A DNA stretch of 64,000 bases, from assembly GCF_003253705.1 (NCBI RefSeq), contig NZ_QKYU01000025.1, forward strand, positions 1-64,000, written 5' to 3'. Positions 1 through 64,000 of the stretch are shown in pieces. Below the pieces are notes generated by a model. That model was not told the origin of the DNA. It made no database searches and saw only the letters and a program-made list of their open reading frames with translations. Origin of the DNA: Humitalea rosea (GTDB lineage: Bacteria > Pseudomonadota > Alphaproteobacteria > Acetobacterales > Acetobacteraceae). Position 1 is the first letter of the stretch; every line of letters begins with the position of its first letter. The position numbers and the translations under genes were made by a program.

Positions 1-76
1 TCGGGCAGCCACGCCTTGAGGTCCGGAGGCAACAGGAATGCCTGGTCGCGATTGTAGGATACGAAGGTCGCCATAA
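1..76 (-). mobile_element. IS1182-family transposase, 5' end only
   Basis: The reverse strand opens with ATG at 76 and reads MATFVSYNRDQAFLLPPDL and onward to the left edge, about 25 residues. The YNxDQxxLLPPDLxxWLP pattern is the usual start of IS1182-family DDE transposases, as recalled from family members. The rest of the gene lies outside the window, so whether it is intact cannot be told. The inverted repeat that should lie between 77 and about 130 was not identified. The element would sit just upstream of the guanine deaminase gene, facing away from it. Confidence 0.6.
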
Positions 77-146
77 CCGCAGTTTGACAAATCAGAAAGG
101 CAAAGTGAATCCGACAGACTGCTAGGGTGCAACGAAAGGAACCACC

Positions 147-617
147 ATGATCGACGAGACCGCCGCCATGCGCCGTGCCATCGCGCTCTCCTGCCAGGCG
201 GTGGCCGAGGGCGGCGGGCCCTTCGGCGCCGTGGTGGTGCGCGATGGCGTGGTGCTGGGGGAGGGGCGCAACCGCGTGGTGCCCGATGCCGACCCGACCG
301 CCCATGCCGAGGTGGTGGCGATCCGCGCCGCCTGTGCGGTGCTCGGCACGCATGATCTGGCGGGGGCGGTGCTCTATACCTCCTGCGAGCCCTGCCCGAT
401 GTGCCTGGGTGCGGCCTGGTGGGCGCGGGTGGCGGCGGTGGTCTTCGGCAATGACCGCGAGGGGGCGGCGGCGATCGGCTTCGACGACGCGGCGATCTAT
501 GCGGAGGTGGCGGCGCCGCTCGCGGCCCGGACCTTGCCGATCCGGCGCCTTTTGGCCGAGGAGGCGCGGGCGGGGTTCGACGCCTGGACGGCGAAGGCGG
601 ACCGGGTGGCCTACTGA
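147..617 (+). CDS. guaD: Guanine deaminase, CDA-fold nucleoside deaminase
   Basis: Hydrolytic deamination of guanine to xanthine in purine salvage, cytoplasmic. The 156-residue protein carries the cytidine-deaminase-fold zinc site: H53 and E55 in TAHAE (E55 is the proton shuttle) and C83/C86 in EPCPMC. The segment GFDDAAIY near residues 111-118 and the C-terminal aromatic end resemble Bacillus GuaD rather than TadA, which argues for guanine over tRNA adenosine. The start is supported by AAAGGA at 135-140, six bases before ATG. It stands alone; the next gene ends convergently, overlapping it by a few bases. Other purine or pterin substrates remain possible. Confidence 0.8.
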   Translation: MIDETAAMRRAIALSCQAVAEGGGPFGAVVVRDGVVLGEGRNRVVPDADPTAHAEVVAIRAACAVLGTHDLAGAVLYTSCEPCPMCLGAAWWARVAAVVFGNDREGAAAIGFDDAAIYAEVAAPLAARTLPIRRLLAEEARAGFDAWTAKADRVAY

Positions 618-1108
618 CCCGCAGGTTTCGAGCGCCGCCGGATGTCGGCATAGGGCGTGCCGTCGCGGCGGGTATAGATCGCCGGCTGGCCATCGGCCGG
701 CGCCAGCATGTCGATGTCCGAATAGGTGGTGTCATCCGCCGCCACGCGGGTGCCGATTTCCAGCACCGTGGCCTCGGCCCCTGAACGGTTCTGCAGGCAG
801 TGCCCATCGGGATCGCCCGCCTTGAACCCGGCGGCGTCGCCCGGCCGCAGCACCTCCTCGCCCGCGTCGGTGACCAGCGTGACCTCGCCGCTCAGCACAT
901 AGACGAACTCGTCGCCCGCGCTGTGCCAATGCCGCTGGCTGGACCAGGCGCCCGGCGGCAGCCGCAGCAGGTTCACCCCGAACTGCGTGAGCCCCGCCAC
1001 ATCGCCGAGCCGGCTGCGCTCCCGCGACAGGCAGGGCGCGTCATAGGGCGGCGGGTAGAGCGTGCCGATGAAGGGCGCCACGGCCGCGCTGTCGATCTTC
1101 TTGCTCAT
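611..1108 (-). CDS. Cupin-domain protein
   Basis: Single-domain cupin of 165 residues. Motif 1 carries H60 and H62 in RHWHSAGDEF with E67; motif 2 carries H103 in DPDGHCLQN. That gives the three-His/one-Glu metal set of a functional cupin. The substrate cannot be told; small cupins act as isomerases, dioxygenases or ligand sensors. The start at 1108 is chosen over an upstream ATG at 1171 because a GGGGTGAAG ribosome-binding site precedes it and the longer form would overlap the upstream gene. Only two bases separate it from the stop of the membrane protein gene at 1111, so the two are probably co-transcribed. Confidence 0.75.
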   Translation of the reverse strand: MSKKIDSAAVAPFIGTLYPPPYDAPCLSRERSRLGDVAGLTQFGVNLLRLPPGAWSSQRHWHSAGDEFVYVLSGEVTLVTDAGEEVLRPGDAAGFKAGDPDGHCLQNRSGAEATVLEIGTRVAADDTTYSDIDMLAPADGQPAIYTRRDGTPYADIRRRSKPAGQ

Positions 1109-1110
1109 CT

Positions 1111-1923
1111 TCACCCCGGCGCGCGAAACGCCTGCAAGGCTAGCTGCTCCGCCGGCTCCAGCGCCAGCCATGCGAGCTTGTCATCCACCGGAAAGGCCAG
1201 CGCCGTGCCCGGTGCCGTCACGCCGAGGATCAGCCCCTGCGCCGGGTCGAGCAGGAAGGGCTTGGCCCGGGGCGAGACCTGCCAGCTTTGGCGCTGCCCG
1301 TCGCGGGTCTGCACCACCCAATTGCCCTTGGCGCGGGCCGCCAGACGCAGCGGCACCGGCGAGAGCACCCGCCCGGACAGGCTCCGCACCAGCCGCCGCT
1401 GCCGCATCGCGGTCCGCACATAGACGCCGAGGCCGATCAGCGCCGTGACGACCAGCACCCCGGCGATCAGCAGCAGCACCAGGCGGTTCCACAGCCGGTC
1501 CATGCCGATGTCGGTGGTCAGGCTGCCCGGCCGGTCCGGGTCGCCGAGCACGGCGCTCACGACATAGGCGCCGGTATGGAAATCGGCGAAAAGGTAGTGC
1601 ACGTCACGCATCAGCGCGGCGCGGGCCTTGCTGTCCTGCCGGAGCGTGACGTCGCAGTCGTGCAGGATGCCCAGATGCGTCGTGCATCGGCCGGACACCA
1701 GACGCGCATCGCCGAGCGGGCGGGCATTGTCGCGGATCTGGAAATCGCTGACCAGATCGGGGCCGATCTGCATCGAGAGCCAGAACAGCGCCCCGAAGGC
1801 CAGGAGCGCGCCGAACCCGGCGAGGAGCAGGACGCGCCATAGCCCCAAGGGCTGGCGCAGGGTCAGGGCACGGCGGGGGAAGGCACTGGCGAGATCAGGC
1901 ACGGAGGGAAGGCTCCACCGCAT
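1111..1923 (-). CDS. Membrane protein with periplasmic loop, unknown function
   Basis: Not recognised as a named family. The protein has 270 residues from ATG 1923. Two membrane helices are visible at about residues 30-50 and 147-170. They enclose a soluble loop with a cysteine pair (C80, C90) that could form a disulfide if the loop is periplasmic. About 100 residues follow the second helix, beginning with a basic stretch (RTAMRQRRLVR), which suggests a cytoplasmic C-terminal domain by the positive-inside rule. A start at 1965 would add 14 residues with no better signal. It lies directly upstream of the cupin gene on the same strand. Confidence 0.65.
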   Translation of the reverse strand: MRWSLPSVPDLASAFPRRALTLRQPLGLWRVLLLAGFGALLAFGALFWLSMQIGPDLVSDFQIRDNARPLGDARLVSGRCTTHLGILHDCDVTLRQDSKARAALMRDVHYLFADFHTGAYVVSAVLGDPDRPGSLTTDIGMDRLWNRLVLLLIAGVLVVTALIGLGVYVRTAMRQRRLVRSLSGRVLSPVPLRLAARAKGNWVVQTRDGQRQSWQVSPRAKPFLLDPAQGLILGVTAPGTALAFPVDDKLAWLALEPAEQLALQAFRAPG

Positions 1924-1988
1924 GGACGTGGCAGCCTCGGCGCCTGCCCCGGGCGCGGCAAGCAACGGTTACGCGAGCAACACGGACC

Positions 1989-2095
1989 TTAGAGTGTTTT
2001 CCGTTCGCTTGCGCTCACTTCAACTGCTCTAGTCTGTTGTTTTGTCACATTTTCCGAGTCGTGAGGCGAGTCCGCCTGACGTGAAAATGCTCTAA
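1989..2095. repeat. 107-bp MITE-like element with terminal inverted repeats
   Basis: The left end reads TTAGAGTGTTTTC and the reverse complement of the right end reads TTAGAGCATTTTC: 13-base terminal inverted repeats with two mismatches, starting and ending with TTA/TAA. The interior is AT-richer than the surroundings and has no reading frame. The right terminal repeat overlaps the TAG stop codon of the downstream DUF445 gene. This organisation fits a small non-autonomous transposable element (MITE) or a REP-type repeat. No other copy was seen in this window, so the copy-number test is open. Confidence 0.5.
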
Positions 2096-3372
2096 TGCGC
2101 CACATAGCCGAAGGCCGCCGTCAGCGCCGCATACAGCACCCCGCCCGCCAGGAAGCCGACCAGCGTGCCGTTGATCCGCACATATTGCAGGTCCCGGCCC
2201 ACCCGCAGCTCGATCTTGTCGGTCACCGTCTCGGTGTCCCAGCCCTCGACCACGCCGCCGATGAAATCGGCGAGCCGCGTCTGCGCCGAGGGCAGCAGCG
2301 CGACCAGCACCCGCTCCACCGCGAGGTTGAACCGCTCCCGCGCCGCCGGGTCCTCCGACAGCAGGGTGCCGGCATTGGCCATGACCCCGGCCAGCAGCGA
2401 CACCGTGCGCCCATCCGGCCGTGCCGCGTCGGTGGCGAGCCCGGCGCGCAGCCGGTCCCAGACATCCATCAGCCAGGTCTCGACCGAGGGATGCGCCAGC
2501 GCGTCGCGCATCACCCGCGCGAGGGCCGCGGCGCGTTCGGGGTCGCTCTCCAGCCGGTCGATCTCGCGCGCGACCCATTCGGCGAAGGCGGCGCGCAGCT
2601 CGCTGTCCTCGGGCTCGACCTTGTCCAGCTCGGCGTTCAGCGCGGCCAGGATGCGCCGCGCGACCGTGGCCCCCGCGAGCCAGCCGACCACGGCCCCACC
2701 CTCGGCGCGGACCCTGCCGGCGATGGCCTCGCGCAGCGCATCCTCGCGCGCCACCAGCAGCGCCTTGAGCTGGGCCACGGCCAGGCCGAACACCTCCTGG
2801 TGCCGCCCGCCCGAGATCAGCGCCCGCAGCACCCGCGCCACCAGGCGGGCGGCGGCCGGCCCCGTGACCATGCGCGGCAGCAGCCGGGTCAGGAAGCGCC
2901 GCGCCCGCCCGTCCGAGATGGTTTGCAGGATGCGCGGCAGCATCCCCGACAGCGCCCGCGCCGTCTGGCGCGAGGTCTCGGGATCGGCCAGGAAGCGTTG
3001 CAGGATGGCGGCGGGGTCGAGCCGGGCGAGGATGCCGCGCACCTCGCTCTCGACGAAGACATGGTTGGCGACGAAGCGGCCGAGCCCCTTGCCCAGCCGC
3101 GCCTTCTGCGTGGGGATGATCGCGGTATGCGGGATCGGCAGGCCGAGCGGGCGGCGGAACAGCGCCGTCACCGCGAACCAGTCGGCGAGCCCGCCGACCA
3201 GCCCAGCCTTGGTCGCCGCCTGCGCCAGATCGGCCCAGTAGCCGGACGGCAGCGCATAGGCGCCGAGCATCGCGGCCCCCATCGCGAGCAACAGCCCGGT
3301 GGCGAAACGGCGATGGCGGGAAAGGCCGCGGCGCAGCGCCGCATCGGGATCGGGTAAGGGGCTGCCCTGCAT
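2092..3372 (-). CDS. DUF445 family membrane-associated protein (YjiN-like)
   Basis: DUF445 family; function unknown, with Escherichia coli YjiN the best-known member. The 426-residue length is usual for the family. The family signature GLADWFAVTALFRRPLG followed by LPIPHTAIIP lies at about residues 60-86, after an N-terminal hydrophobic helix (about residues 24-42). A second hydrophobic segment ends the protein (LVGFLAGGVLYAALTAAFG). The middle is helical and rich in Arg and Ala. The stop codon TAG falls inside the end of the inverted-repeat element at 1989-2095, yet the length looks normal, so the element probably landed at or just after the original stop. Confidence 0.85.
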   Translation of the reverse strand: MQGSPLPDPDAALRRGLSRHRRFATGLLLAMGAAMLGAYALPSGYWADLAQAATKAGLVGGLADWFAVTALFRRPLGLPIPHTAIIPTQKARLGKGLGRFVANHVFVESEVRGILARLDPAAILQRFLADPETSRQTARALSGMLPRILQTISDGRARRFLTRLLPRMVTGPAAARLVARVLRALISGGRHQEVFGLAVAQLKALLVAREDALREAIAGRVRAEGGAVVGWLAGATVARRILAALNAELDKVEPEDSELRAAFAEWVAREIDRLESDPERAAALARVMRDALAHPSVETWLMDVWDRLRAGLATDAARPDGRTVSLLAGVMANAGTLLSEDPAARERFNLAVERVLVALLPSAQTRLADFIGGVVEGWDTETVTDKIELRVGRDLQYVRINGTLVGFLAGGVLYAALTAAFGYVAH

Positions 3373-3416
3373 GGGACGCGACCCTACCGGGACAGGTCGT
3401 TCTTGCCCATGGCCGA

Positions 3417-3440
3417 GCGTATGTTATGTTGTATCGATGA
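3417..3440. promoter_or_regulatory. Possible Zur-type operator before the zinc ABC genes
   Basis: The AT-rich string ATGTTATGTTGTATC interrupts very GC-rich sequence immediately before the small ORF at 3437 and the ABC genes. It contains one good ATGTTAT half-site, as in alphaproteobacterial Zur boxes, but the second half is poor. Zinc control is inferred from position and this half-site only. Confidence 0.3.
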
Positions 3441-3544
3441 TCGATCCTCTCGCCCTGTCCGCTTCCGCGGGCGCCCGCCTGCTCCTGGCCGCCGTGGTGC
3501 TGGCCGGGCTGGGTGGGCTCGTGCTCTGGGCCATGGCGATATGA
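3437..3544 (+). CDS. 35-residue single-helix membrane peptide
   Basis: A small open frame of 35 residues, MIDPLALSASAGARLLLAAV and onward, is almost entirely one hydrophobic helix (about residues 14-34). Its TGA overlaps the ATG of the ABC ATPase gene by four bases (ATGA), the usual translational coupling arrangement. There is no clear Shine-Dalgarno sequence before its ATG, so it would be weakly translated or leaderless. It could be a small membrane partner of the transporter or simply a leader peptide. Real or chance cannot be settled from sequence alone. Confidence 0.4.
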   Translation: MIDPLALSASAGARLLLAAVVLAGLGGLVLWAMAI

Positions 3545-4269
3545 TCGGCGCGGTCCGCCTGCGCGATCTGGTGGTCGCGCATGGGCAGCGGCCGGCCGTG
3601 CATCATCTGTCGGGCGAATTCGCCCCGGGCTCGATGACGGCGGTGGTCGGCCCCAATGGCGCCGGCAAATCCAGCCTGCTGCGGGCCATCGCCGGGCTGC
3701 ATGCGCCAAGCCATGGCGGGATCGAGACGTCAGGGGCCATAGCCCTGCTTCCTCAGGCGGCGGCGATCGATCGCGCCTTCCCGATCTCCTGCCTCGATGT
3801 GGTGATGCTCGGGCTCTGGGCCGAATGCGGCGCCTTCCGGGCCGTGGGGCGCGCCGGGCGGGCGCGGGCGGTCGCGGCGCTGGCCTCGGTCGGGCTGGAT
3901 GGCTTTGCGGGGCGGCCGGTCGGCAGCCTCTCGGCCGGGCAGTTGCAGCGGGTGCTGTTCGCGCGGCTGCTGGTGCAGGACGCGCCGGTGATCCTGCTGG
4001 ACGAGCCCTTCAATGCCGTCGATGCCGCCACCACCGCCGATCTGCTGCGCCAGCTTGAGCTTTGGCATGGGCAGGGGCGCACCATCGTCGCGGTGCTGCA
4101 CGACCTCGACCTGGTGCGCGCGCATTTCCCGCAGACCCTGCTGCTGGCGCGCGAGCCGATCGCCTGGGGGGCCACGGCCGATGTGCTGACCGCCGCCAAT
4201 CGCCTGCGCGCCCGCGGCATGTCCGAGGGCTGGGACGCCGAGGCCGAGGCCTGCCGGCAGGCGGCGTGA
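3541..4269 (+). CDS. aztA: Zinc-type ABC transporter ATPase (AztA/ZnuC-like)
   Basis: ATP-binding subunit of a metal importer of the manganese/zinc/iron chelate class. Of 242 residues, the Walker A motif GPNGAGKSS spans 37-45, Q72 is the Q-loop, LSAGQ (130-134) is the signature, Walker B ends in D154-E155, and H187 is the switch histidine. The phrase PAVHHLSG near the N terminus is, as I recall it, typical of AztA-type zinc transporters. It overlaps the 35-residue ORF upstream (ATGA) and the permease gene downstream (GTGA), so all are one operon. No substrate-binding protein gene lies nearby. Manganese as substrate is a fallback. Confidence 0.75.
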   Translation: MIGAVRLRDLVVAHGQRPAVHHLSGEFAPGSMTAVVGPNGAGKSSLLRAIAGLHAPSHGGIETSGAIALLPQAAAIDRAFPISCLDVVMLGLWAECGAFRAVGRAGRARAVAALASVGLDGFAGRPVGSLSAGQLQRVLFARLLVQDAPVILLDEPFNAVDAATTADLLRQLELWHGQGRTIVAVLHDLDLVRAHFPQTLLLAREPIAWGATADVLTAANRLRARGMSEGWDAEAEACRQAA

Positions 4270-5156
4270 TCGGCGACGACGCCGGCGCGCTCGGCCTCCT
4301 TTGGGGACCCTTCGCCGAATTCGGTTTCATGCGCCGGGCTTTGGTCGGCTGCATCGCGCTGGCGCTCTCCGGGCCGGCGCTGGGCGTCTTCCTGGTGCTG
4401 CGGCGGATGTCGCTGACCGCCGATGTGATCGCGCATGGCATGCTGCCCGGGGTCGCCATCGGCTTCCTGGTCGGCGGGCTGTCGGTCACGGCGATGTCCT
4501 TCGGCGGGCTGGTCGCGGGGCTGGTGGTGGTGGTGGGCGCCGGCGCCCTGTCGCGCGCGACCGGGGGGCGGGAGGATTCCACCTTGGCCGGGCTGTATCT
4601 CGTGGCGCTGGCGCTGGGCGTGGCCATCGTCTCCACCGCCGGCGGGGCGGTCGATCTGACCCGGCTGCTGTTCGGCAGCGTGCTCGGGGTGGATGATCCG
4701 GCGCTGCTGCTGATGGCGGGGACCGCGGCGGTGACGCTGGCCTGGCTCGCGCTGGCCTGGCGGCCGCTGGTGCTGGAATGCTTCGATCCCGGCCATGCGG
4801 CGGCGACCGGGGCCCGGGGCGGGCTCTGGCACCTGAGCTTCCTCGGGCTGCTGACCCTGAATGTGATCGCCGCGGCCCAGGCCATGGGCACGCTGATGGC
4901 GGTCGGACTGATGATGCTGCCGGCGGCGGCGGCGCGGTTCTGGGCGCGCAGCGTGGGTGGCATGGTCTATGCGGCGGTGGGCTTTGCCATCGCGGCGGCG
5001 GTGGCGGGGCTGTTGCTGTCCTTCCATGCCGATCTGCCCTCGGGCTCGGCGATCGTGCTCTGCGCGGGCGGGATCTGGGCGGTGTCCATGCTGCTGGGCA
5101 CGGTGGACGGGCTGTTGCCGAAGCTCCTGGCGCGGCGGCGCCATCTCACCGGCTGA
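4266..5156 (+). CDS. aztB: Zinc-type ABC transporter permease (AztB/ZnuB-like)
   Basis: Membrane subunit partner of the preceding ATPase, ABC-3 permease family, 296 residues, which is normal. About eight hydrophobic segments are visible. The conserved RRMSLTADVIAHGMLPGVAIG (split here only by family memory) around residues 44-64 is the coupling-region signature of this family. The start is GTG 4266, whose GTGA overlaps the ATPase stop; in-frame upstream sequence belongs to the shadow of the ATPase gene. No SBP or Zur gene follows, so the periplasmic component must be encoded elsewhere. Confidence 0.75.
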   Translation: MIGDDAGALGLLWGPFAEFGFMRRALVGCIALALSGPALGVFLVLRRMSLTADVIAHGMLPGVAIGFLVGGLSVTAMSFGGLVAGLVVVVGAGALSRATGGREDSTLAGLYLVALALGVAIVSTAGGAVDLTRLLFGSVLGVDDPALLLMAGTAAVTLAWLALAWRPLVLECFDPGHAAATGARGGLWHLSFLGLLTLNVIAAAQAMGTLMAVGLMMLPAAAARFWARSVGGMVYAAVGFAIAAAVAGLLLSFHADLPSGSAIVLCAGGIWAVSMLLGTVDGLLPKLLARRRHLTG

Positions 5157-5324
5157 AACGATGCGCGACCGGATGAAACTGTCCACGCCCGCGCGGCGTT
5201 TTTCTCTTCGATAGGGGTTTCACGCGGAGGGTCCCCCTCCGCGCGCCCCTCACCTCACGCAAGCCGCGCCAACCCGGGCCGTTTTTGCCCAAGGCCGCGC
5301 GGCCGCGCCGAATGGAGTCTCCGC

Positions 5325-5918
5325 ATGTCTCAGGATGATCGCACCGGTCCGCCCGCCCCATCGCACCGTCGCGCCCTGCTGGCGGCGGCCTTCGGTGTGC
5401 TGGTGGCCGGCCCCGCCTTCGCGCAGGGCAATGGCCGCGGCAATGGGGGTGGCAATGGGGGCGGCAATGGAGGCGGTGGGCCGCCCGGCCACGGCGATGG
5501 CGGCGATCGCGGCGGCGACCGTGGCGGCGACCAAGGGGGTGATCGTGGCGGGAACCGTGGGGGTCCCGGCCGTGACGACCGGCGCGGCAATGGCCCGGGC
5601 CCGGAGCCCCGCCCGCAGCAGCGGCATGTCGACCGGCGTCCCAATTTCCGGGATGATGATGGCGATCGGGTCCGCGACTGGCGGCGCGACAACCATGGCT
5701 GGGAGCCGGAACGCCTGCCGCCCGGCCGCAGCTACTCCTTCGAGCGCGGGCGGTATTTCCCCCGTGGCGCGCCGCGCCGGCCGCTGCCGCCGGGGCTGGC
5801 GCGGCGGCTGCCGCATTATCCGGGCTACACCTATTACGCGGTTGGCCCCGACATCGTGCTGGTCGCGATCGCGACCGGGATCGTGGCGAGCGTGCTGCTC
5901 GGCGCCCTCTACCAGTAA
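5325..5918 (+). CDS. Secreted Gly/Asp-rich protein, CigR-like
   Basis: A 197-residue exported protein. A signal peptide with an RR pair and the AFA-Q cleavage site ends near residue 33. Residues 34-90 are low complexity, first GNGGGN then repeated GGDRGGD units. The C-terminal part has LPPGLARRLP and then VGPDIVLVAIATGIVASVLLGAL, the pattern of proteins annotated as CigR (anti-virulence regulator) family, ending in a hydrophobic anchor (about 175-194). The start has GGAG seven bases upstream. It is a single gene between the zinc transporter and the convergent chromate transporter. The acidic-Gly tract could bind cations; this is speculation. Confidence 0.6.
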   Translation: MSQDDRTGPPAPSHRRALLAAAFGVLVAGPAFAQGNGRGNGGGNGGGNGGGGPPGHGDGGDRGGDRGGDQGGDRGGNRGGPGRDDRRGNGPGPEPRPQQRHVDRRPNFRDDDGDRVRDWRRDNHGWEPERLPPGRSYSFERGRYFPRGAPRRPLPPGLARRLPHYPGYTYYAVGPDIVLVAIATGIVASVLLGALYQ

Positions 5919-5938
5919 AGCTCTCGGGCGGGCGGTGG

Positions 5939-7330
5939 CTATCCGGCCACCGCCCGCAGCGCCAGCCCCGCCAGGGCGGTCAGCCCCAGCGTCTTGCCGA
6001 CGCCGAGGCGCAGCCCGAACAGCAGCACCGCCGAAAGCAGCGCCAGCCCCGCCGCCGCAGGATCCAGGCTGCCGAGACGCGGCACATCCATCGCGAACGG
6101 CCCGAGCGGGATCGCCACGACTTCGGCGAACAGCGCCCGCAGCCCGAACCACAGCGCCAGATTGGCGATCACCCCCACCACCGCCGCCGTGACCCCGCCG
6201 AGGGCCGCGGCGAGCCGTGGCCGGTCGCGCAGCCGCTCGATCAGCGGCGCGCAGAGGAAGATCCAGGCGAAGCAGGGCAGGAAGGTCACCCAAAGCGTCA
6301 GCGCCGCCCCCGCGACCGCCCAGCCGAACCCGCCCCCGGCATGCCCCGCGAGGAAGCCCACGAATTGCAGCACCAGGATCAGCGGCCCCGGCGTGGTCTC
6401 GGCGAGGCCGAGGCCGGACAGCATCTGCCCCGCGCTCAGCCAGTGGTAATGCTCCACCGCCTCCTGCGCGACATAGGCGAGCACCGCATAGGCGCCGCCG
6501 AAGGTCACCACGGCCATCTTGGAGAAGAACCAGGCGATATCCCCGAACACGCCGGGATCGCCGGCAAGGCGCGGATGGCTCGCGGCCTGGCCCCAGAGCA
6601 GCCCGTCCGGCAGCAGCAGCGCCACCGGCCAGAGCCAGAGCACCAGCGCCACCAGCCCCGCCCGCCGCGCCCAGGGCGCCATGCGGGCAAGCCGCCCCGG
6701 GTCGGCGGCGATCACCGCATCCAGCAGGGCCGGCGCGCCGGGCGAGGCCTTGCCATGGCCGCCACCGCCGAAGTGCCGCGGCAGCGCGGCACCCACCGCC
6801 GCCGCCCCCAGCACCACCAGCGGGAAGGGCAGCCGCAGCACCGCCAGGCTCAGGAAGGCCGTCAGCGCCAGCGCCCAGGCGAGGCGGCCGTGCAGCGCCC
6901 GCCGGGCGATGCGCAGCAAGGCCTCCACCACCAGCACCAGCACGGCGCATTTGAGGCCGAAGAACAGCGCCGCCACCAGCGGCACGCCGCCGAAGGCGAC
7001 ATAGATGCCCGAGAGCGCCAGCATCACCGCCGCCCCGGGCAGGATGAACAGCAGCCCGGCCGCGAGCCCGCCGCGCACCCCATGCAGCAGCCAGCCGAGG
7101 TAGGTCGCAAGCTGCTGCGCCTCCGGCCCCGGCAGCAGCATGCAAAGGTTCAGGGCCTGGAGGAAGCGCGCCTCCGAGATCCAGCGGCGCTCCTCCACCA
7201 CCTCCCGATGCATCAGCGCGATCTGTGCCGCCGGCCCGCCGAAGGAGAGGCAGCCGATCCGCGCCCAGACCCCGACGGCCTCGCGCAGGCTGGGCAGGGG
7301 GGTGTCACGCGCCGAAAGAGGCCGATTCAT
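5939..7330 (-). CDS. chrA: Chromate transporter, two-domain ChrA
   Basis: CHR-family inner-membrane protein that exports chromate in proven members. The 463-residue length equals two fused CHR repeats. The first repeat has FGGP at about residues 30-33; the second carries the related VVTFGGAYAVLAYV near residue 275 and TTPGPLILVLQF after it. Ten or more hydrophobic segments are seen. The start is ATG 7330 (a TTG lies directly before it), with AAGG ten bases upstream. No chrB regulator is adjacent. Some homologues have other anion substrates or none proven, so the substrate is inferred from family. Confidence 0.85.
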   Translation of the reverse strand: MNRPLSARDTPLPSLREAVGVWARIGCLSFGGPAAQIALMHREVVEERRWISEARFLQALNLCMLLPGPEAQQLATYLGWLLHGVRGGLAAGLLFILPGAAVMLALSGIYVAFGGVPLVAALFFGLKCAVLVLVVEALLRIARRALHGRLAWALALTAFLSLAVLRLPFPLVVLGAAAVGAALPRHFGGGGHGKASPGAPALLDAVIAADPGRLARMAPWARRAGLVALVLWLWPVALLLPDGLLWGQAASHPRLAGDPGVFGDIAWFFSKMAVVTFGGAYAVLAYVAQEAVEHYHWLSAGQMLSGLGLAETTPGPLILVLQFVGFLAGHAGGGFGWAVAGAALTLWVTFLPCFAWIFLCAPLIERLRDRPRLAAALGGVTAAVVGVIANLALWFGLRALFAEVVAIPLGPFAMDVPRLGSLDPAAAGLALLSAVLLFGLRLGVGKTLGLTALAGLALRAVAG

Positions 7331-7444
7331 CAAGTGTTTACCTTAGCTGCGGCGTCAGGCGGGAGCAGCCCGCCAGGGGATGGCGGGGCGGCCCGGATGG
7401 CAAAAGGCTTGCATGCTCCGGGCCCACCCTGCTAGCCGATCCCT

Positions 7445-8185
7445 ATGATTACCGCGACCCGCCCGTCAGCGCCTTGGCGCTGGCGACGTCCCGCGGCGAT
7501 CCCGTCCTTGCGCGGTCGGTTTGAGACTGGTTCGGTTCGCCGGCCCTCTCGCCCGCAAGGCGCCCATCGGCTTCGGCCGGTGCTCGGGTTCGTCATCCTG
7601 GCCTGTCTCGCCTCTGTGGCCCCCGTGGCTGCCCAAGGCGCCGACAGTCCTTCACTCTCGCCTCGCGCCAGGTGCCTGCAGGCGGCCCGCGCGGCCGAGG
7701 CGCGTCATGGCCTGCCCGAAGGTCTCCTGGTCGCCGTGGCCCTCGCGGAATCCGGGCTGCATGCCTATGCGCTGAACATCGGCGGGCGGTCACACTTCGC
7801 GCCGGATGCGGCGACCGCTCATCGCCTGGTCGCCTCCGCCCCGGCGCAGGCCAGTATCATGGCGGGCTGCGTGCAGGTGAATGCCCGCGTGCACGCGCCC
7901 CGGTCGGACTGGCCGCTCGACCCCGTCCGCGCCACCAACTGGGCGGCGGAGCATTTGCGCGACTATTACAACCGCAGCGGCGACTGGGCCGAGGCGATCC
8001 GCCGCTGGAACGGCGGCAGCACCAGCACCGCGAATCGGTTGGTGTGCCGGGTGCGGGCTAAACTCCAGGTTGTAAGCCCGGGGGCGATCTTCCTCAATGG
8101 GCCGGCCTGCGGGCAGGCGGAAACCAACCGCGTTGCACGCAATGGCGTCGCTTTGCTGGAGGTCGCGGAGGCGGAGGCCCGCTAA
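7445..8185 (+). CDS. Lytic transglycosylase-like secreted protein
   Basis: Likely periplasmic peptidoglycan lytic transglycosylase. The SLT-type domain begins about residue 74: catalytic Glu in VALAESGLHAYALN (E102), then GCVQVN (141-146) and NWAAEHLRDYYN (165-176), matching the E..S....A.N / GxxQ / A..L...Y order of the family. A hydrophobic signal segment (VLGFVILACLASVAPVAAQG, about 46-65) precedes it. ATG 7445 would leave 43 basic residues before the signal, so the real start may be GTG at 7580. The domain is compact; activity is inferred. It is a single gene. Confidence 0.65.
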   Translation: MITATRPSAPWRWRRPAAIPSLRGRFETGSVRRPSRPQGAHRLRPVLGFVILACLASVAPVAAQGADSPSLSPRARCLQAARAAEARHGLPEGLLVAVALAESGLHAYALNIGGRSHFAPDAATAHRLVASAPAQASIMAGCVQVNARVHAPRSDWPLDPVRATNWAAEHLRDYYNRSGDWAEAIRRWNGGSTSTANRLVCRVRAKLQVVSPGAIFLNGPACGQAETNRVARNGVALLEVAEAEAR

Positions 8186-8315
8186 TCCGTTGAATTCATA
8201 GAAATTCTGGCGTCTCGTGTTTTCGTGAACGGTTTACCCGTCGTTAATTAGTGACCATGACGACAACCCTAGGTAGTAAGTGTGTTGAAACACACACGCG
8301 AAGGGGTTTGCCGTC
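8186..8315 (+). promoter_or_regulatory. Leader and probable promoter of the GH8 gene
   Basis: This 130-base gap is AT-richer than its surroundings and probably holds the promoter of the endoglucanase gene. It contains a compact inverted repeat, GTGTGTT at 8280-8286 and AACACAC at 8289-8295, about 20 bases before the ATG. A second weak repeat, GAATT/AAATTC, lies at about 8191-8205. Either could be an operator; no known regulator site was recognised. Confidence 0.35.
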
Positions 8316-9437
8316 ATGCTCAGCACACGCCTTCCGGTCGCCGCGGTTCAGACCGATCGCCGGGCCGTCCTGGCCGGCCTCGCCGCCGGTGGTGCCGCCG
8401 CCCTCTTCTCCCGCCCCGCCCATGCCGATGCCGCCGACAGCAGCTTCCGCCAGGAATGGGCCGCCTTCCGCAGCCGTTTCTACATGCCGGAAGGGCGCAT
8501 CGCCGATAATTTCCAGAACGGCGCCTCGCATTCCGAGGGGCAGGGCTATGCCATGCTGCTCGCCGAAGCGGCGGGCGATACCCAGTCCTTCGACCAGCTG
8601 GTGACCTGGACCCGCGGCAACATGCGCCGCCCCGGCGACAACCTGACCCCCTGGCGCTGGCGCCCGGGCGCGGCCGCGCCGGTCGAGGATTTCAACAACG
8701 CCTCGGACGGCGACATCCTGATCGGCTGGGCGCTTGCCCGCGCCGGCCGTTCGATGGGCCGTCCCGACTACCGCCGCCTCGCCAGCGATATCGCGCGTGA
8801 CGTGCTGCGCATCTGCGTCCATCGCGTCGGCGACCAGACCCTGCTGCGCCCCGGTGGCTGGGGCTTCGACCGCCCCGATCATGTGGTGGTCAACCCGTCC
8901 TATCTGCTCTTCGCCGCCCTGCCGGAAATGAACCAGGTGGCGCCGGACCCGGCCTGGGAGCGGCTGTCCCACGATGGCCGCGCGCTGCTGCGCGCCGCCC
9001 GCTTCGGCCAGTGGGGCCTGCCGCCCGATTGGCTGCGGGTGCCCCGCGGCATCGGCCGCGCCAGCCCGGCGGTCGGCTGGGAGCCGCGCTTCGGCTTCGA
9101 TGCCGTCCGGGTGCCCCTGAACATGGTCTGGGCCGGCATGTGGGACGAGCCGGCCGTGGATGGCGCCGCCGCCTTCTGGTCCGACCCTTCGGTCGCGGTC
9201 CCGCCGGCCTGGACCAACCTCACCTCCGGCGGTGTCGCCCCCTATGCGGCCCCCGCCGGGATGCGGGCCGTGGCGCGGATCACGGTCGCGGCGCGGATCG
9301 GCTCCACCGGCACCATGACGCTGCCGCAGGTGTCCGAGGCGACCGACTACTACAGCGCGGTGCTGACGATGCTGGCCCGCCTGGCCTGGCGCGATGCCCA
9401 GCGCAACCGCCCGCTGGTGGTCGCCTCCGCCGGCTGA
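8316..9437 (+). CDS. bcsZ: GH8 endo-1,4-beta-glucanase, BcsZ/CmcAx type
   Basis: Cellulase of glycoside hydrolase family 8, the type that accompanies bacterial cellulose synthases and trims or disentangles the nascent glucan in the periplasm. The 373-residue protein has a signal segment with an RR pair (DRRAVLAGLAAGG, residues 14-26). SHSEGQGYAM (71-80) holds the catalytic acid E74 and NASDGD (128-133) holds D131, both family hallmarks. In Komagataeibacter the GH8 gene lies directly upstream of ccpAx-bcsAB. Here it stands about 22 kb from the cellulose operon at 31179-41262, on the same strand. A GAAGGGG ribosome site precedes ATG. Confidence 0.88.
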   Translation: MLSTRLPVAAVQTDRRAVLAGLAAGGAAALFSRPAHADAADSSFRQEWAAFRSRFYMPEGRIADNFQNGASHSEGQGYAMLLAEAAGDTQSFDQLVTWTRGNMRRPGDNLTPWRWRPGAAAPVEDFNNASDGDILIGWALARAGRSMGRPDYRRLASDIARDVLRICVHRVGDQTLLRPGGWGFDRPDHVVVNPSYLLFAALPEMNQVAPDPAWERLSHDGRALLRAARFGQWGLPPDWLRVPRGIGRASPAVGWEPRFGFDAVRVPLNMVWAGMWDEPAVDGAAAFWSDPSVAVPPAWTNLTSGGVAPYAAPAGMRAVARITVAARIGSTGTMTLPQVSEATDYYSAVLTMLARLAWRDAQRNRPLVVASAG

Positions 9438-9454
9438 TCGCTTCTGCCTGGGAG

Positions 9455-9499
9455 AAGGATCGAGGGGCGCTGCCTCTCAAGGAGGGCGAACAGCCCTCC
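9455..9499 (+). terminator. Paired hairpins after the GH8 gene
   Basis: The sequence AAGGATCGAGGGGC begins at 9455. GAGGGGC (9462-9468) pairs with GCCTCTC (9472-9478) with one wobble. Directly after it GGAGGGC (9481-9487) pairs with GCCCTCC (9493-9499). No T-run follows. The same two-part arrangement recurs after the DUF4189 gene at 14115-14264. Confidence 0.5.
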
Positions 9500-9566
9500 C
9501 GCTGCTTCCGTCGCCGTGATGCGGCGGGGTTGATTGCGGCTCCGCCGCGGCCACCTCTCAGGGCGC

Positions 9567-10640
9567 ATGACCAGCCCCCATCCCGATACCTGGATGCGCG
9601 TCACCCCCAAGGGCCTCTTCTGCGAGCCCGCGGGTGTCTACATCGACCCTTCGCGGGCGGTGGACCGCGCCATCATCAGCCACGGCCATTCCGACCACGC
9701 CCGCCCCGGCCACCGCGCCGTGCTGGCGACGGCCGAGACGCTGGCCATCATGCGCGCCCGCATGGGGGCCGACCGCGCGGGCGGGAGCCAGCAGGCGATG
9801 GCCCTGGGCGCGCCCCTCGACATCAACGGCGTCACCATCCGGCTGGTGCCGGCCGGGCATGTGCTGGGCTCGGCCCAGGTGGTGCTGGAGTGGCGCGGCA
9901 GCCGCATCGTCGTCTCGGGCGATTACAAGCGGGCGGCGGACCCGACCTGCGCGGGCTTCGAGCCGGTGCCCTGCGATGTCTTCGTCACCGAGGCGACCTT
10001 CGCGCTTCCCGTCTTCCGCCATCCGCCGGCGGCGGGCGAGATCCAGCGCCTGCTCGCCAGCATCCGCCTCTTCCCCGAGCGCTGCCATGTCATCGGCGTC
10101 TATGCCTTGGGCAAGGCGCAGCGGCTGATCGCCCTGCTGCGCCAGGCGGGGTGGGAGCGGCCGATCTATCTGCATGGCGCGCTGATCGCGCTCTGCGAGC
10201 TGTATGAATCCCTCGGCGTGCCGCTCGGCCCGCTGCTGCCGGTGCCGCCGCTGCAAAAACGCGGCAAGGCCGAGGCGGGGCTGGCGGGGGAGATCGTGCT
10301 GGCACCGCCCTCGGCCGATTCCACGCCCTGGTCCCGGCGCCTCGCCGATCCGGTGAGCTGCGCCGCCTCCGGCTGGCTGCGGGTGCGGCAACGGGCGAAG
10401 ATGCGCGGGATCGAGCTGCCGCTGGTGATCTCCGACCACGCCGATTGGGACGAGCTTCTGGCCACCGCCTCGGACGTGCAGGCGCCCGAGGTCTGGATCA
10501 CCCATGGGCGGGAGGATGCGCTGGCCTATGCGCTCGGCACGCGCGGCATCCGCGCGCGCGCCCTGCATCTGGTCGGGCGCGGCGAGGATGAGGACGAGGC
10601 CCTGCCCGAGGCCGCCCCGGAGCCGGCCCCCGCCGCATGA
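9567..10640 (+). CDS. Ligase-associated DNA exonuclease, metallo-beta-lactamase fold
   Basis: Predicted 3'-end nuclease of the beta-CASP metallo-beta-lactamase group, the type usually paired with an ATP-dependent DNA ligase. In 357 residues, the metal site ISHGHSDHA is at 37-45 (H39, H41, D43, H44). AGHVLGSAQ supplies the next histidine, VVSGDY the bridging aspartate, and VISDHADWDEL and VWITHGRED the C-terminal ligands. ATG 9567 is taken because the 11 residues before it lack conservation. The ligase gene overlaps the stop by four bases (ATGA), so the two act together in DNA repair. The helicase and phosphoesterase genes usually in this cluster are not adjacent. Confidence 0.82.
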   Translation: MTSPHPDTWMRVTPKGLFCEPAGVYIDPSRAVDRAIISHGHSDHARPGHRAVLATAETLAIMRARMGADRAGGSQQAMALGAPLDINGVTIRLVPAGHVLGSAQVVLEWRGSRIVVSGDYKRAADPTCAGFEPVPCDVFVTEATFALPVFRHPPAAGEIQRLLASIRLFPERCHVIGVYALGKAQRLIALLRQAGWERPIYLHGALIALCELYESLGVPLGPLLPVPPLQKRGKAEAGLAGEIVLAPPSADSTPWSRRLADPVSCAASGWLRVRQRAKMRGIELPLVISDHADWDELLATASDVQAPEVWITHGREDALAYALGTRGIRARALHLVGRGEDEDEALPEAAPEPAPAA

Positions 10641-12220
10641 GCGGCAGCCTCGCCGCCTTCGCCGATCTGCTGGAACGGCTGCTCTTCACCCAGGGGCGCA
10701 ATGCCAAGCTCGCCTTGCTGCGGGACTGGTTCGCGAGCCAGCCCGACCCCGATCGCGGCATTGGCCTCGCCGCCATCACCGGGGACCTCGGCTTCGCGAC
10801 GGCCAAGCCCGCGATGATCCGCGCCCTGGTCGCGGAACGGACCGACCCGATGCTGTTCGACCTCTCCTACGACTATGTCGGGGATCTGGCCGAGACCGTC
10901 GCCTTGCTCTGGCCCGCGCCCGAACACCCCGAGCCGCCGCCGGGCCTCGCCGATGTCGTCGCGGCACTGGAACTGGCGCCGCGCGCCTCGGTGCCGGCGA
11001 TGCTCGCGGATTGGCTGGACCGGCTGGATGTCTCCGGGCGGCTCGCGCTGGTCAAGCTGGTCACCGGGGGGTTGCGGGTCGGCGCCTCGGGCGGGCTCGC
11101 CCGCATGGCGCTGGCCGAATGGTCCGGCCGCCCGGTGGAGGAGGTCGAGGAAGCCTGGCACGCCTGCCTGCCGCCCTATCTGCCGCTGTTCGACTGGCTG
11201 GAGGGCAGGGGGCCGCGCCCCGATGCCGCCGGTGCCCCGGTGTTCCGCCCGCTGATGCTGGCGCATCCGCTGGAGGAGGCGGATCTGGCCGCGATCGCGC
11301 CCGAGACCCATCGCGCCGAATGGAAATGGGACGGCATCCGGGTCCAGGCCTGCGCCGGGCCGTCCGGGCGCCGGCTCTGGTCCCGCAGCGGCGAGGACCT
11401 CTCCGCCGCCTTCCCCGAGATCGTCGCGGCGATGGAGTTTTCGGGCGTGGTGGATGGCGAGTTGCTGGTGCTGCGCGACGGGGTGGTGGCGCCCTTCGGC
11501 GATCTGCAGCAGCGGCTGAACCGCAAGATCGTGACACCCCGGATGCAGAAGGAGTTCCCCGCGGCGGTGCGGCTCTACGACATCCTCTTCGATGGCGCGG
11601 AGGATCTGCGCCCGCTGCCCTTCGATGCCCGCCGCGCCCGGCTGGAGGGTTTTTTGGCCACCCATGCGCCTGCGCGCTTCGACCTCTCGCCTCTGGTCCC
11701 CTTCGCCGAGGTCGAGGAGCTTGCCGTCCGCCGCGCCACCGCGCGGGCCGAGGCGATCGAGGGGCTGATGCTGAAGCGCGCCGACAGCGCCTATGTCGCC
11801 GGCCGGGTGAAGGGGCTGTGGTGGAAGTGGAAGCGCGCGCCGCTCAGCGTCGATTGCGTGCTGATGTATGCCCAGCGCGGGCATGGCAAACGCTCCTCCT
11901 ACTACAGCGACTACACCTTCGGCCTGTGGCGGGGGGAGGAGTTGGTGCCGGTCGGCAAGGCCTATTCCGGCTTCACGGATGTGGAACTGGTCTGGCTCGA
12001 CCGCTGGGTGCGCGCCCATACCACCGCCCGCTTCGGCCCGGTGCGGGAGGTGGAGAAGGCGCTGGTGCTGGAGGTCGTCTTCGACGCGGCGCAGCCGAGC
12101 TCTCGGCACCGCTCGGGGCTGGCCATGCGCTTCCCCCGCATCGCCCGCATCCGCGCCGACAAGCCGGCGGCCGAGGCCGACCGGCTGGAGGTGCTGGCCG
12201 CCATGGTCGGGAAGGGCTGA
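10637..12220 (+). CDS. ATP-dependent DNA ligase, cisplatin-response type
   Basis: ATP-dependent DNA ligase of the bacterial class linked to DNA-damage (cisplatin) response, 527 residues, normal length. An N-terminal helical DNA-binding domain (about 1-200) leads to the nucleotidyltransferase core: motif I EWKWDGIR with the adenylated lysine K230, motif III about LWSRSGEDLS, motif IV near EGLMLKR, and motif V GLWWKWKR. The OB-fold follows. It shares an ATGA overlap with the exonuclease gene. It is distinct from LigD at 43990-46512, so the genome carries at least two ATP-dependent ligases. Confidence 0.88.
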   Translation: MSGSLAAFADLLERLLFTQGRNAKLALLRDWFASQPDPDRGIGLAAITGDLGFATAKPAMIRALVAERTDPMLFDLSYDYVGDLAETVALLWPAPEHPEPPPGLADVVAALELAPRASVPAMLADWLDRLDVSGRLALVKLVTGGLRVGASGGLARMALAEWSGRPVEEVEEAWHACLPPYLPLFDWLEGRGPRPDAAGAPVFRPLMLAHPLEEADLAAIAPETHRAEWKWDGIRVQACAGPSGRRLWSRSGEDLSAAFPEIVAAMEFSGVVDGELLVLRDGVVAPFGDLQQRLNRKIVTPRMQKEFPAAVRLYDILFDGAEDLRPLPFDARRARLEGFLATHAPARFDLSPLVPFAEVEELAVRRATARAEAIEGLMLKRADSAYVAGRVKGLWWKWKRAPLSVDCVLMYAQRGHGKRSSYYSDYTFGLWRGEELVPVGKAYSGFTDVELVWLDRWVRAHTTARFGPVREVEKALVLEVVFDAAQPSSRHRSGLAMRFPRIARIRADKPAAEADRLEVLAAMVGKG

Positions 12221-12232
12221 GACCTTCGGTAA

Positions 12233-12255
12233 CAGTTGCGAGTTAGTCGCAACTG
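12233..12255. promoter_or_regulatory. Fur-like operator before the iron-binding protein gene
   Basis: A perfect inverted repeat with 9-base arms CAGTTGCGA and TCGCAACTG separated by GTTAG. The TTGCGA-N5-TCGCAA core resembles alphaproteobacterial Fur/Mur boxes. A near-identical palindrome lies before the iron permease gene at 15968-15986, which makes a shared metal-responsive repressor likely. A role as a ligase-gene terminator is less likely because no T-run follows. Confidence 0.6.
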
Positions 12256-12263
12256 GAGTAGAG

Positions 12264-12309
12264 CCGGGCCAGAACAAAGCCGGCCAGAACAAAGCCGGCC
12301 AGAACAAAG
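12264..12309 (+). repeat. Three tandem copies of a 15-base unit in the leader
   Basis: CCGGCCAGAACAAAG occurs at 12280-12294 and 12295-12309, preceded at 12264-12279 by a copy with one extra G. The array ends ten bases before the ATG of the iron-binding protein gene and supplies its AAAGGAAG ribosome-binding region. It is a slippage-prone leader that could tune translation. Confidence 0.8.
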
Positions 12310-12318
12310 GAAGTCGCC

Positions 12319-13356
12319 ATGAGCCCCCAGATCTCCCGACGCCCGCTGCTGCTCGCGGGCCTTGCCGCCGGTCTTGCCGCGCCCAGGCTGGTCCGCGCCT
12401 CGGATGGCGTGGTGAACCTCTATTCCTCCCGGCATTATGACACCGACCGGGCGCTGTACGACGGCTTCACCACCGAAAGCGGCGTCCGCGTCCGGCTGAT
12501 CGAGGGCGATGCCGACCAGTTGATCGAACGCATCCGCAATGAGGGCGCGAACAGCCCGGCCGATGTGCTGATCACCGTCGATGGCGCGCGCCTCGCCCGC
12601 GCGCAGGAGGCGGGGGTGCTGGCCCCGACCCGCAGCGCGCTGCTCGAAGCCCGGGTGCCGGAAAACCTGCGCGACCCGCAGGGGCATTGGTACGGCGTGT
12701 CCCGCCGCGCCCGCGTCATCATGTACGACAAGCAGAAGGGCGCCCCCGCCGGCCTCACCCGCTACGAGGATCTGGCCAAGCCCGAGTACCACGGCCAGAT
12801 CCTGATCCGCGCCGCGAACCACCCCTACAACCTCTCCCTGGTCGGCAGCCTGATCGCGGCCAATGGCGCCGAGGCGACCGAGATCTGGGCGCGTGGCGTC
12901 GTCGCCAACATGGCCCGGCCGCCGCAGGGCGGCGATACGCCGCAGTTCACCACCGTGGCGGCGGGGCAGGGCTCCATCGCCATCGCGAACACCTATTACC
13001 TCGCCCGGTACGGTGCGTCCTCGGTCGCGTCGGAGAAGGCGGTCTATGACCGGATCGGCGTGATCTTCCCCAACCAGGCCGATCGCGGCACGCATGTGAA
13101 CGTCTCCGGCGCCGGGGTGGTGACGACGGCGCCGAACAAGGCAACGGCGCTGGCCTTCATCGAATATCTGACCGGCGAGCGGGCGCAGGAGCTCTTCGCC
13201 AACGGCAATTTCGAATATCCGGTGGTCGCGGATGTGGCGCCGCATCCGGCGCTGGCCGCCTTCGGCACCTTCAAGGCCGATGCGTTGAACGCCGCCCGCT
13301 ACGGCGCCTTGGCCGGCGAGGCGCTGCGGATCATGCAGCGCGCCGGCTGGCGCTGA
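12319..13356 (+). CDS. Ferric-iron ABC transporter substrate-binding protein
   Basis: Periplasmic Fe(III)-binding protein of the FbpA/FutA class, 345 residues. An RR-containing signal (SRRPLLLAGLAAGL, residues 6-19, Tat-like) precedes the mature start NLYSSRHYDTDRALY, which is the usual first strand of the class. Tyrosines in NTYYLARY near residues 224-231 fit the iron-ligand position. The Fur-like palindrome at 12233-12255 and the 15-base repeats lie directly upstream, with AAAGGAAG before the ATG. The matching permease gene is at 14273-15958 on the opposite strand; no ATPase gene is in the window. Confidence 0.85.
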   Translation: MSPQISRRPLLLAGLAAGLAAPRLVRASDGVVNLYSSRHYDTDRALYDGFTTESGVRVRLIEGDADQLIERIRNEGANSPADVLITVDGARLARAQEAGVLAPTRSALLEARVPENLRDPQGHWYGVSRRARVIMYDKQKGAPAGLTRYEDLAKPEYHGQILIRAANHPYNLSLVGSLIAANGAEATEIWARGVVANMARPPQGGDTPQFTTVAAGQGSIAIANTYYLARYGASSVASEKAVYDRIGVIFPNQADRGTHVNVSGAGVVTTAPNKATALAFIEYLTGERAQELFANGNFEYPVVADVAPHPALAAFGTFKADALNAARYGALAGEALRIMQRAGWR

Positions 13357-13470
13357 GCGCCGGGCGGTGTTGTTCGCGATGACGAAGCAATACTGTCGCA
13401 TTACTGGCTGATCTTGCGGCGCCGGCTTGGTTCATGGCATGGGTCGGGCCTTCCTGCTTAGGTCTGACCC

Positions 13471-14109
13471 TTGCGATTTCTGGCATTCTTGGTCTGCGGC
13501 GGTTTGGCAGCGTTTCTGGTTCCGGCCGGGGCGCAATCCTATGATGGTCCGCAGTGCCGCCAGGACTGTAGCGCCGGCGCCGGCGAGCGATCCGGTCAGA
13601 CCCGTGCGGTGCAGTCCTGCCTTGCGCGCTGCGCCGTTCGCCAGGGTGTGGTGCGGCAGCAGCAGGAAGACGCCCGCAGCCGCCCGCGCGGCCGCGCCCC
13701 GGCACCGCCGCCGGTGCCGGTCGCAGCACCCCCGCCGGGGCCGATGCGCTATTACGGCACCATCTATACCGCCGCCCCCCCGGGCACCGGCGTCGGCATC
13801 ACCGTGGGCCAGGCGGACCGCATGCTGGCCCATCGCACCGCAGAGAATGACTGCATGAACCGCGGCGGCGCGCCCTGCCGCCTGGTCAGCGAATTCACCT
13901 TCGCCTGCGCCGCGGTTGCCCATGGCGTCCGGCAGTCGCCGGGCACGGCGATCATGACCTCCGATCCCAGCACCTTCCGGCTGCATGTCGTCGGCCATGG
14001 GATGGCCAATACCCGGGCCGATGCCGAATATGATGCCATGAGCGACTGCAACCGCCGCGACCGCGGCCTGACCTGCGGCATCGTGCGCAGCGAGTGCTCG
14101 GGGCGCTGA
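13471..14109 (+). CDS. Secreted DUF4189-domain protein
   Basis: Exported protein of 212 residues with unknown role. TTG 13471 gives a short signal peptide, MRFLAFLVCGGLAAFLVPAGAQS. A cysteine-rich part follows (QCRQDC and SCLARC, about 29-56), then a proline-rich linker (about 72-90). The C-terminal half fits DUF4189: YYGTIY then two AxxxAxxxC-type blocks ending in CRLVSEFTFACAAVAHG. Start choice rests on the signal peptide; no strong ribosome site is visible. It lies between the two halves of the iron transporter, but a link to iron is only positional. Confidence 0.55.
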   Translation: MRFLAFLVCGGLAAFLVPAGAQSYDGPQCRQDCSAGAGERSGQTRAVQSCLARCAVRQGVVRQQQEDARSRPRGRAPAPPPVPVAAPPPGPMRYYGTIYTAAPPGTGVGITVGQADRMLAHRTAENDCMNRGGAPCRLVSEFTFACAAVAHGVRQSPGTAIMTSDPSTFRLHVVGHGMANTRADAEYDAMSDCNRRDRGLTCGIVRSECSGR

Positions 14110-14114
14110 CTGGC

Positions 14115-14264
14115 AAGGATCGAGGGGCTTTTCGCCCCTCGATTCCCCCAGCAGAAACAAGGTGTTCTGCACTTCCCCTTAATAGATTGAACTTACTTAT
14201 AAAAAGGGAAGGTCCAGGAAACCCGGTTTCCTGGTGGGAGGGTATGGGAGGGCAAAGCCCTCCC
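14115..14264. terminator. Multi-hairpin block between convergent genes
   Basis: Four inverted repeats are packed here. ATCGAGGGGC (14119-14128) pairs with GCCCCTCGAT (14134-14143) across TTTTC. GCAGAA (14151-14156) pairs with TTCTGC (14165-14170). CCAGGAAACC (14214-14223) pairs with GGTTTCCTGG (14225-14234) across one base. GGGAGGGC (14246-14253) pairs with GCCCTCCC (14257-14264). As the flanking genes converge, the block is probably a bidirectional terminator. The part around 14175-14215 is AT-rich. Confidence 0.6.
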
Positions 14265-14272
14265 CATAACGC

Positions 14273-15958
14273 TCAGCGCCGCCGCATGCTCCGCACGATC
14301 ACCAGCACCGGCAGCAGCCCGATGGCGACGATCAGCAAGGCGGCGGTCGAGGCCTCGGTCAGCCGCTCATCCGCCGCGAGGTTGTGGACCCGCACCGCCA
14401 GGGTATCGAGGTCGAAGGGCCGCACGATCAGGGTCGCCGGCAGCTCCTTCATGGTATCGACGAAGACCAGCAGCGCCGCGGTCAGCAGCGCGCCGCGCGC
14501 CAGCGGCACCTCGATCCGCACCACCGCTTCCGCCGGCCCCGCGCCCAAGGTGCGGGCGGCGGCGGCCAGGCTCGGCCTGACGCGGGACAGCCCGGCCTCG
14601 GTCGCCTGCAAGGCGACGGCCAGGAAGCGCACGAGATAGCCGAAGATCAGCGCCACCATCGTCCCCGACAGCAGCAGCCCGGTGGAGACGCCGAACTGCG
14701 CGCGGAAAAACCCGTCCAGCGCATTGTCGAAGATGCCGAAGGGCACCAGCGTCCCAACCGCGATCACCGAGCCCGGCACCGCATAGCCCAGCATCGCCAG
14801 GCGCCGGGTAATGGTCGCGAGCCCCGAGGGATGCTGCCGCCCGCCCCAGGCCAGCAGGGCCGCCAGCCCCACCGCCAGCACGGCGGTGATGGAGGCCAGC
14901 GTCACGCTGTTGATCGCATAGGGCAGGAAGCGGTGGGCGGCGAGCGGATCGCCCACGGTCGCCGCCGCCACCGCGAGCCAGCCGGCCGGGACCAGGAAGC
15001 CGATCACCACCGGCATGGCGCAGAGCAGGCTCGCCGCCCAGGCCTTGATCCCATGCAGCCGCACCTGGCGCAGCGGCGGCTGGCGCGTGCTCATCGGGTG
15101 GAAGCGCCGCCCGCCGCGCGAGACCATCTCCAGCACCAGCAGCACCGCCACCACCACCATCAGGCAGGCGGCGAGGCGGGAGGCGGCGCCGCGATCGGCC
15201 ATGCCGAACCAAGCCTCATAGATGCCGGTGGTGAAGGTCGGCACCGCGAAATGCTCCACCGTGCCGAAGTCCGAGAGCGTCTCCATCAGCGCCAGCGCCG
15301 TGCCCCCGGCCAGGGCCGGCCGCGCCAGCGGCAGCGCCACATGCAGGAAGGTGCGGGGCAGGGACTGGCCAAGGGTGCGCGAGGCCTCGATCAGGCAGAC
15401 CGACTGCTGCATGAAGGCGTTGCGCGCCAGCAGATACACATAAGGATAGAGCACCATCGCCATGACCACGGCCGCCCCCGGCAGGCTGCGGATCTCGGGG
15501 AACCAGTACTGGCCGAAGCCGAGGCCGGTCGCCGAGCGAAGTGCTGTCTGCACCGGCCCGGAGATGTCCATGATCTCGGTATAGACATAGCCGCAGACAT
15601 AGGCCGGCATCGCCAGCGGCAGCAGCAGCGCGACCTCCAGCAGGCGCGAGCCGGGGAAGCGGCAGGCGGTGACCAGCCAGGCCGTGGTCGCCCCCGCCGT
15701 CACCGTCATCAGCCCGACCAGCAGCACCAGCATGCCGGAATTGGCGAGGTAGGTCGGCAAGGTCACATGCACGATATGCGACCAGGCGGTGCCGGAATCG
15801 GCGGCCATGGCCGAGGCCAGCACGGCGATCAGCGGGGCCGCGACCAGGGCCGCGACCGGCACGCCGAGCCGGGCCCAGAGCGGCACGCGCCGGGCCGGCG
15901 GGGCGGGCCCGGGGTCCGGCGTCAGGAGCGGGGGCGCGAGGAGGAGGCTTGAGGACAT
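14273..15958 (-). CDS. Ferric-iron ABC transporter permease, fused two-domain type
   Basis: Inner-membrane permease of the FbpB/ThiP type, 561 residues with about twelve membrane helices, i.e. two BPD-transport domains in one chain. The first half has the ASRTLGQS...FLHVALPLARPAL loop typical of EAA-type coupling sites; the second has AARTLGAGPAEAVVRIEVPLARG. ATG 15958 is chosen because the ATG at 15979 lies inside the Fur-like palindrome at 15968-15986. It is expected to work with the iron-binding protein at 12319 and an ATPase encoded elsewhere. Spermidine/thiamine-type substrates are less likely given the paired Fur-like sites. Confidence 0.85.
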   Translation of the reverse strand: MSSSLLLAPPLLTPDPGPAPPARRVPLWARLGVPVAALVAAPLIAVLASAMAADSGTAWSHIVHVTLPTYLANSGMLVLLVGLMTVTAGATTAWLVTACRFPGSRLLEVALLLPLAMPAYVCGYVYTEIMDISGPVQTALRSATGLGFGQYWFPEIRSLPGAAVVMAMVLYPYVYLLARNAFMQQSVCLIEASRTLGQSLPRTFLHVALPLARPALAGGTALALMETLSDFGTVEHFAVPTFTTGIYEAWFGMADRGAASRLAACLMVVVAVLLVLEMVSRGGRRFHPMSTRQPPLRQVRLHGIKAWAASLLCAMPVVIGFLVPAGWLAVAAATVGDPLAAHRFLPYAINSVTLASITAVLAVGLAALLAWGGRQHPSGLATITRRLAMLGYAVPGSVIAVGTLVPFGIFDNALDGFFRAQFGVSTGLLLSGTMVALIFGYLVRFLAVALQATEAGLSRVRPSLAAAARTLGAGPAEAVVRIEVPLARGALLTAALLVFVDTMKELPATLIVRPFDLDTLAVRVHNLAADERLTEASTAALLIVAIGLLPVLVIVRSMRRR

Positions 15959-15967
15959 GGGCGCCGT

Positions 15968-15986
15968 GTTGCGATGCATTCGCAGT
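15968..15986. promoter_or_regulatory. Fur-like operator before the iron permease gene
   Basis: GTTGCGA (15968-15974), five bases, TCGCAGT (15980-15986): a 7-5-7 inverted repeat with one mismatched pair. The left arm equals the core of the palindrome at 12235-12241. It lies 10-28 bases before the permease start codon, a position where repressor binding would block transcription or initiation. Confidence 0.6.
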
Positions 15987-16036
15987 CCCTATGGCACCAT
16001 CCGGGGCCTGGGGCGAGTGACCGGGCTGGGCTGGCC

Positions 16037-16690
16037 TCAGCTTTCCTCTTCGGCCTTGCGCTTGGCCCATTCCGCCGGGGTCATGCGCGGGATCTCCAGC
16101 CGGTCGGTGGTGCGGGCATACCAGCCGCGGCCGTGCATGCGCCCGACCAGCCCGAGCTTGGGCGAGTCGATGTAATGCTTCACCGGGTCCAGCACGCAGT
16201 CGTCGCGCACATGCATCGCGAGGATCCGCCCCAGCACCAGCATGTTCTTGCCGAGAGGGACCAGTTGGAAGCGTTCGCATTCCATCGCGACCGGGCTTTC
16301 GGCGATGCGCGGCGGGCGGATCTTGGTCGAGGGCGCCGCGGTCAGCCCCGCCTCGGCCAGCTCATCCACCTCGGGGCCGAATTCAGTGGCGGTGACGTTC
16401 ATCTGCAAGGCGCGCTCTTCCGGCACCAGGCAGACGGTGAACTGGCCGGTCGCCTCGATATTGGCCAGCGTGTCCTTGTGGACGCCGTTGCGATGGCCGC
16501 AGCCGATGCCGATGATCGGCGGATCGCCGGAAAACCCGTTGAAGAAGGAATAGGGGGCCGCGTTCAGCACCCCGGCGCGGTCCTCGGTCACCACCCAGGC
16601 GATCGGGCGGGGCACGATGGTCGAGACCATGAGCTTGTAGCACTCGGTGCCCGGCAGCGTTTCAAAGTCGAAGATCATCTCAAGGGGCAT
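16037..16690 (-). CDS. Flavin reductase family protein
   Basis: FMN-binding split-barrel protein of the flavin reductase/DIM6-NTAB group, 217 residues. Near the N terminus VSTIVPRPIAWVVT (about 22-35) and LNAAPYSFFNGFSGDPPIIG (about 42-61) are the family's flavin-phosphate-binding signature. The C-terminal tail (MTPAEWAKRKAEEES) is charged. Such proteins supply reduced flavin to monooxygenases or act as oxidoreductases on their own; no monooxygenase is next to it. It is convergent with nothing and may be monocistronic; the hydroxyacid dehydrogenase genes end 90 bases upstream on the same strand. Confidence 0.8.
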   Translation of the reverse strand: MPLEMIFDFETLPGTECYKLMVSTIVPRPIAWVVTEDRAGVLNAAPYSFFNGFSGDPPIIGIGCGHRNGVHKDTLANIEATGQFTVCLVPEERALQMNVTATEFGPEVDELAEAGLTAAPSTKIRPPRIAESPVAMECERFQLVPLGKNMLVLGRILAMHVRDDCVLDPVKHYIDSPKLGLVGRMHGRGWYARTTDRLEIPRMTPAEWAKRKAEEES

Positions 16691-16779
16691 CCTGGAGCAG
16701 GGGTCGGCCTGGCACGGATCGTCAGGCGGCTGGGGCGATGAAGCTGCCCCAGCCGCGAAATGTCCAGAGCGATGCGGGG

Positions 16780-17745
16780 TCAGACCACCCGGTTCGGGAC
16801 GGCTTCCCCCCGCAGCAGCAGCGCATCGAGGTTGTCCAGCGCCAGGAACCCCATGGCATCCCGCGTCTCGATGGTCGCCGAGCCGAGATGCGGCAGCAGC
16901 GACACATTGGGGGCGCCGAGGTAGCCCGGGTGGATCTTCGGCTCGCCGTCGAACACATCCAGCCCGGCGGCGCGGATATGGCCCGAGCCCAGTGCCGCGC
17001 AGAGCGCCACATCATCCACCGTGCTGCCGCGCCCGGTGTTCACGACGATGCTGCCCGGCCGCATCCGGCCGATCCGCTCCGCGTTCAGCCAGTGCCGGGT
17101 CGCGGCACCGCCCGGGATATGCATCGACAGGATGTCGATGGCGCCGAGGAAGGCATCATCCTCGCCGTGGAAGACGGCGCCCTGCTCCAGCTCCGGGGTG
17201 AGGCGGGAGCGGTTGCGGTAGTGGATCTGCATGCCGAAGCCGCGCGCCATCTGCGCCAGTTCCCGCCCGATCCGCCCCATGCCCAGGATGCCGAGGCGCT
17301 TGCCCTCCAGCGTCACGCCCATCAGCTGGGTCGGCGCCCAGCCGGCCCAGGCGCGGGCGCGGATCAGGGCCTCGGCCTCCGAGGCACGGCGGGCGGCCAT
17401 CATCACCAGCAGCATGGCGATCTCGGCGGTCGCGACGCTCAGCACGTCCGGGGTATTGGCGATGGCGATGCCGCGCGCCTTCGCCGCATCCAGGGCGATA
17501 TGGTCGGTGCCGACGCTGAAGGTCGCGATGATCTTCACCGTAGCCGGCAGGGCCTGGATGGTCCCGGCATCCAGCGGATCGCCGGCGGCGCAGAGGAGGC
17601 CCGCCGCCCCCTCGGCGGCCGCGACCAGGCTGTCGCGGGTCCAGGGCACGTCATAGGGGTTGAGTGCCGCCGCGTAGTCGCGGGCGGCGCGGGCCTCCAC
17701 GGCCTCGGGCAGATGGCGGGTGACGAGCAGCTTGGGCCTGGTCAT
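16780..17745 (-). CDS. D-2-hydroxyacid dehydrogenase (first paralogue)
   Basis: NAD(P)-dependent D-2-hydroxyacid dehydrogenase, glyoxylate/hydroxypyruvate reductase class, cytoplasmic, 321 residues. The Rossmann motif is GMGRIG at 155-160. Catalytic residues are R239 (NTGRGS), E268 (DGEP) and H286 (PHLGSATIETR). ATG 17745 avoids a long overlap with the upstream gene, seven bases away. It is a tandem paralogue of the gene at 17753-18709 (same length class, same GxGxxG spacing), and both probably form one transcript. Substrate is not decidable; two copies may have divided specificity. Confidence 0.85.
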   Translation of the reverse strand: MTRPKLLVTRHLPEAVEARAARDYAAALNPYDVPWTRDSLVAAAEGAAGLLCAAGDPLDAGTIQALPATVKIIATFSVGTDHIALDAAKARGIAIANTPDVLSVATAEIAMLLVMMAARRASEAEALIRARAWAGWAPTQLMGVTLEGKRLGILGMGRIGRELAQMARGFGMQIHYRNRSRLTPELEQGAVFHGEDDAFLGAIDILSMHIPGGAATRHWLNAERIGRMRPGSIVVNTGRGSTVDDVALCAALGSGHIRAAGLDVFDGEPKIHPGYLGAPNVSLLPHLGSATIETRDAMGFLALDNLDALLLRGEAVPNRVV

Positions 17746-17752
17746 GCGCGGT

Positions 17753-18709
17753 TCAGCTCCAGAGGGGGTCGATGGCGGGCTGGCCGGCGAGCACGGCCGC
17801 GATATTGTCGAGCGCGCGGAAGCCCATGGCATCCCGCGTCTCGATGGTGCCGGAGGCGGTATGCGGGGTCAGGATCGCATTGGGCACGTCGATCCAGCGC
17901 GCATCGAAGCGCGGTTCGGTGGCGAAGACGTCCAGCCCCGCCGCGAAGACCTTGCCGCTGGCCAGGGCCGCCATCAGCGCCGCCTCATCCACCACCCCGC
18001 CGCGGGAGGCGTTCACCACCACCGCGCGGGGCGGCAGCAGGGCGAGGGCGGCGGCGTCGATCATGTTCGTCGTCTGTGGCGTCAGCGGCACATGCAGGGT
18101 GAGGAAGTCGCAAAGCGGCAGCATCTCGGCCAGCGTCGGCACGAACAGCGCCTCCTCGCCGGCGATGCGGGTGAGATCGGTATAGATGACGTTCATGTCG
18201 AAGCCGCGCGCCCGGCGCGCCATCGCCCGCCCGATCCGGCCCATGCCGACGATGCCGAGCGTCTTGCCCCAGACCCGCACCCCGAGCCCGTCGCCCATGC
18301 CGCGCGGCACCCAGGCGTCGTTGCGCATCAGCCGCTCGTTCTCGCCCAGGCGCCGGGCGGCGGCGAGCAGCAAGGTGAAGGCCATGTCGGCGGTGCAGCC
18401 CGTCAGCACTTCGGGCGTGTTGGTCACCACGAGGCCGCGTGCGCGGGCCGCCGCGAGGTCCACATGGTCGAACCCGACCGAGGCGGTGGCCGCGACCTTC
18501 ACCGAGGGCGGCAAGGCCGCGATGGTCTCGGCAGTCAGCCGGAAGCCGGAGGAGAACAGCAGCGCATCGGCCTTGTGCTCGGCCATCAGCGCCAGCGCCT
18601 CGGGCAGGGTCGGGTCGCGGGCATCGTCCAGCACCGCGTCGAACTCGCTGCGTACCCGGGCTGCGACATTGGGCGGCAGGCGCCGCACACAGACCAGCTT
18701 ATGCTTCAT
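17753..18709 (-). CDS. D-2-hydroxyacid dehydrogenase (second paralogue)
   Basis: NAD(P)-dependent D-2-hydroxyacid dehydrogenase of 318 residues, first gene of the two-gene operon. GMGRIG lies at 155-160; catalytic R236 (NASRGG), E265 (ATEP) and H283 (TPHTASGTIETR) are all present. The N terminus MKHKLVCVRRLPPNV differs from its neighbour more than the NAD domain does, as expected where substrate binding has diverged. It is divergent from the SDR operon at 18813, with a 103-base gap that must hold both promoters. Glyoxylate or hydroxypyruvate reduction is the default guess. Confidence 0.85.
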   Translation of the reverse strand: MKHKLVCVRRLPPNVAARVRSEFDAVLDDARDPTLPEALALMAEHKADALLFSSGFRLTAETIAALPPSVKVAATASVGFDHVDLAAARARGLVVTNTPEVLTGCTADMAFTLLLAAARRLGENERLMRNDAWVPRGMGDGLGVRVWGKTLGIVGMGRIGRAMARRARGFDMNVIYTDLTRIAGEEALFVPTLAEMLPLCDFLTLHVPLTPQTTNMIDAAALALLPPRAVVVNASRGGVVDEAALMAALASGKVFAAGLDVFATEPRFDARWIDVPNAILTPHTASGTIETRDAMGFRALDNIAAVLAGQPAIDPLWS

Positions 18710-18812
18710 GGACCGGCTTTCCCCTTGTTTGGACCCACGATAGCGCGTGTGGCGCGGGTTGCCATGGGGCGGGGGCCGGTGCAGTCACAGGGTCAGAAAA
18801 AGGGAGTTGGTC

Positions 18813-19601
18813 ATGGATCTCGGTCTGAAGGGTAAGCGCGCGCTCGTCATGGGCGCCTCAAAGGGTCTCGGCCGTTCGATCGCCGATGCGCTGGCGGCTG
18901 AAGGCGTTGCGATCGCCGTCTCTGGCCGCGAGCAGGCGAGCCTGGATGTGGTGGCCCAGGCGCTGCTGGCGCTCGGCGCCGAAAAGGCCGTCGGCATCCC
19001 CGCCGATGTCGCCTCGGGCGCCGATATGGACAAGCTCGCCGATGCCGCGGTCGCGGCCCTGGGCGGCGTCGATATCCTGGTGCTGAACCATGGCGGCCCG
19101 CCGCCCTGCACCGCGCTGGACATGACCGAGGCGGATCTCGTGATCTGGTTCCAGCGCATCGTGCTCTCGCCGATCCGCATCGCCATGCGCCTGCTGCCCG
19201 CGATGCGCGCCCAGAAGTTCGGCCGCATCATCACCATCGGCAGTGCCGGGATGCAGCAGCCGCTGCCGAATCTGGCGCTGTCCAATACCCTGCGCGCGGC
19301 CATGGTCGGCTGGAACAAGACCTTGTCCAACGAGGTCGCCGCCGAGGGGATCACCTGCAACATCATGGCGCCGGGCCCGATCGTGACCGATCGCACGCGG
19401 CAGATGGCGACCGGCCAGGCGACCAAGGAAGGCAGGTCGGTCGAGGAGGTGATCGCGGAGCGCGGCAAGACCATCCCGGCCGGACGCTTTGGCGCGGCCG
19501 ATGAGTTCGGCCCGCTCGGCGCCTTCCTGGCCAGCCCCAAGGCCGCCTACATCACCGGCAGCGTGATGCGGGTCGAGGGCGGCATGGTGAAGCACGTCTG
19601 A
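18813..19601 (+). CDS. Atypical short-chain dehydrogenase lacking YxxxK
   Basis: Classical-size SDR of 262 residues with the cofactor loop GASKGLG (14-20) and NHGG (92-95). The catalytic serine S144 is in place, but the expected Tyr is S157 and the expected Lys is R161 (segment LALSNTLRAAMVGWNK). This is the pattern of the 3-ketoacyl-reductase-like SDR subgroup that lacks a perfect tetrad, so activity is uncertain. ATG 18813 follows AGGGAGTTGGTC and is preferred over 18747. It starts the operon with the M20 hydrolase, overlapping it by one base (TGATG). Confidence 0.82.
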   Translation: MDLGLKGKRALVMGASKGLGRSIADALAAEGVAIAVSGREQASLDVVAQALLALGAEKAVGIPADVASGADMDKLADAAVAALGGVDILVLNHGGPPPCTALDMTEADLVIWFQRIVLSPIRIAMRLLPAMRAQKFGRIITIGSAGMQQPLPNLALSNTLRAAMVGWNKTLSNEVAAEGITCNIMAPGPIVTDRTRQMATGQATKEGRSVEEVIAERGKTIPAGRFGAADEFGPLGAFLASPKAAYITGSVMRVEGGMVKHV

Positions 19602-20869
19602 TGAGCCGGTCCAACCTCGCCCCCGATACCGCCTTGGCCGAACGCCTGTTCGACGCATTGCGGGTGGAATCCTTCGATGGCGTCGGCGTGACGCGCGAAG
19701 CCTATGGCCCCGGTGAGCGCATGGCGCATGCGCTGGTGCGGGATGCGGCGGAGGGGTTGGGCCTCGACTGCATGGCCGATCCGGTCGGCAATCTGCACAT
19801 GGTGCTGCGCGGCAGCGATCCGCAGGCCAAGCGGATCGTGCTCGGCAGTCACCTGGACAGCGTGCCGCAGGGCGGCAATTTCGATGGCGCGGCCGGGGTC
19901 CTGGCCGGGCTGGCGGCGGTCGCGGGCCTGCGTGCCGCCGGGATCACGCCGCGCTGCGACGTCGCGGTGATGGCGATCCGGGCGGAGGAGGCGGGGGCCT
20001 GGTTCCCCACCTCCTACCCCGGCAGCCGGGGGGCGCTGGGGCGGCTGCCGGCGGCCGAGCTTGCGATCCGCAACATGGTGACCGAGCGCACGCTGGCGGA
20101 GCACATGCTGGAGGAAGGGTTTGACCCGGGCTTCGTCGAGCGCGGGGACCGCGTCTATGGCCCCGACAACGTGCAGGCCTTCGTCGAGGTGCATATCGAG
20201 CAGGGCCCGGTGCTGGATGCGATGGAAATTCCCGTCGGCATCGTCAACGGCATCCCCGGCAGCCGGCGTCTGCGCAACGGCAAGGTGCATGGGGAATGGA
20301 ACCACTCCGGCGGCACCCCGCGCCGCTACCGCGCGGACGCCGCCGTGGCGTTGGCCGAGTTGGTGATGGGCATGGATGACGCCTGGGGCCGGCTGGATGC
20401 CCAAGGGCACAGCCTGGTCTGCACCTTCTGCACCATGGCGACGGCGCCCGAGGCGGGCTTCACCAAGATCGCCGGCGAGGCGAGCTTCATGCTCGACATC
20501 CGCAGCGTGCGGCCGGCCAGCGTCGATGCGATGTTCGACGAGCTGGCGCGGTTGGTGCCGGCGATCGAGGCGCGGCGCGGCGTGCGCTTCGAACTCGGGC
20601 TGGAGAGCGGCAGCACCGCCGCACCCATGGATGCCGGGCTGCGCGCTGGGCTGGCCGAGGCCGCGCGCGAGGCCGGTGTGAGCTATCTCGATATGGCGTC
20701 CGGCGGCGGGCATGACGCCGCCGCCTTCGCCGCGGCGGGCGTTCCCGCCGCCATGCTGTTCGTTCGCAACCAGAACGGCAGCCACAACCCCCATGAGGCG
20801 ATGCGTATGGAAGATTTCGATGCGGCCTGCCGCGTGCTGACGCGCTGGCTGGTGGAGCAGGCGGCGTGA
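19601..20869 (+). CDS. M20 zinc hydrolase: N-carbamoyl-L-amino acid hydrolase or allantoate amidohydrolase
   Basis: Binuclear-zinc amidase of the M20 hydantoinase/carbamoylase family, 422 residues. H84 in GSHLDS and D95 in FDGAAG are the first metal ligands; E129/E130 (RAEE) is the catalytic/bridging pair; FVEVHIEQGPVLD is the family's dimerisation-domain signature; the last ligand is in NPHEAM. It would release ammonia and carbon dioxide from a carbamoyl group. Context with HyuA and HyuB (GTGA overlap) supports ureide or hydantoin breakdown. Exact substrate is open. Confidence 0.85.
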   Translation: MSRSNLAPDTALAERLFDALRVESFDGVGVTREAYGPGERMAHALVRDAAEGLGLDCMADPVGNLHMVLRGSDPQAKRIVLGSHLDSVPQGGNFDGAAGVLAGLAAVAGLRAAGITPRCDVAVMAIRAEEAGAWFPTSYPGSRGALGRLPAAELAIRNMVTERTLAEHMLEEGFDPGFVERGDRVYGPDNVQAFVEVHIEQGPVLDAMEIPVGIVNGIPGSRRLRNGKVHGEWNHSGGTPRRYRADAAVALAELVMGMDDAWGRLDAQGHSLVCTFCTMATAPEAGFTKIAGEASFMLDIRSVRPASVDAMFDELARLVPAIEARRGVRFELGLESGSTAAPMDAGLRAGLAEAAREAGVSYLDMASGGGHDAAAFAAAGVPAAMLFVRNQNGSHNPHEAMRMEDFDAACRVLTRWLVEQAA

Positions 20870-22956
20870 GCGGGTCCGCTCTGCCCCGGAGCGATGTGCG
20901 TCTCGCGGTCGACATTGGCGGCACCTTCACCGATCTCGCCCTGGAGCGGGACGGCGAACGCTGGACCCACAAGGTCCTGACCACCCCGCATGCGCCGGAA
21001 GAGGGCGTGCTGGTCGGCGTCACCGCCGTGCTGGAACGCGCCGGGCTGACGGCGGCGGATGTGACGCTGCTGATCCATGGCACGACGCTCGCGACCAATG
21101 CGATCATCGAGCGCAAGGGGGCCAAGACCGGCCTCATCACCACCGAGGGCTTTCGCGATGTCCTGGCCCTGGGCAATGAGAGTCGCTACGACCAGTACGA
21201 TCTGAACATCACCTTGCCGCAGCCGCTGGTGCCGCGCCGCTGGCGCGTCGGCGTGCCGGAACGGCTGGACAATGAGGGCAAGATCCTGCTGCCGCTGGAT
21301 GCGCAGGCGGTCCGCGACCAGGCGCTGTTCCTGAAGTCCGAGGGCGTCGAGGCGCTGGCGATCGGGTTTCTCCACGCCTTCGTCAATCCGGTGCATGAAC
21401 GCGCGGCCGCCGATCTGGTCCATGAGGTCTGGCCGGAGGTCGCGATCTCGCTCTCCTCCGACGTCTCGCCGGAAATGCGGGAATGGGAGCGGTTTTCGAC
21501 CACCGTCGCCAATGCCTATGTGCAGCCGCTCATGGCGAGCTATTTGCTGCGCCTGCGCGACGGCTTGCGCGGGGCCGGGCTGACCTGCCCGCTGTTCCTG
21601 ATGCTGTCCGGCGGTGGGCTGACGACGCTTGAGACCGCGGCGCGCTTCCCGATCCGCCTGGTCGAGAGCGGGCCGGCAGGGGGGGCGATCTTCTCCGCCT
21701 TCGTCGCCCGCCAGCGCGGTTTCGATCGCGTGCTGAGCTTCGACATGGGCGGCACCACCGCCAAGGTCTGCCTGGTCGATGATTTCGCGCCGCATGCCGC
21801 GCGCACCTTCGAGGTCGCCCGCGTCGGGCGCTTCCGCAAGGGTTCCGGCCTGCCGCTGCGCATCCCCGTCATCGAGATGGTGGAGATCGGCGCCGGTGGC
21901 GGCTCGCTCGCCCGTGTCGATGGGCTGGGGCGTATCCAGGTCGGGCCGGAAAGTGCGGGCGCCATGCCCGGGCCGGCCTGCTACGGCCGCGGCGGCACCA
22001 AGCCCGCGGTGACGGATGCGAATTGCCTGTTGGGGCGCTATGATTCCGCGTGCTTCGCCGGCGGCACCATGGCGCTGGACGAGGCCGCGGCGGCCCGCGC
22101 GATGACCGCGGCGGTCGGCAGGCCGCTCGGGCTTTCGGCCGAGATGGCGGCCCTCGGCGTGGTCGAGACGGTGGATGAGAACATGGCCAATGCGGCCCGT
22201 GTCCACGCCATCGAAAGCGGCACCGGCTATGAGGGCCGCGTGCTGATCGCCTTCGGCGGCGGTGGCCCGGTGCATGGCTATCGTGTTGCTCAAAAAATCG
22301 GGGTGAAGCGGGTGCTGGTGCCTTCCGGCGCCGGCGTCGGCAGCGCGATCGGGTTTTTGCGCGCGCCGGTGGGGTATGAGGTTGTTCGCAGCCTGTATCA
22401 GCGGCTTTCGCGTCTGGATTTTTCCGCTGTGAATAGGCTGCTGGCCTCGATGCGCGATGAGGCGCGGGGCGTCGTCGATCTCGGTGCCTTTGGCGCCGAG
22501 GTCATCGAAAAACGCATCGCCTTCATGCGCTATGTCGGCCAGGGGCATGAGATCGCGCTGGCCTTGCCGGTGCGGGAACTGACCGCCGCCGATGCCGGTG
22601 AAATCCGCAAGGCCTATGAGGCGGAATACGCGCGCTTCTACGATCGTGCGGTGCCGGGCAGCGATATCGAGATCCTGTCCTTCGCCGTCACCGTCGCGAC
22701 CCCGACCGAGGCGCTGGACCCGATCGCCGAGGTCGCGGACATGCCGGCGCCCGCCGCCAGCGGTTCGCAGCAGGTGCGCGATACGGTGACGGGCGAGGTG
22801 TCCGCCTGGGCGGTCTATGATCGCGCGACACTGGTGCCGGGGGCGCGCGTGGAAGGTCCCTGCATCGTCGCGGAATCGGAAACGAGCACCTTGGTCGGGC
22901 CGGGGTGGTCTTGCCGGATGGATGGCTTGGGATATCTGGATTTGGAGCAGGCATGA
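20866..22956 (+). CDS. hyuA: Hydantoinase/oxoprolinase A subunit
   Basis: ATP-dependent hydantoinase/oxoprolinase-type large subunit, 696 residues, full length. The actin-like ATPase signatures VDIGGTFTDLAL (about 10-21) and, later, SFDMGGTTAKVCLVDD are present, with HGTTLATNAIIER between. GTG 20866 overlaps the stop of the M20 gene as GTGA. It forms a complex with the next gene product (HyuB), hydrolysing a cyclic amide such as N-methylhydantoin, 5-oxoproline or a related compound. Acetophenone/acetone carboxylase relatives share the fold, so the substrate is not certain. Confidence 0.85.
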   Translation: MSGSALPRSDVRLAVDIGGTFTDLALERDGERWTHKVLTTPHAPEEGVLVGVTAVLERAGLTAADVTLLIHGTTLATNAIIERKGAKTGLITTEGFRDVLALGNESRYDQYDLNITLPQPLVPRRWRVGVPERLDNEGKILLPLDAQAVRDQALFLKSEGVEALAIGFLHAFVNPVHERAAADLVHEVWPEVAISLSSDVSPEMREWERFSTTVANAYVQPLMASYLLRLRDGLRGAGLTCPLFLMLSGGGLTTLETAARFPIRLVESGPAGGAIFSAFVARQRGFDRVLSFDMGGTTAKVCLVDDFAPHAARTFEVARVGRFRKGSGLPLRIPVIEMVEIGAGGGSLARVDGLGRIQVGPESAGAMPGPACYGRGGTKPAVTDANCLLGRYDSACFAGGTMALDEAAAARAMTAAVGRPLGLSAEMAALGVVETVDENMANAARVHAIESGTGYEGRVLIAFGGGGPVHGYRVAQKIGVKRVLVPSGAGVGSAIGFLRAPVGYEVVRSLYQRLSRLDFSAVNRLLASMRDEARGVVDLGAFGAEVIEKRIAFMRYVGQGHEIALALPVRELTAADAGEIRKAYEAEYARFYDRAVPGSDIEILSFAVTVATPTEALDPIAEVADMPAPAASGSQQVRDTVTGEVSAWAVYDRATLVPGARVEGPCIVAESETSTLVGPGWSCRMDGLGYLDLEQA

Positions 22957-24605
22957 TGAACGCTCTCGAAAAGATCCAGCGCCAGATCCAGTGGAACCGC
23001 CTGATCGCGGTGGTCGAGGAACAGGCGCAGACCATGATCCGCACCGCCTTCAGCACCACGGTGCGCGAAGCGGGCGATCTCTCGGCCGGCATCTTCGACC
23101 TGCAAGGGCGGATGCTGGCCCAGGCCGTCACCGGCACGCCGGGCCACGTCAATTCCATGATGGAATCGGTGAACCACTTCCTCGCCAAATTCCCGGCCGG
23201 GACGATGAAACCCGGTGACCACTACATCACCAACGACCCCTGGCTCGGCACCGGGCATCTGCACGATCTGACGGTGGTGACGCCCGCCTTTCATGACGGC
23301 AAGATCGTCGGCCTCTTCGCCAATACCGCGCATGTCATCGACGTCGGCGGCCTTGGCATGGGGCCCGAGGGGCGCTCGGTGTTCGAGGAGGGGCTGTATA
23401 TCCCCATCGTGAAGTGTTTTTCGGAAGGCAAGCCGAACGACACCTTCTTCGATTTCTTACGTGCGGGGACACGGACTCCTGCGGAGCTTGAGGGCGACGT
23501 CTATTCCCTCTGCGCCTGCAATGACGCGGGGGCGCGCCGCCTGGCCGAAATGATGGCCGAATTCGCCATGGCCGGCCTGGATGATCTCGCCGGCTTCATC
23601 TTCGACAGCAGCCTGACGGCGACCTTGGCCGAGATCGCCAAGCTGCCGCGCGGCGCCTGGTCCAGCAGCATCACCTCGGATGGCTATGAGAAGCCGGTGA
23701 CCCTGCGCGCGAAGGTGACCGCGGCGGATGACCACATCGAGGTCGATTTCGCCGGCACCGACGGGCTCTCCTCGCGCGGCATCAACGTGCCGGCGGCCTA
23801 TTGCCGCGCCTATACCTGCTTCGGGTTGAAGGTCGTGATCGCGCCCGAGATCCCGAACAACTGGGCGAGCCTCTCGCCCTTCCACATCACCATCCCCGAA
23901 GGCTGCATCCTCAACGCGCCGCGCCCCTATCCCGTGTCGGTGCGCCATGTCGTGGGGCAGTTGCTGCCCGATCTGATGATGGGCTGCCTGCATCAGGCGG
24001 TGCCGGATCGGGTCGTGGCGGAAGGCTCCTCCTGCCTCTGGAATCCGCCCTTGCGCGGGGGCGCCCAGGTCAGCGGCCAGGGCGCCGAACTGCCCGACTT
24101 CGAGGTCATCACCTTCAACTCCGGCGGCACCGGGGCGCGCGCGACGCAGGATGGGCTGGACGGCACCGCCTTCCCCTCGGGCGTGCGCACCATGCCGGTG
24201 GAGGCGACCGAGAACGTCGCCCCCGTGGTGTTCTGGAAGAAGGAGCTGCGCGCCGACAGCGCCGGCGCCGGCAAGACCCGTGGCGGCTTCGGCCAGATCA
24301 TGGAAGTCGGCGCCAAGGGCGATGCCGAATTCGCCATCAACGCCATCTTCGACCGCGTGGCCAATGCGCCGCGCGGCCGGGCCGGCGGTGGCGACGGCGC
24401 GACCGGCTGGGTCGGGCTGACGGATGAGACCGTGCTGCGCACCAAGGGCTTCCAGACCATCGCCAAGGGCAAGCGGCTTCGGCTGCTGCTGCCGGGCGGC
24501 GGTGGCATGGGCGACCCGACGACGCGCGACGCGGCGCTGGTCGAACGCGATGTCGCCGATGGCCTGGTTTCCCCGGCGGCCGCGAAAGCTCTCTACGGCC
24601 GGTGA
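22953..24605 (+). CDS. hyuB: Hydantoinase B subunit
   Basis: Partner of HyuA, 550 residues from ATG 22953, whose ATGA overlaps the HyuA stop; the reading frame upstream of it is the HyuA shadow. Family signatures include TAFSTTVREAGDLSAGIFD (about 28-46), GDHYITNDPWLGTGHLHDL and, near the C terminus, LLLPGGGGMGDP. No truncation. With HyuA it makes the ATP-dependent hydrolase; the M20 amidohydrolase upstream would take the linear carbamoyl product. The following DUF188 gene starts inside its stop codon (GTGA). Confidence 0.85.
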   Translation: MMNALEKIQRQIQWNRLIAVVEEQAQTMIRTAFSTTVREAGDLSAGIFDLQGRMLAQAVTGTPGHVNSMMESVNHFLAKFPAGTMKPGDHYITNDPWLGTGHLHDLTVVTPAFHDGKIVGLFANTAHVIDVGGLGMGPEGRSVFEEGLYIPIVKCFSEGKPNDTFFDFLRAGTRTPAELEGDVYSLCACNDAGARRLAEMMAEFAMAGLDDLAGFIFDSSLTATLAEIAKLPRGAWSSSITSDGYEKPVTLRAKVTAADDHIEVDFAGTDGLSSRGINVPAAYCRAYTCFGLKVVIAPEIPNNWASLSPFHITIPEGCILNAPRPYPVSVRHVVGQLLPDLMMGCLHQAVPDRVVAEGSSCLWNPPLRGGAQVSGQGAELPDFEVITFNSGGTGARATQDGLDGTAFPSGVRTMPVEATENVAPVVFWKKELRADSAGAGKTRGGFGQIMEVGAKGDAEFAINAIFDRVANAPRGRAGGGDGATGWVGLTDETVLRTKGFQTIAKGKRLRLLLPGGGGMGDPTTRDAALVERDVADGLVSPAAAKALYGR

Positions 24606-25093
24606 GCGAGCTCTACATCGACGCGGATGCCTGTCCGGTACGGGACGAGGCCTTCCGCGTCGCCTTCCGGCTGGGGCTGCACGTGCATGTCGTCTCCAAC
24701 GGCGCGCGCGGCATCCTGCTGCCGGAGAATCCCCTGGTGCACCGCGTGATCGTGTCGGAGGGCGCGGATGTGGCCGACGACTGGATCGCCGACCGCATCA
24801 CCGCCGATGATGTCTGCGTCACGCAGGATATCCCCTTGGCCGCGCGCTGCCTGGAAAAGGGCGCGCGCGCGCTGACCTCCAAGGGCCATCTCTGGACCGC
24901 GGCGAATATCGGCGGCGCGCTCGCCGGCCGCGCCGTTGCCGAGCATCTGCGCAGCACCGGCGGGCGCACCGGCGGCCCGGCGGGCATGACGCCGGCCGAT
25001 CGCTCGAATTTCCTGTCGGCGCTGGATACAGCGTTGCGCGCGGCGATGCGCGGCCCCGTGCCGGTGATGAAGCTGCCGCCGGGCGGGTTCTAG
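24602..25093 (+). CDS. YaiI/YqxD family protein (DUF188)
   Basis: Small conserved protein of 163 residues in the UPF0178 family, predicted PIN-like fold nuclease, role unproven. The N-terminal IDADACPVRDEAFRVA (about 5-20) with aspartates D6 and D8 and the later VTQDIPLAARCLEKGA are its hallmarks. Start is GTG 24602, overlapping the HyuB stop as GTGA, so its translation is coupled to the operon even though no link with hydantoin use is known. Its TAG stop overlaps the CTA stop of the convergent flavoprotein gene. Confidence 0.85.
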   Translation: MSELYIDADACPVRDEAFRVAFRLGLHVHVVSNGARGILLPENPLVHRVIVSEGADVADDWIADRITADDVCVTQDIPLAARCLEKGARALTSKGHLWTAANIGGALAGRAVAEHLRSTGGRTGGPAGMTPADRSNFLSALDTALRAAMRGPVPVMKLPPGGF

Positions 25094-26247
25094 ACCGCGA
25101 GCCCCGCCGCCCAGCCGCTCGCCCAGGCCCACTGGAAATTATAGCCGCCGAGCCAGCCGGTCACATCCACCGCCTCGCCCACCACGAACAGCCCCGGCAC
25201 CGCGCGCGCCTCCATGCTGCGCGACGACAGCCCGGCGGTATCCACGCCGCCGGCCATCACCTCGGCCTTGGCATAGCCCTCGGTGCCGGAGGGGGTGAGC
25301 GTCCAGGCGTTGATCCCGGCGGCGATCCGGGCGAGGTCCTTGTCCGGCATGTCGGCCATCCCCCGCTTCGGCCCCAGCACATCCGCGAGCCTGGCCGGCA
25401 ACATCCCGCCGAGGATGGTCGCGACCTGCGCCTTCGGCCGGGCGCGCTTGGCCGCCAGCAGCGCCGCCAGCACATCGACGCCGGGGACGAGGTCCAGCGC
25501 GATCTCGCTGCCCGGCACCCAGTAGGAGGAGATCTGCAACACCGCCGGCCCCGAAACGCCGCGATGGGTGAAGACCATGCCCTCCCGAAAACTGGTGCGG
25601 CCGTGGCTGGCCGCGACCTCCAGCGACAGGCCGGAGAGCGGGCGCATGATCTCCAGCGCCTCGCCCTGGAAGGTCAGCGGCACCAGCGCCGGGCGCGTCG
25701 GCGCGAGGCCGAGGCCGAAGCGCCGCGCGACCTCCAACGCGAAGCCTGTCGCCCCCATCTTCGGAATCGCGAGCCCCCCCGCCGCCAGCACCAGCGACGG
25801 CGCGGTGAAGGGGCCATGGTCGGTGCTGACCACGAACCCCGCCGCGACATCGGTGACGCGGTGGCCGAGGCAGACCTCCACCCCCGCATCGCGGCATTCG
25901 GCCATCAGCATCGCCACGATCTGCCGCGCCGAGCCATCGCAGAACAATTGCCCCAGCGTCTTCTCGTGCCAGGCGATGCCATGCGCATCGACCATGTCGA
26001 TGAAATCGCCCGAGGTGAAGCGCGCCAGCGCCGAGCGGCAGAAGGCGGGGTTGGCCGAGAGGAACCGTTCCGGCACCACTTCGCGATTGGTGAAGTTGCA
26101 GCGCCCGCCGCCGGAGATGAGGATCTTGGCGCCGGGATGGTCGAGATGCTCGATCACGGCGACCTTGCGGCCGCGCCGTCCGGCGGAAATGGCGCACATC
26201 AGCCCGGCGGCGCCGGCGCCGATGATCAGGGCATCATAGGTTCGCAT
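25090..26247 (-). CDS. FAD-dependent oxidoreductase, HI0933/YhiN family
   Basis: BaiN/HI0933-type flavoprotein of 385 residues, reductase or dehydrogenase of unknown substrate. The ADP-binding motif IIGAGAAGLMCAISAG lies at about 7-22; the family signature ISGGGRCNFTN follows at about 45-55. The C-terminal part EVMAGGVDTAGLSSRSMEARAVPGLFVVGEAVDVTGWLGGYN (in pieces) carries the second FAD site. ATG 26247 is chosen over an upstream frame extension. The gene ends convergently on the DUF188 gene, sharing CTAG. Confidence 0.85.
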   Translation of the reverse strand: MRTYDALIIGAGAAGLMCAISAGRRGRKVAVIEHLDHPGAKILISGGGRCNFTNREVVPERFLSANPAFCRSALARFTSGDFIDMVDAHGIAWHEKTLGQLFCDGSARQIVAMLMAECRDAGVEVCLGHRVTDVAAGFVVSTDHGPFTAPSLVLAAGGLAIPKMGATGFALEVARRFGLGLAPTRPALVPLTFQGEALEIMRPLSGLSLEVAASHGRTSFREGMVFTHRGVSGPAVLQISSYWVPGSEIALDLVPGVDVLAALLAAKRARPKAQVATILGGMLPARLADVLGPKRGMADMPDKDLARIAAGINAWTLTPSGTEGYAKAEVMAGGVDTAGLSSRSMEARAVPGLFVVGEAVDVTGWLGGYNFQWAWASGWAAGLAV

Positions 26248-26287
26248 GCCGCCATGTCCCGCATCGGGGCCACGGCGGCAAGGGAGA

Positions 26288-27055
26288 TCAGGTTGCCTGC
26301 ATCCGCGCCAGGTCGGCGGCGGTGACGGACATGCCTTCGATCCTCTTCGCGGTACCGCTGTTGATCGCCTTGCGGGCATGGGCGATCCAGGCGGCGATGT
26401 CGGCCGGCGGCACGTCGAGGAAATCGAAGATGTGATAGTCCCACCAGCGCAGATCCAGCATCGCCGCGATCGTCGCCGCGTCGAAGCGGTAGCGCAGCAG
26501 CCTGGCGGGAACGCCGCCCATGATCGCATAGGGCGGCACATCCCTGGTCACGACCGCGCCGGCGCCGATGATGGCGCCATCGCCGATGGTGAGTCCGGCC
26601 CGCAGGACGGCCTTGCCCCCGATCCAGACGTCATGGCCGATGCGGGTCAGCGGCCGCGCCTGATACCGCCGCGCGGCGAAGGGGGCGGGTTGGCCGAATT
26701 GCCTGACGTAGTGGTCGAGCCAGCCCTTGAACTGCGGGTCCATCCCAAGGGTGGAGGTCGAGAACCAGTCGGTCGGATGTTCGAACTGCCCGATCCAGAC
26801 CTCGGAGGCGAGCGAACAATACCGGCCCAGCTCGAAATGGGCGAAGAGCCCGCCGTTGCAGTAGGAATAGGCACCGATCCTGAAGGGGAAGGCAGAGCTG
26901 AGCGAGGCGTCGCAGGATGAGGGCCGCTCCAGCACCGTGTCCGAATGCAGCTGGGTGGCACCGGCGAGGCGGGGGTAGTTCAGGCCAAGCTCGCGCATCT
27001 TTCCCAGCAGCGCCTGGTTGATGGTGAGGGGAATCAGCTGCGGCTGCGGCATCAC
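26288..27055 (-). CDS. Hexapeptide-repeat acetyltransferase, CatB-like
   Basis: Left-handed beta-helix acyltransferase, 254 or 255 residues. The C-terminal half has IGHDVWIGGKAVLRAGLTIG and DGAIIGAGAVVTRDVPPYAIMGGVPARLLRYRF (in pieces), the classic CatB/LacA pattern; a histidine in FEHPTDW fits the catalytic base. It probably acetylates a sugar or drug-like alcohol with acetyl-CoA. Start is GTG 27055 or ATG 27052. GTG overlaps the stop of the small ORF upstream (GTGA), so the two are likely co-translated. Confidence 0.75.
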   Translation of the reverse strand: MMPQPQLIPLTINQALLGKMRELGLNYPRLAGATQLHSDTVLERPSSCDASLSSAFPFRIGAYSYCNGGLFAHFELGRYCSLASEVWIGQFEHPTDWFSTSTLGMDPQFKGWLDHYVRQFGQPAPFAARRYQARPLTRIGHDVWIGGKAVLRAGLTIGDGAIIGAGAVVTRDVPPYAIMGGVPARLLRYRFDAATIAAMLDLRWWDYHIFDFLDVPPADIAAWIAHARKAINSGTAKRIEGMSVTAADLARMQAT

Positions 27056-27234
27056 GCCAGGGTCCCCCGCGCAACGGGGCGGAAGGCGTCCTCGCTGCCG
27101 ATGTGCTTGCGGGGGTCCCAGGGGCCCCGGAGCACGCCTGGGCAGATCGCGTCATCGGCCTGGGCGTGGGTGCGGCCCGCCAAGAGCGGGACCAGGCCGG
27201 CACCCAGTGTGGCGCGACACGCAAGCTGGCACAT
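27052..27234 (-). CDS. Possible 60-residue secreted peptide
   Basis: A short frame from ATG 27234 preceded by AGGGGAGA nine bases upstream. The protein starts MCQLACRATLGAGLVPLLAG and has a signal-like hydrophobic core ending in THAQA; the predicted mature peptide is about 35 residues beginning DDAICPG and rich in Arg, Pro and Gly. Its stop overlaps the GTG of the acetyltransferase gene by four bases. No family was recognised. In very GC-rich DNA chance frames are common, so this stays tentative. Confidence 0.4.
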   Translation of the reverse strand: MCQLACRATLGAGLVPLLAGRTHAQADDAICPGVLRGPWDPRKHIGSEDAFRPVARGTLA

Positions 27235-27600
27235 GTGACTGGTCTCCCCTGGGGATGGCCGCTGCCGGGCCGTCGGCGGGAAGCCTGCTATCATTGGCCT
27301 CCCCTGGGAAGCTTCGCCACCTCATCAGGTGAGGCGGCGTGGCCCGGAAGGCTCGATCCCCGTGCTGCGCCGGTGATGTCCGGGCTGCCCATGGTGCCGG
27401 GCGGCCGCCGCCGCCGCGCCAGCTACCGCCGCGACATTCGGCCGAGGCCCAAAATGGCGATGGGGGCAGGGCGAAGGGGGGCAGGGGAGACAGGCCGACA
27501 AACTATCGGCCGCATCCGGCCATGCAATCGCCCCCGACCGGCTTTCGCGCGAGGGCATCGGGGGCCAGAATGGGACATCTCTTTTTCAAGGACCCGCCCC
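27235..27600. other. Gene-free stretch between divergent genes
   Basis: No convincing gene is seen in these 366 bases. They must carry the promoters for the leftward peptide/acetyltransferase pair and the rightward aminoacylase. A short hairpin, CACCT (27318-27322) with AGGTG near 27327-27331, and near-repeats of TCCCCTGGGGA/TCCCCTGGGAA at about 27244 and 27300 are the only structures noticed. Open frames here are GC-driven. Confidence 0.5.
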
Positions 27601-29052
27601 ATGGCTCTTCGATGCGACCTCATTGTCCGCGACGTCACGCTGTTCGACGGGACGGGCGGGCCGCGCCGGATCGGCGATGTGGGGGTGACCGGGGACCGCA
27701 TCACCGCGGTCGGCGATCTCTCCGGCGCCAGCGCCGACCGGGAGGTGATCGGCACCGGCCGCGCCCTCGCGCCAGGCTTCATCGACGCGCATACGCATGA
27801 CGACCGCGCCGTGCTCTGCGGCCCCGCCTGCATGACCTGCAAGATCAGCCAGGGTGTGACCACCGTCGTCGTCGGCAATTGCGGCGTCAGCCTCTCGCCC
27901 GCCCGCTTCAAATCAGCACCGCCGCCGCCGCTCGACCTGATCGGCGCCGAGGGCTGGTGGCGCTTCGGCGATTTCGGCGATTACGCGCGGGCGTTGAAGA
28001 CCCAAGGCTCGGAGGTCAACACCTATGCCCTCGTCGGCCATCAGACCATGCGGGTCGAGGCCATGGACGGCGACGTGATGCGCCCGGCCAAGGATGGCGA
28101 GATCGCGTTCATGCACAGCCGGCTGAAGGCCGCGCTGTCCGAGGGCGCCTCGGGCTTCTCCACCGGCCTCTACTACCCGCCCAACATGCATGCGACGACC
28201 GAGGAGGTGATCGCGGTCGCCGAGGCGCTGCGCACCACCGGCGGCATCTATTCCACGCATATGCGCGACGAGGCCGATCGCGTCTGCGCCTCGATCGAGG
28301 AGAGCTGCAAGATCGGCAAGCGCGTCGGCGTGCAGGTCCATATCAGCCACCACAAATGCTCGATGCCGGAGAACCACGGCCGCAGCACCCAGACCCTGCC
28401 GCTGCTCGAGGCCTATGCCGCGAGCCAGCCGCTCGCCTTCGACATGTATCCCTATCCCGCCGGCTCCACGGTGCTGATGCCCGAGCGCGTGCGCGACGAC
28501 ACCCGCATCATGATCACCTGGTCGGTGCCGCATCCCGAGATGGCCGGGCGGGACCTGAAGGACATCGCGCGCGGCTGGAACACCGACATCAAGGCCGCCG
28601 CCGAACAGCTTCTCCCCGCCGGCCAGATCACCTGGCAGATGGATGAGGAGGATGTGCAGCGGATCATGGCGCATCCGCTGTCGATGATCGGCTCGGACGG
28701 CATCCCGCATGACGCGCATCCGCATCCCCGCCTCTGGGGCACCTTCCCGCGCGTGCTCGGCTATTACTCGCGCGGCCTCGGGCTGTTCAGCCTGGAGACG
28801 GCGATCCACAAGATGACCGGCCGCACCGCCGAGACCTATGGCATGGTCGATCGCGGGACGATCAAGGTCGGCAATTTCGCCGATCTCGTGCTGTTCGACG
28901 CGAATACGGTCATCGACCTCGCGACCTTCGAGACGCCGAAGATCATGAGCGAGGGCATCGAGGAAGTCTGGTCCAATGGCGTGGCCACCTTCCGCAATCG
29001 CGAGGCGACGGGCGAGAAGCCGGGCCGCCTGCTCACACGCAACCGTGAGTAA
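27601..29052 (+). CDS. N-acyl-D-amino acid deacylase (D-aminoacylase)
   Basis: Amidohydrolase-superfamily deacylase of 483 residues. The metal motif is H64-T-H66 in FIDAHTHDD. GVTTVVVGNCGVSLSP (near 84-99), STHMRDEADRV and VQVHISHHK carry later ligands, and SMIGSDGIPHDAHPHPRLWGT (in pieces) is the characteristic aspartate motif. It hydrolyses N-acyl-D-amino acids to carboxylate plus D-amino acid. AAGGA precedes ATG 27601 by eight bases; the longer upstream frame is discarded. It fits the amide-degrading theme of the carbamoylase/HyuAB operon but is not in the same transcript. Confidence 0.85.
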   Translation: MALRCDLIVRDVTLFDGTGGPRRIGDVGVTGDRITAVGDLSGASADREVIGTGRALAPGFIDAHTHDDRAVLCGPACMTCKISQGVTTVVVGNCGVSLSPARFKSAPPPPLDLIGAEGWWRFGDFGDYARALKTQGSEVNTYALVGHQTMRVEAMDGDVMRPAKDGEIAFMHSRLKAALSEGASGFSTGLYYPPNMHATTEEVIAVAEALRTTGGIYSTHMRDEADRVCASIEESCKIGKRVGVQVHISHHKCSMPENHGRSTQTLPLLEAYAASQPLAFDMYPYPAGSTVLMPERVRDDTRIMITWSVPHPEMAGRDLKDIARGWNTDIKAAAEQLLPAGQITWQMDEEDVQRIMAHPLSMIGSDGIPHDAHPHPRLWGTFPRVLGYYSRGLGLFSLETAIHKMTGRTAETYGMVDRGTIKVGNFADLVLFDANTVIDLATFETPKIMSEGIEEVWSNGVATFRNREATGEKPGRLLTRNRE

Positions 29053-29106
29053 AGCGCTGGCGCCGAAGATGGGTTAAGCTGCGGGTAATCTCATCTGCAA
29101 TAAGGG

Positions 29107-31095
29107 ATGCCTGTTTTCATGCGCCTGAGCCTCGCTTTCCTGCTTGCCCTGAACCTGCCCGCGCTCGGCGCGGAACTGCCGGTGCGGGCCATCACCCTGT
29201 CCTCGGCCGGGGTGGTGCAGGTGGAGCGGGCGGGCGAGGTCGCGGCGGGGGAGGCGGCACGGTTCCGCCTGCCGCTCGGCGATGTCGATGATCTGCTGCG
29301 TTCGCTGACCGTCGCCGACCCGGCCGGGGCGGTGATCGGGCTGCGCCTGCCGGCCCAGGACCTGGCCGCCGAGGCGTTTCGCGGCCTGCCGCTGCGGGCC
29401 GAGGATTTCGACACCCGGGCCAGCCTGCTGAACGCGCTGCGCGGCCAGAACGTCACGGCCGGCGGCACCGAGGGCCGCATCACCGAGGCCGCGGAGACCG
29501 AGGCGAGCGGGCTGCGCCTGAGCCTGCTGACCGCCGAGGGCTTCCGCAGCATCATCCTGCGCGAGGGCGATGCGGTGCGCTTCGCCGATCCGACCCTCGG
29601 GCCCCGCATCGCCCGCGCCGCCGAGGCCGTGGCCGCCGCGCGCGCGGCGGATGAGCGGGAAGTCACCGTGGACCTCGCCGGGCAGGCCATGCGCGAGGTC
29701 AGCCTGAGCTATGTCGCCGGCGCCCCGGTCTGGAAGCCCTCCTACCGGCTGTTCGTGCCGCCGACCGGCCCGGCCGCCGAGGCGCGGCTGCAGGCCTGGG
29801 CGGTGGTCGAGAACGCGACCGGCAGCGACTGGTCGGAGGTTGCGCTGACCCTCGTCTCCGGTGAGGCCGCGGCCTATCGCCAGACGCTCTACACCCCGAT
29901 CCGCCCCGCGCGGCCGGAGATGCCGGTGCGGGTGGCCGAGGCCGTGTCGGTGCAGGCCGATACCGGCCCGCGCCCGGCCCCGCCGCCGCCGCCCGCGCCC
30001 GCCGCGATGGCGATGTTCCGCTCTGCCCCCGGCGCGGCCGCCCCGGCACGCGCCGCCGAGATCGCCGCCCCCGCCGCGCCCGCGATCGCCGAGGCTTCCG
30101 CCGGGCGCGTCGCCTTCCGCTTGCCGCAGCCCGTGACCCTGCGCGGCGGGCAGACCGCGAATTTGCCGTTCCTGGACCTGACCCTGCCGGCGCAGCGGGT
30201 CTGGTGGATCCAGGATCTCGCGGCGCGGCATCCGCTCTCGGCCGTGCGCGTCACCAATGCCGGCGACAGCACGCTGCCGGATGCGCTGGCCAGCGTTTTC
30301 GCGGCGGGTGAGGGCGGCTACCTCGGCGATGCCGAACTGCGGGCGCTGGCCCCGGGCGAGCAGCGCCTGCTCGCCTTCGGGCGGGACCGCGATGTGCTGG
30401 TGACGGCCGGCGGCGGCCAGGTGGAACGGCCGCTGCGGGCGGAACGGCGGCGCGGCGCCTTCCTCATCACCCTGCTGCGGCGGGAGGAGGTCTCCCTCGC
30501 GCTGGACCCCAAGGGCGCGACCGGCACCTTGCTGATCGACGTGCCGCGCCGGCCCGGCATGACCCCACGCTTCCCCGTGCTGGCGGAGGGCGATTTCGGC
30601 CTGCGGCACGAGGTGGCGCTGGATGGCGAGCCCAGCGGCGTGACCCTGGCCTTCGAGCGCGAGGCGACGACGGAGATCGCGCTCTGGGATGCCGGGCTCG
30701 GCGATCCGCGCCTGATCCCCTGGCGCGGCCTGAATGTGGAGCAGAACCTGCGCCGCCTGCCCGGCGGGCCGGGGACGCTGGAGGCGTTGCGCGACATCGC
30801 CGCCCGCATGCCCGCCGACGCACCCGGCCGGGCCGAGATCACCGCCGCCGTCGCGGGCCTCGGCGAGGCGCGGGCCTTGCTGGATGTGGTGCGCGGCGCC
30901 CTGAAGGAGCTGGCGACGGCCGAGGCCGCCCTGGCCCGCGCCCGCCAGGCCGCCGAGGACCGCAGCGGCCCCGAGCGCGAGGCGGCACGGCGCCGCCTGA
31001 ACGAGGCGAGCCTCGCGGTCGAACGCGCCGGGGCGGCGGCCGATGCAGCCTGGAACGCCTGGGCCGGCAAGGCGCAGGCCTTGACCGGCGGTTAG
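29107..31095 (+). CDS. Secreted DUF4139-domain protein
   Basis: Exported protein of 662 residues; DUF4139 (the mucoidy-inhibitor MuiA-like C-terminal domain family) covers about 195-560, with LSYVAGAPVWKPSYRLFV and WAVVENATGSDWSEVALTLVSGE as its signature. A signal peptide ends at LGA near residue 19; the start could be ATG 29107 or ATG 29119. A Pro/Ala linker interrupts the domain at about 292-330. The last 100 residues form a probable coiled coil. It lies 83 bases upstream of the proline-rich gene of the cellulose operon on the same strand, so co-transcription is possible. Confidence 0.75.
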   Translation: MPVFMRLSLAFLLALNLPALGAELPVRAITLSSAGVVQVERAGEVAAGEAARFRLPLGDVDDLLRSLTVADPAGAVIGLRLPAQDLAAEAFRGLPLRAEDFDTRASLLNALRGQNVTAGGTEGRITEAAETEASGLRLSLLTAEGFRSIILREGDAVRFADPTLGPRIARAAEAVAAARAADEREVTVDLAGQAMREVSLSYVAGAPVWKPSYRLFVPPTGPAAEARLQAWAVVENATGSDWSEVALTLVSGEAAAYRQTLYTPIRPARPEMPVRVAEAVSVQADTGPRPAPPPPPAPAAMAMFRSAPGAAAPARAAEIAAPAAPAIAEASAGRVAFRLPQPVTLRGGQTANLPFLDLTLPAQRVWWIQDLAARHPLSAVRVTNAGDSTLPDALASVFAAGEGGYLGDAELRALAPGEQRLLAFGRDRDVLVTAGGGQVERPLRAERRRGAFLITLLRREEVSLALDPKGATGTLLIDVPRRPGMTPRFPVLAEGDFGLRHEVALDGEPSGVTLAFEREATTEIALWDAGLGDPRLIPWRGLNVEQNLRRLPGGPGTLEALRDIAARMPADAPGRAEITAAVAGLGEARALLDVVRGALKELATAEAALARARQAAEDRSGPEREAARRRLNEASLAVERAGAAADAAWNAWAGKAQALTGG

Positions 31096-31178
31096 CCGGG
31101 CTGGATGCGCGCGGGGCGCGCGCCAGCCGCCCCGTGAAACGGTATGCTGCGAATCGAGAGAGAAGGAATGCGCGTAAG

Positions 31179-32108
31179 GTGGAGCGGGAGATCGGCAATC
31201 TGGCCAAGGCCTGTGGCCTGAACGCCGTGCGCTACATCGCCTATCCGGCGGTGGAGTTCGACGCCATTCCGCTCGTTCCGCCAGATGAGGTGCCAGAGGA
31301 GGCGCCAGAGGAGGCGCGGCAGCCGGCCGTCGCGGAAGCGCCCATGGCGGCGCCCGAGGCACCGCCCCCCTCCGCGCCGGTTTCGCAGCCCGCCCCAAGC
31401 CCCGTCGCCAGCCCCGTCGCCAGCCCCGTCGCCAGCCCTGGCGTGGCATGGCCGGAACCGACCGCGCCGGCCCCGCCCCGCGCCGCGCCGCCCATGGCCC
31501 CCCCGCCCGCCTGGCCGCCGCCGCAGGTCTGGACCGCCCCTGCTGCCGCGCCCGCATGGCCGGCGCCGGCCCATTCGGCGCCGCCCGGCTATCCGCAGCC
31601 GGCCTATCCGCAGCCGGCGCATCCGGCGGCCGGCTATCCGTCACCCTCTTATCCGCCCGCCGGCGCCCCCGCCCCTGGCTACCCGGGCGCCGGCTACCCC
31701 CCGCCCGGATACCCGGGCTACCCGCCGCCGGGCTACCCGCCCGCGCCGTATCAGCCGCCCCAGCCGGCGCCGCCCCAGCCGGCGCCGCCCCAGCCGGCGC
31801 CGCCCCAGCCGGCACCGCCCCCGGCCGCGCCGGCCTCGGCCATGGCGCGGCTGCACCGCGCGGGCATGCCGGCCGGCCGGCCCCATGGGCAGAGCTTCGC
31901 GCTGGTCGATGAGGCAGCGGCAACCCTGGCCGCCCCGCTGCCCCCCGCGGCCCCCCCCCAGGACGCCGAACCCGCCCCCCGCCCGGCCCCGCGGCGGCGG
32001 TCGCGCGCGGCCGCGCCGGGGCCCCTGGCGCAACCGCCCGCCGAACCGCCGGCCGCGCCGCAACCACCGGCCCGGCCGCCGCGCCGCCGCGCGCCGCCGA
32101 ACCCATGA
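31179..32108 (+). CDS. Proline-rich protein of the cellulose operon, BcsH/CcpA-like
   Basis: Of 309 residues, most after residue 40 are Pro, Ala, Gly, Tyr and Gln. The short N-terminal domain has LAKACGLNAVRYIAY and then F-x5-P, which resembles by spacing the LRSFGVEGGQYSY segment of acetic-acid-bacterial CcpA (BcsH), recalled from memory. Inner repeats include SPVA (x3), YPQPA, GYPPPGYP and PPQPA (x4). It probably organises the synthase at the inner face, as CcpA does. Start is GTG 31179 after AGAAGGA; GTG 31134 is the alternative. BcsQ follows after 13 bases. Confidence 0.6.
   Translation: MEREIGNLAKACGLNAVRYIAYPAVEFDAIPLVPPDEVPEEAPEEARQPAVAEAPMAAPEAPPPSAPVSQPAPSPVASPVASPVASPGVAWPEPTAPAPPRAAPPMAPPPAWPPPQVWTAPAAAPAWPAPAHSAPPGYPQPAYPQPAHPAAGYPSPSYPPAGAPAPGYPGAGYPPPGYPGYPPPGYPPAPYQPPQPAPPQPAPPQPAPPQPAPPPAAPASAMARLHRAGMPAGRPHGQSFALVDEAAATLAAPLPPAAPPQDAEPAPRPAPRRRSRAAAPGPLAQPPAEPPAAPQPPARPPRRRAPPNP
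31381..31815 (+). repeat. In-frame tandem repeats in the proline-rich gene
   Basis: The 12-base unit AGCCCCGTCGCC is repeated from about 31401 to 31437, and a 15-base unit reading CCCCAGCCGGCGCCG recurs four times between about 31755 and 31815. The units encode SPVA and PQPAP, so copy-number change keeps the frame and only alters linker length. They mark a slippage-prone, length-variable region. Confidence 0.75.
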
Positions 32109-32121
32109 CGGGCCCACCGCC

Positions 32122-32946
32122 ATGCCGTTGATCGCCTTCACCTCGCCCAAGGGTGGGGTCGGCAAGACCACGCTCACCGCCCAGATCGCGGCGATGCTGG
32201 CGCGGCGGGGCCATGCCGTGCTGGCGCTGGACCTCGACCCGCAGAACGCGCTGCGCCTGCACCTCGGCCGCCCGATGCGGGAGGATGCGGGCTTCATGGT
32301 GGAGCTGACGCGCCGGCCCGCATGGCGCCAGGCGATGCAGCCGACGGCATCCGGCGTCCAGCTCCTGGCCCATGGCGCCGCCGACCAGCGCCGGGCGCTG
32401 GAACTCGGCGTCGCATTGCTCGACCATCCGGAGCTGCTGGTGGCCCCGGTGCGGGACATGCTGGCGGACCCGCAACAGGTCGTGCTGGTGGATACCCCGC
32501 CTGGCGCCAGCGCCGCGCTCTCGGCCCTGGCGCCGCTGGCGGATCTTCTGGTCGTGGTGCTGCTGGCCGATGCCGCCAGCGCCTCGCTGGTGCCGCAGGT
32601 CGCGGGCGGGCGGCAGCTTGGGCGCGGCACCCTGGCCGCGCGCATGGCCGAGCGGTCCGTGGTGGTGCTGAACCAGGTCGATCTGGACAGCCCGCTGAGC
32701 CGCACCGTCATGGACATGTCCGTCGCGGCCTTGGGTGAGCGGCTGATCGGCGCGGTCTGCCGCGACGAACGCGTGGCCGAGGCCCTGGGCGACAAACGCC
32801 TGCTGGCGGATGAAGCGCCGGGCTTCGGCGGCGCCGCCGAGGATCTTGTTCTGCTGACCGACGCGATCGCGGCGATGGCGAGGTTGCCGCCGCCCGGACG
32901 CCCGCGCGGCGCCCGTCCGGCGCTGCTCGATTGGGGATTTCGTTGA
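32122..32946 (+). CDS. bcsQ: Cellulose synthase accessory ATPase BcsQ (ParA/MinD type)
   Basis: ParA/MinD-type P-loop ATPase of 274 residues. The deviant Walker A KGGVGKTT is at 10-17; LALDLDPQNALRLHLG is the A' region and VLVDTPPGA the Walker B. In enterobacteria BcsQ helps localise and support cellulose synthase at the pole. Here it sits 13 bases after the proline-rich gene, and its TGA overlaps the bcsAB ATG by one base. AcetylCoA-type or chromosome partition roles are unlikely given this context. LLDWGFR at the C terminus is unlike ParA. Confidence 0.8.
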   Translation: MPLIAFTSPKGGVGKTTLTAQIAAMLARRGHAVLALDLDPQNALRLHLGRPMREDAGFMVELTRRPAWRQAMQPTASGVQLLAHGAADQRRALELGVALLDHPELLVAPVRDMLADPQQVVLVDTPPGASAALSALAPLADLLVVVLLADAASASLVPQVAGGRQLGRGTLAARMAERSVVVLNQVDLDSPLSRTVMDMSVAALGERLIGAVCRDERVAEALGDKRLLADEAPGFGGAAEDLVLLTDAIAAMARLPPPGRPRGARPALLDWGFR

Positions 32947-35900
32947 TGTCGATGGCCTTGTCCGAAACCCCCCCGCTGTTCGGCCGCATCCTGCGCGCGG
33001 TCTGCATCATCCTGGGTGTGCTGCTGGCCTTCGCCATCGTCACCGTGCCGATGGATGCGGAGGGGCAGACCATCCTCACCCTCGTCGGCATCGGCGCCTT
33101 CCTGGTGATCAACCGCAGCAAGTCCAAGCGCGCGGGGCTGGTGCTGGTGGTGCTCTCCATCGTCATCACCACGCGCTATCTGTTCTGGCGCCTGACCGAG
33201 ACCCTGGAATTCGACAGCCTGTGGCAGGTGCTGCTGGGCACCGGCCTGTTCCTCGCGGAATGCTACGCGGGGCTGCTGCTGGCCTTGTCCTACATGCAGA
33301 CGGCCTATCCCTTGCAGCGCAAGCCGGTGCCGATGCCGACCGATCCCGCGAGCTGGCCGGACATCGACGTCTACGTCCCCTCCTACAACGAAAGCCTGGA
33401 GCTGGTCCGCCCCACGGTGTTCGCCGCGATGAACATCGACTGGCCGCGCGACAAGCTGAACGTCTGGATCCTGGATGACGGCCGCCGGCCGGAGTTCCGC
33501 GAATTCGCCGAGCAATGCGGCTGCGGCTACATCATCCGCCCCGACAACCTCGGCGCCAAGGCGGGCAACATCAACCACGCGCTGAAGCACACCAAGGGCG
33601 AGTTCATCGCGATCTTCGACTGCGACCACGCCCCCACCCGCAGCTTTTTGCAGATGACGGTCGGCTGGCTGCTGCGCGATGCGCGCATCGCGCTGGTGCA
33701 GACGCCGCACCACTTCTACTCGCCCGACCCCTTCGAGCGGAACCTCGCGCGGAAAATCCAGGTGCCGAACGAGGGGCTGCTGTTCTACGGCGTCATCCAG
33801 CAGGGCAACGACCTGTGGAACTCCGCCTTCTTCTGCGGCTCCTGCGCGGTGATCCGGCGCTCGGCGCTGATGGAGGTCGGCGGCGTGCCGCATCAGACGG
33901 TGACGGAGGACTGCCACTGCTCCTTCCTGATGCAGCAGAAGGGCTGGCACACCGCCTATCTGCGGGTGCCGCTGGCCGCGGGGCTCGCGACCGAGCGCCT
34001 CGCGCTGCACATCGGCCAGCGCGCGCGCTGGGCGCGCGGGATGCTGCAGATCATGCGGCAGGAGAACACGCTCTTCGCGCCGGGCCTGAAATGGGTGCAG
34101 CGGCTCTGCTACTTCATGGCCGGGTTTTCGTTCCTGTTCTCGCTGCCGCGCATCGTCTTCCTGACCTCGCCGCTGGTCTATCTGTTCCTGGGCGAGAGCA
34201 TCATCGCGGCCTCGCCGCTCTCCATCATCGCCTATGCCGGCAGCCACATGTTCCACGCGATCGCGACCACGGCGCGGATGAACGGGCGCAACCGCCATTC
34301 CTTCTGGTCGGAGATCTATGAGGCCTCGCTCTGCGCCTCGCTGCTGCCGATCACCATCGCCACCCTGTGGGACCCCAGAAAGGGCAAGTTCAACGTGACG
34401 GACAAGGGCGGCACGCTCGATGAAGGCTATCTCGACCTGCGCGCGGTGACGCCAAGCCTGATCCTGCTGGGGCTGCTTTCGGTGGGCTTCATGATCGGGC
34501 TCTGGGGCACCTTCTCCAACCCGGTCGGCTCGCTGACCTTCCAGGCCTATCTGCTGAACACGATCTGGGCGGGCATGGCGCTGATCCCGGTCTCGGCCTC
34601 GATCGCGGTCGGGCGGGAGCGCGAGCAGGGCCGCAACCGCGCCCGCGCGCCGGCCGAGATCCCGGCCGAGCTGATCCAGGCGGATGGCGCGCGCGTCGCC
34701 GCGGTGACGATCGACATCTCGCTCTCCGGCGCGCGGCTGACCATCGCCCGCCCGCTCGGCATCGCCGATGGCGACACGCTGCGCGTCGCCTTCTCCAGCT
34801 TCGGCGAGGTCATCGAATTGCGTGCCAAGGTTCTGCATTGGGAGGGCGACCAGGCCTTCCTCATCTTCCATATCGACACGCTGGCGGAGGAGGGCGCCGT
34901 CTCCCGCCTGTTCTTCGGCCGCCCCGACGCCTGGCTGCACTGGGATCATTGGCCGCAGGACAGGCCGCTGAAGGCCCTGGCGGAGGTGGTCCGGGCCACC
35001 GCCGCGGCCGTGTTCGTGAACTATCGCTTCGGCGTGGTGAAGAAGAAGGCGGGGGCGGCCAAGGCCCCGGCCAAGGTGGCGCCGCAGCGCGTCTCCGATG
35101 TGGTGATGCCGAAGCGCCCGGCGAATACCAGCGCCAAGCCGAGGGTCGCCGCGGCCCTCGCGCTGGCGCTGCTGGCCGCCCCGGCCACGGCCCAGGTGCC
35201 CGGCCAGGCCCCGTCCCCAACACCGATCCCCTTCGCGATCCCCGCCGAGCGTCCGGCGGTGCCGGCCCCGCCATCCCCCGCCGCCCAACCCTTAGCCCCC
35301 GGCCAGCCCTTCGCCCCCGGCCAGCCTTTGCCGCCCGGCGCGCGGGAGGCGCGGCTGCTGCTGCGCGACCTCGGGCTGCGCAGCCCGATGCAGCTGCGCG
35401 GGATTTCCGACCTGCAGGGCGTGCTGTTCGGCCTGCGCGCGGATGAGGTGGTCACGGCCGGTCGCCTGTCGGTGATGGGCGGGGCCTCGCCCTCGCTGAT
35501 CGCCTCGCTGTCGCAGATCGCCATCACGCTGAACGAGCAGTCGGTGGGGGTGATCCCGCTCGACCCCGCGCGGCAGACCTTCGGCCCGGTTGGCTTCGAC
35601 CTGGACCCGCTGTTCTTCGCCGAGATCAACCGGCTGAACTTCCGCTTCGCCGGGCGCTATGCGCTCGAATGCAACGATCCGCTGTCCGGGCTGCTCTGGG
35701 CCACCATCTCCGACCTCTCGACCCTGTCGCTGCGGATCGAGCGCCTGCCGCCGGTGCGCGACCTCGCCAGGCTGCCCGAGCCGCTGTTCGACCGCCGGGT
35801 GCTGCAAGGTGCTCTGAACCTGCCCGTCATCCTGCCGGAGACGACCGGCCCCGCCGGGCTGCGCGCCGCGGCGATCGTCGCCTCCTGGTTCGCGGTGCAG

Positions 35901-37481
35901 GCCGATTATCGCGGCGCGACCTTCCCGGTGGAACGCGCGGTGCCGGCCCAGGGCAATGCCGTGGTCATCGCCGTCGGGCCCGATGCCGTGCCGGGCCTCA
36001 GCCTGCCGCGGATCGAGGGGCCGACGCTCGCGATCCTGCCCAGCCCGACCGATCCCTTCGGCAGCCTGTTGGTCATCGCCGGCCGCACCGAGCAGGAGGC
36101 CGCCGCCGCCGCCTCGGCGCTGGCGGCCGGCCGGGCCGGGCTGTCGGGCGCGATCGCGCGGGTCGCGGCGCCGACATTGCCGGTGGCGCAGCCCTATGCC
36201 GCCCCGCGCTGGCTGCGGACCGATGGGCCGGTGCCCTTCGGCCAGATGGTGGACCGGTCGGAATTGCAGGCCTCGGGCTTCTCCTCCGGCACCATCCGGA
36301 TCCCGGCGCGCACGGCGCCCGACCTCTACACCTGGCGCAACCACGGTCTGCCGGTGCACCTCGTGTGGCGCTCGCCGCCGGGGCCGGTCGCGGATGTCGC
36401 GACCTCGCGGCTCGATGTCGGTATCTCCAACACCTATCTGCGCTCCTTCACCCTCGGCGAGCCGGCGCTGTGGTGGCCGCTGCAATGGGCGATCGATCGC
36501 ACCATCGGCGGGTTCGAGACGCATGAGGGCCGCGTCACCGTGCCGCCCTATCTGCTGCTCGGGCGGGACGAGCTGCAATTCCGCTTCGACATGAGGCCGA
36601 TGGCGCGCGGCGATTGCACCGCGGTGCCCGCCGATGTGCGTGCGGCGATCGACCCGGAGAGCACCTTCGACATCAGCGGGGCGCATCGCTACGCGCGGAT
36701 GCCGAACCTCGGCTTCTTCGCCAGCAGCGGCTTCCCCTTCACCAAATACGCCGATCTCTCGGGCACCGCGGCGGTGCTGCCGGAACGGCCGAACACGATC
36801 GAGACCGGCGCCTTCCTCGACCTGATCGGGCAGTTGGCGATCGAGGTCGGCGCGCCCGCGACCGGGCTGCAGGTGGTGCATCCGGGCGGGTTGAACGGCG
36901 TCGCGGGGCGGGACCTGCTGGTGGTCGGCACGCTCGGGCGCCAGCCCGCCTTGGCCGGGCTGATGCAGAACAGCCCGGTGCGGGTGGAGGGCGACCGCCT
37001 GACCCTGGCGCTGCCCGATGCGTTGCAGCGGGTGCGGACGCTGTTCCTGGACGCGCCGACCATGGAGGAGCGGGTGCGGGCCACCACGGCCCTCGGCGAT
37101 GTCGGGGACGGGATGGGCGCGCTGCTCGGGATGGAGAGCCCGTTGCAGGCCGGGCGCTCCATCGTCGCGGTGACCGGCGTGACGCCGGCCGCGGTCGCGG
37201 CCATGGTCGCGGCGCTGCGCGATCCGGTGCAGGGGCCGCTGATCCAGGGTGATGTGGCGCTGCTGACCGGCGGCACCGTCTCGTCCTATCGCACCGCCGC
37301 GACCTATGGGGTCGGCGAGTTGCCGCCCTGGCTGATGGCCCAGGTGTGGCTTGGTGGCCACCCGTGGCGGACCGCCTTGGTCCTGCTGGCCTCAGCAGCC
37401 TTGATTGGGATTCCTTTCTTCTGGATGCTGAGACGGCGTACCGCCACGCGGCTGCGCGCCCGCACACCGAAGGGGCATTGA
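32946..37481 (+). CDS. bcsAB: Cellulose synthase, fused BcsA-BcsB
   Basis: Inner-membrane cellulose synthase with catalytic and periplasmic subunits in one 1511-residue chain, as in Komagataeibacter AcsAB. The GT2 core has LDDG (176-179), DCDH (225-228), FFCGS (295-299), TED (320-322) and QRARW (358-362). The PilZ domain keeps R563xxxR567 and DISLSG (590-595), so c-di-GMP activation is expected. A Lys/Ala linker and a signal-like helix AAALALALLAAPATAQ (about 733-749) start the BcsB part, which ends in a membrane helix (about 1477-1495). The start overlaps the bcsQ stop by one base; bcsC follows directly. Confidence 0.95.
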   Translation: MSMALSETPPLFGRILRAVCIILGVLLAFAIVTVPMDAEGQTILTLVGIGAFLVINRSKSKRAGLVLVVLSIVITTRYLFWRLTETLEFDSLWQVLLGTGLFLAECYAGLLLALSYMQTAYPLQRKPVPMPTDPASWPDIDVYVPSYNESLELVRPTVFAAMNIDWPRDKLNVWILDDGRRPEFREFAEQCGCGYIIRPDNLGAKAGNINHALKHTKGEFIAIFDCDHAPTRSFLQMTVGWLLRDARIALVQTPHHFYSPDPFERNLARKIQVPNEGLLFYGVIQQGNDLWNSAFFCGSCAVIRRSALMEVGGVPHQTVTEDCHCSFLMQQKGWHTAYLRVPLAAGLATERLALHIGQRARWARGMLQIMRQENTLFAPGLKWVQRLCYFMAGFSFLFSLPRIVFLTSPLVYLFLGESIIAASPLSIIAYAGSHMFHAIATTARMNGRNRHSFWSEIYEASLCASLLPITIATLWDPRKGKFNVTDKGGTLDEGYLDLRAVTPSLILLGLLSVGFMIGLWGTFSNPVGSLTFQAYLLNTIWAGMALIPVSASIAVGREREQGRNRARAPAEIPAELIQADGARVAAVTIDISLSGARLTIARPLGIADGDTLRVAFSSFGEVIELRAKVLHWEGDQAFLIFHIDTLAEEGAVSRLFFGRPDAWLHWDHWPQDRPLKALAEVVRATAAAVFVNYRFGVVKKKAGAAKAPAKVAPQRVSDVVMPKRPANTSAKPRVAAALALALLAAPATAQVPGQAPSPTPIPFAIPAERPAVPAPPSPAAQPLAPGQPFAPGQPLPPGAREARLLLRDLGLRSPMQLRGISDLQGVLFGLRADEVVTAGRLSVMGGASPSLIASLSQIAITLNEQSVGVIPLDPARQTFGPVGFDLDPLFFAEINRLNFRFAGRYALECNDPLSGLLWATISDLSTLSLRIERLPPVRDLARLPEPLFDRRVLQGALNLPVILPETTGPAGLRAAAIVASWFAVQADYRGATFPVERAVPAQGNAVVIAVGPDAVPGLSLPRIEGPTLAILPSPTDPFGSLLVIAGRTEQEAAAAASALAAGRAGLSGAIARVAAPTLPVAQPYAAPRWLRTDGPVPFGQMVDRSELQASGFSSGTIRIPARTAPDLYTWRNHGLPVHLVWRSPPGPVADVATSRLDVGISNTYLRSFTLGEPALWWPLQWAIDRTIGGFETHEGRVTVPPYLLLGRDELQFRFDMRPMARGDCTAVPADVRAAIDPESTFDISGAHRYARMPNLGFFASSGFPFTKYADLSGTAAVLPERPNTIETGAFLDLIGQLAIEVGAPATGLQVVHPGGLNGVAGRDLLVVGTLGRQPALAGLMQNSPVRVEGDRLTLALPDALQRVRTLFLDAPTMEERVRATTALGDVGDGMGALLGMESPLQAGRSIVAVTGVTPAAVAAMVAALRDPVQGPLIQGDVALLTGGTVSSYRTAATYGVGELPPWLMAQVWLGGHPWRTALVLLASAALIGIPFFWMLRRRTATRLRARTPKGH

Positions 37482-37485
37482 CGTG

Positions 37486-40400
37486 ATGCGCACCACCAGG
37501 GCCGGCCTGCCGATCGCGCTGACGCTGCTGGGCCTGCCCCTGGCCGTGCTGCCGGTTGCGGCCCAGGCCCAGCTCCCCCCGCCCGCATCCCTGACCGCGC
37601 GCCCCAGTTCCGGGGCCGTGGATGTGCTGGTCCGGCGGGCGGAGCGCTGGCTGGATCAGGATCGCGCCGATCTTGCCGCCTCGGAGATCGAGCGGGCCCA
37701 GGCCGCCGATCCGAACAACCCCGCCGTGCTCGCCGTCGTCGCCCGGATCGCGGCGGCGCGCGGCGACCGCGATGCCGCCGCCGCCGCGCTGCAGCGCCTG
37801 CGCGCCCTCGGTGGGGGCGACAGCCCGGCACAGCAGGAGGCCGAACAGGCGGTGCGCCTCGCCGTCATCGACCGTGGCGCGATCGAGGAAGCCCGGCGCC
37901 TGGCGCGCGAGGGGCGCGCGGTCGAGGCGGTGGCCCGCTACCGCGGCGCCTTCGGCCCCGGCACCCCGCCCGAGCCCTATGCGCTGGAATTCTACCAGAC
38001 CCTGGCCGGCACCGAGACCGGCGCCGAGGAGGGGCGTCGGGGCCTCGCCCGGCTCGCGGCCCGGCCCGGCGCCAACAATCGCGCGCGCCTGGCCAATGCC
38101 CAGACCCTGACCTACGACCCGGCGACCCGGGCCGAGGGCATCCGCCTGCTCGCCGCCCTGGCCGCCCAGCCGGATGTCGCCGCCGAGGCCCGCCGGGCCT
38201 GGAGCCAGGCGCTCGGCTTCGCCGGCAATGACCCGACGGCGGTCCCGCAGATGGAGGCCTTCCTTCAGCGCTTCCCCGATGATGCCGAGGTCAGGCGCCG
38301 GCTGGAGACCGCCCGCGCGGTCCCGGTCGCGGCCCCCGACCCCAGCGCCGACCTGCGCCGCGAGGGCTTCGCGCGGCTGGAGGCGGGCGCCTTGCAGGAA
38401 AGTGCGGCGCGCTTCGAGGCGGCGCTGGCGGTCAATCCCTCCGACGCCGATGCGCTCGGCGGCCTCGGCATTTTACGCCTGCGCGCGGGGCGGCCAGCGG
38501 AAGCGCGGACGCTGCTGGAGCGCGCCATCGCGCTCGCCCCCGCCCGCGCCAGCCAATGGCAGCCGGCGCTGGATGGCGCCGCCTATGGCCAGGAGCTGAC
38601 CGATGCCCGCACGGCCCTGCGCCGCGGCGATACCGAGGCCGCCGACACCCTGCTGCGCCGCGCGCTGCAACGCCAGGTCGAGGACCGCACCGATGCCGAG
38701 ACCCTGCTCGGCGAGGTCACCCTCCGCCGGGGCGATGCGCCCGGCGCCGAGCAGCGGTTCCGCGCCGCTTTGGCCCGCCGTCCGGGCTTCGGCCCCGCCG
38801 TCGCCGGGCTGAACCAGGCGCTGCGGGCGCAGGGGCGCCTGTCCGAGATCCGCGAGCCGCCGCGCGCCCGCGCCGAGGCCGCCGCGCCGCAGGATACCAG
38901 GGTCACCCAATTGCGCGCCGAGGCCGCGCGCAGCCCCGATCCCGGCGTTGCCATCGCCCTGCTGCGCAGCGCCGTGGAGCTTGCGCCGAACGATCCCTGG
39001 ACCCGGCTCGACCTCGCGCGGGTGCTGCGCCGCCAGGGGCGCGACGCCGAGGGCCGCGCGCTGGTGGAGGAGCTGGCCGCGCGCGAACGCAGTGGCGGCG
39101 ATGCGACCTACGCCGCAGCACTTTATGCCGATGAGGATGGCCGGCCCGGCGATGCCGAGGCGTTCCTCGCCCGCATCCCGCCGGGGCGGCGCAGCGCCGA
39201 TATGGCGCGGCTGTCGGCCCGGACCCGGACGCAGCGCGACGTCGCCCAGGCGGTGGCGCGGCTGCCGCTGGCGGGGCCGGAGGGGCGGCAGGGCCTGCTG
39301 AACATCGCGGCGCGCCCCGATCCGACCGGCGCCACCGGGGCCGCGGTGATCCGCGCGCTTGGCGAGGCCGGCGATGGCCCCGGCGCGGCCGAGGCCGCCC
39401 GCGTCGCCCAGGCGGCCAATCGCAACGCCGGGCCGACGGCGCGCCTCGCGCTGGCCAGCGCGCTGCTGGGCGCCGGGCAGGATGGCGAGGCGATGGCGCT
39501 GGCCGGCGTGCTCGACGGCATGCCGCTGTCCAACGACCAGCGGCGCGATGTCGCCGCGCTGCGGGCGGGCATCGCGATCCGCGCCGCCGACCAGTTGAAC
39601 GAGGCGGGCGAACAGGCCCAGGCCTTCGAGCGGCTGCGCCCGGTGCTGACCAGCGAGCCCGACAATCCCGAGGCGCGGCTGGCGCTGGCCCGGCTCTACC
39701 AGGGCGCCCGGCGCCCGGCCGATGCGCTGCGGGTGGCCGAGGCGCTGCTGGCGCGCGATCCGCGCAACCTCGCCGCGCGGCAGAGCGCGATCGAGGCCGC
39801 CGTGGCCATGGGCGATCGCCGCCGCGCCGAGGCGCTGCTGGCCGAGGCCCAGACCCTGGCCCCGCGCGACAGCCGCGTGGCGCTGCTGGATGCCCGCGTG
39901 GCGCGTGCCTTCGGCGATGAGGCGCGGGCGCGGCGGATCCTGCTGGCCGCGGCGACGCAGCGCGATGCCGAGCTCGGCCGTGCCCCCGCCGTGGGCGTCG
40001 CCCCCGGGGCGGGGGTGAGCCTGCCGCGGGGGGCAGCACCCGAGGGGTTGCAGAATCCCTTCCAGCGCGCCGGCGCGGCGCCCCTCGTCCAACTGGCCGG
40101 GGGCATCGTGCCGCAGATGCCGCGCGATGCCGTGGCGCGGGAGATCGCGCAGGAGCTGGCGCAGCTCCAGACCGAAACCGCGAGCCGCTTCACTGCCTCG
40201 GCCACCGGCCGCGCCCGGTCGGGCGATCCGGGGCTGGACCGCTTGCGGGAAATCGCCGTTCCGCTGGAAGCCGATATCGCCGCGGGCCGCCTCGGCGGGC
40301 GGATCACCGCGACGGTGACGCCGGTGATGCTGGATGCCGGGCAGCTCGAAACCACCTCGGCCAGCAATGCGCGGCGCTTCGGCAGCAACGCGCTGGGCGG

Positions 40401-41262
40401 CGCCAACGGGGCCGGGGATGGCACCGCCACGGGCGTCGGGCTGGGGCTGGCCTATGCGCGCGGCGACAGCTTTCGCGTCGATATCGGCAGCACGCCGCTC
40501 GGCTTCGAGACCACGCGCATGGTCGGGGGCATCGAGGTGGCGCCGCGCCTGAACGAGCGGCTGCGGCTGCGCGTCACCGCCGAGCGCCGTGGCGTCACCG
40601 ACAGCCTGCTGTCCTGGTCCGGGGCGACCGATCGCCGCACCGGCACCACCTGGGGCGGGGTGGCGCGGACCGGGGCGCGGGGGCAGTTCGAGCTGCCGGT
40701 CGGGCCTGGCTACATCTATGCCGGCGGCGGCTATTCGGTGTTCGAGGGCGATGGTGTCGCCGACAACACGCGCGTCGAGGGTGGCGCCGGCTTCTCCTAC
40801 CCGGTGTACCGGGAGGGGACGGATGAGATCTCGACCGGCGTCGATCTGGTCTATCTCGCCTATGACCAGAACCTGCGGTATTTCACGCTGGGCCATGGCG
40901 GGTATTACAGCCCGCAATCCTATGCGGCGCTGAATGTGCCGTTGGATTACCGCGGGCGGTCGGGTGACTTCTCCTACCGGCTCGGGGCCACGGCGGGCTA
41001 CGCGACCTCCCGCGAGGATGCGACGGCGGTCTTCCCGAATGATCCGGCGTTGCAGGCGCGGCTGGTGGCCTTGGGGGCGGGCGATGCGACGATCGTGACC
41101 CGCTATCCCGGCCAGTCGCAGACCGGATTCGTGGGCTCGCTGCGGGCGGATCTGGATTATGCGGTGACGCCGAACATGACGTTCGGCGGGCAGGTGCGCT
41201 TCAGCAAGGCGTCGGATTTCGACGAGACGCGGGTGCTGCTGCGGTTGCAGAACCGGTTTTAG
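37486..41262 (+). CDS. bcsC: Cellulose export protein BcsC
   Basis: Periplasmic TPR scaffold plus outer-membrane porin for the glucan, 1258 residues. A signal peptide ends at VAAQA (about residue 28). TPR-like A/L/R-rich helical repeats run to about residue 830, e.g. NPSDADALGGLGILRLRAG. The last 400 residues form the BcsC C-terminal barrel, ending RLQNRF with the terminal Phe of outer-membrane proteins. ATG 37486 is taken; a GTG three bases earlier is possible. It is the last gene of the operon: no bcsD, bcsE, bcsF or bcsG follows. Confidence 0.92.
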   Translation: MRTTRAGLPIALTLLGLPLAVLPVAAQAQLPPPASLTARPSSGAVDVLVRRAERWLDQDRADLAASEIERAQAADPNNPAVLAVVARIAAARGDRDAAAAALQRLRALGGGDSPAQQEAEQAVRLAVIDRGAIEEARRLAREGRAVEAVARYRGAFGPGTPPEPYALEFYQTLAGTETGAEEGRRGLARLAARPGANNRARLANAQTLTYDPATRAEGIRLLAALAAQPDVAAEARRAWSQALGFAGNDPTAVPQMEAFLQRFPDDAEVRRRLETARAVPVAAPDPSADLRREGFARLEAGALQESAARFEAALAVNPSDADALGGLGILRLRAGRPAEARTLLERAIALAPARASQWQPALDGAAYGQELTDARTALRRGDTEAADTLLRRALQRQVEDRTDAETLLGEVTLRRGDAPGAEQRFRAALARRPGFGPAVAGLNQALRAQGRLSEIREPPRARAEAAAPQDTRVTQLRAEAARSPDPGVAIALLRSAVELAPNDPWTRLDLARVLRRQGRDAEGRALVEELAARERSGGDATYAAALYADEDGRPGDAEAFLARIPPGRRSADMARLSARTRTQRDVAQAVARLPLAGPEGRQGLLNIAARPDPTGATGAAVIRALGEAGDGPGAAEAARVAQAANRNAGPTARLALASALLGAGQDGEAMALAGVLDGMPLSNDQRRDVAALRAGIAIRAADQLNEAGEQAQAFERLRPVLTSEPDNPEARLALARLYQGARRPADALRVAEALLARDPRNLAARQSAIEAAVAMGDRRRAEALLAEAQTLAPRDSRVALLDARVARAFGDEARARRILLAAATQRDAELGRAPAVGVAPGAGVSLPRGAAPEGLQNPFQRAGAAPLVQLAGGIVPQMPRDAVAREIAQELAQLQTETASRFTASATGRARSGDPGLDRLREIAVPLEADIAAGRLGGRITATVTPVMLDAGQLETTSASNARRFGSNALGGANGAGDGTATGVGLGLAYARGDSFRVDIGSTPLGFETTRMVGGIEVAPRLNERLRLRVTAERRGVTDSLLSWSGATDRRTGTTWGGVARTGARGQFELPVGPGYIYAGGGYSVFEGDGVADNTRVEGGAGFSYPVYREGTDEISTGVDLVYLAYDQNLRYFTLGHGGYYSPQSYAALNVPLDYRGRSGDFSYRLGATAGYATSREDATAVFPNDPALQARLVALGAGDATIVTRYPGQSQTGFVGSLRADLDYAVTPNMTFGGQVRFSKASDFDETRVLLRLQNRF

Positions 41263-41285
41263 CCCGCGGGAACGGCTGACGCGGG

Positions 41286-41707
41286 TCAGGGCGTCAGCAC
41301 CACGCGAACATCGAGCTGGCCGCTCGCGAATGTCTTCGCCTCGCGCATCCCCGCATCCGATTCCGCCGGGTGGCAGTAGATCGCGGCATCGGCGCGCATC
41401 CCCGCATGCACGCCGCGCGCGTGGCGCTTGCTCGGTGTGCTGGTCAGGATCGCGTCGCCCCGCGGCGTCAGCCCGGCGGCGCGGAGGGCGCGCGCCGCCT
41501 CGACCATGGTCGCGACGCCGGCCAAATCATCGGCGATGCCCCAGCCATGCATCCGCCCCGGGTCGATCGCGCCGGCGAAGGGGTCATGGGTCCAGCTTCC
41601 GATCCCGGCCACCGGCTCGCCATCGGGATGGGCGAAGAGACCAGGCTGCGACCCCCGCCGCTGCCCTTCAGCGTGGCGGTGACGGCCTCGCGCTCCTCCG
41701 GGCGCGG
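41286..41707 (-). pseudogene. Decayed M20-family metallopeptidase
   Basis: Remnant of an M20/M25 deacetylase-type hydrolase. Read on the minus strand, EREAVTATLKGSGGGRSLV is in one frame, then FAHPDGEPVAGIGSWTHDPF continues in another; one lost base near 41636 would join them as GRSLVLFAHPDGEP. A conserved RMHGWGIADDLAGVATMVEA follows, but the chain stops soon after ASGQLDVRVVLTP, lacking the second half of the enzyme. The N terminus is missing beyond a run of 14 G on this strand. No function is expected. Confidence 0.75.
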
Positions 41708-41721
41708 CCCCCCCCCCCCCC
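41708..41721. repeat. Homopolymer of 14 C
   Basis: An uninterrupted run of 14 C at the truncated 5' edge of the M20 remnant (14 G on its sense strand). Runs this long are slippage-prone and are also error-prone in sequencing, so the true length could differ. Confidence 0.85.
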
Positions 41722-41797
41722 GCGATGTGTCAATGACAAGGCGGCCACATGGCGCCTCGGCGGTGGTGGGGGCCGGGCGTGGCTGCTAGCCTGCCCC

Positions 41798-42538
41798 ATG
41801 CGGATCGCGCTCTTCACCGATATCCATGGCAACAGGCAGGCGCTGGCCGCCTGCCTGGAGCATGCCGCGCGGCAGGGGGCCGAGCGCCACGTCTTCCTCG
41901 GCGATATCGTGGGCTATGGCGGCGACCCGGCCTGGTGCGTGGCACAGGTGATGCGGGAGGTCGCCGCCGGTGCCGTAGCACTCCAGGGCAATCATGATGC
42001 GGCGATCGCGGCCGGCATCGCCGGGCTGAACGGCGTCGCCGCCGCCGCCATCGAATGGACCCGGTCGATCCTCTCGCCGGCGGCCAGGACCTTCCTCGCC
42101 GAACTGCCGCTGCTGCATGAGGAGGAGGACCGGCTCTACGTCCATGCCGATGCCTCCAACCCCGGCGCCTGGCGCTATGTGATGGATGCCGAGGATGCCC
42201 GCCGCAGCATGGATGCGACATCGGCGCGGATCACCCTCTGCGGGCATGTGCACAGCCCGCGGCTCTATGGCCTGTCCGACACCGCCAAGCTGACGGTGTT
42301 CCGCCCCCCGGCCAATGAGCCCATCCCGCTGCTGGCGCGCCGCCGCTGGCTCGCGGTGCTGGGCGCGGTGGGCCAGCCGCGCGATGGCGACCCGGCCGCC
42401 TGCTACGGGCTGCTGGACACCACGGAGCCGAGCTTGACCTGGGTCCGCGTGCCCTATGACGTGGCGGGTGCCGCCTGCGCGATCCGCGCGGCCGGGCTGC
42501 CGGAGCAGCTCGCAACGCGGCTGGCACTGGGGCGATGA
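41798..42538 (+). CDS. Calcineurin-like metallophosphoesterase
   Basis: Predicted phosphodiesterase or phosphatase, 246 residues. The dimetal site is complete: D8 and H10 (FTDIHGN), LGDIVGYGGDP, LQGNHD, and CGHVHSP near residues 148-154. ATG 41798 is chosen because conservation begins there. It ends four bases before the kinase-USP gene, so the two are likely one transcript; it could remove phosphate placed by that kinase or hydrolyse a small second messenger, but this is only contextual. Confidence 0.8.
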   Translation: MRIALFTDIHGNRQALAACLEHAARQGAERHVFLGDIVGYGGDPAWCVAQVMREVAAGAVALQGNHDAAIAAGIAGLNGVAAAAIEWTRSILSPAARTFLAELPLLHEEEDRLYVHADASNPGAWRYVMDAEDARRSMDATSARITLCGHVHSPRLYGLSDTAKLTVFRPPANEPIPLLARRRWLAVLGAVGQPRDGDPAACYGLLDTTEPSLTWVRVPYDVAGAACAIRAAGLPEQLATRLALGR

Positions 42539-42542
42539 CAGC

Positions 42543-43934
42543 ATGGTCCGACGGCGACTGACCCCCGGGGCCGTCATCGACGGCTTTACCCTGGGGGAGG
42601 TGGTGCACAAGGGCGGCATGGCGATGCTGCTGTCGGTGACGCATCCCGACCACGACCTGCCGATGCTGATGAAGGTGCCGCTGCTGTTCGAGGGCGAGGA
42701 CCCCGCCGCCATCGTAGGCTTCGAGATGGAGCAGATGATCCTGCCCCGCCTCAAGGGCCCGCATGTGCCCCGCTTCATCGCCACCGCCGGCTTCGACGCG
42801 CAGCCCTATATCGTGATGGAGCAGGTGGACGGCGTCTCGGCCGATACCCTGCTGCCGCGCTGCCCGCTGCCGGTGGAGGAGATCGCCGCATTCGGCGCCG
42901 CGGTCGCGACCGCGCTGGCCGATCTGCACGCGCAGCAGGTGGTGCATCTGGATATCAAGCCGGCGAATATCCTGCTGCGGCCGGATGGCTCGGCGGTGCT
43001 GATCGATTTCGGCCTGTCCCGCCACGACCGGCTGCCGGATCTGATGCAGGAGGAGTTCCGCCTGCCCTATGGCTCGGCGCCCTACATGGCGCCGGAACAG
43101 GTGCTGGGCGAGCGCGGCGATCCGCACAGCGACCTCTTCGCGCTGGGGGCCGTGCTGTACCAGCTCACCACCGGCGTCTGGGCCTTCGACAATGAGCAGC
43201 GGCTGCCGGCGATGAAGCGGCGGCTGTGGCGGGACCCCGAGCCGCCCCGCCGCCGCCGGCCGGACTGCCCGCCCTGGCTGCAGGAGGTCATCCTGCGCTG
43301 CCTGGAGGTGGACCCGGCGCGCAGGCATCCCACGGCGGCGCAGCTCGCCTTCGACCTGCGCCACCCGGACCAGGTGATGCTGACGCCGCGGGCGCAGAAG
43401 CTCGCGCGCGACGGGCTGGCGGCGGTGCTGAAGCGGCGCTTCAACCCGGACCCGATGGCGCCGCGCCCGGCCGGCGCCTCGGCCCAGTTGGCCGCCGCCC
43501 CGATCATCGCGGTGGCCATCGAGCTCCCTGCCGCCTCGGGCGCGCTGGATGAGGCGATGCGGCGCGCGGTGGAGCGCATCATGGCGACGGTGCCGGAGGC
43601 GCGCGTGGCCTGCCTGAACGTACTGCGCACCAGCCTCCTCAGCATCGACACCACGCTCGATGCGGCGGGGGAGAACCGGCACGTCCAGCGGCTGGTGGAG
43701 CTGCGCCACTGGGCAGCCCCCCTGCGGCTGGAGGAGGAGCGCCTGACCTTCCATGTGCTGGAGGCGCTGAGCCCCGCCGCCGCGATCCTGGAATATGCCG
43801 AGGCCAACCGGGTTGACCATCTGATCCTGGGCGCCCGGCCGCATTCGATGCAGCGGCGCCTGCTCGGCAGCGTCTCGGGGGAGGTCGCGGCCTGGGCGCC
43901 CTGTTCGGTCACGGTGGTGCGGGCGAAGGCGTGA
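42543..43934 (+). CDS. Ser/Thr protein kinase fused to a universal-stress-like domain
   Basis: One chain of 463 residues. Kinase domain, about 12-290: K44 (MKVPLL), HLDIKPAN (135-142) with D137, DFG (155-157), APE (183-185). C-terminal domain, about 320-463, is UspA-like: hydrophobic AAAPIIAVAIELP start and LLGSVSGEVAAWAPCSVTVVRA end. The USP nucleotide loop G-x2-G-x9-G-S is imperfect (GARPHSM...LLGS; the second Gly is Pro), so nucleotide binding may be lost. No membrane helix, so it is cytosolic. It follows the phosphoesterase gene by four bases. Confidence 0.85.
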   Translation: MVRRRLTPGAVIDGFTLGEVVHKGGMAMLLSVTHPDHDLPMLMKVPLLFEGEDPAAIVGFEMEQMILPRLKGPHVPRFIATAGFDAQPYIVMEQVDGVSADTLLPRCPLPVEEIAAFGAAVATALADLHAQQVVHLDIKPANILLRPDGSAVLIDFGLSRHDRLPDLMQEEFRLPYGSAPYMAPEQVLGERGDPHSDLFALGAVLYQLTTGVWAFDNEQRLPAMKRRLWRDPEPPRRRRPDCPPWLQEVILRCLEVDPARRHPTAAQLAFDLRHPDQVMLTPRAQKLARDGLAAVLKRRFNPDPMAPRPAGASAQLAAAPIIAVAIELPAASGALDEAMRRAVERIMATVPEARVACLNVLRTSLLSIDTTLDAAGENRHVQRLVELRHWAAPLRLEEERLTFHVLEALSPAAAILEYAEANRVDHLILGARPHSMQRRLLGSVSGEVAAWAPCSVTVVRAKA

Positions 43935-43991
43935 GGCGCGCCCCGTGGTGTCGGGCCGGCCCTCAGGATCACCGAGGGCCTGGCGCGCCTC
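43933..43991. terminator. Nested hairpin between convergent genes
   Basis: GAGGCGCGCC (43933-43942) pairs with GGCGCGCCTC (43982-43991), and inside it GGCCCTC (43958-43964) pairs with GAGGGCC (43974-43980). It spans the gap between the kinase gene and ligD, so it can act on both strands; no T-run is present. Confidence 0.55.
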
Positions 43992-46512
43992 AGCGCGTGG
44001 CGCGGGCGATGGCCTCGCGCAGCGACCCCGCCGCCGCGCCGAAGCCGGGCCAGGGCTCGCGCGGCAGGGCGCCGGCCAGCAGGTCGGGCAGGCGCCAGCC
44101 GGAGGGGTCGAGCTTCGGCGTCACCTGGTTCCAGCCGATCGGGCGGGCCACCGGGGCGCCCGGCCGCGCGCGGGGCGACCAGTTGGCGATGGCGGTCGAA
44201 AGCCGGTCGTTGCGGAGGTAGTCGAGGAAGATGCGCCCGGTGCGCGCCTTCTTCGCCAGGGTCGTGGTGTAGCGATCCGGCGCGTCGCGGGCCATCATCA
44301 CGCAGACCAGCCGCGCGAACGCCTTGGCGGTGTCCCAATCCGGTGCCTCGCCGGTGACGTCGAGGGGCACCACCAGATGCAGCCCCTTGCCGCCGGTGAC
44401 GCGGGGGAAGGGGGTCAGGCCCAGCGCCTCCAGCCGCTGCCGCAACTCCAGCGCGCCTGCCACCACGGCGGCGAAATCGAGCCCTGGCGCCGGGTCCAGG
44501 TCGAAGATCAGCCGGTCCGGCACCTCCGGCCGGTCCGCCATGGCGCCCCAGGGGTGCAGTTCCAGCACCGCGACCTGCGCCAGAGCGGCGAGGCCCGCGG
44601 CATCGTCGATCCGCATATAGGGCTTGGGCTGCCCCGCGATCTCGACCGCGCCGATCAGCGGCGACTGGCCGCGCATGGCATGGCGCTGGAAGAAGACCTG
44701 GCCCTCGATGCCATCCGGCGCCCGCAGCACCGACAGCGGCCGGCCGGCGATATGGGCCAGGATGCGCTCGGCGAAGCGCGCGTAATGATCGGCGAGATCC
44801 TGCTTGGTGACGGCGCGCGTGGTCTCGGTCGCGGGCCAGAGGATCTTGTCGGGATGGGTCAGGCGTGGCGCGTTGCTGTCGCGCGCCGCCGGCCTCAGCG
44901 GGGCCGCCGGCTTGGGCGGGGGCGTCACCTCGGCCACCGGCTTGTCCTCGCGCAGGCCCTGGAAGCTCGCATGGCGCAGCACCCCCTCCTCGGTCCAGCC
45001 ACCATAGGCGATCTCCACGACGATGCGGGGTTCGGCCCAGGTCACGCCGCTGGTGCGGGCGGGCTGGCGGCCGGCGAAGGGCGAGGTTTTGCGCGCGAGC
45101 GGCTCCAGCCGCTTCAGCATGTCGGCCCCCGAGCGGTGGGAGAAGCCGGTGCCGGCCCGGCCGAGATAGGCGAGGCTGCCCTCCCGCCACGCCCCCAGCA
45201 GCAGCGCGCCAAGGCCGCGCCCGGCCTTGTCCCGCGACCAGCCACCGACGATGAACTCATCCCGCCCGCGACACTTGGACTTGGTCCAGGCATCGCCCCG
45301 GCCGGAGGCATAGGGCGCATCGCCGCGCTTGGAGACGATGCCCTCCATCTCCAGCCGGCAGGCGGAGGCCAGCACCGCCTCGCCAGGCGCGGTGAAATGG
45401 TCGAGGTAGCGCAGGATCGGGCCGCTCTCGGGCAGCAGCAGCGCGCGTAAAGCCTGTTTGCGCGTCAGCAGAGTCTCGCCGCGCAGGTCCCGCCTGCCGT
45501 CATGCAGCAGGTCGAAGGCGTAATAGGCGAGGGGGGCTTTCCGCTCGCCCGAGAGCGTCGCCTGCAACGCGGGAAAGCTCGGCTGGCCGTCCTCGTCCAG
45601 CGCCACCGCCTCGCCATCGATCAGGCAATCGGGCAGGCTTGCCGCCGCCTTGGCGATGGCGGGGAAGCGGGCGGTCCAGTCCAGGCCGGCGCGGGTGCGG
45701 AGCGCGGGCTTTCCCCCCTGCACGCGAAGCTGGATGCGGTAGCCGTCAAGCTTCAGCTCATGCAGCCAGGGTTTTTCGCGCGGCGGGGTGGCGACCAGCA
45801 GGCAAAGCTGGGGCGGCACGAAATCCGGCATCGGCTCGGCGGCGGGCGGCCTTGTCGCCGTCCCGGTCTTGGACGACTTCGTGGGGGGCGACTTCGCGGG
45901 GGACGTCTTCGCCGGGGCTGCCTTGCCGGCGATCTCCGCCAGCGTCCGCCCGCTCGCGACCGAGGTTTCGGCCCGCAGCACCGCATCCCCTTCGCCGGGG
46001 GTCGCCATGCTGTCGCGTTCCTTGATCAGCAGCCAATTGTGCCGCCCGGGTTTTTCCCCGCGCCGCGGCTTCATCCGCACCAGCACGAAGCCGCCCTTCA
46101 GCCGTTCGCCCGAGAGCACGAACTTCAGCTCGCCCTTGGCCAGATCCGCATCGACGGTGTCGGGATCGAGCGGCGCCCAGACCCCGCGATCCCACAACTG
46201 CACCGTGCCGCCGCCATAGGCGGGCTTGGGGATGGTGCCCTCGAAGCTGCCATACTCCAGCGGATGGTCCTCGACCTCCACCGCCAGGCGCTTGTCGGCG
46301 GGGTCGAGCGAGGGGCCGCGCGTCACCGCCCAGGATTTCAGCACGCCACCCCATTCCAGGCGGAAGTCGTAATGCAGCCGTGTCGCGTCATGCCGCTGCA
46401 CGACGAAGGAGAGGCGCTTGCCGGGTTTGCCGGTCTTGCCGCGTGGTTCGGAGGTGCGGGAGAAATCGCGCTTGGCGTTGTACGGCGCGAGGCTGTCGGC
46501 CGGGGTCGCCAT
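43990..46512 (-). CDS. ligD: Multifunctional DNA ligase D (NHEJ)
   Basis: End-joining enzyme, 840 residues, domain order phosphoesterase-ligase-polymerase. The PE domain has H41, H47, D49 and R51 in HDATRLHYDFR and H83 in EDHPLEY, the full metal set. A Lys/Thr/Ala linker (about 195-225) leads to the ligase with motif I ELKLDGYRI (K254). The C-terminal primase-like polymerase has LIFDLDPAPGLDF near residue 670. It is two bases downstream of the ku stop, so both form one operon and act on double-strand breaks. Confidence 0.93.
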   Translation of the reverse strand: MATPADSLAPYNAKRDFSRTSEPRGKTGKPGKRLSFVVQRHDATRLHYDFRLEWGGVLKSWAVTRGPSLDPADKRLAVEVEDHPLEYGSFEGTIPKPAYGGGTVQLWDRGVWAPLDPDTVDADLAKGELKFVLSGERLKGGFVLVRMKPRRGEKPGRHNWLLIKERDSMATPGEGDAVLRAETSVASGRTLAEIAGKAAPAKTSPAKSPPTKSSKTGTATRPPAAEPMPDFVPPQLCLLVATPPREKPWLHELKLDGYRIQLRVQGGKPALRTRAGLDWTARFPAIAKAAASLPDCLIDGEAVALDEDGQPSFPALQATLSGERKAPLAYYAFDLLHDGRRDLRGETLLTRKQALRALLLPESGPILRYLDHFTAPGEAVLASACRLEMEGIVSKRGDAPYASGRGDAWTKSKCRGRDEFIVGGWSRDKAGRGLGALLLGAWREGSLAYLGRAGTGFSHRSGADMLKRLEPLARKTSPFAGRQPARTSGVTWAEPRIVVEIAYGGWTEEGVLRHASFQGLREDKPVAEVTPPPKPAAPLRPAARDSNAPRLTHPDKILWPATETTRAVTKQDLADHYARFAERILAHIAGRPLSVLRAPDGIEGQVFFQRHAMRGQSPLIGAVEIAGQPKPYMRIDDAAGLAALAQVAVLELHPWGAMADRPEVPDRLIFDLDPAPGLDFAAVVAGALELRQRLEALGLTPFPRVTGGKGLHLVVPLDVTGEAPDWDTAKAFARLVCVMMARDAPDRYTTTLAKKARTGRIFLDYLRNDRLSTAIANWSPRARPGAPVARPIGWNQVTPKLDPSGWRLPDLLAGALPREPWPGFGAAAGSLREAIARATR

Positions 46513-46514
46513 GC

Positions 46515-47381
46515 TCAGCCCGCCGCGCGCTTGCGCTTCGGTTTGGCGGGGGTCTTGGCGGGCGGCGTCTTGGCCTTGGCCGCCGGGCGGCGGGTGGCGG
46601 GCGCCTGGCCCGCATCCAGGCTGCGGCGCAGCGCCTCCATCAGGTCGATGACATTGTCATCGCGCGGGGGCGGCGCGGTGACGCCGCCATCGCCGTCCTC
46701 CTGCTTGCTCTGGATCAGCGCCCGCAGCGCATCCTCGTAGCGGTCGTTGAACGCGTCGGGATCGAAGGGGCCGGCCTGCTGCGCGATGATCTTCTCGGCG
46801 ATCTCGATCATGCGGCTGTCGGCCTTGCCGGAGGGGATGGCCGCGAACAGCTCCGTCTCGTCGCGCAGCTCGTCCCGGCTGCGCAGGGTCGTCACCAGCA
46901 TGCCCTTGCCGCGCGGCTCGATCGCGACGATGCGCTCGCGGGTGCCGAGCACGACGCGGCCGAGCGCGATTTTTCGCGACTGCTCCATGGAGGTGCGAAT
47001 GATGGTGAAGGCATCGATCCCCGCCTTGCCGTCCGGCACCAGATAATAGGGATCGTTCCACCAGATGCGGTCGATCTCGGCGGCATCGACGAAGCGTTCG
47101 ATGTCGATGGTCTCGGTGCTTTCGATGCGGACCGATCTGATCTCCGCATCGGTCAGCAGGACATACTGGTCCTTCTCGTATTCATAGCCGCGCACGAGAT
47201 CCTTGCGCTCCACCTCGCCCGCCTCGGGGTCGATGGCCTGGGTGCGGATGCGGTTGCCGGTCTCGGGGTTGATGAGGTGGAAGCGGATCGCATCGGCACT
47301 CGATGTCGCCGGATACAGCGACACCGGGCAGGCGACGAGCGAGAGCCTGAGATGACCTTCCCAACTTGGCCGCTGTGCCAT
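46515..47381 (-). CDS. ku: DNA-end-binding protein Ku
   Basis: Bacterial Ku, 288 residues, binds DNA ends as a homodimer and recruits LigD. The core starts with WEGHLRLSLVACPVSLYPA (about 6-24) and includes VRGYEYEKDQYVLL, the usual signature. The C-terminal 50 residues are Lys/Pro/Ala-rich (KAKTPPAKTPAKPKRKRA), as in extended DNA-binding tails. ATG 47381 follows AAGGAGACACGACGC; the longer frame to 47471 is rejected. The ligD gene follows two bases after its stop. Confidence 0.93.
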   Translation of the reverse strand: MAQRPSWEGHLRLSLVACPVSLYPATSSADAIRFHLINPETGNRIRTQAIDPEAGEVERKDLVRGYEYEKDQYVLLTDAEIRSVRIESTETIDIERFVDAAEIDRIWWNDPYYLVPDGKAGIDAFTIIRTSMEQSRKIALGRVVLGTRERIVAIEPRGKGMLVTTLRSRDELRDETELFAAIPSGKADSRMIEIAEKIIAQQAGPFDPDAFNDRYEDALRALIQSKQEDGDGGVTAPPPRDDNVIDLMEALRRSLDAGQAPATRRPAAKAKTPPAKTPAKPKRKRAAG

Positions 47382-47448
47382 GCGTCGTGTCTCCTTGCCG
47401 GGGGAGCAACGACGCAAGGCCCGGCCCGGTTGCGTCAGCCCAGGGCGG

Positions 47449-49506
47449 TTATGACAGCACGGCCAAGCCATCCGCCGCCACCACGCCGCGCCCGGCGGGG
47501 CGCACGAACAGCGGGTTGATCTCCGCCTCGCGCAGATGCGCGCCCAGGGCCTCGCCCATGCGGGCGAAGGCGAGGATGGCCGCGATCAGCGCCTCCACAT
47601 CGGCGGGCGGCGCGCCGCGATAGCCGGTGAGCAGCGGGTAGCCGCGCAACCCGGCCAGCATCGCCTCCGCATCCGCCCGCCCGATCGGCAGCAGCCGCAG
47701 CGCCGTGTCGCCGAACAATTCGGCGGCGACCCCACCGAGGCCGACCAGCAGCGCCGTCCCCAGATGCGGATCGCGCGAAAGGCCGAGGATCATCTCCACC
47801 CCTTCGGTCACCATCTCCTGGATCAGGTAGCCATCCGGGGCGATGCCGGTCGCGGCCTGCACGCTGTCGCGCATGGCGATGCAGGTGGCTTCCATCGCCG
47901 CCGGCTCCACCCCCACGCGGACGCCGCCCGCGTCGGATTTATGCAGGATGCGGTCCGAGAGGATCTTGGCCACCAGCCGCCCGCCGAAGCTCTGGGCGAT
48001 GCGGCCGGCTTCCTCCGGCGTCGCGGCACTGGCCTCGCGCGTCATCGGCAGGCCGAAGCGGGCGAAGAGCGCCTTGGACTGCGTCTCGTTCAGATTGCCG
48101 CTCGGCAGGTTTTCCGGAAGCGGCGCGGGGGATGCCGCCACCGGCCGCGCGGCCTGCCAATCCAGCGCCTGGAACACATGCGCCACCGCCTCGGGGGCGG
48201 CCAGGCTCGGCACGCCGCGCCGCATCAGCAATGCAAGAATATCCGGCGCATGCGGGCTGACATAGGCGACCAGCGGCTTGGCCCCCTGGCAGGCGGCGAT
48301 GGCATCGGCCACGATCTCCGGCTGCGCCAGGGCCGAGGAGCCGACGACCACGGCGACGCCGTCATACTCGGGGCTGTCCAGCAGCGCCTGGATGGCGCCA
48401 CGGAACACCTCGGGCTTCACGCCCGCCAGGGTCAGGTCGATGGGGTTGCCGAAGCTCGCGGCCGAATCCTCGCCCTGCAACGCCGCGATGGCGGCGGCGG
48501 TGGCGGCATCCGGCACCGGCACCTCCAGCCCCGCGAGGCCGCAGGCGTCCGCGAGCAACGCGCCCGCCCCACCCGTGGTGGTCAGGATGGCGATGCGCTT
48601 GCCGCCGATCCGCTGCCCGGTGGCGAGTGCGGCGGGGATGTCGAGCAGATCGGCGAAGCTCTCGGCGCGGATCACGCCCAACTGGCGGAACAGCGCGTCA
48701 TAGAGCCGGTCGGCCCCGGCCATCGCCCCGGTGTGGGAGACCGCGGCCCGCGCCCCGGCATCGGAGCGCCCGACCTTGAAGGCGACGATGGGCTTGCCGG
48801 CCGCCGCCGCGCGCAGCGCCGCCTGGCGAAACGCCTCCGGCCGCCGCAGCCCTTCCAGATAGAGCGCGATCACGCGGGTCGCGGCATCCTCCACCAGATA
48901 GTCGATGATGTCGGCGACATCGAGATCGGCCTCATTGCCCGTCGCCACCAGCTTGGCGAAGCCGATGCCGCGCGCCGCCCCGCGCGAGAGCAGCGCGCCC
49001 AGAATGCCGCCGCTTTGCGAGACCAGCGAGACGCCGCCCTGGGGCAGCCCCGCCGCCTCCAGCGCCCCGGTCGCGGAGAGCACGATGCCATCGGTGAGGT
49101 TCACGAGCCCGATGGTGTTCGGCCCGAGCAGGCGCATCCTGCCCGCCGCCTCGATCAGCGCCGCCTGGCGCGCGGCCCCCTGCGGCCCCGATTCGCCAAA
49201 CCCGCCGGCCAGGATGATGGCCGCCCCGGTGCCGCGCGCCGCGAGGTCGCGCACCGCCTGCACCGCCCGATCCGGGCCGAGCAGCACGATGCCGACATCC
49301 GGCACCCCCGGCAGCGAGGCGACATCGGGGAAGCAGGGCAGGTCGCCGATCCGCGCCACGCGCGGGTTCACCGGCCAGATCTCGCCGGAAAACCCGTGCC
49401 GGGCGAGGTAGCCGACCGGCCGCCCCGTCATCTTCGACGGATCGGCCGAGGCCCCCACGATCGCCACACGCCGCGGCTGCAACAGCCGCAGGACAGCCTC
49501 GTTCAT
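47449..49506 (-). CDS. ADP-forming acyl-CoA synthetase, fused alpha-beta
   Basis: Acetate-CoA ligase (ADP-forming) class, 685 residues. Order: CoA-binding domain (VAIVGASADPSKMTGRP, about 14-30), succinyl-CoA-ligase-like domains with the active-site region VSHTGAMAG (about 252-260), then the ATP-grasp domain with GGRLVAKILSDRILHKSDAGGV (in pieces) and EINPLFV. It interconverts an acyl-CoA plus ADP and phosphate with the free acid plus ATP, or the reverse. It overlaps the enoyl-CoA hydratase gene by four bases; the operon suggests use of a carboxylate carried in by the Bug protein. Confidence 0.85.
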   Translation of the reverse strand: MNEAVLRLLQPRRVAIVGASADPSKMTGRPVGYLARHGFSGEIWPVNPRVARIGDLPCFPDVASLPGVPDVGIVLLGPDRAVQAVRDLAARGTGAAIILAGGFGESGPQGAARQAALIEAAGRMRLLGPNTIGLVNLTDGIVLSATGALEAAGLPQGGVSLVSQSGGILGALLSRGAARGIGFAKLVATGNEADLDVADIIDYLVEDAATRVIALYLEGLRRPEAFRQAALRAAAAGKPIVAFKVGRSDAGARAAVSHTGAMAGADRLYDALFRQLGVIRAESFADLLDIPAALATGQRIGGKRIAILTTTGGAGALLADACGLAGLEVPVPDAATAAAIAALQGEDSAASFGNPIDLTLAGVKPEVFRGAIQALLDSPEYDGVAVVVGSSALAQPEIVADAIAACQGAKPLVAYVSPHAPDILALLMRRGVPSLAAPEAVAHVFQALDWQAARPVAASPAPLPENLPSGNLNETQSKALFARFGLPMTREASAATPEEAGRIAQSFGGRLVAKILSDRILHKSDAGGVRVGVEPAAMEATCIAMRDSVQAATGIAPDGYLIQEMVTEGVEMILGLSRDPHLGTALLVGLGGVAAELFGDTALRLLPIGRADAEAMLAGLRGYPLLTGYRGAPPADVEALIAAILAFARMGEALGAHLREAEINPLFVRPAGRGVVAADGLAVLS

Positions 49507-50291
49507 GCCTTGGCCTTCGCGAGGAAGGCCGCGACCGAGGCGCGGTGCTCGGCGGTGCTGTAGCAGATCGCCTGCGCCTTGCTGCCCTCGGCCAGCACCT
49601 GTTCCAGGCTGGATTCGAGGCTGCGGTCGAGCACGCTCTTGGCCAGCGCGATCGCCGGGGCGGAGCCGGCGGAGAGGCAGGCAGCCCAGGCCGTCGCATC
49701 GGCAAGCAAGGCCTCGGGCGTGGTCAGCCGCTCGACGAGGCCAAGGCTCAGCGCCTCGCCCGCGCCGACGCGGCGGCCGGAGAAGACCAGCTCCTTGGCC
49801 CGCGCGAGCCCGATCCGGCGCGGCAGGAAATACATGCCGCCCCCATCCGGGACGAGGCCGCGGCTGACGAAGGACATGGTGAAATGCGCGGCGTTCGAGG
49901 CGATGATCAGGTCGCAGGCGAGCGCCACGTCGCAGCCCAGCCCCGCCGCCGCGCCATTCACCGCGGCGATGGTCGGCTTGCCGAGGCCATGCAGCAACGC
50001 CACCGCGCGATGCGTGCGCTGCTGCCGGCGCCAGCCGTTGATGGCGACGTCGGAGGCCGGTGCCTCCAGCCGCGCCCGCATCCCCTTCACATCGCCACCG
50101 GCGCAGAAGGCGGAGCCGGCGCCGGTGATGACGAGGGCGCGGATCGCGTCATCCGCCGCGACCGCCTCCAGCGCATCGATCATGTCCGAGCGCATCGCGT
50201 CATCGATCGCGTTGCGCACCGAAGGGCGGTTCAGGGTGAGCGTCGCCACACCCTCGACGATGCCGAGGGTGATCGCGGAGTCATGGGACAT
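49503..50291 (-). CDS. Enoyl-CoA hydratase/isomerase family protein
   Basis: Crotonase-fold enzyme, 262 residues. Oxyanion-hole segments SAFCAGGDVKGMRA (about 60-73) and GAAAGLGCDVALACDLI (about 104-120) are clear. The usual glutamates near the second are not obvious in this reading (DGGGMYFLPR follows), so hydratase versus isomerase or hydrolase is open. ATG 50291 overlaps the Bug gene stop by one base (TGATG); the downstream synthetase gene overlaps by four. Confidence 0.82.
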   Translation of the reverse strand: MSHDSAITLGIVEGVATLTLNRPSVRNAIDDAMRSDMIDALEAVAADDAIRALVITGAGSAFCAGGDVKGMRARLEAPASDVAINGWRRQQRTHRAVALLHGLGKPTIAAVNGAAAGLGCDVALACDLIIASNAAHFTMSFVSRGLVPDGGGMYFLPRRIGLARAKELVFSGRRVGAGEALSLGLVERLTTPEALLADATAWAACLSAGSAPAIALAKSVLDRSLESSLEQVLAEGSKAQAICYSTAEHRASVAAFLAKAKA

Positions 50292-51253
50292 CAATCGACC
50301 TTCAGGTTGGCGCGGCTGACCACACGCGCCCAGCGCTTGCGGTCCTCGGTGAGGAAATCGCCGAAGGCGGCGGGCGAGGGCAGGGTCTCGACCTCGACGC
50401 CCGATTCGGTCAGGCGGCGCTTGATCTCGGGATCGTTCAGCGCGTCGTTCAGCGCCGCATGCAGCTCCGCGAGGCGCGGGGCGGGCGTGCCGCCGCTGGC
50501 GAGCAGCCCGTACCAGGTGGCCGAGTTCAGCCCCGGGAAGCCCTGCTCGGCCGAGCTCGGCACATCCGGCAGGGCCGCGGTGCGGCGCAGCCCGGCGACG
50601 GCGACGGCCTTCAGCGTGCCGGCCTCAAGATGCGGCAGGAAGGGGGCGGCGGCGTTGGTGAGGATGTCGAGCCGCCCGCCCAGCATGTCGTTCAGCGCGG
50701 GGCCGGTGCCGCGGTAATGCACGGCCTCCAGCTCGATGCCGAGTTCCACGCCGATCATCGCGCCAAGCGCGTGGCTGGTGCTGCCGACGCCGGCGGTGCC
50801 GAAGCGCAGCGGCCCCGACGCGGCGCGGCCATAGGCCTGCAGCTCGGTCAGATTGGTGATGTGGGAGCTGGGCTTGACCGTGATGATGTTGGGCGAGGCG
50901 CCGATATAGCCGACGGGCGCGAAATCCTTCTCCAGGTCGTAGGGCAGGCGGGGCTGCACCAGCGAGGAGATGAGGAAGGAGCCGCTGCCGGCCAGCAGGA
51001 TGGTCTGGCCATCGCCCGCCGCCTTGGCGACCACGTCATTGCCGATCAGCCCGCCGGCGCCGCCGCGGTTCTCCACCACCACGGGCTGGTTGAGCCGCGA
51101 CGCCATGCCATCGGCCAGCAGGCGGCCGACGAAGTCGTTGCTGCCACCGGGGGTATAGGGGATCACCATGCGCAGCGGGCGGCCGGAGGATTGCGCGCGG
51201 GCAATCGCGGGCAGCGCGAGCAGGGGTAGGGCGAGCGCGGTACGGCGATGCAT
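50291..51253 (-). CDS. Tripartite tricarboxylate (Bug) solute-binding protein
   Basis: Periplasmic carboxylate-binding protein of the Bug/TctC family, 320 residues. The signal peptide RRTALALPLLALPAIARAQ (residues 3-21) is followed by the family start RPLRMVIPYTPGGSNDFVGR. PVVVENRGGAGGLIGND and FGTAGVGSTSHALG are further hallmarks. ATG 51253 places the signal peptide right at the N terminus. No TctA/TctB membrane genes are adjacent, as is common for Bug genes. It heads the operon that is divergent from the LysR gene. Confidence 0.88.
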   Translation of the reverse strand: MHRRTALALPLLALPAIARAQSSGRPLRMVIPYTPGGSNDFVGRLLADGMASRLNQPVVVENRGGAGGLIGNDVVAKAAGDGQTILLAGSGSFLISSLVQPRLPYDLEKDFAPVGYIGASPNIITVKPSSHITNLTELQAYGRAASGPLRFGTAGVGSTSHALGAMIGVELGIELEAVHYRGTGPALNDMLGGRLDILTNAAAPFLPHLEAGTLKAVAVAGLRRTAALPDVPSSAEQGFPGLNSATWYGLLASGGTPAPRLAELHAALNDALNDPEIKRRLTESGVEVETLPSPAAFGDFLTEDRKRWARVVSRANLKVD

Positions 51254-51337
51254 TTTTTCTGGTCTCCTTGGACGGCCTGCCCGTTGTGACAGGCCTTGTT
51301 GCTGGCCCAAAGCGGACGCAGGCGCGAGGCTGAAATC

Positions 51338-51353
51338 TTTGGGCTACCCCAAA
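51338..51353. promoter_or_regulatory. LysR-type operator in the divergent promoter
   Basis: Inverted repeat TTTGGG (51338-51343), CTAC, CCCAAA (51348-51353), in an AT-richer stretch 20 bases before the LysR start and about 85 bases before the Bug gene start. It contains the T-N11-A spacing expected for LysR sites, so it likely serves both autoregulation and control of the operon. Confidence 0.5.
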
Positions 51354-51372
51354 TTTTTGTTATGCTGACCGG

Positions 51373-52284
51373 ATGGCTGATCCCCTCCCGCCCCTCGGTC
51401 CGCTGCTGTTCTTCGCCATGGTGGCCGAGACCGGCAGCCTCACGGGCGCCGCCGCCCGGCTCAACGTCACCCAGCCCGCCGTCAGCCGCCGCCTGCGCGA
51501 ATTGGAACGGGCGCTCGGCGTCGCACTCGTGCATCGCGGCGCCAATGCGCTGCGCCTGACCGAGGCCGGCGCGCGCTACGCCGAGGCGGTGGCCGCGAGC
51601 TTCGGCACGCTGCGCGCGGCGACCGCGGCACTGACCGCCAATCCCGACGGCCCCTTCCGCATCCGCGCCTATGCCACCTGGGCGATGCGCTGGCTGATCC
51701 CCCGCCTGCCCGGCTTCTACCGCCGGCACCCGGACATCGAAGTGCAGGTCTCCGTCTCCAACGCGCCGGATGTCGATTTCCTGCGCGACCGCGTCGATGC
51801 GGCGATCCGCACGGCGCCGGTGCCGCCGATCGCCTCGGTCGTACAATTGCAGCGGGTGGAGGTGGCGCCCTTCGCGCATCCGGCCGCGGTGCGCGGCCAG
51901 GGGCGCGGGGCGGGGCGGGGCCAGGGGCGGGAGGCGGCGGCGCCGCTCGCCGGCCTTACCTTGCTCGGCAGCAGCGTGCGGCCGCGACATTGGGACATCT
52001 GGCGCGCCGCGCATCCGGAGGTGGCCGGGCTCGCCGCGGCGCCGCTGCTGTTCGACGGCACCTCGCTTGCGATCCAGGCGGCGCTGGAGGGCCTGGGCGC
52101 GGTCATCACCCCGCCCTCCTTCGTCGAGGAGGAGGTGCGTCGCCGGCGCCTCCGGCGCCTGGCCCCCGGTGCCGTGGCGACCGGTGACAGTTACTGGCTG
52201 CTGCTGCCGCCGGGGCCGCCGAGCCGTCGCGCCGCGGCCTTCCGCGACTGGCTGCTGGAGGAGGCGGGCGGGAGGCGCCGCTGA
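51373..52284 (+). CDS. LysR-family transcriptional regulator
   Basis: LysR regulator of 303 residues, GcvA/BeI-like in its N terminus. The winged helix-turn-helix spans about 10-65 with GSLTGAAARLNVTQPAVSRR (21-40). The effector domain starts about 90 (PFRIRAYATWAMRWLIPRLP). A Gly/Arg/Gln-rich insert (QGRGAGRGQGREAAA) near 175-190 is unusual. It is divergent from the Bug-ECH-synthetase operon, which it probably controls with a carboxylate as co-inducer. Confidence 0.85.
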   Translation: MADPLPPLGPLLFFAMVAETGSLTGAAARLNVTQPAVSRRLRELERALGVALVHRGANALRLTEAGARYAEAVAASFGTLRAATAALTANPDGPFRIRAYATWAMRWLIPRLPGFYRRHPDIEVQVSVSNAPDVDFLRDRVDAAIRTAPVPPIASVVQLQRVEVAPFAHPAAVRGQGRGAGRGQGREAAAPLAGLTLLGSSVRPRHWDIWRAAHPEVAGLAAAPLLFDGTSLAIQAALEGLGAVITPPSFVEEEVRRRRLRRLAPGAVATGDSYWLLLPPGPPSRRAAAFRDWLLEEAGGRRR

Positions 52285-52406
52285 GGGGGCGGGTTATAAA
52301 ATCATTACGAATTATCAATTCCACGTGTTTCACAAAAACGTGAACCGGCCAATACTCCTCAGGCCGGTCACCGGGGGCCGAAGCAAAGAGACGGGATGTT
52401 TCCGAG
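52285..52406 (+). promoter_or_regulatory. AT-rich leader of the glycosyltransferase pair
   Basis: A sharp AT-rich island (about 52292-52345) in otherwise GC-rich DNA. It includes TTATAAAATCATTACGAATT, CACGTG at 52322-52327 and the inverted repeat TTCAC (52329-52333)/GTGAA (52340-52344). It probably holds the promoter and perhaps an operator for the genes at 52407 and 54632. Confidence 0.4.
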
Positions 52407-54635
52407 ATGCTTGAGCGAGTGACGCGGGTCCTTACGGCGGCACGGACCGCCCCTGGCCGTTACCGGCAGGCTGGGGACGACGCTCGGGAACTGGCCGACT
52501 GGCCGGCGGCGGCCGCCGCCTACAAGGCGCATCTGGCCGAAGAGCCGGAGGATACGGCGATCCACGTCCAACTCGGCCATGCGCTGAAGGAGCAGGGGCT
52601 GCTGACCGAGGCCTTCGCCGCCTATCGCCAGGCCACCCGATGCGACGGCGCCGATGCGGATGCGCGGCTGCAACTGGGGCGGGTCCTGCGCCTGCTGGGC
52701 CGGACTGAGGAGGCGGTGGCCGAGCTGAGCCAGGCGGTGCGGCTGAACGGGTCGGAGGATGCGGTGCGCGAGTTGATGGCGCTGCAGGAGGATGGGCTGG
52801 CCGCCGAGGTGCTGGAGGAGCGGGACGCCGGCGGCGCCGCGCAGACGGTGCTGTTCGAGATCGGCGACCTGTTCTTCTACCTCGACCACCACCGCACGCT
52901 GAGCGGCATCCAGCGCGTGGTCAGCAATTTGCTCGAAAACCTGCTGGCGTTGCCGGCGGCGCAGGCAGAGCAACACCGCTTTGTCATCAGTGACCCCATC
53001 GGCGGCGGTGCGCTGTCCTTGCCGCGGGACCAGCTGCGCCGCGTGATCAAGCTCGCACTGGCACCGCCTCCTCGCGAGCCGGAGGTTCAACATGCCCGGT
53101 TGCGCGAGCGTATCGCCGAGATGATCGGGATGGCGCTGCCGCTCCGGCCTGTGGCCGGCCAAACCTACATCATCCTCGGTGCGTTCTGGGCCAATGATGC
53201 CGGGCTATTGCAGCGTGTCCGCGCGCTGAAGACCAAGGGCTTGCGAACCGGCCTCTACCTCTATGACCTGATCCCGCTGAACAACAGCGAGTTCTGCACC
53301 GCCTCGCTGACCGCGACATTCGCGACTGGGCTCGGCGATGTCCTGGCCGGCCTCGATTTCATCCTGACCATCAGCGAATACGTCGCGGAAGAAATGCGGG
53401 CCTTGCTGCGGCAGGCTGGGCTTCCCGCACTGCCGGTGAAGGCGGTGCCCCTCGGGCATGTCCTCATTCCGCCATCCAAGGTGGAGGTCGATCGCGCCGA
53501 CTGGACGGATGATCTGGCCCCCCTGCGCAACCGCCGCTTCGTCCTTTCGGTCTGCACGATCGAGGCGCGGAAGAACCACGTTTATCTGTTCCACGCGTGG
53601 CGGGCGATGATCGCGGCTGGCGATGATGTGCCGGATCTTGTCCTGGTCGGGCGTCCCGGCTGGATGATTGACGATTTCATGAGCCAGCTCAGGAACGTCG
53701 ACTACCTCGACGGCCGCATTCATGTGCTGCATGGCGTGACAGACGCCGATCTGGCCACACTCTACCAAAGCTGCCTGTTCACGGCCTTTCCCTCCTTCGT
53801 CGAAGGCTGGGGCCTGCCGGTTGGCGAAAGCCTCTCCTACGGCACGCCGGTGGCAGCTTCCCGTGCGACGTCGATCCCGGAAGTGGGTGGTGACTTCGTT
53901 GATTATTTCGACCCTTACAATTTACGGGAAGGGCTGGCCGTCTTCCGCCGGTTGCTCTTTGAGGACGGCTATCTCGAAAGCCGCAAGGCGCGCATCGCGG
54001 CGCACTTCCGTATGCGCGGTTGGCGCGACGTACTGGACGATATGCTCGCCGCGATCGATGGCGTGTCGGCGATGGCGATCCGCCCGGCAGCCGACTGTTG
54101 TCCGCGTCTGCCGGCCGCGACGATCTTCTTCCCGGGCGACTATTTCGGCGGCAGTGTCCTCAAGGAAGGCATCACGACCTACATCGGTCGGCCGCTGCGT
54201 CTGATCTTCACCGAGGGCTGGTATGGATGCGAGGACCATGGCGCCTGGATGCGGAATGAGACCGGTTTGATCTCTTTTGTGACCGACGAGCCGGACCAGG
54301 ACGTCATGGTCTACCTGCGGCTCTGCGGTGCGCCGCATATCGCGGGCGATATGGTGACGGTGAGGTCGATCGGTACGTCCCAGCGCTCGCTCGAAGGTCC
54401 GCTGCGTGTTGGGCTTCGGCCGGATGAGACGCGGATCCTGCGCCTGCGGACCCGGACGGATGCGGGCGGGCGCGTCGATCTGGAGCTTCGCATGGACCGT
54501 CCGGCCCGGCACTTCCAGAACGACCCACGGCGGTTCAGCATCAGCCTGAAGGGCCTCGCCTGGGCCCTGGCCGAGGACGCGTTGACGCGCACCGAGGTGA
54601 TGGAACGCCTCACCATGGACTGCGGCGGACGATGA
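52407..54635 (+). CDS. TPR-glycosyltransferase family 4 fusion
   Basis: Probable cytosolic glycosyltransferase for surface polysaccharide, 742 residues. Residues 20-130 make three TPR units (RELADWPAAAAAYKAHL, LKEQGLLTEAFAAYRQA, LRLLGRTEEAVAELSQA). The GT core, about 145-560, includes LYLYDLIPLNNSEF, TISEYVAEEM, VCTIEARKNH and FPSFVEGWGLPVGESLSYG with the E-x7-E motif. A final 150-residue beta-rich part (FTEGWYGCEDHGAW...) may be a carbohydrate-binding domain. Its codons are less GC-biased than neighbours, a hint of transfer. It overlaps the next GT gene (ATGA). Confidence 0.75.
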   Translation: MLERVTRVLTAARTAPGRYRQAGDDARELADWPAAAAAYKAHLAEEPEDTAIHVQLGHALKEQGLLTEAFAAYRQATRCDGADADARLQLGRVLRLLGRTEEAVAELSQAVRLNGSEDAVRELMALQEDGLAAEVLEERDAGGAAQTVLFEIGDLFFYLDHHRTLSGIQRVVSNLLENLLALPAAQAEQHRFVISDPIGGGALSLPRDQLRRVIKLALAPPPREPEVQHARLRERIAEMIGMALPLRPVAGQTYIILGAFWANDAGLLQRVRALKTKGLRTGLYLYDLIPLNNSEFCTASLTATFATGLGDVLAGLDFILTISEYVAEEMRALLRQAGLPALPVKAVPLGHVLIPPSKVEVDRADWTDDLAPLRNRRFVLSVCTIEARKNHVYLFHAWRAMIAAGDDVPDLVLVGRPGWMIDDFMSQLRNVDYLDGRIHVLHGVTDADLATLYQSCLFTAFPSFVEGWGLPVGESLSYGTPVAASRATSIPEVGGDFVDYFDPYNLREGLAVFRRLLFEDGYLESRKARIAAHFRMRGWRDVLDDMLAAIDGVSAMAIRPAADCCPRLPAATIFFPGDYFGGSVLKEGITTYIGRPLRLIFTEGWYGCEDHGAWMRNETGLISFVTDEPDQDVMVYLRLCGAPHIAGDMVTVRSIGTSQRSLEGPLRVGLRPDETRILRLRTRTDAGGRVDLELRMDRPARHFQNDPRRFSISLKGLAWALAEDALTRTEVMERLTMDCGGR

Positions 54636-55570
54636 CCCCACCCCCCATCGCCATCATGTCCTGCAACCGCCCGGTGATGCTGTACCGGGTGCTGGAGAGC
54701 CTGCGGAGCCAGATCGCCCCGGTCGATGCGGCCCGGGTCGGCCTGTTCCAGGACGTGGCGCCCGAGGAGGCAGTCGAAGACGTCGCCGCCGCCAGCGCCT
54801 GCATCGCGATCTTCCGCAGCCTGTTTCCCGAAGGCAGCGTGCATGCGACCGAGGTCAACCTCGGCACCGCGCTGAACTTCGACCGCGCCGAACGGCACCT
54901 GTTCCAGACGTTGGATGCCGAGGTCGGCTATATCCTCGAGGACGACATGGTGCTGTCGCCGCATTACCTGACGGCGATGGACATGATGGCGGCATTCGCC
55001 CTGTCCGAGGAGCGCGTCGGCACCTTCGCCGCCTATGGCATGCATCGCGCCACACCGGAGGCGATGGGCCAGCAGCGCCGGCGGATCACCCAGATGCACC
55101 ATAGCTGGGCCTTCGGGCTGACCCGCCGCCACTGGCTGCGGTGCCGTGAGGTCGTCGAGGGCTACCTCGCCCTGATCGGTCCTGGCAACTACCGCAAGCG
55201 GCCGCATGGCGCGATCCGGGAGCACTTCGCGGCGCTCGGGGTGCCCAGCCTGGCCACGTCCCAGGATGCCGCGAAGAACGTCGCCTGCCACCTCGCGGGG
55301 GCCGCGCGGATCACCTGCATCCCCGCCTATGGCCACTACATCGGCTCGCAGGGCGAGCACTTCACCGAGGACGCCTACCGCAAGGGTGGCTATGGCGCGA
55401 CACGGCTGTTCGAGGAGGCCCCGGAGGGCTTCGACTTCCCGAGTTCGCAGCAACTGGCCGCCATGGCCTGCCGCGATGCGGTGACGACGGCGCTGAGCGC
55501 GGTCCCGGCTCCCGCCAAGGCCCCGGTGGCTGGGCCGGTCCTGGCGGTGCCGGCGCCAGCCCTCGCCTGA
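54632..55570 (+). CDS. Glycosyltransferase, GT-A fold
   Basis: Putative sugar transferase, 312 residues. The N-terminal IAIMSCNRPVMLYRVLESL and the EDDMVLSPHYL motif (about 108-118), an acidic DxD-like metal site, match GT-A enzymes that resemble N-acetylglucosaminyltransferases. HHSWAFGLTRRHWL follows. The C terminus is an Ala/Pro tail. It starts within the stop of the TPR glycosyltransferase (ATGA overlap), so the two probably add successive sugars of one glycan. No glycan type can be named. Confidence 0.7.
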   Translation: MTPPPIAIMSCNRPVMLYRVLESLRSQIAPVDAARVGLFQDVAPEEAVEDVAAASACIAIFRSLFPEGSVHATEVNLGTALNFDRAERHLFQTLDAEVGYILEDDMVLSPHYLTAMDMMAAFALSEERVGTFAAYGMHRATPEAMGQQRRRITQMHHSWAFGLTRRHWLRCREVVEGYLALIGPGNYRKRPHGAIREHFAALGVPSLATSQDAAKNVACHLAGAARITCIPAYGHYIGSQGEHFTEDAYRKGGYGATRLFEEAPEGFDFPSSQQLAAMACRDAVTTALSAVPAPAKAPVAGPVLAVPAPALA

Positions 55571-55576
55571 GGCCCG

Positions 55577-57487
55577 CTACCGCGCCACCAGCGCCGGCAA
55601 CAGCGCCTCATTGATCCGCACATCCGCCCGCGCCCGCAATGCGGCCGAGAACTGCGCCTCCAGATCGGCGGCGATCGCCTGTTCCGTCTCGCTGCGGATC
55701 GTCGTGACGGCATCCGGTGCCGCCGCCGGATCGGCCGGCACGATCCCCGTCAGCTTCGCCACCACGAAGCCCGAGGGCGTCGCGGCCATGGTCACGCCAC
55801 CGGCGGGCAGGCTGAACAGCGGGCCCAGGATCTCGCGCGGCGGCTGCGGCCCGGTGGCGGGCGGCGCCGGCGGGCTGCGGCCGAAGGGGCCGAACTGCTG
55901 CACCGCGAGGCCCTGCGCCTGCGCCGCCTCGGCGATCGGGGTGCCGGCCTCCACCGCCTGCATCAAGGCCGCGGCCTGGGCATCCTGGTGGCGGCGGCGG
56001 GCGTCCAGCGTCCAGAGCCGCAGCACATCGGCCGCGACCGACTCATACGGCCGCAGCGCCGCCGGGGTGATCTCCTTGACCTCGATGCCGATGAAGCCGC
56101 CGCCGTCGATCTCCTCCATCCGCGCGCCCTGGCCCTGGCTGGCGGCGAAGATGGCGCGCAGCGCCGCGGGGCGGGCGGGCGCGGTCACGGGCAGGGCCAC
56201 CGGACGGCCCTCCGGGTCGCGGCCGAAGGCATCGGTATGCACCTCGGCCAGGCCCAGGCCGAAGCGGGTGGCGGCCTCGGCCAAGGTGGTGCCGCCGGCC
56301 AGGGAATCCTCGATCCGGTTGGCGCGCTCATAGGCGAGGTCGCGGGCCTTCTCCATCGCCAGCTCCAGCTTGATCTCGTCATGGACCTCCGCCAGGGGGC
56401 GGATGGTCGCCGGCGTGATCGCGACGCTGTGGAAGACGTGCCAGCCATAGGGGCTCCGCACCGGGTCGGAGATGCCGCCGACCATGGGGGGGCCGAAGGC
56501 GGCATCGGCCAGCTCCGGCGTCGGCATGCCATCGCGCGCCACATCGCCGAGCGCCAGCGCGCCGCCGCCCGCCGCCTGGGCCTGGGCCAGGATGTCGGGC
56601 AGCGCGGCGCCAGCGCGCCAGGCCTCGGCGATGGCCTTCGCGGCCTCCTCGCCCGGCACCAGCGCCTGCTCCAGGTCGCGGCGTTCCTGGGTCTCGTAGC
56701 GGGCGCGGTGGCTCGCGTAGCTCTCCCCGATCGCGCTCTCGGGGATCTCGATCTCCCCGGCCAGGGTGGTGGGGGAGAGCACGGCGACCGTCGCGCCGCG
56801 GTATTCGGGGGCCGAGAAGCGCTCGGGCGTGTTCTCGTGGAAGCGGCGCAGCGTCGCCTCGCTCGGCGGCTCGGGGTCGGGGGCGGAGAGCGTCGCGAAT
56901 TCGACCAGATCGGCCGAGCGCTGCTCCTGCGCGAAGCCATACAGGGCGGTGACCATCGAGGCCGGCGCCTGGGCCCCGGCGCGGACCGCGCCGATCAGCT
57001 GGATGCGTGAGAGGTCGGCCGCGACCAGCCGCAGGAACTCGGGCTCGCCCATGCCGTTCTGGCGCAGGAACTGGTCGAGGAAGCCGCGGTTGAAGCGCCC
57101 GTCGGTGCCCTGGAAGGAGGGCACGGACCAGATGAAGTCCCGCACCACCTGCGCCGGCACGGTGATGCCGAGGCGCTCGGCCTCGGCCTGGCGGGTGCGG
57201 TCGCCGATCAGGGTTTCGAGCGACTGGCGCGTGATCGCCTCCCGCATCGGCGGATCGATCTCCATCCGCCCGGCAAGCTGGGTCTGCATCCGCTGCAAGG
57301 CGCGCTGGGCGGCGGCCTGGGCTTCCTCCAGGTCGATGGGCGCGCCATCCACGCGGGCGATGGCCGCGTCACGGCCGAAATTCCGCACGACATCCTCGAT
57401 GCCCCAGATCCCGAAGGACAGGACGAGGAGCAGGAACAGGGCCTTGGCGAACCAGGTGGAGGCGAGGCGGCGCATCGAGATGATCAT
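55577..57487 (-). CDS. ppiD: Periplasmic peptidyl-prolyl isomerase, PpiD/SurA type
   Basis: Inner-membrane-anchored chaperone for exported proteins, 636 residues. One N-terminal anchor ([20 protein letters not shown], about 10-29) is followed by the SurA_N-type helical region and a parvulin domain with [20 protein letters not shown] and [11 protein letters not shown] (about 350-395). It ends with a Pro-rich part and [25 protein letters not shown] 57487 is chosen; ATG 57475 is the alternative. The gene is divergent from tpiA, a common neighbour in alphaproteobacteria. Confidence 0.88.
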
Positions 57488-57592
57488 GCATGGCGCGGTA
57501 GCGGAAAAGCGGGGGGGAGGGAATGCGCCCTGTTGCCGCAAACGGGGCCGGGCGCTAGGCGGGGAGGGCCCAAACATACGGAGCCTGCCGCC

Positions 57593-58336
57593 ATGCCGCG
57601 TCCCCGCCCGCTGATCGCCGGCAACTGGAAGATGCACGGGACGCTGGCCGAGGCGCAGGCGCTGGCCTGCGGCGTGGTCGCCTGCGACGCCGCCGCCGAG
57701 CTTCTGGTCTGCCCGCCGTTCCCGCATCTGCACCCCGTCGCCGCCGCCCTGGCCGGCAGCGCCGTGGCCCTCGGCGGCCAGGATTGCCACCACGCCGCCA
57801 AGGGGGCCCATACCGGCGACGTCTCGGCCTGGATGCTGCGCGACCTTGGCGCGAGCTATGTGATTCTCGGCCATTCCGAGCGCCGCGCCGACCATGCCGA
57901 GAGTGATGCCCTGGTCCAGGCCAAGGCCGTCGCGGCCATCGCCGCCGGGCTGCGGCCGATCATCTGCGTCGGCGAGACCTTGGCGCAGCGGGAGGCCGGG
58001 CAGGCCGAGCCGGTGGTCGCGGGCCAGCTTGCCGGCAGCCTGCCGCCGGGCTTCGCCGAGGCGGGCGGGGTCGTGGCCTATGAGCCGGTCTGGGCCATCG
58101 GCACCGGCCGCACGCCGACCGAGGCGGATATCGCGGCACTGCATGCCTCGCTGCGCGCCGAGGTGCTGCGGCTCTGCGGCGCGCAGGGCGCGGGGCTGCG
58201 GCTGCTGTATGGCGGCAGCGTGAAGCCGGGCAATGCGAAGGCGATCCTGGCGCTGGCGGATGTGAATGGCGCGCTGGTCGGTGGCGCGGCGCTGATGGCC
58301 GCCGATTTCCTGGCGATCGCGGCGGCGGCGGCCTAA
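57593..58336 (+). CDS. tpiA: Triose-phosphate isomerase
   Basis: Glycolytic enzyme interconverting dihydroxyacetone phosphate and glyceraldehyde 3-phosphate; 247 residues, normal. K13 in AGNWKMHG, the histidine in VILGHSERR, the catalytic glutamate in [11 protein letters not shown] and the phosphate loop [11 protein letters not shown] are all present. It is the first of a rightward housekeeping group with secG and pyrG, divergent from ppiD. No strong ribosome-binding site is seen before ATG 57593. Confidence 0.95.
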
Positions 58337-58378
58337 GGCGGCTGGCGGTGCCGCGGCGCTTGGGCTAGAGGCGGTTTC

Positions 58379-58744
58379 ATGACCTCTTTCCTGCTCGTCC
58401 TGCATCTGATCGTGACCCTGGCCCTGATCGGGGTCGTCCTGCTCCAGCGAAGCGAGGGCGGCGGCCTTGGCATCGGCTCCAGCCAGGGCATGGGCAGCTT
58501 CATGGGCGGGCGCGGCACCGCCAATCTGCTGACCCGCACCACCGGCATCCTGGCCGCCATCTTCATGGTGCTGGCCCTGGTGCTGGCGCTGCTCGGCCGC
58601 GGCGCCTCCCGCCAGGGCTCGCTGCTGGATGCGCCGCAGGGCCCTGTTGCGCCCGGCAGCATCATCCCCGGTGGCGCCGATACGGCCCCCGCCGCCCCGA
58701 CCACCCCGGCGCTGCCGGCGCTGCCTTCGGTCCCGACCAACTGA
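58379..58744 (+). CDS. secG: Preprotein translocase subunit SecG
   Basis: Accessory membrane subunit of SecYEG, 121 residues. Two membrane helices are visible (about 3-20 and 54-75) with the conserved loop LLQRSEGGGLGIGSSQG between them. The C-terminal tail is Pro/Ala-rich (PGSIIPGGADTAPAAPTTPALPALPS), as often in alphaproteobacteria. It follows tpiA by 42 bases. In most relatives pyrG is next; here a kinase gene intervenes. Confidence 0.93.
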   Translation: MTSFLLVLHLIVTLALIGVVLLQRSEGGGLGIGSSQGMGSFMGGRGTANLLTRTTGILAAIFMVLALVLALLGRGASRQGSLLDAPQGPVAPGSIIPGGADTAPAAPTTPALPALPSVPTN

Positions 58745-58803
58745 GGGTTTCTTAACCTTCGTCCCGCAGCATGCGACCCATCATTCGTGACGGGACGCAT
58801 CTC

Positions 58804-59826
58804 ATGGACACAGTACCCATTGCCGGCCGCTTCGCAGTGCGTGACCTGATCGGCCAGGGCGCCTCGGGCATTGTGCTGGAGGCGCTGGACCTGCGGCTGC
58901 GGCGGCTGGTCGCGATCAAGCTGGTGCATCGCCGCCCGGGCGGCCCCGACCTCGCCCGCATCGCCGCCGAGGCGCGCATGGCCGCCCGGCTCAGCCACCC
59001 CCATATCGTGACCGTGCATGATGCCGGCGACGGGCCGGATTACGCCTGGATCGCCATGGATCTGGTGATCGGGGAGCCGCTGTCGGCCCTGCTCGCCCGC
59101 GACCGCCGCCTGGCCCAGCAGGAGGCCGCGGCGCTGGTGCTGCAATTGCTGGCGGGGCTCGGCCATGCCCATGCCCGCGGCATCGTCCATCGCGACGTGA
59201 AGCCCGCCAATATCCTGCTGGCCATGGATGCGGCGCCGGGGCCGGGGCAGGTGCGGCTCGGCGATTTCGGCGTGGCGCGGATGGGCAATGGCGAGGCGAC
59301 CGAACCCGGCACCCTGCTCGGCACCCCCGCCTGGATGGCGCCGGAACAGGTGCGGGGGGAGGCGGTGGACCACCGCGCCGACCTCTGGGCGGTGGGGGTG
59401 GTGCTCTACGAATGCCTGACCGGCCGGCGGGCCTTTGCGGGCGGCATGCCGGGGGTGCTGACCCGCATCCTGGGCGAGGAGCCCCAGGCGCCCAGCCTCG
59501 CGGCACCGGGGCTGGACCCTGGCTGGGATGCGGTGCTGGCCCAGGCGCTGGCCAAATCGCCCGAGGCGCGCTTTGCCGACGCGGGCGGGATGGCGGCGGC
59601 GGTGCGGGGGGTCGTGGCCGGCATGGCCGCCACCGCGGCCCCCCGCGGCCTTGGCGCCCTGGCGGTGCGGGCGCAGTCGCGGCCGGCGCCGGGCGGGCTG
59701 GCAGGGGGCGCGTTGGCAGGGGGCGGGCTGGTGGGGGGCGGGCTGGCGGGGTTGGGCCGGCGCGTGGTGGCCGGGGTTTCGGCGCTGGCCGGGCGGCCCG
59801 GCGTGGGGCTTGCCCCCGTCGCATGA
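58804..59826 (+). CDS. Ser/Thr protein kinase between secG and pyrG
   Basis: Hanks-type kinase of 340 residues. G-loop GQGASG (17-22), K39 (VAIKLV), HRDVKPAN (129-136), DFG (154-156) and APE (179-181) are all intact, so activity is likely. The kinase domain fills about 1-275; the rest is a basic Gly/Leu/Ala tail with GGALAGGGLVGGGLAG, possibly membrane-associating but not a clean helix. ATG 58804 (MDTVPIAGRF) is chosen over 58771. It lies 60 bases after secG and 108 before pyrG on the same strand. Confidence 0.85.
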   Translation: MDTVPIAGRFAVRDLIGQGASGIVLEALDLRLRRLVAIKLVHRRPGGPDLARIAAEARMAARLSHPHIVTVHDAGDGPDYAWIAMDLVIGEPLSALLARDRRLAQQEAAALVLQLLAGLGHAHARGIVHRDVKPANILLAMDAAPGPGQVRLGDFGVARMGNGEATEPGTLLGTPAWMAPEQVRGEAVDHRADLWAVGVVLYECLTGRRAFAGGMPGVLTRILGEEPQAPSLAAPGLDPGWDAVLAQALAKSPEARFADAGGMAAAVRGVVAGMAATAAPRGLGALAVRAQSRPAPGGLAGGALAGGGLVGGGLAGLGRRVVAGVSALAGRPGVGLAPVA

Positions 59827-61572
<1,746 letters not shown>

Positions 61573-61577
61573 AAGGT

Positions 61578-61593
61578 CGAGGGGCGTCGCCCC
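61578..61593 (+). terminator. Short hairpin after pyrG
   Basis: TCGAGGGGC followed by GTC and GCCCC gives a hairpin with stem GGGGC/GCCCC (61581-61593). The left arm matches the start of the hairpins after the GH8 and DUF4189 genes, so all three seem to be one type of post-gene element. No T-run follows. Confidence 0.45.
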
Positions 61594-61767
61594 ATAGGCG
61601 CTGGTTTAGGTTTGGCAGGCCTCGAATCGGTGTGATTCCAGGCTTGGATGCAGCCCGCGTCTTTTCGTCTCGATGATTGGCCCAGATCTGAAGGCCAGCG
61701 CCCGCCGCCACCGTGCCCTCGTCGCAAGCTTCGCCGCACGGGTCCGCCATTTCGTGCGTGCCACCTT

Positions 61768-61855
61768 GCCCAGGTGGCGGAATTTGATAGCCGCGCTGGC
61801 CTCAGGTGCCAGTGACCGCAAGGTCGTGAAGGTTCGAGTCCTTTCCTGGGCACCA
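61768..61855 (+). tRNA. tRNA-Leu(CAG)
   Basis: 88 bases including encoded CCA. The acceptor stem is GCCCAGG (61768-61774) with CCTGGGC (61845-61851), discriminator A, then CCA (61853-61855). The anticodon stem CTGGC/GCCAG encloses the loop CTCAGGT (61801-61807), giving anticodon CAG, so it reads CUG. GGTTCGAGTCC is the T loop. The long variable arm (TGACCGCAAGGTCGT) is the class II feature of tRNA-Leu. The 195 bases between pyrG and it hold no gene. Confidence 0.95.
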
Positions 61856-61907
61856 CTCCCCTGAATATCTCAGTTGCGGCGCGAATGGCGGATGACGGCC
61901 GTGCGCG

Positions 61908-63734
61908 TCATGGCAGGCCGACCTCCTCACGCCTGCGCTTGTCGATCTCCTCGCCATAGCGGCGCAGCACATGCGCCTCGCTGAGCAGGCCGATCACCCG
62001 GCGGCGGTCGCGCATATCGACCACGGCCAGCGCCTCCGCCTCCGCCGCCTGGAACAGCGCCAGCGCCTCCTTCGCATTCATCACCGGCAGCAGCACCTGG
62101 TCGGCATGCCGCAGCAGCGGCGCCAGGGATTCCACCTCCGGCCCCGCCAGATGCGCCTCCGCCACCGCGACGAGACCGGCATAGCGATCCGCGTCGTCCA
62201 CCACGATCACCCGCTGCGTCGAACCGAGCGGATAGGCGCGGCGGAAGGCATCCAGCGTCTGGCTCACCCGCACGCTGCGCAGATCGCGCCGCATCAACCG
62301 GCCCACGGAAAGGTCGCGCAGCCAGCCGACATCATGTGGCCCGCGAATCGCCTCGCCGCGCAGATGGAAGCGCCAGGTGGCGAAGGAATAGCCGAACAGC
62401 CGCCGCACGCAGAGCGCCGAGACCGCGACCGCCGCCAGCACCGGGCCGGCCACCGCGAAGTCGCCCGTCGTCTCGAAGGCCAGGAAGGCCATGGCCAGCG
62501 GCGCGCCGATCACCGCGGCGCCGAAGGCGCTCATCCCCACCACGGCATAGAGCATCGGATCGATGCCGATGCCGAACACCAGCCCCGAAGCCATGCCGAA
62601 CAGCTTGCCGAGCAACGCGCCGAGCAGCAGCGAGGCAAAGAACAGCCCGCCCCGGAAGCCGCTGCCGATCGACATCGCCGCGGCCACCGTCTTCAGCACC
62701 AGCATCATCAGCAGGGCCGAGGCCGGGCTCTCAATGGCCAGCACGAAGCGCAATGTCTCATGCCCCGCCGCCAGCACCCCGGTGCCGAGCAGCGCCAGCG
62801 ACCCCACCACCAGCCCGCCCGCCGCCGGCCGCAGCGGCGCCCAGGGCACGCAGCGCCGCACCAGCCATTCGGCGGCCGACATGCCGCGCATCAGCCCGAT
62901 GGCGACCAGCCCGCAGGCCAGGCCCAGGATCAAGGCCAGCCCGTGGTCCAGCGGTGTCGGCACGGCGATCCCGGCCGGTGCCGCCAGCATATGCGCCAGG
63001 CCGAAGGCGCGGGCCACCAGCGCGCCGGCCACCGCCGCCGCCATCACCGGCGCCAGGGCGACGATGGCATAGGTGCCGATCACCAGTTCGAAGGCGTAGA
63101 AGGCGCCGGTGATCGGCGCGCCGAAGGCCGCCGCGATCGCCCCCGCGGTGCCGCAGCCGACCAGCAGACGCAGATCGCCACGCCGCATGCCGAAGGCCCG
63201 GCCGAGGCGGGAGGCGATGCCGGCGCCCGCCTGCGCATAGGCCGCCTCCAGCCCCACCGAGGCGCCAAAGCCATTCGAGACCAGGTTCTGCGCCCCGACC
63301 ACGACCGCATCGTTCAGCGAGGCGCGGCCGCCATGCAGCGCATTCGCCTCGATCGGGTCGATCGGGGTGCGCGGGCGCCAGCGGGCCAGGCCCATATACA
63401 TCGCGCCGAGCAGCAGCCCGCCGGCGGCTGGCACCGAGAGCAGCACCCAGGGCTCGACATTGCGCAGCATGGAAAGCCCGTGTTCGGCATCCGGGCCGAA
63501 CAGCATCTCGTGCAGGACCTTCGCGGCGCCACCCATCGCCACCGCCACCAACCCGGCGGCAGCGCCGGACAAGGTGGCCAGCAGCACCAGCCCGACCTCG
63601 GCGCCGCGAATCCATAGGCGGATCCGGGCCAGGCTCAGCCGGCGGCGCCAGATCACCCGCAAGCGGCGCAGCGCCCGTGGCCGCCGCCTGGGCACATTGC
63701 CTGCACGGGTCGTGGCGCTGTCGGGCTGCGTCAT
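61908..63734 (-). CDS. ClC-family chloride channel/antiporter with CBS domains
   Basis: Membrane chloride transporter, 608 residues, roughly 10-12 hydrophobic segments over about 45-460. The filter segments are SNGFGASVGLEAAYAQ, where the E of GLE matches the gating glutamate of GREGP, GAPITGAFYAFE, and GSGFRGGLFFASLLLG. Two CBS domains occupy the last 130 residues (GRLMRRDLRSVRVSQ and VLLPVMNAKEALALF), probably adenine-nucleotide regulated. ATG 63734 is chosen over a longer frame. It may be a channel or a proton antiporter. Confidence 0.88.
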   Translation of the reverse strand: MTQPDSATTRAGNVPRRRPRALRRLRVIWRRRLSLARIRLWIRGAEVGLVLLATLSGAAAGLVAVAMGGAAKVLHEMLFGPDAEHGLSMLRNVEPWVLLSVPAAGGLLLGAMYMGLARWRPRTPIDPIEANALHGGRASLNDAVVVGAQNLVSNGFGASVGLEAAYAQAGAGIASRLGRAFGMRRGDLRLLVGCGTAGAIAAAFGAPITGAFYAFELVIGTYAIVALAPVMAAAVAGALVARAFGLAHMLAAPAGIAVPTPLDHGLALILGLACGLVAIGLMRGMSAAEWLVRRCVPWAPLRPAAGGLVVGSLALLGTGVLAAGHETLRFVLAIESPASALLMMLVLKTVAAAMSIGSGFRGGLFFASLLLGALLGKLFGMASGLVFGIGIDPMLYAVVGMSAFGAAVIGAPLAMAFLAFETTGDFAVAGPVLAAVAVSALCVRRLFGYSFATWRFHLRGEAIRGPHDVGWLRDLSVGRLMRRDLRSVRVSQTLDAFRRAYPLGSTQRVIVVDDADRYAGLVAVAEAHLAGPEVESLAPLLRHADQVLLPVMNAKEALALFQAAEAEALAVVDMRDRRRVIGLLSEAHVLRRYGEEIDKRRREEVGLP

Positions 63735-64000
63735 GGCGCCAGCCCGGCCGGTCCGCCGGGCAGACACACGCCACAGGGGGCGATCTGGCACCACCGCCCG
63801 GCCCGGCCTGCCGCGCCTGCTTCGGATGGCATGGCGGTCGGCTCCAGCCGGATCATGGGGGCATTCCGGTTTCCTGCCGGCCCTTCATGGTCCAGCGGGT
63901 TCGCTGTTGCCACCGCCCGCCGGGCAGGTCGAGCCTCGAACATCGCCCGGGCTTCGCGGCGGAGCAGCCGGCGCGGCGGGCCCGCCATCGCCAGCCTGGC
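63735..64000. other. Right-edge sequence with no supported gene
   Basis: No convincing gene is seen. A leftward frame of 85 residues (63731-63988) overlaps the ClC start as ATGA but has no recognisable family, an Arg/Ala/Pro-biased composition and no clear signal, so it is left unannotated. The ClC promoter should be in this stretch. Confidence 0.4.

Follow-up and report, generated by a model that had tools for sequence, protein, structure and literature searches.

FbpABC-type ferric importers are encoded in operons that contain the genes for a binding protein, a fused permease, and a TOBE-type ATPase. In Trichodesmium, according to the available part of the report (PMC6254336), Tery_3377 lies apart from futB/futC. 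Tat export of Tery_3377 has been demonstrated. Gluconacetobacter diazotrophicus, one of the alphaproteobacteria for which a Fur box has been described, belongs to the Acetobacteraceae. The accessible portions of the respective papers report a 19-bp palindrome for Fur of Caulobacter (PMC3751524), a 19-bp Fur box of the 9-1-9 form for G. diazotrophicus (PMC9368920), and binding of purified Fur1 of Sphingobium SYK-6 to promoters with such boxes (PMC7376174).

The stretch of DNA analyzed here (the window) is the 64 kb at positions 1-64,000 of contig NZ_QKYU01000025.1 (C25) in the assembly GCF_003253705.1 of Humitalea rosea, whose genome is 4.97 Mb in size and 99% complete. Similar to FbpABC-type operons, this genome encodes a binding protein, a fused permease, and a candidate TOBE-type ATPase; however, the genes do not form an operon, and the ATPase is far below the cut-off of the NCBIfam ferric ABC ATPase model (NF008513; 226 of 496 bits). 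Compared with the cyanobacterial FutABC of Synechocystis and Trichodesmium, as far as the available portions of the sources describe it, the iron ligands of the binding protein are alike and unlinked importer genes are common to both. On the other hand, the binding-protein and permease genes of H. rosea adjoin face to face, each with its own putative operator, while the ATPase gene stands apart, within an scpAB-tatBC cluster. In the literature searched, no published account was found that describes the scpB-tat ATPase as the motor of an iron importer, and the present analysis proposes a candidate function for the ABC ATPase gene located between scpB and tatB.

Importer genes, Fur-like sites, and their candidate regulator

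The gene at 12319..13356 on the plus strand encodes a 345-amino-acid periplasmic binding protein for ferric iron, of the FutA/FbpA type (PDB accession number 6g7n, E = 2e-113; Pfam SBP_bac_6). All five iron ligands (H39, Y40, Y170, Y226, and Y227) are present in the alignment with 6g7n when judged by the ligand list in the available part of PMC6254336, which gives the H-Y-Y-Y-Y set of Fut/Fbp importers, and the N-terminus carries twin arginines (SRRPLLL). The gene at 14273..15958 on the minus strand encodes a fused two-domain permease, in which domain matches and ORF reading identify two BPD_transp_1 stretches, a second feature of Fut/Fbp importers. The best reading of these proteins is a predicted Fut/Fbp-type ferric importer. 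The two genes are on opposite strands, as the initial annotation had stated, but they are not 2 kb apart; i.e., they are convergent, with their ends (13356 and 14273) separated by 0.9 kb.

Between these genes lies a DUF4189 gene (13471..14109, plus strand; assigned by a domain match). Its membership in the same system was rejected, as none of the 80 relative loci, which cover up to 13.7 kb, matches it at 1e-8; the gene is judged incidental to the importer. The binding-protein gene is preceded by a conserved neighbor, an ATP-dependent DNA ligase gene (10637..12220, plus strand; TIGR04120), with the same order in 13/13 loci showing both genes. The flavin reductase-like gene (16037..16690, minus strand; PF01613) precedes the permease gene and shares its strand, an arrangement found in all 42 relative loci that hold it. 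No ATPase gene accompanies the importer genes in the window, and the 80 relative loci contain nothing of this kind but three long exporter-like ATPases.

Both palindromes quoted in the initial annotation are present in the window, 3.7 kb apart. Operator 1 (12235..12253, assigned to neither strand), GTTGCGAGTTAGTCGCAAC (GTTGCGA-N5-TCGCAAC), is a perfect 7-5-7 inverted repeat located 65 bp upstream of the binding-protein ATG, and operator 2 (15968..15986, likewise without a strand), GTTGCGATGCATTCGCAGT (GTTGCGA-N5-TCGCAGT), is just upstream of the permease gene. The permease ORF is open to the first possible ATG at 15979; this codon is inside operator 2, and thus the true permease start is probably the ATG at 15958 or a later one. 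Compared by form with the available parts of the published descriptions, these 19-bp inverted repeats at iron-gene promoters are like the Fur boxes upstream of iron genes in Caulobacter, Sphingobium, and Gluconacetobacter. The iron sensor Fur very probably docks at both palindromes. By reading of the sequence, GCCGG(G)CCAGAACAAA is repeated three times in tandem (12263..12308, plus strand) between operator 1 and the binding-protein ATG. A scan of 12180-16100 returned no sigma-70 promoters and two terminator-like sites, against 1.7 expected.

The genome scan proposed in the initial annotation found the motif, with TTGCGA/TTGAGA as the host half-site, upstream of other iron genes, namely, hemP with a TonB heme receptor and, in two copies, bfd with ferritin. 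Some other good sites, at C32:6285, C1:402956, and C5:154434, lie in front of genes with no evident connection to iron, which speaks against the reading as Fur operators. H. rosea encodes two Fur-family proteins (PF01475 matches), one Fur-like (C49:1185-1538; best NCBIfam model Fur, 89 of 146 bits) and one Zur-like (C1:175785-176165; best model Zur, 128 of 167 bits), both of which are below the cut-offs of these models. Irr, which had been offered as an alternative reader, was rejected on this account: none was found in the genome at 99% completeness, and the Irr model gives the host Fur 48 of 170 bits and has no match to the Zur-like protein. Fur is encoded in the host, with no better candidate reader. 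Fur-family boxes look alike, and some alphaproteobacterial Fur proteins sense manganese; together with the low model score of the host Fur, these points would allow the sites to respond to a different metal or regulator, such as Irr, Zur, or a manganese sensor of the Mur type, and the importer to carry manganese or zinc. We consider this unlikely in view of the missing Irr, the best fit of the second Fur-family protein to Zur, the motif upstream of the heme uptake and ferritin genes, and the nearest solved relatives of the binding protein, which are ferric-binding.

The ATPase gene between scpB and tatB

The motif had also been suggested as a guide to the missing ATPase gene, a use in which it failed: a Fur-like site of at least 8 bits is present at 0/32 ATPase loci read in the family (from 53 genomes with a match; host included), and none occurs in the 15 kb surrounding the candidate gene of H. 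rosea. This gene was found by homology, gene order, and co-occurrence at C3 201760-202800, between scpB and tatB and 7 bp behind scpB. Its product has ABC_tran and TOBE domains and is an orphan. When the ATPase encoded in the Fut locus of a relative was compared with the host genome, 104 ABC ATPases matched at 1e-20 (150 of 197 candidates scored), and this product ranked first, with 262 bits versus 202 for the next match. It is also far below the cut-off of the NCBIfam PhnT2 model (308 of 457.7 bits).

The ATPase is tied to the permease by co-occurrence and gene order. In 248 family genomes, with the host's own genome left out, both are present in 50, only one of them in 1 and 2, and neither in 195, an agreement of 245/248 in which related genomes are counted as independent; by genus, the permease is found in 17/91 and the ATPase in 18/91. 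A looser and wider scan gave weaker agreement (both, 12; discordant, 8 and 2; neither, 37). In the family, scpB is upstream of the ATPase gene in 30/32 loci and tatB is behind it in 32/32. The ATPase was matched at an E value of 1e-85 or better in 118/289 class genomes searched; in the 32 loci read outside the family, of which 27 were new from this search and 5 came from a previous one, tatB is behind the ATPase gene in 31 and the permease gene is directly upstream of it in 8. The identity of tatB is given by TIGR01410 (66 bits, with a cut-off of 56.5). No tatA is present in the 100-bp gap between the host ATPase gene and tatB, and three outgroup loci hold tatA between these two genes.

The missing motor gene appears to be located elsewhere, in a housekeeping cluster without a Fur-like site. 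With 0/32 family ATPase loci carrying such a site, two of the three importer subunits look iron-regulated and the motor looks constitutive, which provides a model of a split iron importer whose iron switch is kept by only two of three parts. There is little chance, in our estimation, that the operators are real but that an ABC ATPase other than that of contig C3 energizes the permease. The standing of the C3 ATPase as the clear best match and an orphan, the near-complete agreement in the family genomes, and the outgroup loci with the ATPase gene directly behind the permease gene argue for it as the partner, against the 104 ABC ATPase and 16 TOBE_2 matches in the host, the possible sharing of such ATPases, and the 8/20 permease-bearing genomes of the wider scan that have no ATPase match at 1e-75.

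Conservation of the sites in relatives

A matrix trained solely on other genomes scores operator 1 at 18.1 bits and operator 2 at 21.1 bits; these are the top two sites of the window, and the next has 6.3 bits. In 20 Markov-generated counterparts of the window, 1.28 Mb altogether, the same matrix gave 18 hits of at least 10 bits and 2 hits of at least 18 bits. The exact core TTGCGA-N5-TCGCA has eight strand matches at six places in the 4.97-Mb genome, two of which are operators 1 and 2, and the reversed pattern has none.

Upstream tests covered the relative loci with enough upstream DNA, i.e., 24/25 binding-protein loci and, for the permease, 80/80 loci with the pattern and 79/80 with the matrix. 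With up to two mismatches, the pattern is found upstream of the binding-protein gene in 22/24 loci and upstream of the permease gene in 29/80, and the reversed pattern is found in none of either set. In cross-prediction, the permease-site matrix recovers 22/24 binding-protein sites and the binding-protein-site matrix recovers 38/79 permease sites (at least 8 bits), with reversed and shuffled controls at 0; sites precede the flavin reductase gene in 3/40 loci and the ligase gene in 0/8. The linking of both genes by one motif, as originally claimed, is upheld; the motif has the 19-bp Fur-box form, is present at other iron genes of the host, and is conserved upstream of both orthologous iron genes in relatives, and the matrix is usable as a Fur matrix for Roseomonas-type bacteria. 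A chance resemblance between the palindromes, or a hairpin function in place of an operator role, is extremely improbable, since, although the pattern with up to two mismatches is not significant in the 64-kb window (6 matches against a shuffle mean of 8.0) and genome-wide has 161 matches, little more than the 128 of the control, the independent matrix, the conservation at the same promoters, and the rarity of the sites elsewhere already weigh against it.

With the binding-protein matrix, 41/79 relatives have no permease site of at least 8 bits (the permease matrix assigns 12-15 to four of them), and 3/25 have no site upstream of the binding-protein gene; dual control is thus not universal. 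Two boxes precede the binding-protein gene in 15/25 relatives, 13 of these 15 with 23-bp spacing, and H. rosea carries one box there.

Proposed regulation and possible history of the cluster

Fur operators combined with a ferric importer encoded at two places (C25 and C3) and served by the C3 ATPase are, as a whole, a highly probable explanation of these observations. From the directly established sequences, conservation, co-occurrence, and gene order, we infer Fur binding, an iron response, constitutive ATPase expression, and assembly of all three proteins. With iron in sufficient supply, the metal-loaded single Fur encoded on contig C49 would bind both operators and block transcription of the binding-protein and permease genes; when iron is short, both genes would be released together. 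The binding protein, the permease, and the C3 ATPase would then form one Fut/Fbp-type ferric importer. The operator-free ATPase gene, 7 bp behind scpB, probably shares constitutive expression with scpAB and tatBC, and iron control of the importer would be exerted solely via the binding protein and the permease.

A tentative history, which we regard as possible but rather doubtful, starts from an old alphaproteobacterial cluster of the order scpA-scpB - Fut permease - Fut ATPase - tatABC. There, the membrane part of the importer would have been beside the Tat system exporting its folded binding protein. In the family, the permease gene and its Fur operator may have left the cluster and come to lie opposite the binding-protein gene, while the ATPase would have stayed as a constitutive motor without iron control; the direction of this move, out of the cluster, is presumed. 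The gene order in the outgroups is consistent with such a cluster, as are the Fur-like sites of at least 8 bits upstream of the ATPase gene in 6/14 outgroup scpB-ATPase loci versus 0/32 family loci. Against this history, the strict Tat motif fits 1/47 distinct binding-protein sequences, and twin arginines are found in 4/17 more distant ones. In its favor are the twin arginines in the stretch preceding the mature binding protein in 29/29 distinct relatives with at least 56% identity, the SRRPLLL of H. rosea, and the demonstrated Tat export of Tery_3377.

Fur-like palindromes of the binding-protein and permease genes

As the initial annotation had stated, both iron-transporter genes in the window are preceded by a palindrome: GTTGCGA-N5-TCGCAAC at 12235-12253, 65 bp 5' of the ATG (12319) of the plus-strand binding-protein gene, and GTTGCGA-N5-TCGCAGT at 15968-15986, at the start of the minus-strand permease gene. 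The opposite orientation of the genes, which are convergent, also stands, while the annotated separation of 2 kb does not, as the gene ends are 0.9 kb apart. Because the permease palindrome contains the earliest ATG of the ORF (15979), translation probably begins at 15958 or farther downstream. The palindrome of the binding-protein gene is followed, in the gene's leader, by three tandem copies of a 15-bp repeat, GCCGG(G)CCAGAACAAA (12263-12308). The host genome is 4.97 Mb (completeness 99%), and its closest permease matches among named genomes are in Roseomonas-like Acetobacteraceae.

Of 80 permease loci retrieved from other genomes, 25 also cover the binding-protein gene, which is convergent with the permease in every one of them; a DNA ligase gene lies behind the binding-protein gene in 13/13 loci showing both, and a flavin reductase gene is 5' of the permease in 42/42 loci holding one. 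With at most 2 mismatches, the motif is found before the binding-protein gene in 22/24 loci and before the permease gene in 29/80 (reversed pattern, 0 at both); it precedes flavin reductase in 3/41 loci (reversed, 2) and the ligase in 0/8. A matrix from permease sites only finds 22/24 binding-protein sites, and the binding-protein-site matrix finds 38/79 permease sites, with 0 matches for reversed and shuffled controls of either; at flavin reductase genes, the controls gave one reversed match among 40. At a threshold of at least 10 bits (scores from matrices trained on the relatives' sites), the majority of sites in whole-locus scans are at the binding-protein and permease promoters, 9 are elsewhere, including 2 near flavin reductase, and the reversed matrix gave 4 matches. 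No site of at least 8 bits is found before the permease with the binding-protein matrix in 41/79 loci, and therefore some lineages lack this control of the permease or have a changed form of it; four of these 41 loci score 12-15 with the permease matrix. Among 25 binding-protein promoters, 15 have two sites, 7 (like that of the window) have one, and 3 have none. The spacing is exactly 23 bp in 13 of the 15 double operators (L071, L084, L089, L090, L096, L109, L110, L118, L122, L127, L134, L143, and L147), which suggests adjacent binding of two Fur dimers.

Predicted reader and other sites in the genome

The genome encodes two Fur-family proteins, of which the one on contig C49 best matches the ferric Fur model (89 of 146 bits) and the other the Zur model (128 of 167 bits). 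Model scoring of the two identified no Irr, and Irr, offered initially as an alternative reader, is therefore discarded. The form and targets of the palindromes fit reading by Fur, whose binding here we infer. Published reports describe 19-bp Fur palindromes in Caulobacter (PMC3751524) and Gluconacetobacter (PMC9368920) and binding of Sphingobium Fur1 to promoters bearing such boxes (PMC7376174). Metal-loaded Fur would repress the binding-protein and permease genes, and both proteins would be made under iron shortage. This pair of palindromes is an ordinary feature of a Fur regulon.

Genome-wide, the exact core TTGCGA-N5-TCGCA occurs at 6 places (8 strand matches; reversed pattern, 0), and TTGCRA-N5-TYGCAA occurs exactly at 4: before the window's binding-protein gene, before hemP and a TonB haem receptor gene (C9), before bfd and a ferritin-family gene (C44, with a second site 30 bp off), and before a TorD-like/molybdopterin oxidoreductase operon (C18). 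The motif thus precedes other iron genes, as anticipated. The pattern with 2 mismatches is not enriched within the window; genome-wide it gives 161 matches versus 128 for the control, and the looser TTGMRA pattern with 1 mismatch gives 18 versus 9, and therefore weak matches are largely noise.

The C18 site (C18:32155-32171; L183:5155-5173), upstream of the TorD-like chaperone and molybdopterin oxidoreductase genes, scores 23.7 bits, which suggests that this iron-rich enzyme is under iron control. Two Fur-like sites (C5:154434-154450, L308:4434, 21.9 bits; L308:362, 15.6 bits) are at one cluster, whose products are a 272-aa protein lacking any Pfam match, a porin, and a protein resembling di-haem cytochrome c peroxidase; the cluster may be an unrecognised iron-related one. 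A 22.5-bit site (C1:402956-402972; L181:6956) precedes the gene of an approximately 80-aa protein with no Pfam or NCBIfam match, a possible new small Fur target, and a 24.7-bit site (C32:6285-6301; L182:6284) precedes a minus-strand MatE-family transporter gene.

Probable location and linkage of the ATPase gene

In the window, no ATPase gene adjoins the binding-protein and permease genes; across the 80 relative loci, the only ATPases seen are three long exporter-like ones. An ATPase is within the Fut locus in relatives G044 and G045, and one is after the permease in G043. The best match to the G044 ATPase among 104 in the genome is C3:201763-202719 (262 bits; next, 202), an orphan ATPase gene (201760-202800) located 7 bp behind scpB in the order argS-nagZ-scpA-scpB-ATPase-tatB-tatC. 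The gap between this gene and tatB (L219:7804-7905) lacks tatA; a tatA-like ORF is located between ATPase and tatB in three outgroup loci (L240, L241, and L243).

Genomes of three other families (G036, G042, and G051) contain the cluster nagZ-scpA-permease-ATPase-tatB-tatC, with Fur-like sites of 13.4, 21.4, and 9.0 bits, respectively, before the permease; by our ORF reading, scpB-like and tatA-like ORFs occupy the two gaps in G036 and G051. The scpA-tatC cluster of G038 includes an ATPase gene bearing its own Fur-like site (21.1 bits). Outside Acetobacteraceae, tatB is behind the ATPase in 31/32 loci read, the remaining one showing none of the genes at a contig edge; scpB is upstream of the ATPase in 14 and the permease directly upstream in 8. 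From gene order, the permease and ATPase were probably once together in the scpB-tat gap, which the permease would have left with its operator.

Among 249 family genomes (the host genome itself not being tabulated), 50 contain both genes, with the permease only in 1, the ATPase only in 2, and neither in 195; the three discordant genomes are assemblies of approximately 490-590 contigs. A looser scan of 60 genomes gave 12, 8, 2, and 37, respectively. Of its eight permease-only genomes, G003, G010, G015, and G032 contain distant pairs (identity, 36-42% for the permease and 35-39% for the binding protein), a more distant ATPase takes the place in G043 and G045, and the other two are G023 and G050.

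The motif, initially proposed as a guide to the missing ATPase gene, does not lead to it: Fur-like sites of at least 8 bits occur in 0/32 family ATPase loci (median best score, -7.9). Outside the family, 6/14 scpB-ATPase loci have such a site (best, 19.2 bits; others, 9-11). The ATPase would be supplied constitutively along with scpAB and tatBC and used by the binding protein and permease. What the analysis adds is a genomic position for the ATPase gene, which seems to lack iron control.

Binding protein and permease sequences

The permease contains two BPD_transp_1 stretches. Matches of the binding protein include the solved Trichodesmium FutA Tery_3377 (E = 2e-113) and other iron-binding proteins, and the ligands named in PMC6254336 align with His39, Tyr40, Tyr170, Tyr226, and Tyr227 of the window's protein in the Tery_3377 alignment. 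Binding-protein/permease pairs of a second, more distant kind are arranged in tandem in four family genomes (L149, L150, L151, and L152, from G015, G010, G003, and G032, respectively), with no ATPase seen within approximately 4 kb on either side. The N-terminus of the binding protein is MSPQISRRPLLL. A strict Tat motif matches 1/47 binding-protein sequences; an Arg-Arg pair precedes the mature part in 29/29 other distinct relatives with at least 56% identity and in 4/17 more distant ones. Tery_3377 is a demonstrated Tat substrate (PMC6254336), and Tat export of the binding protein is possible.
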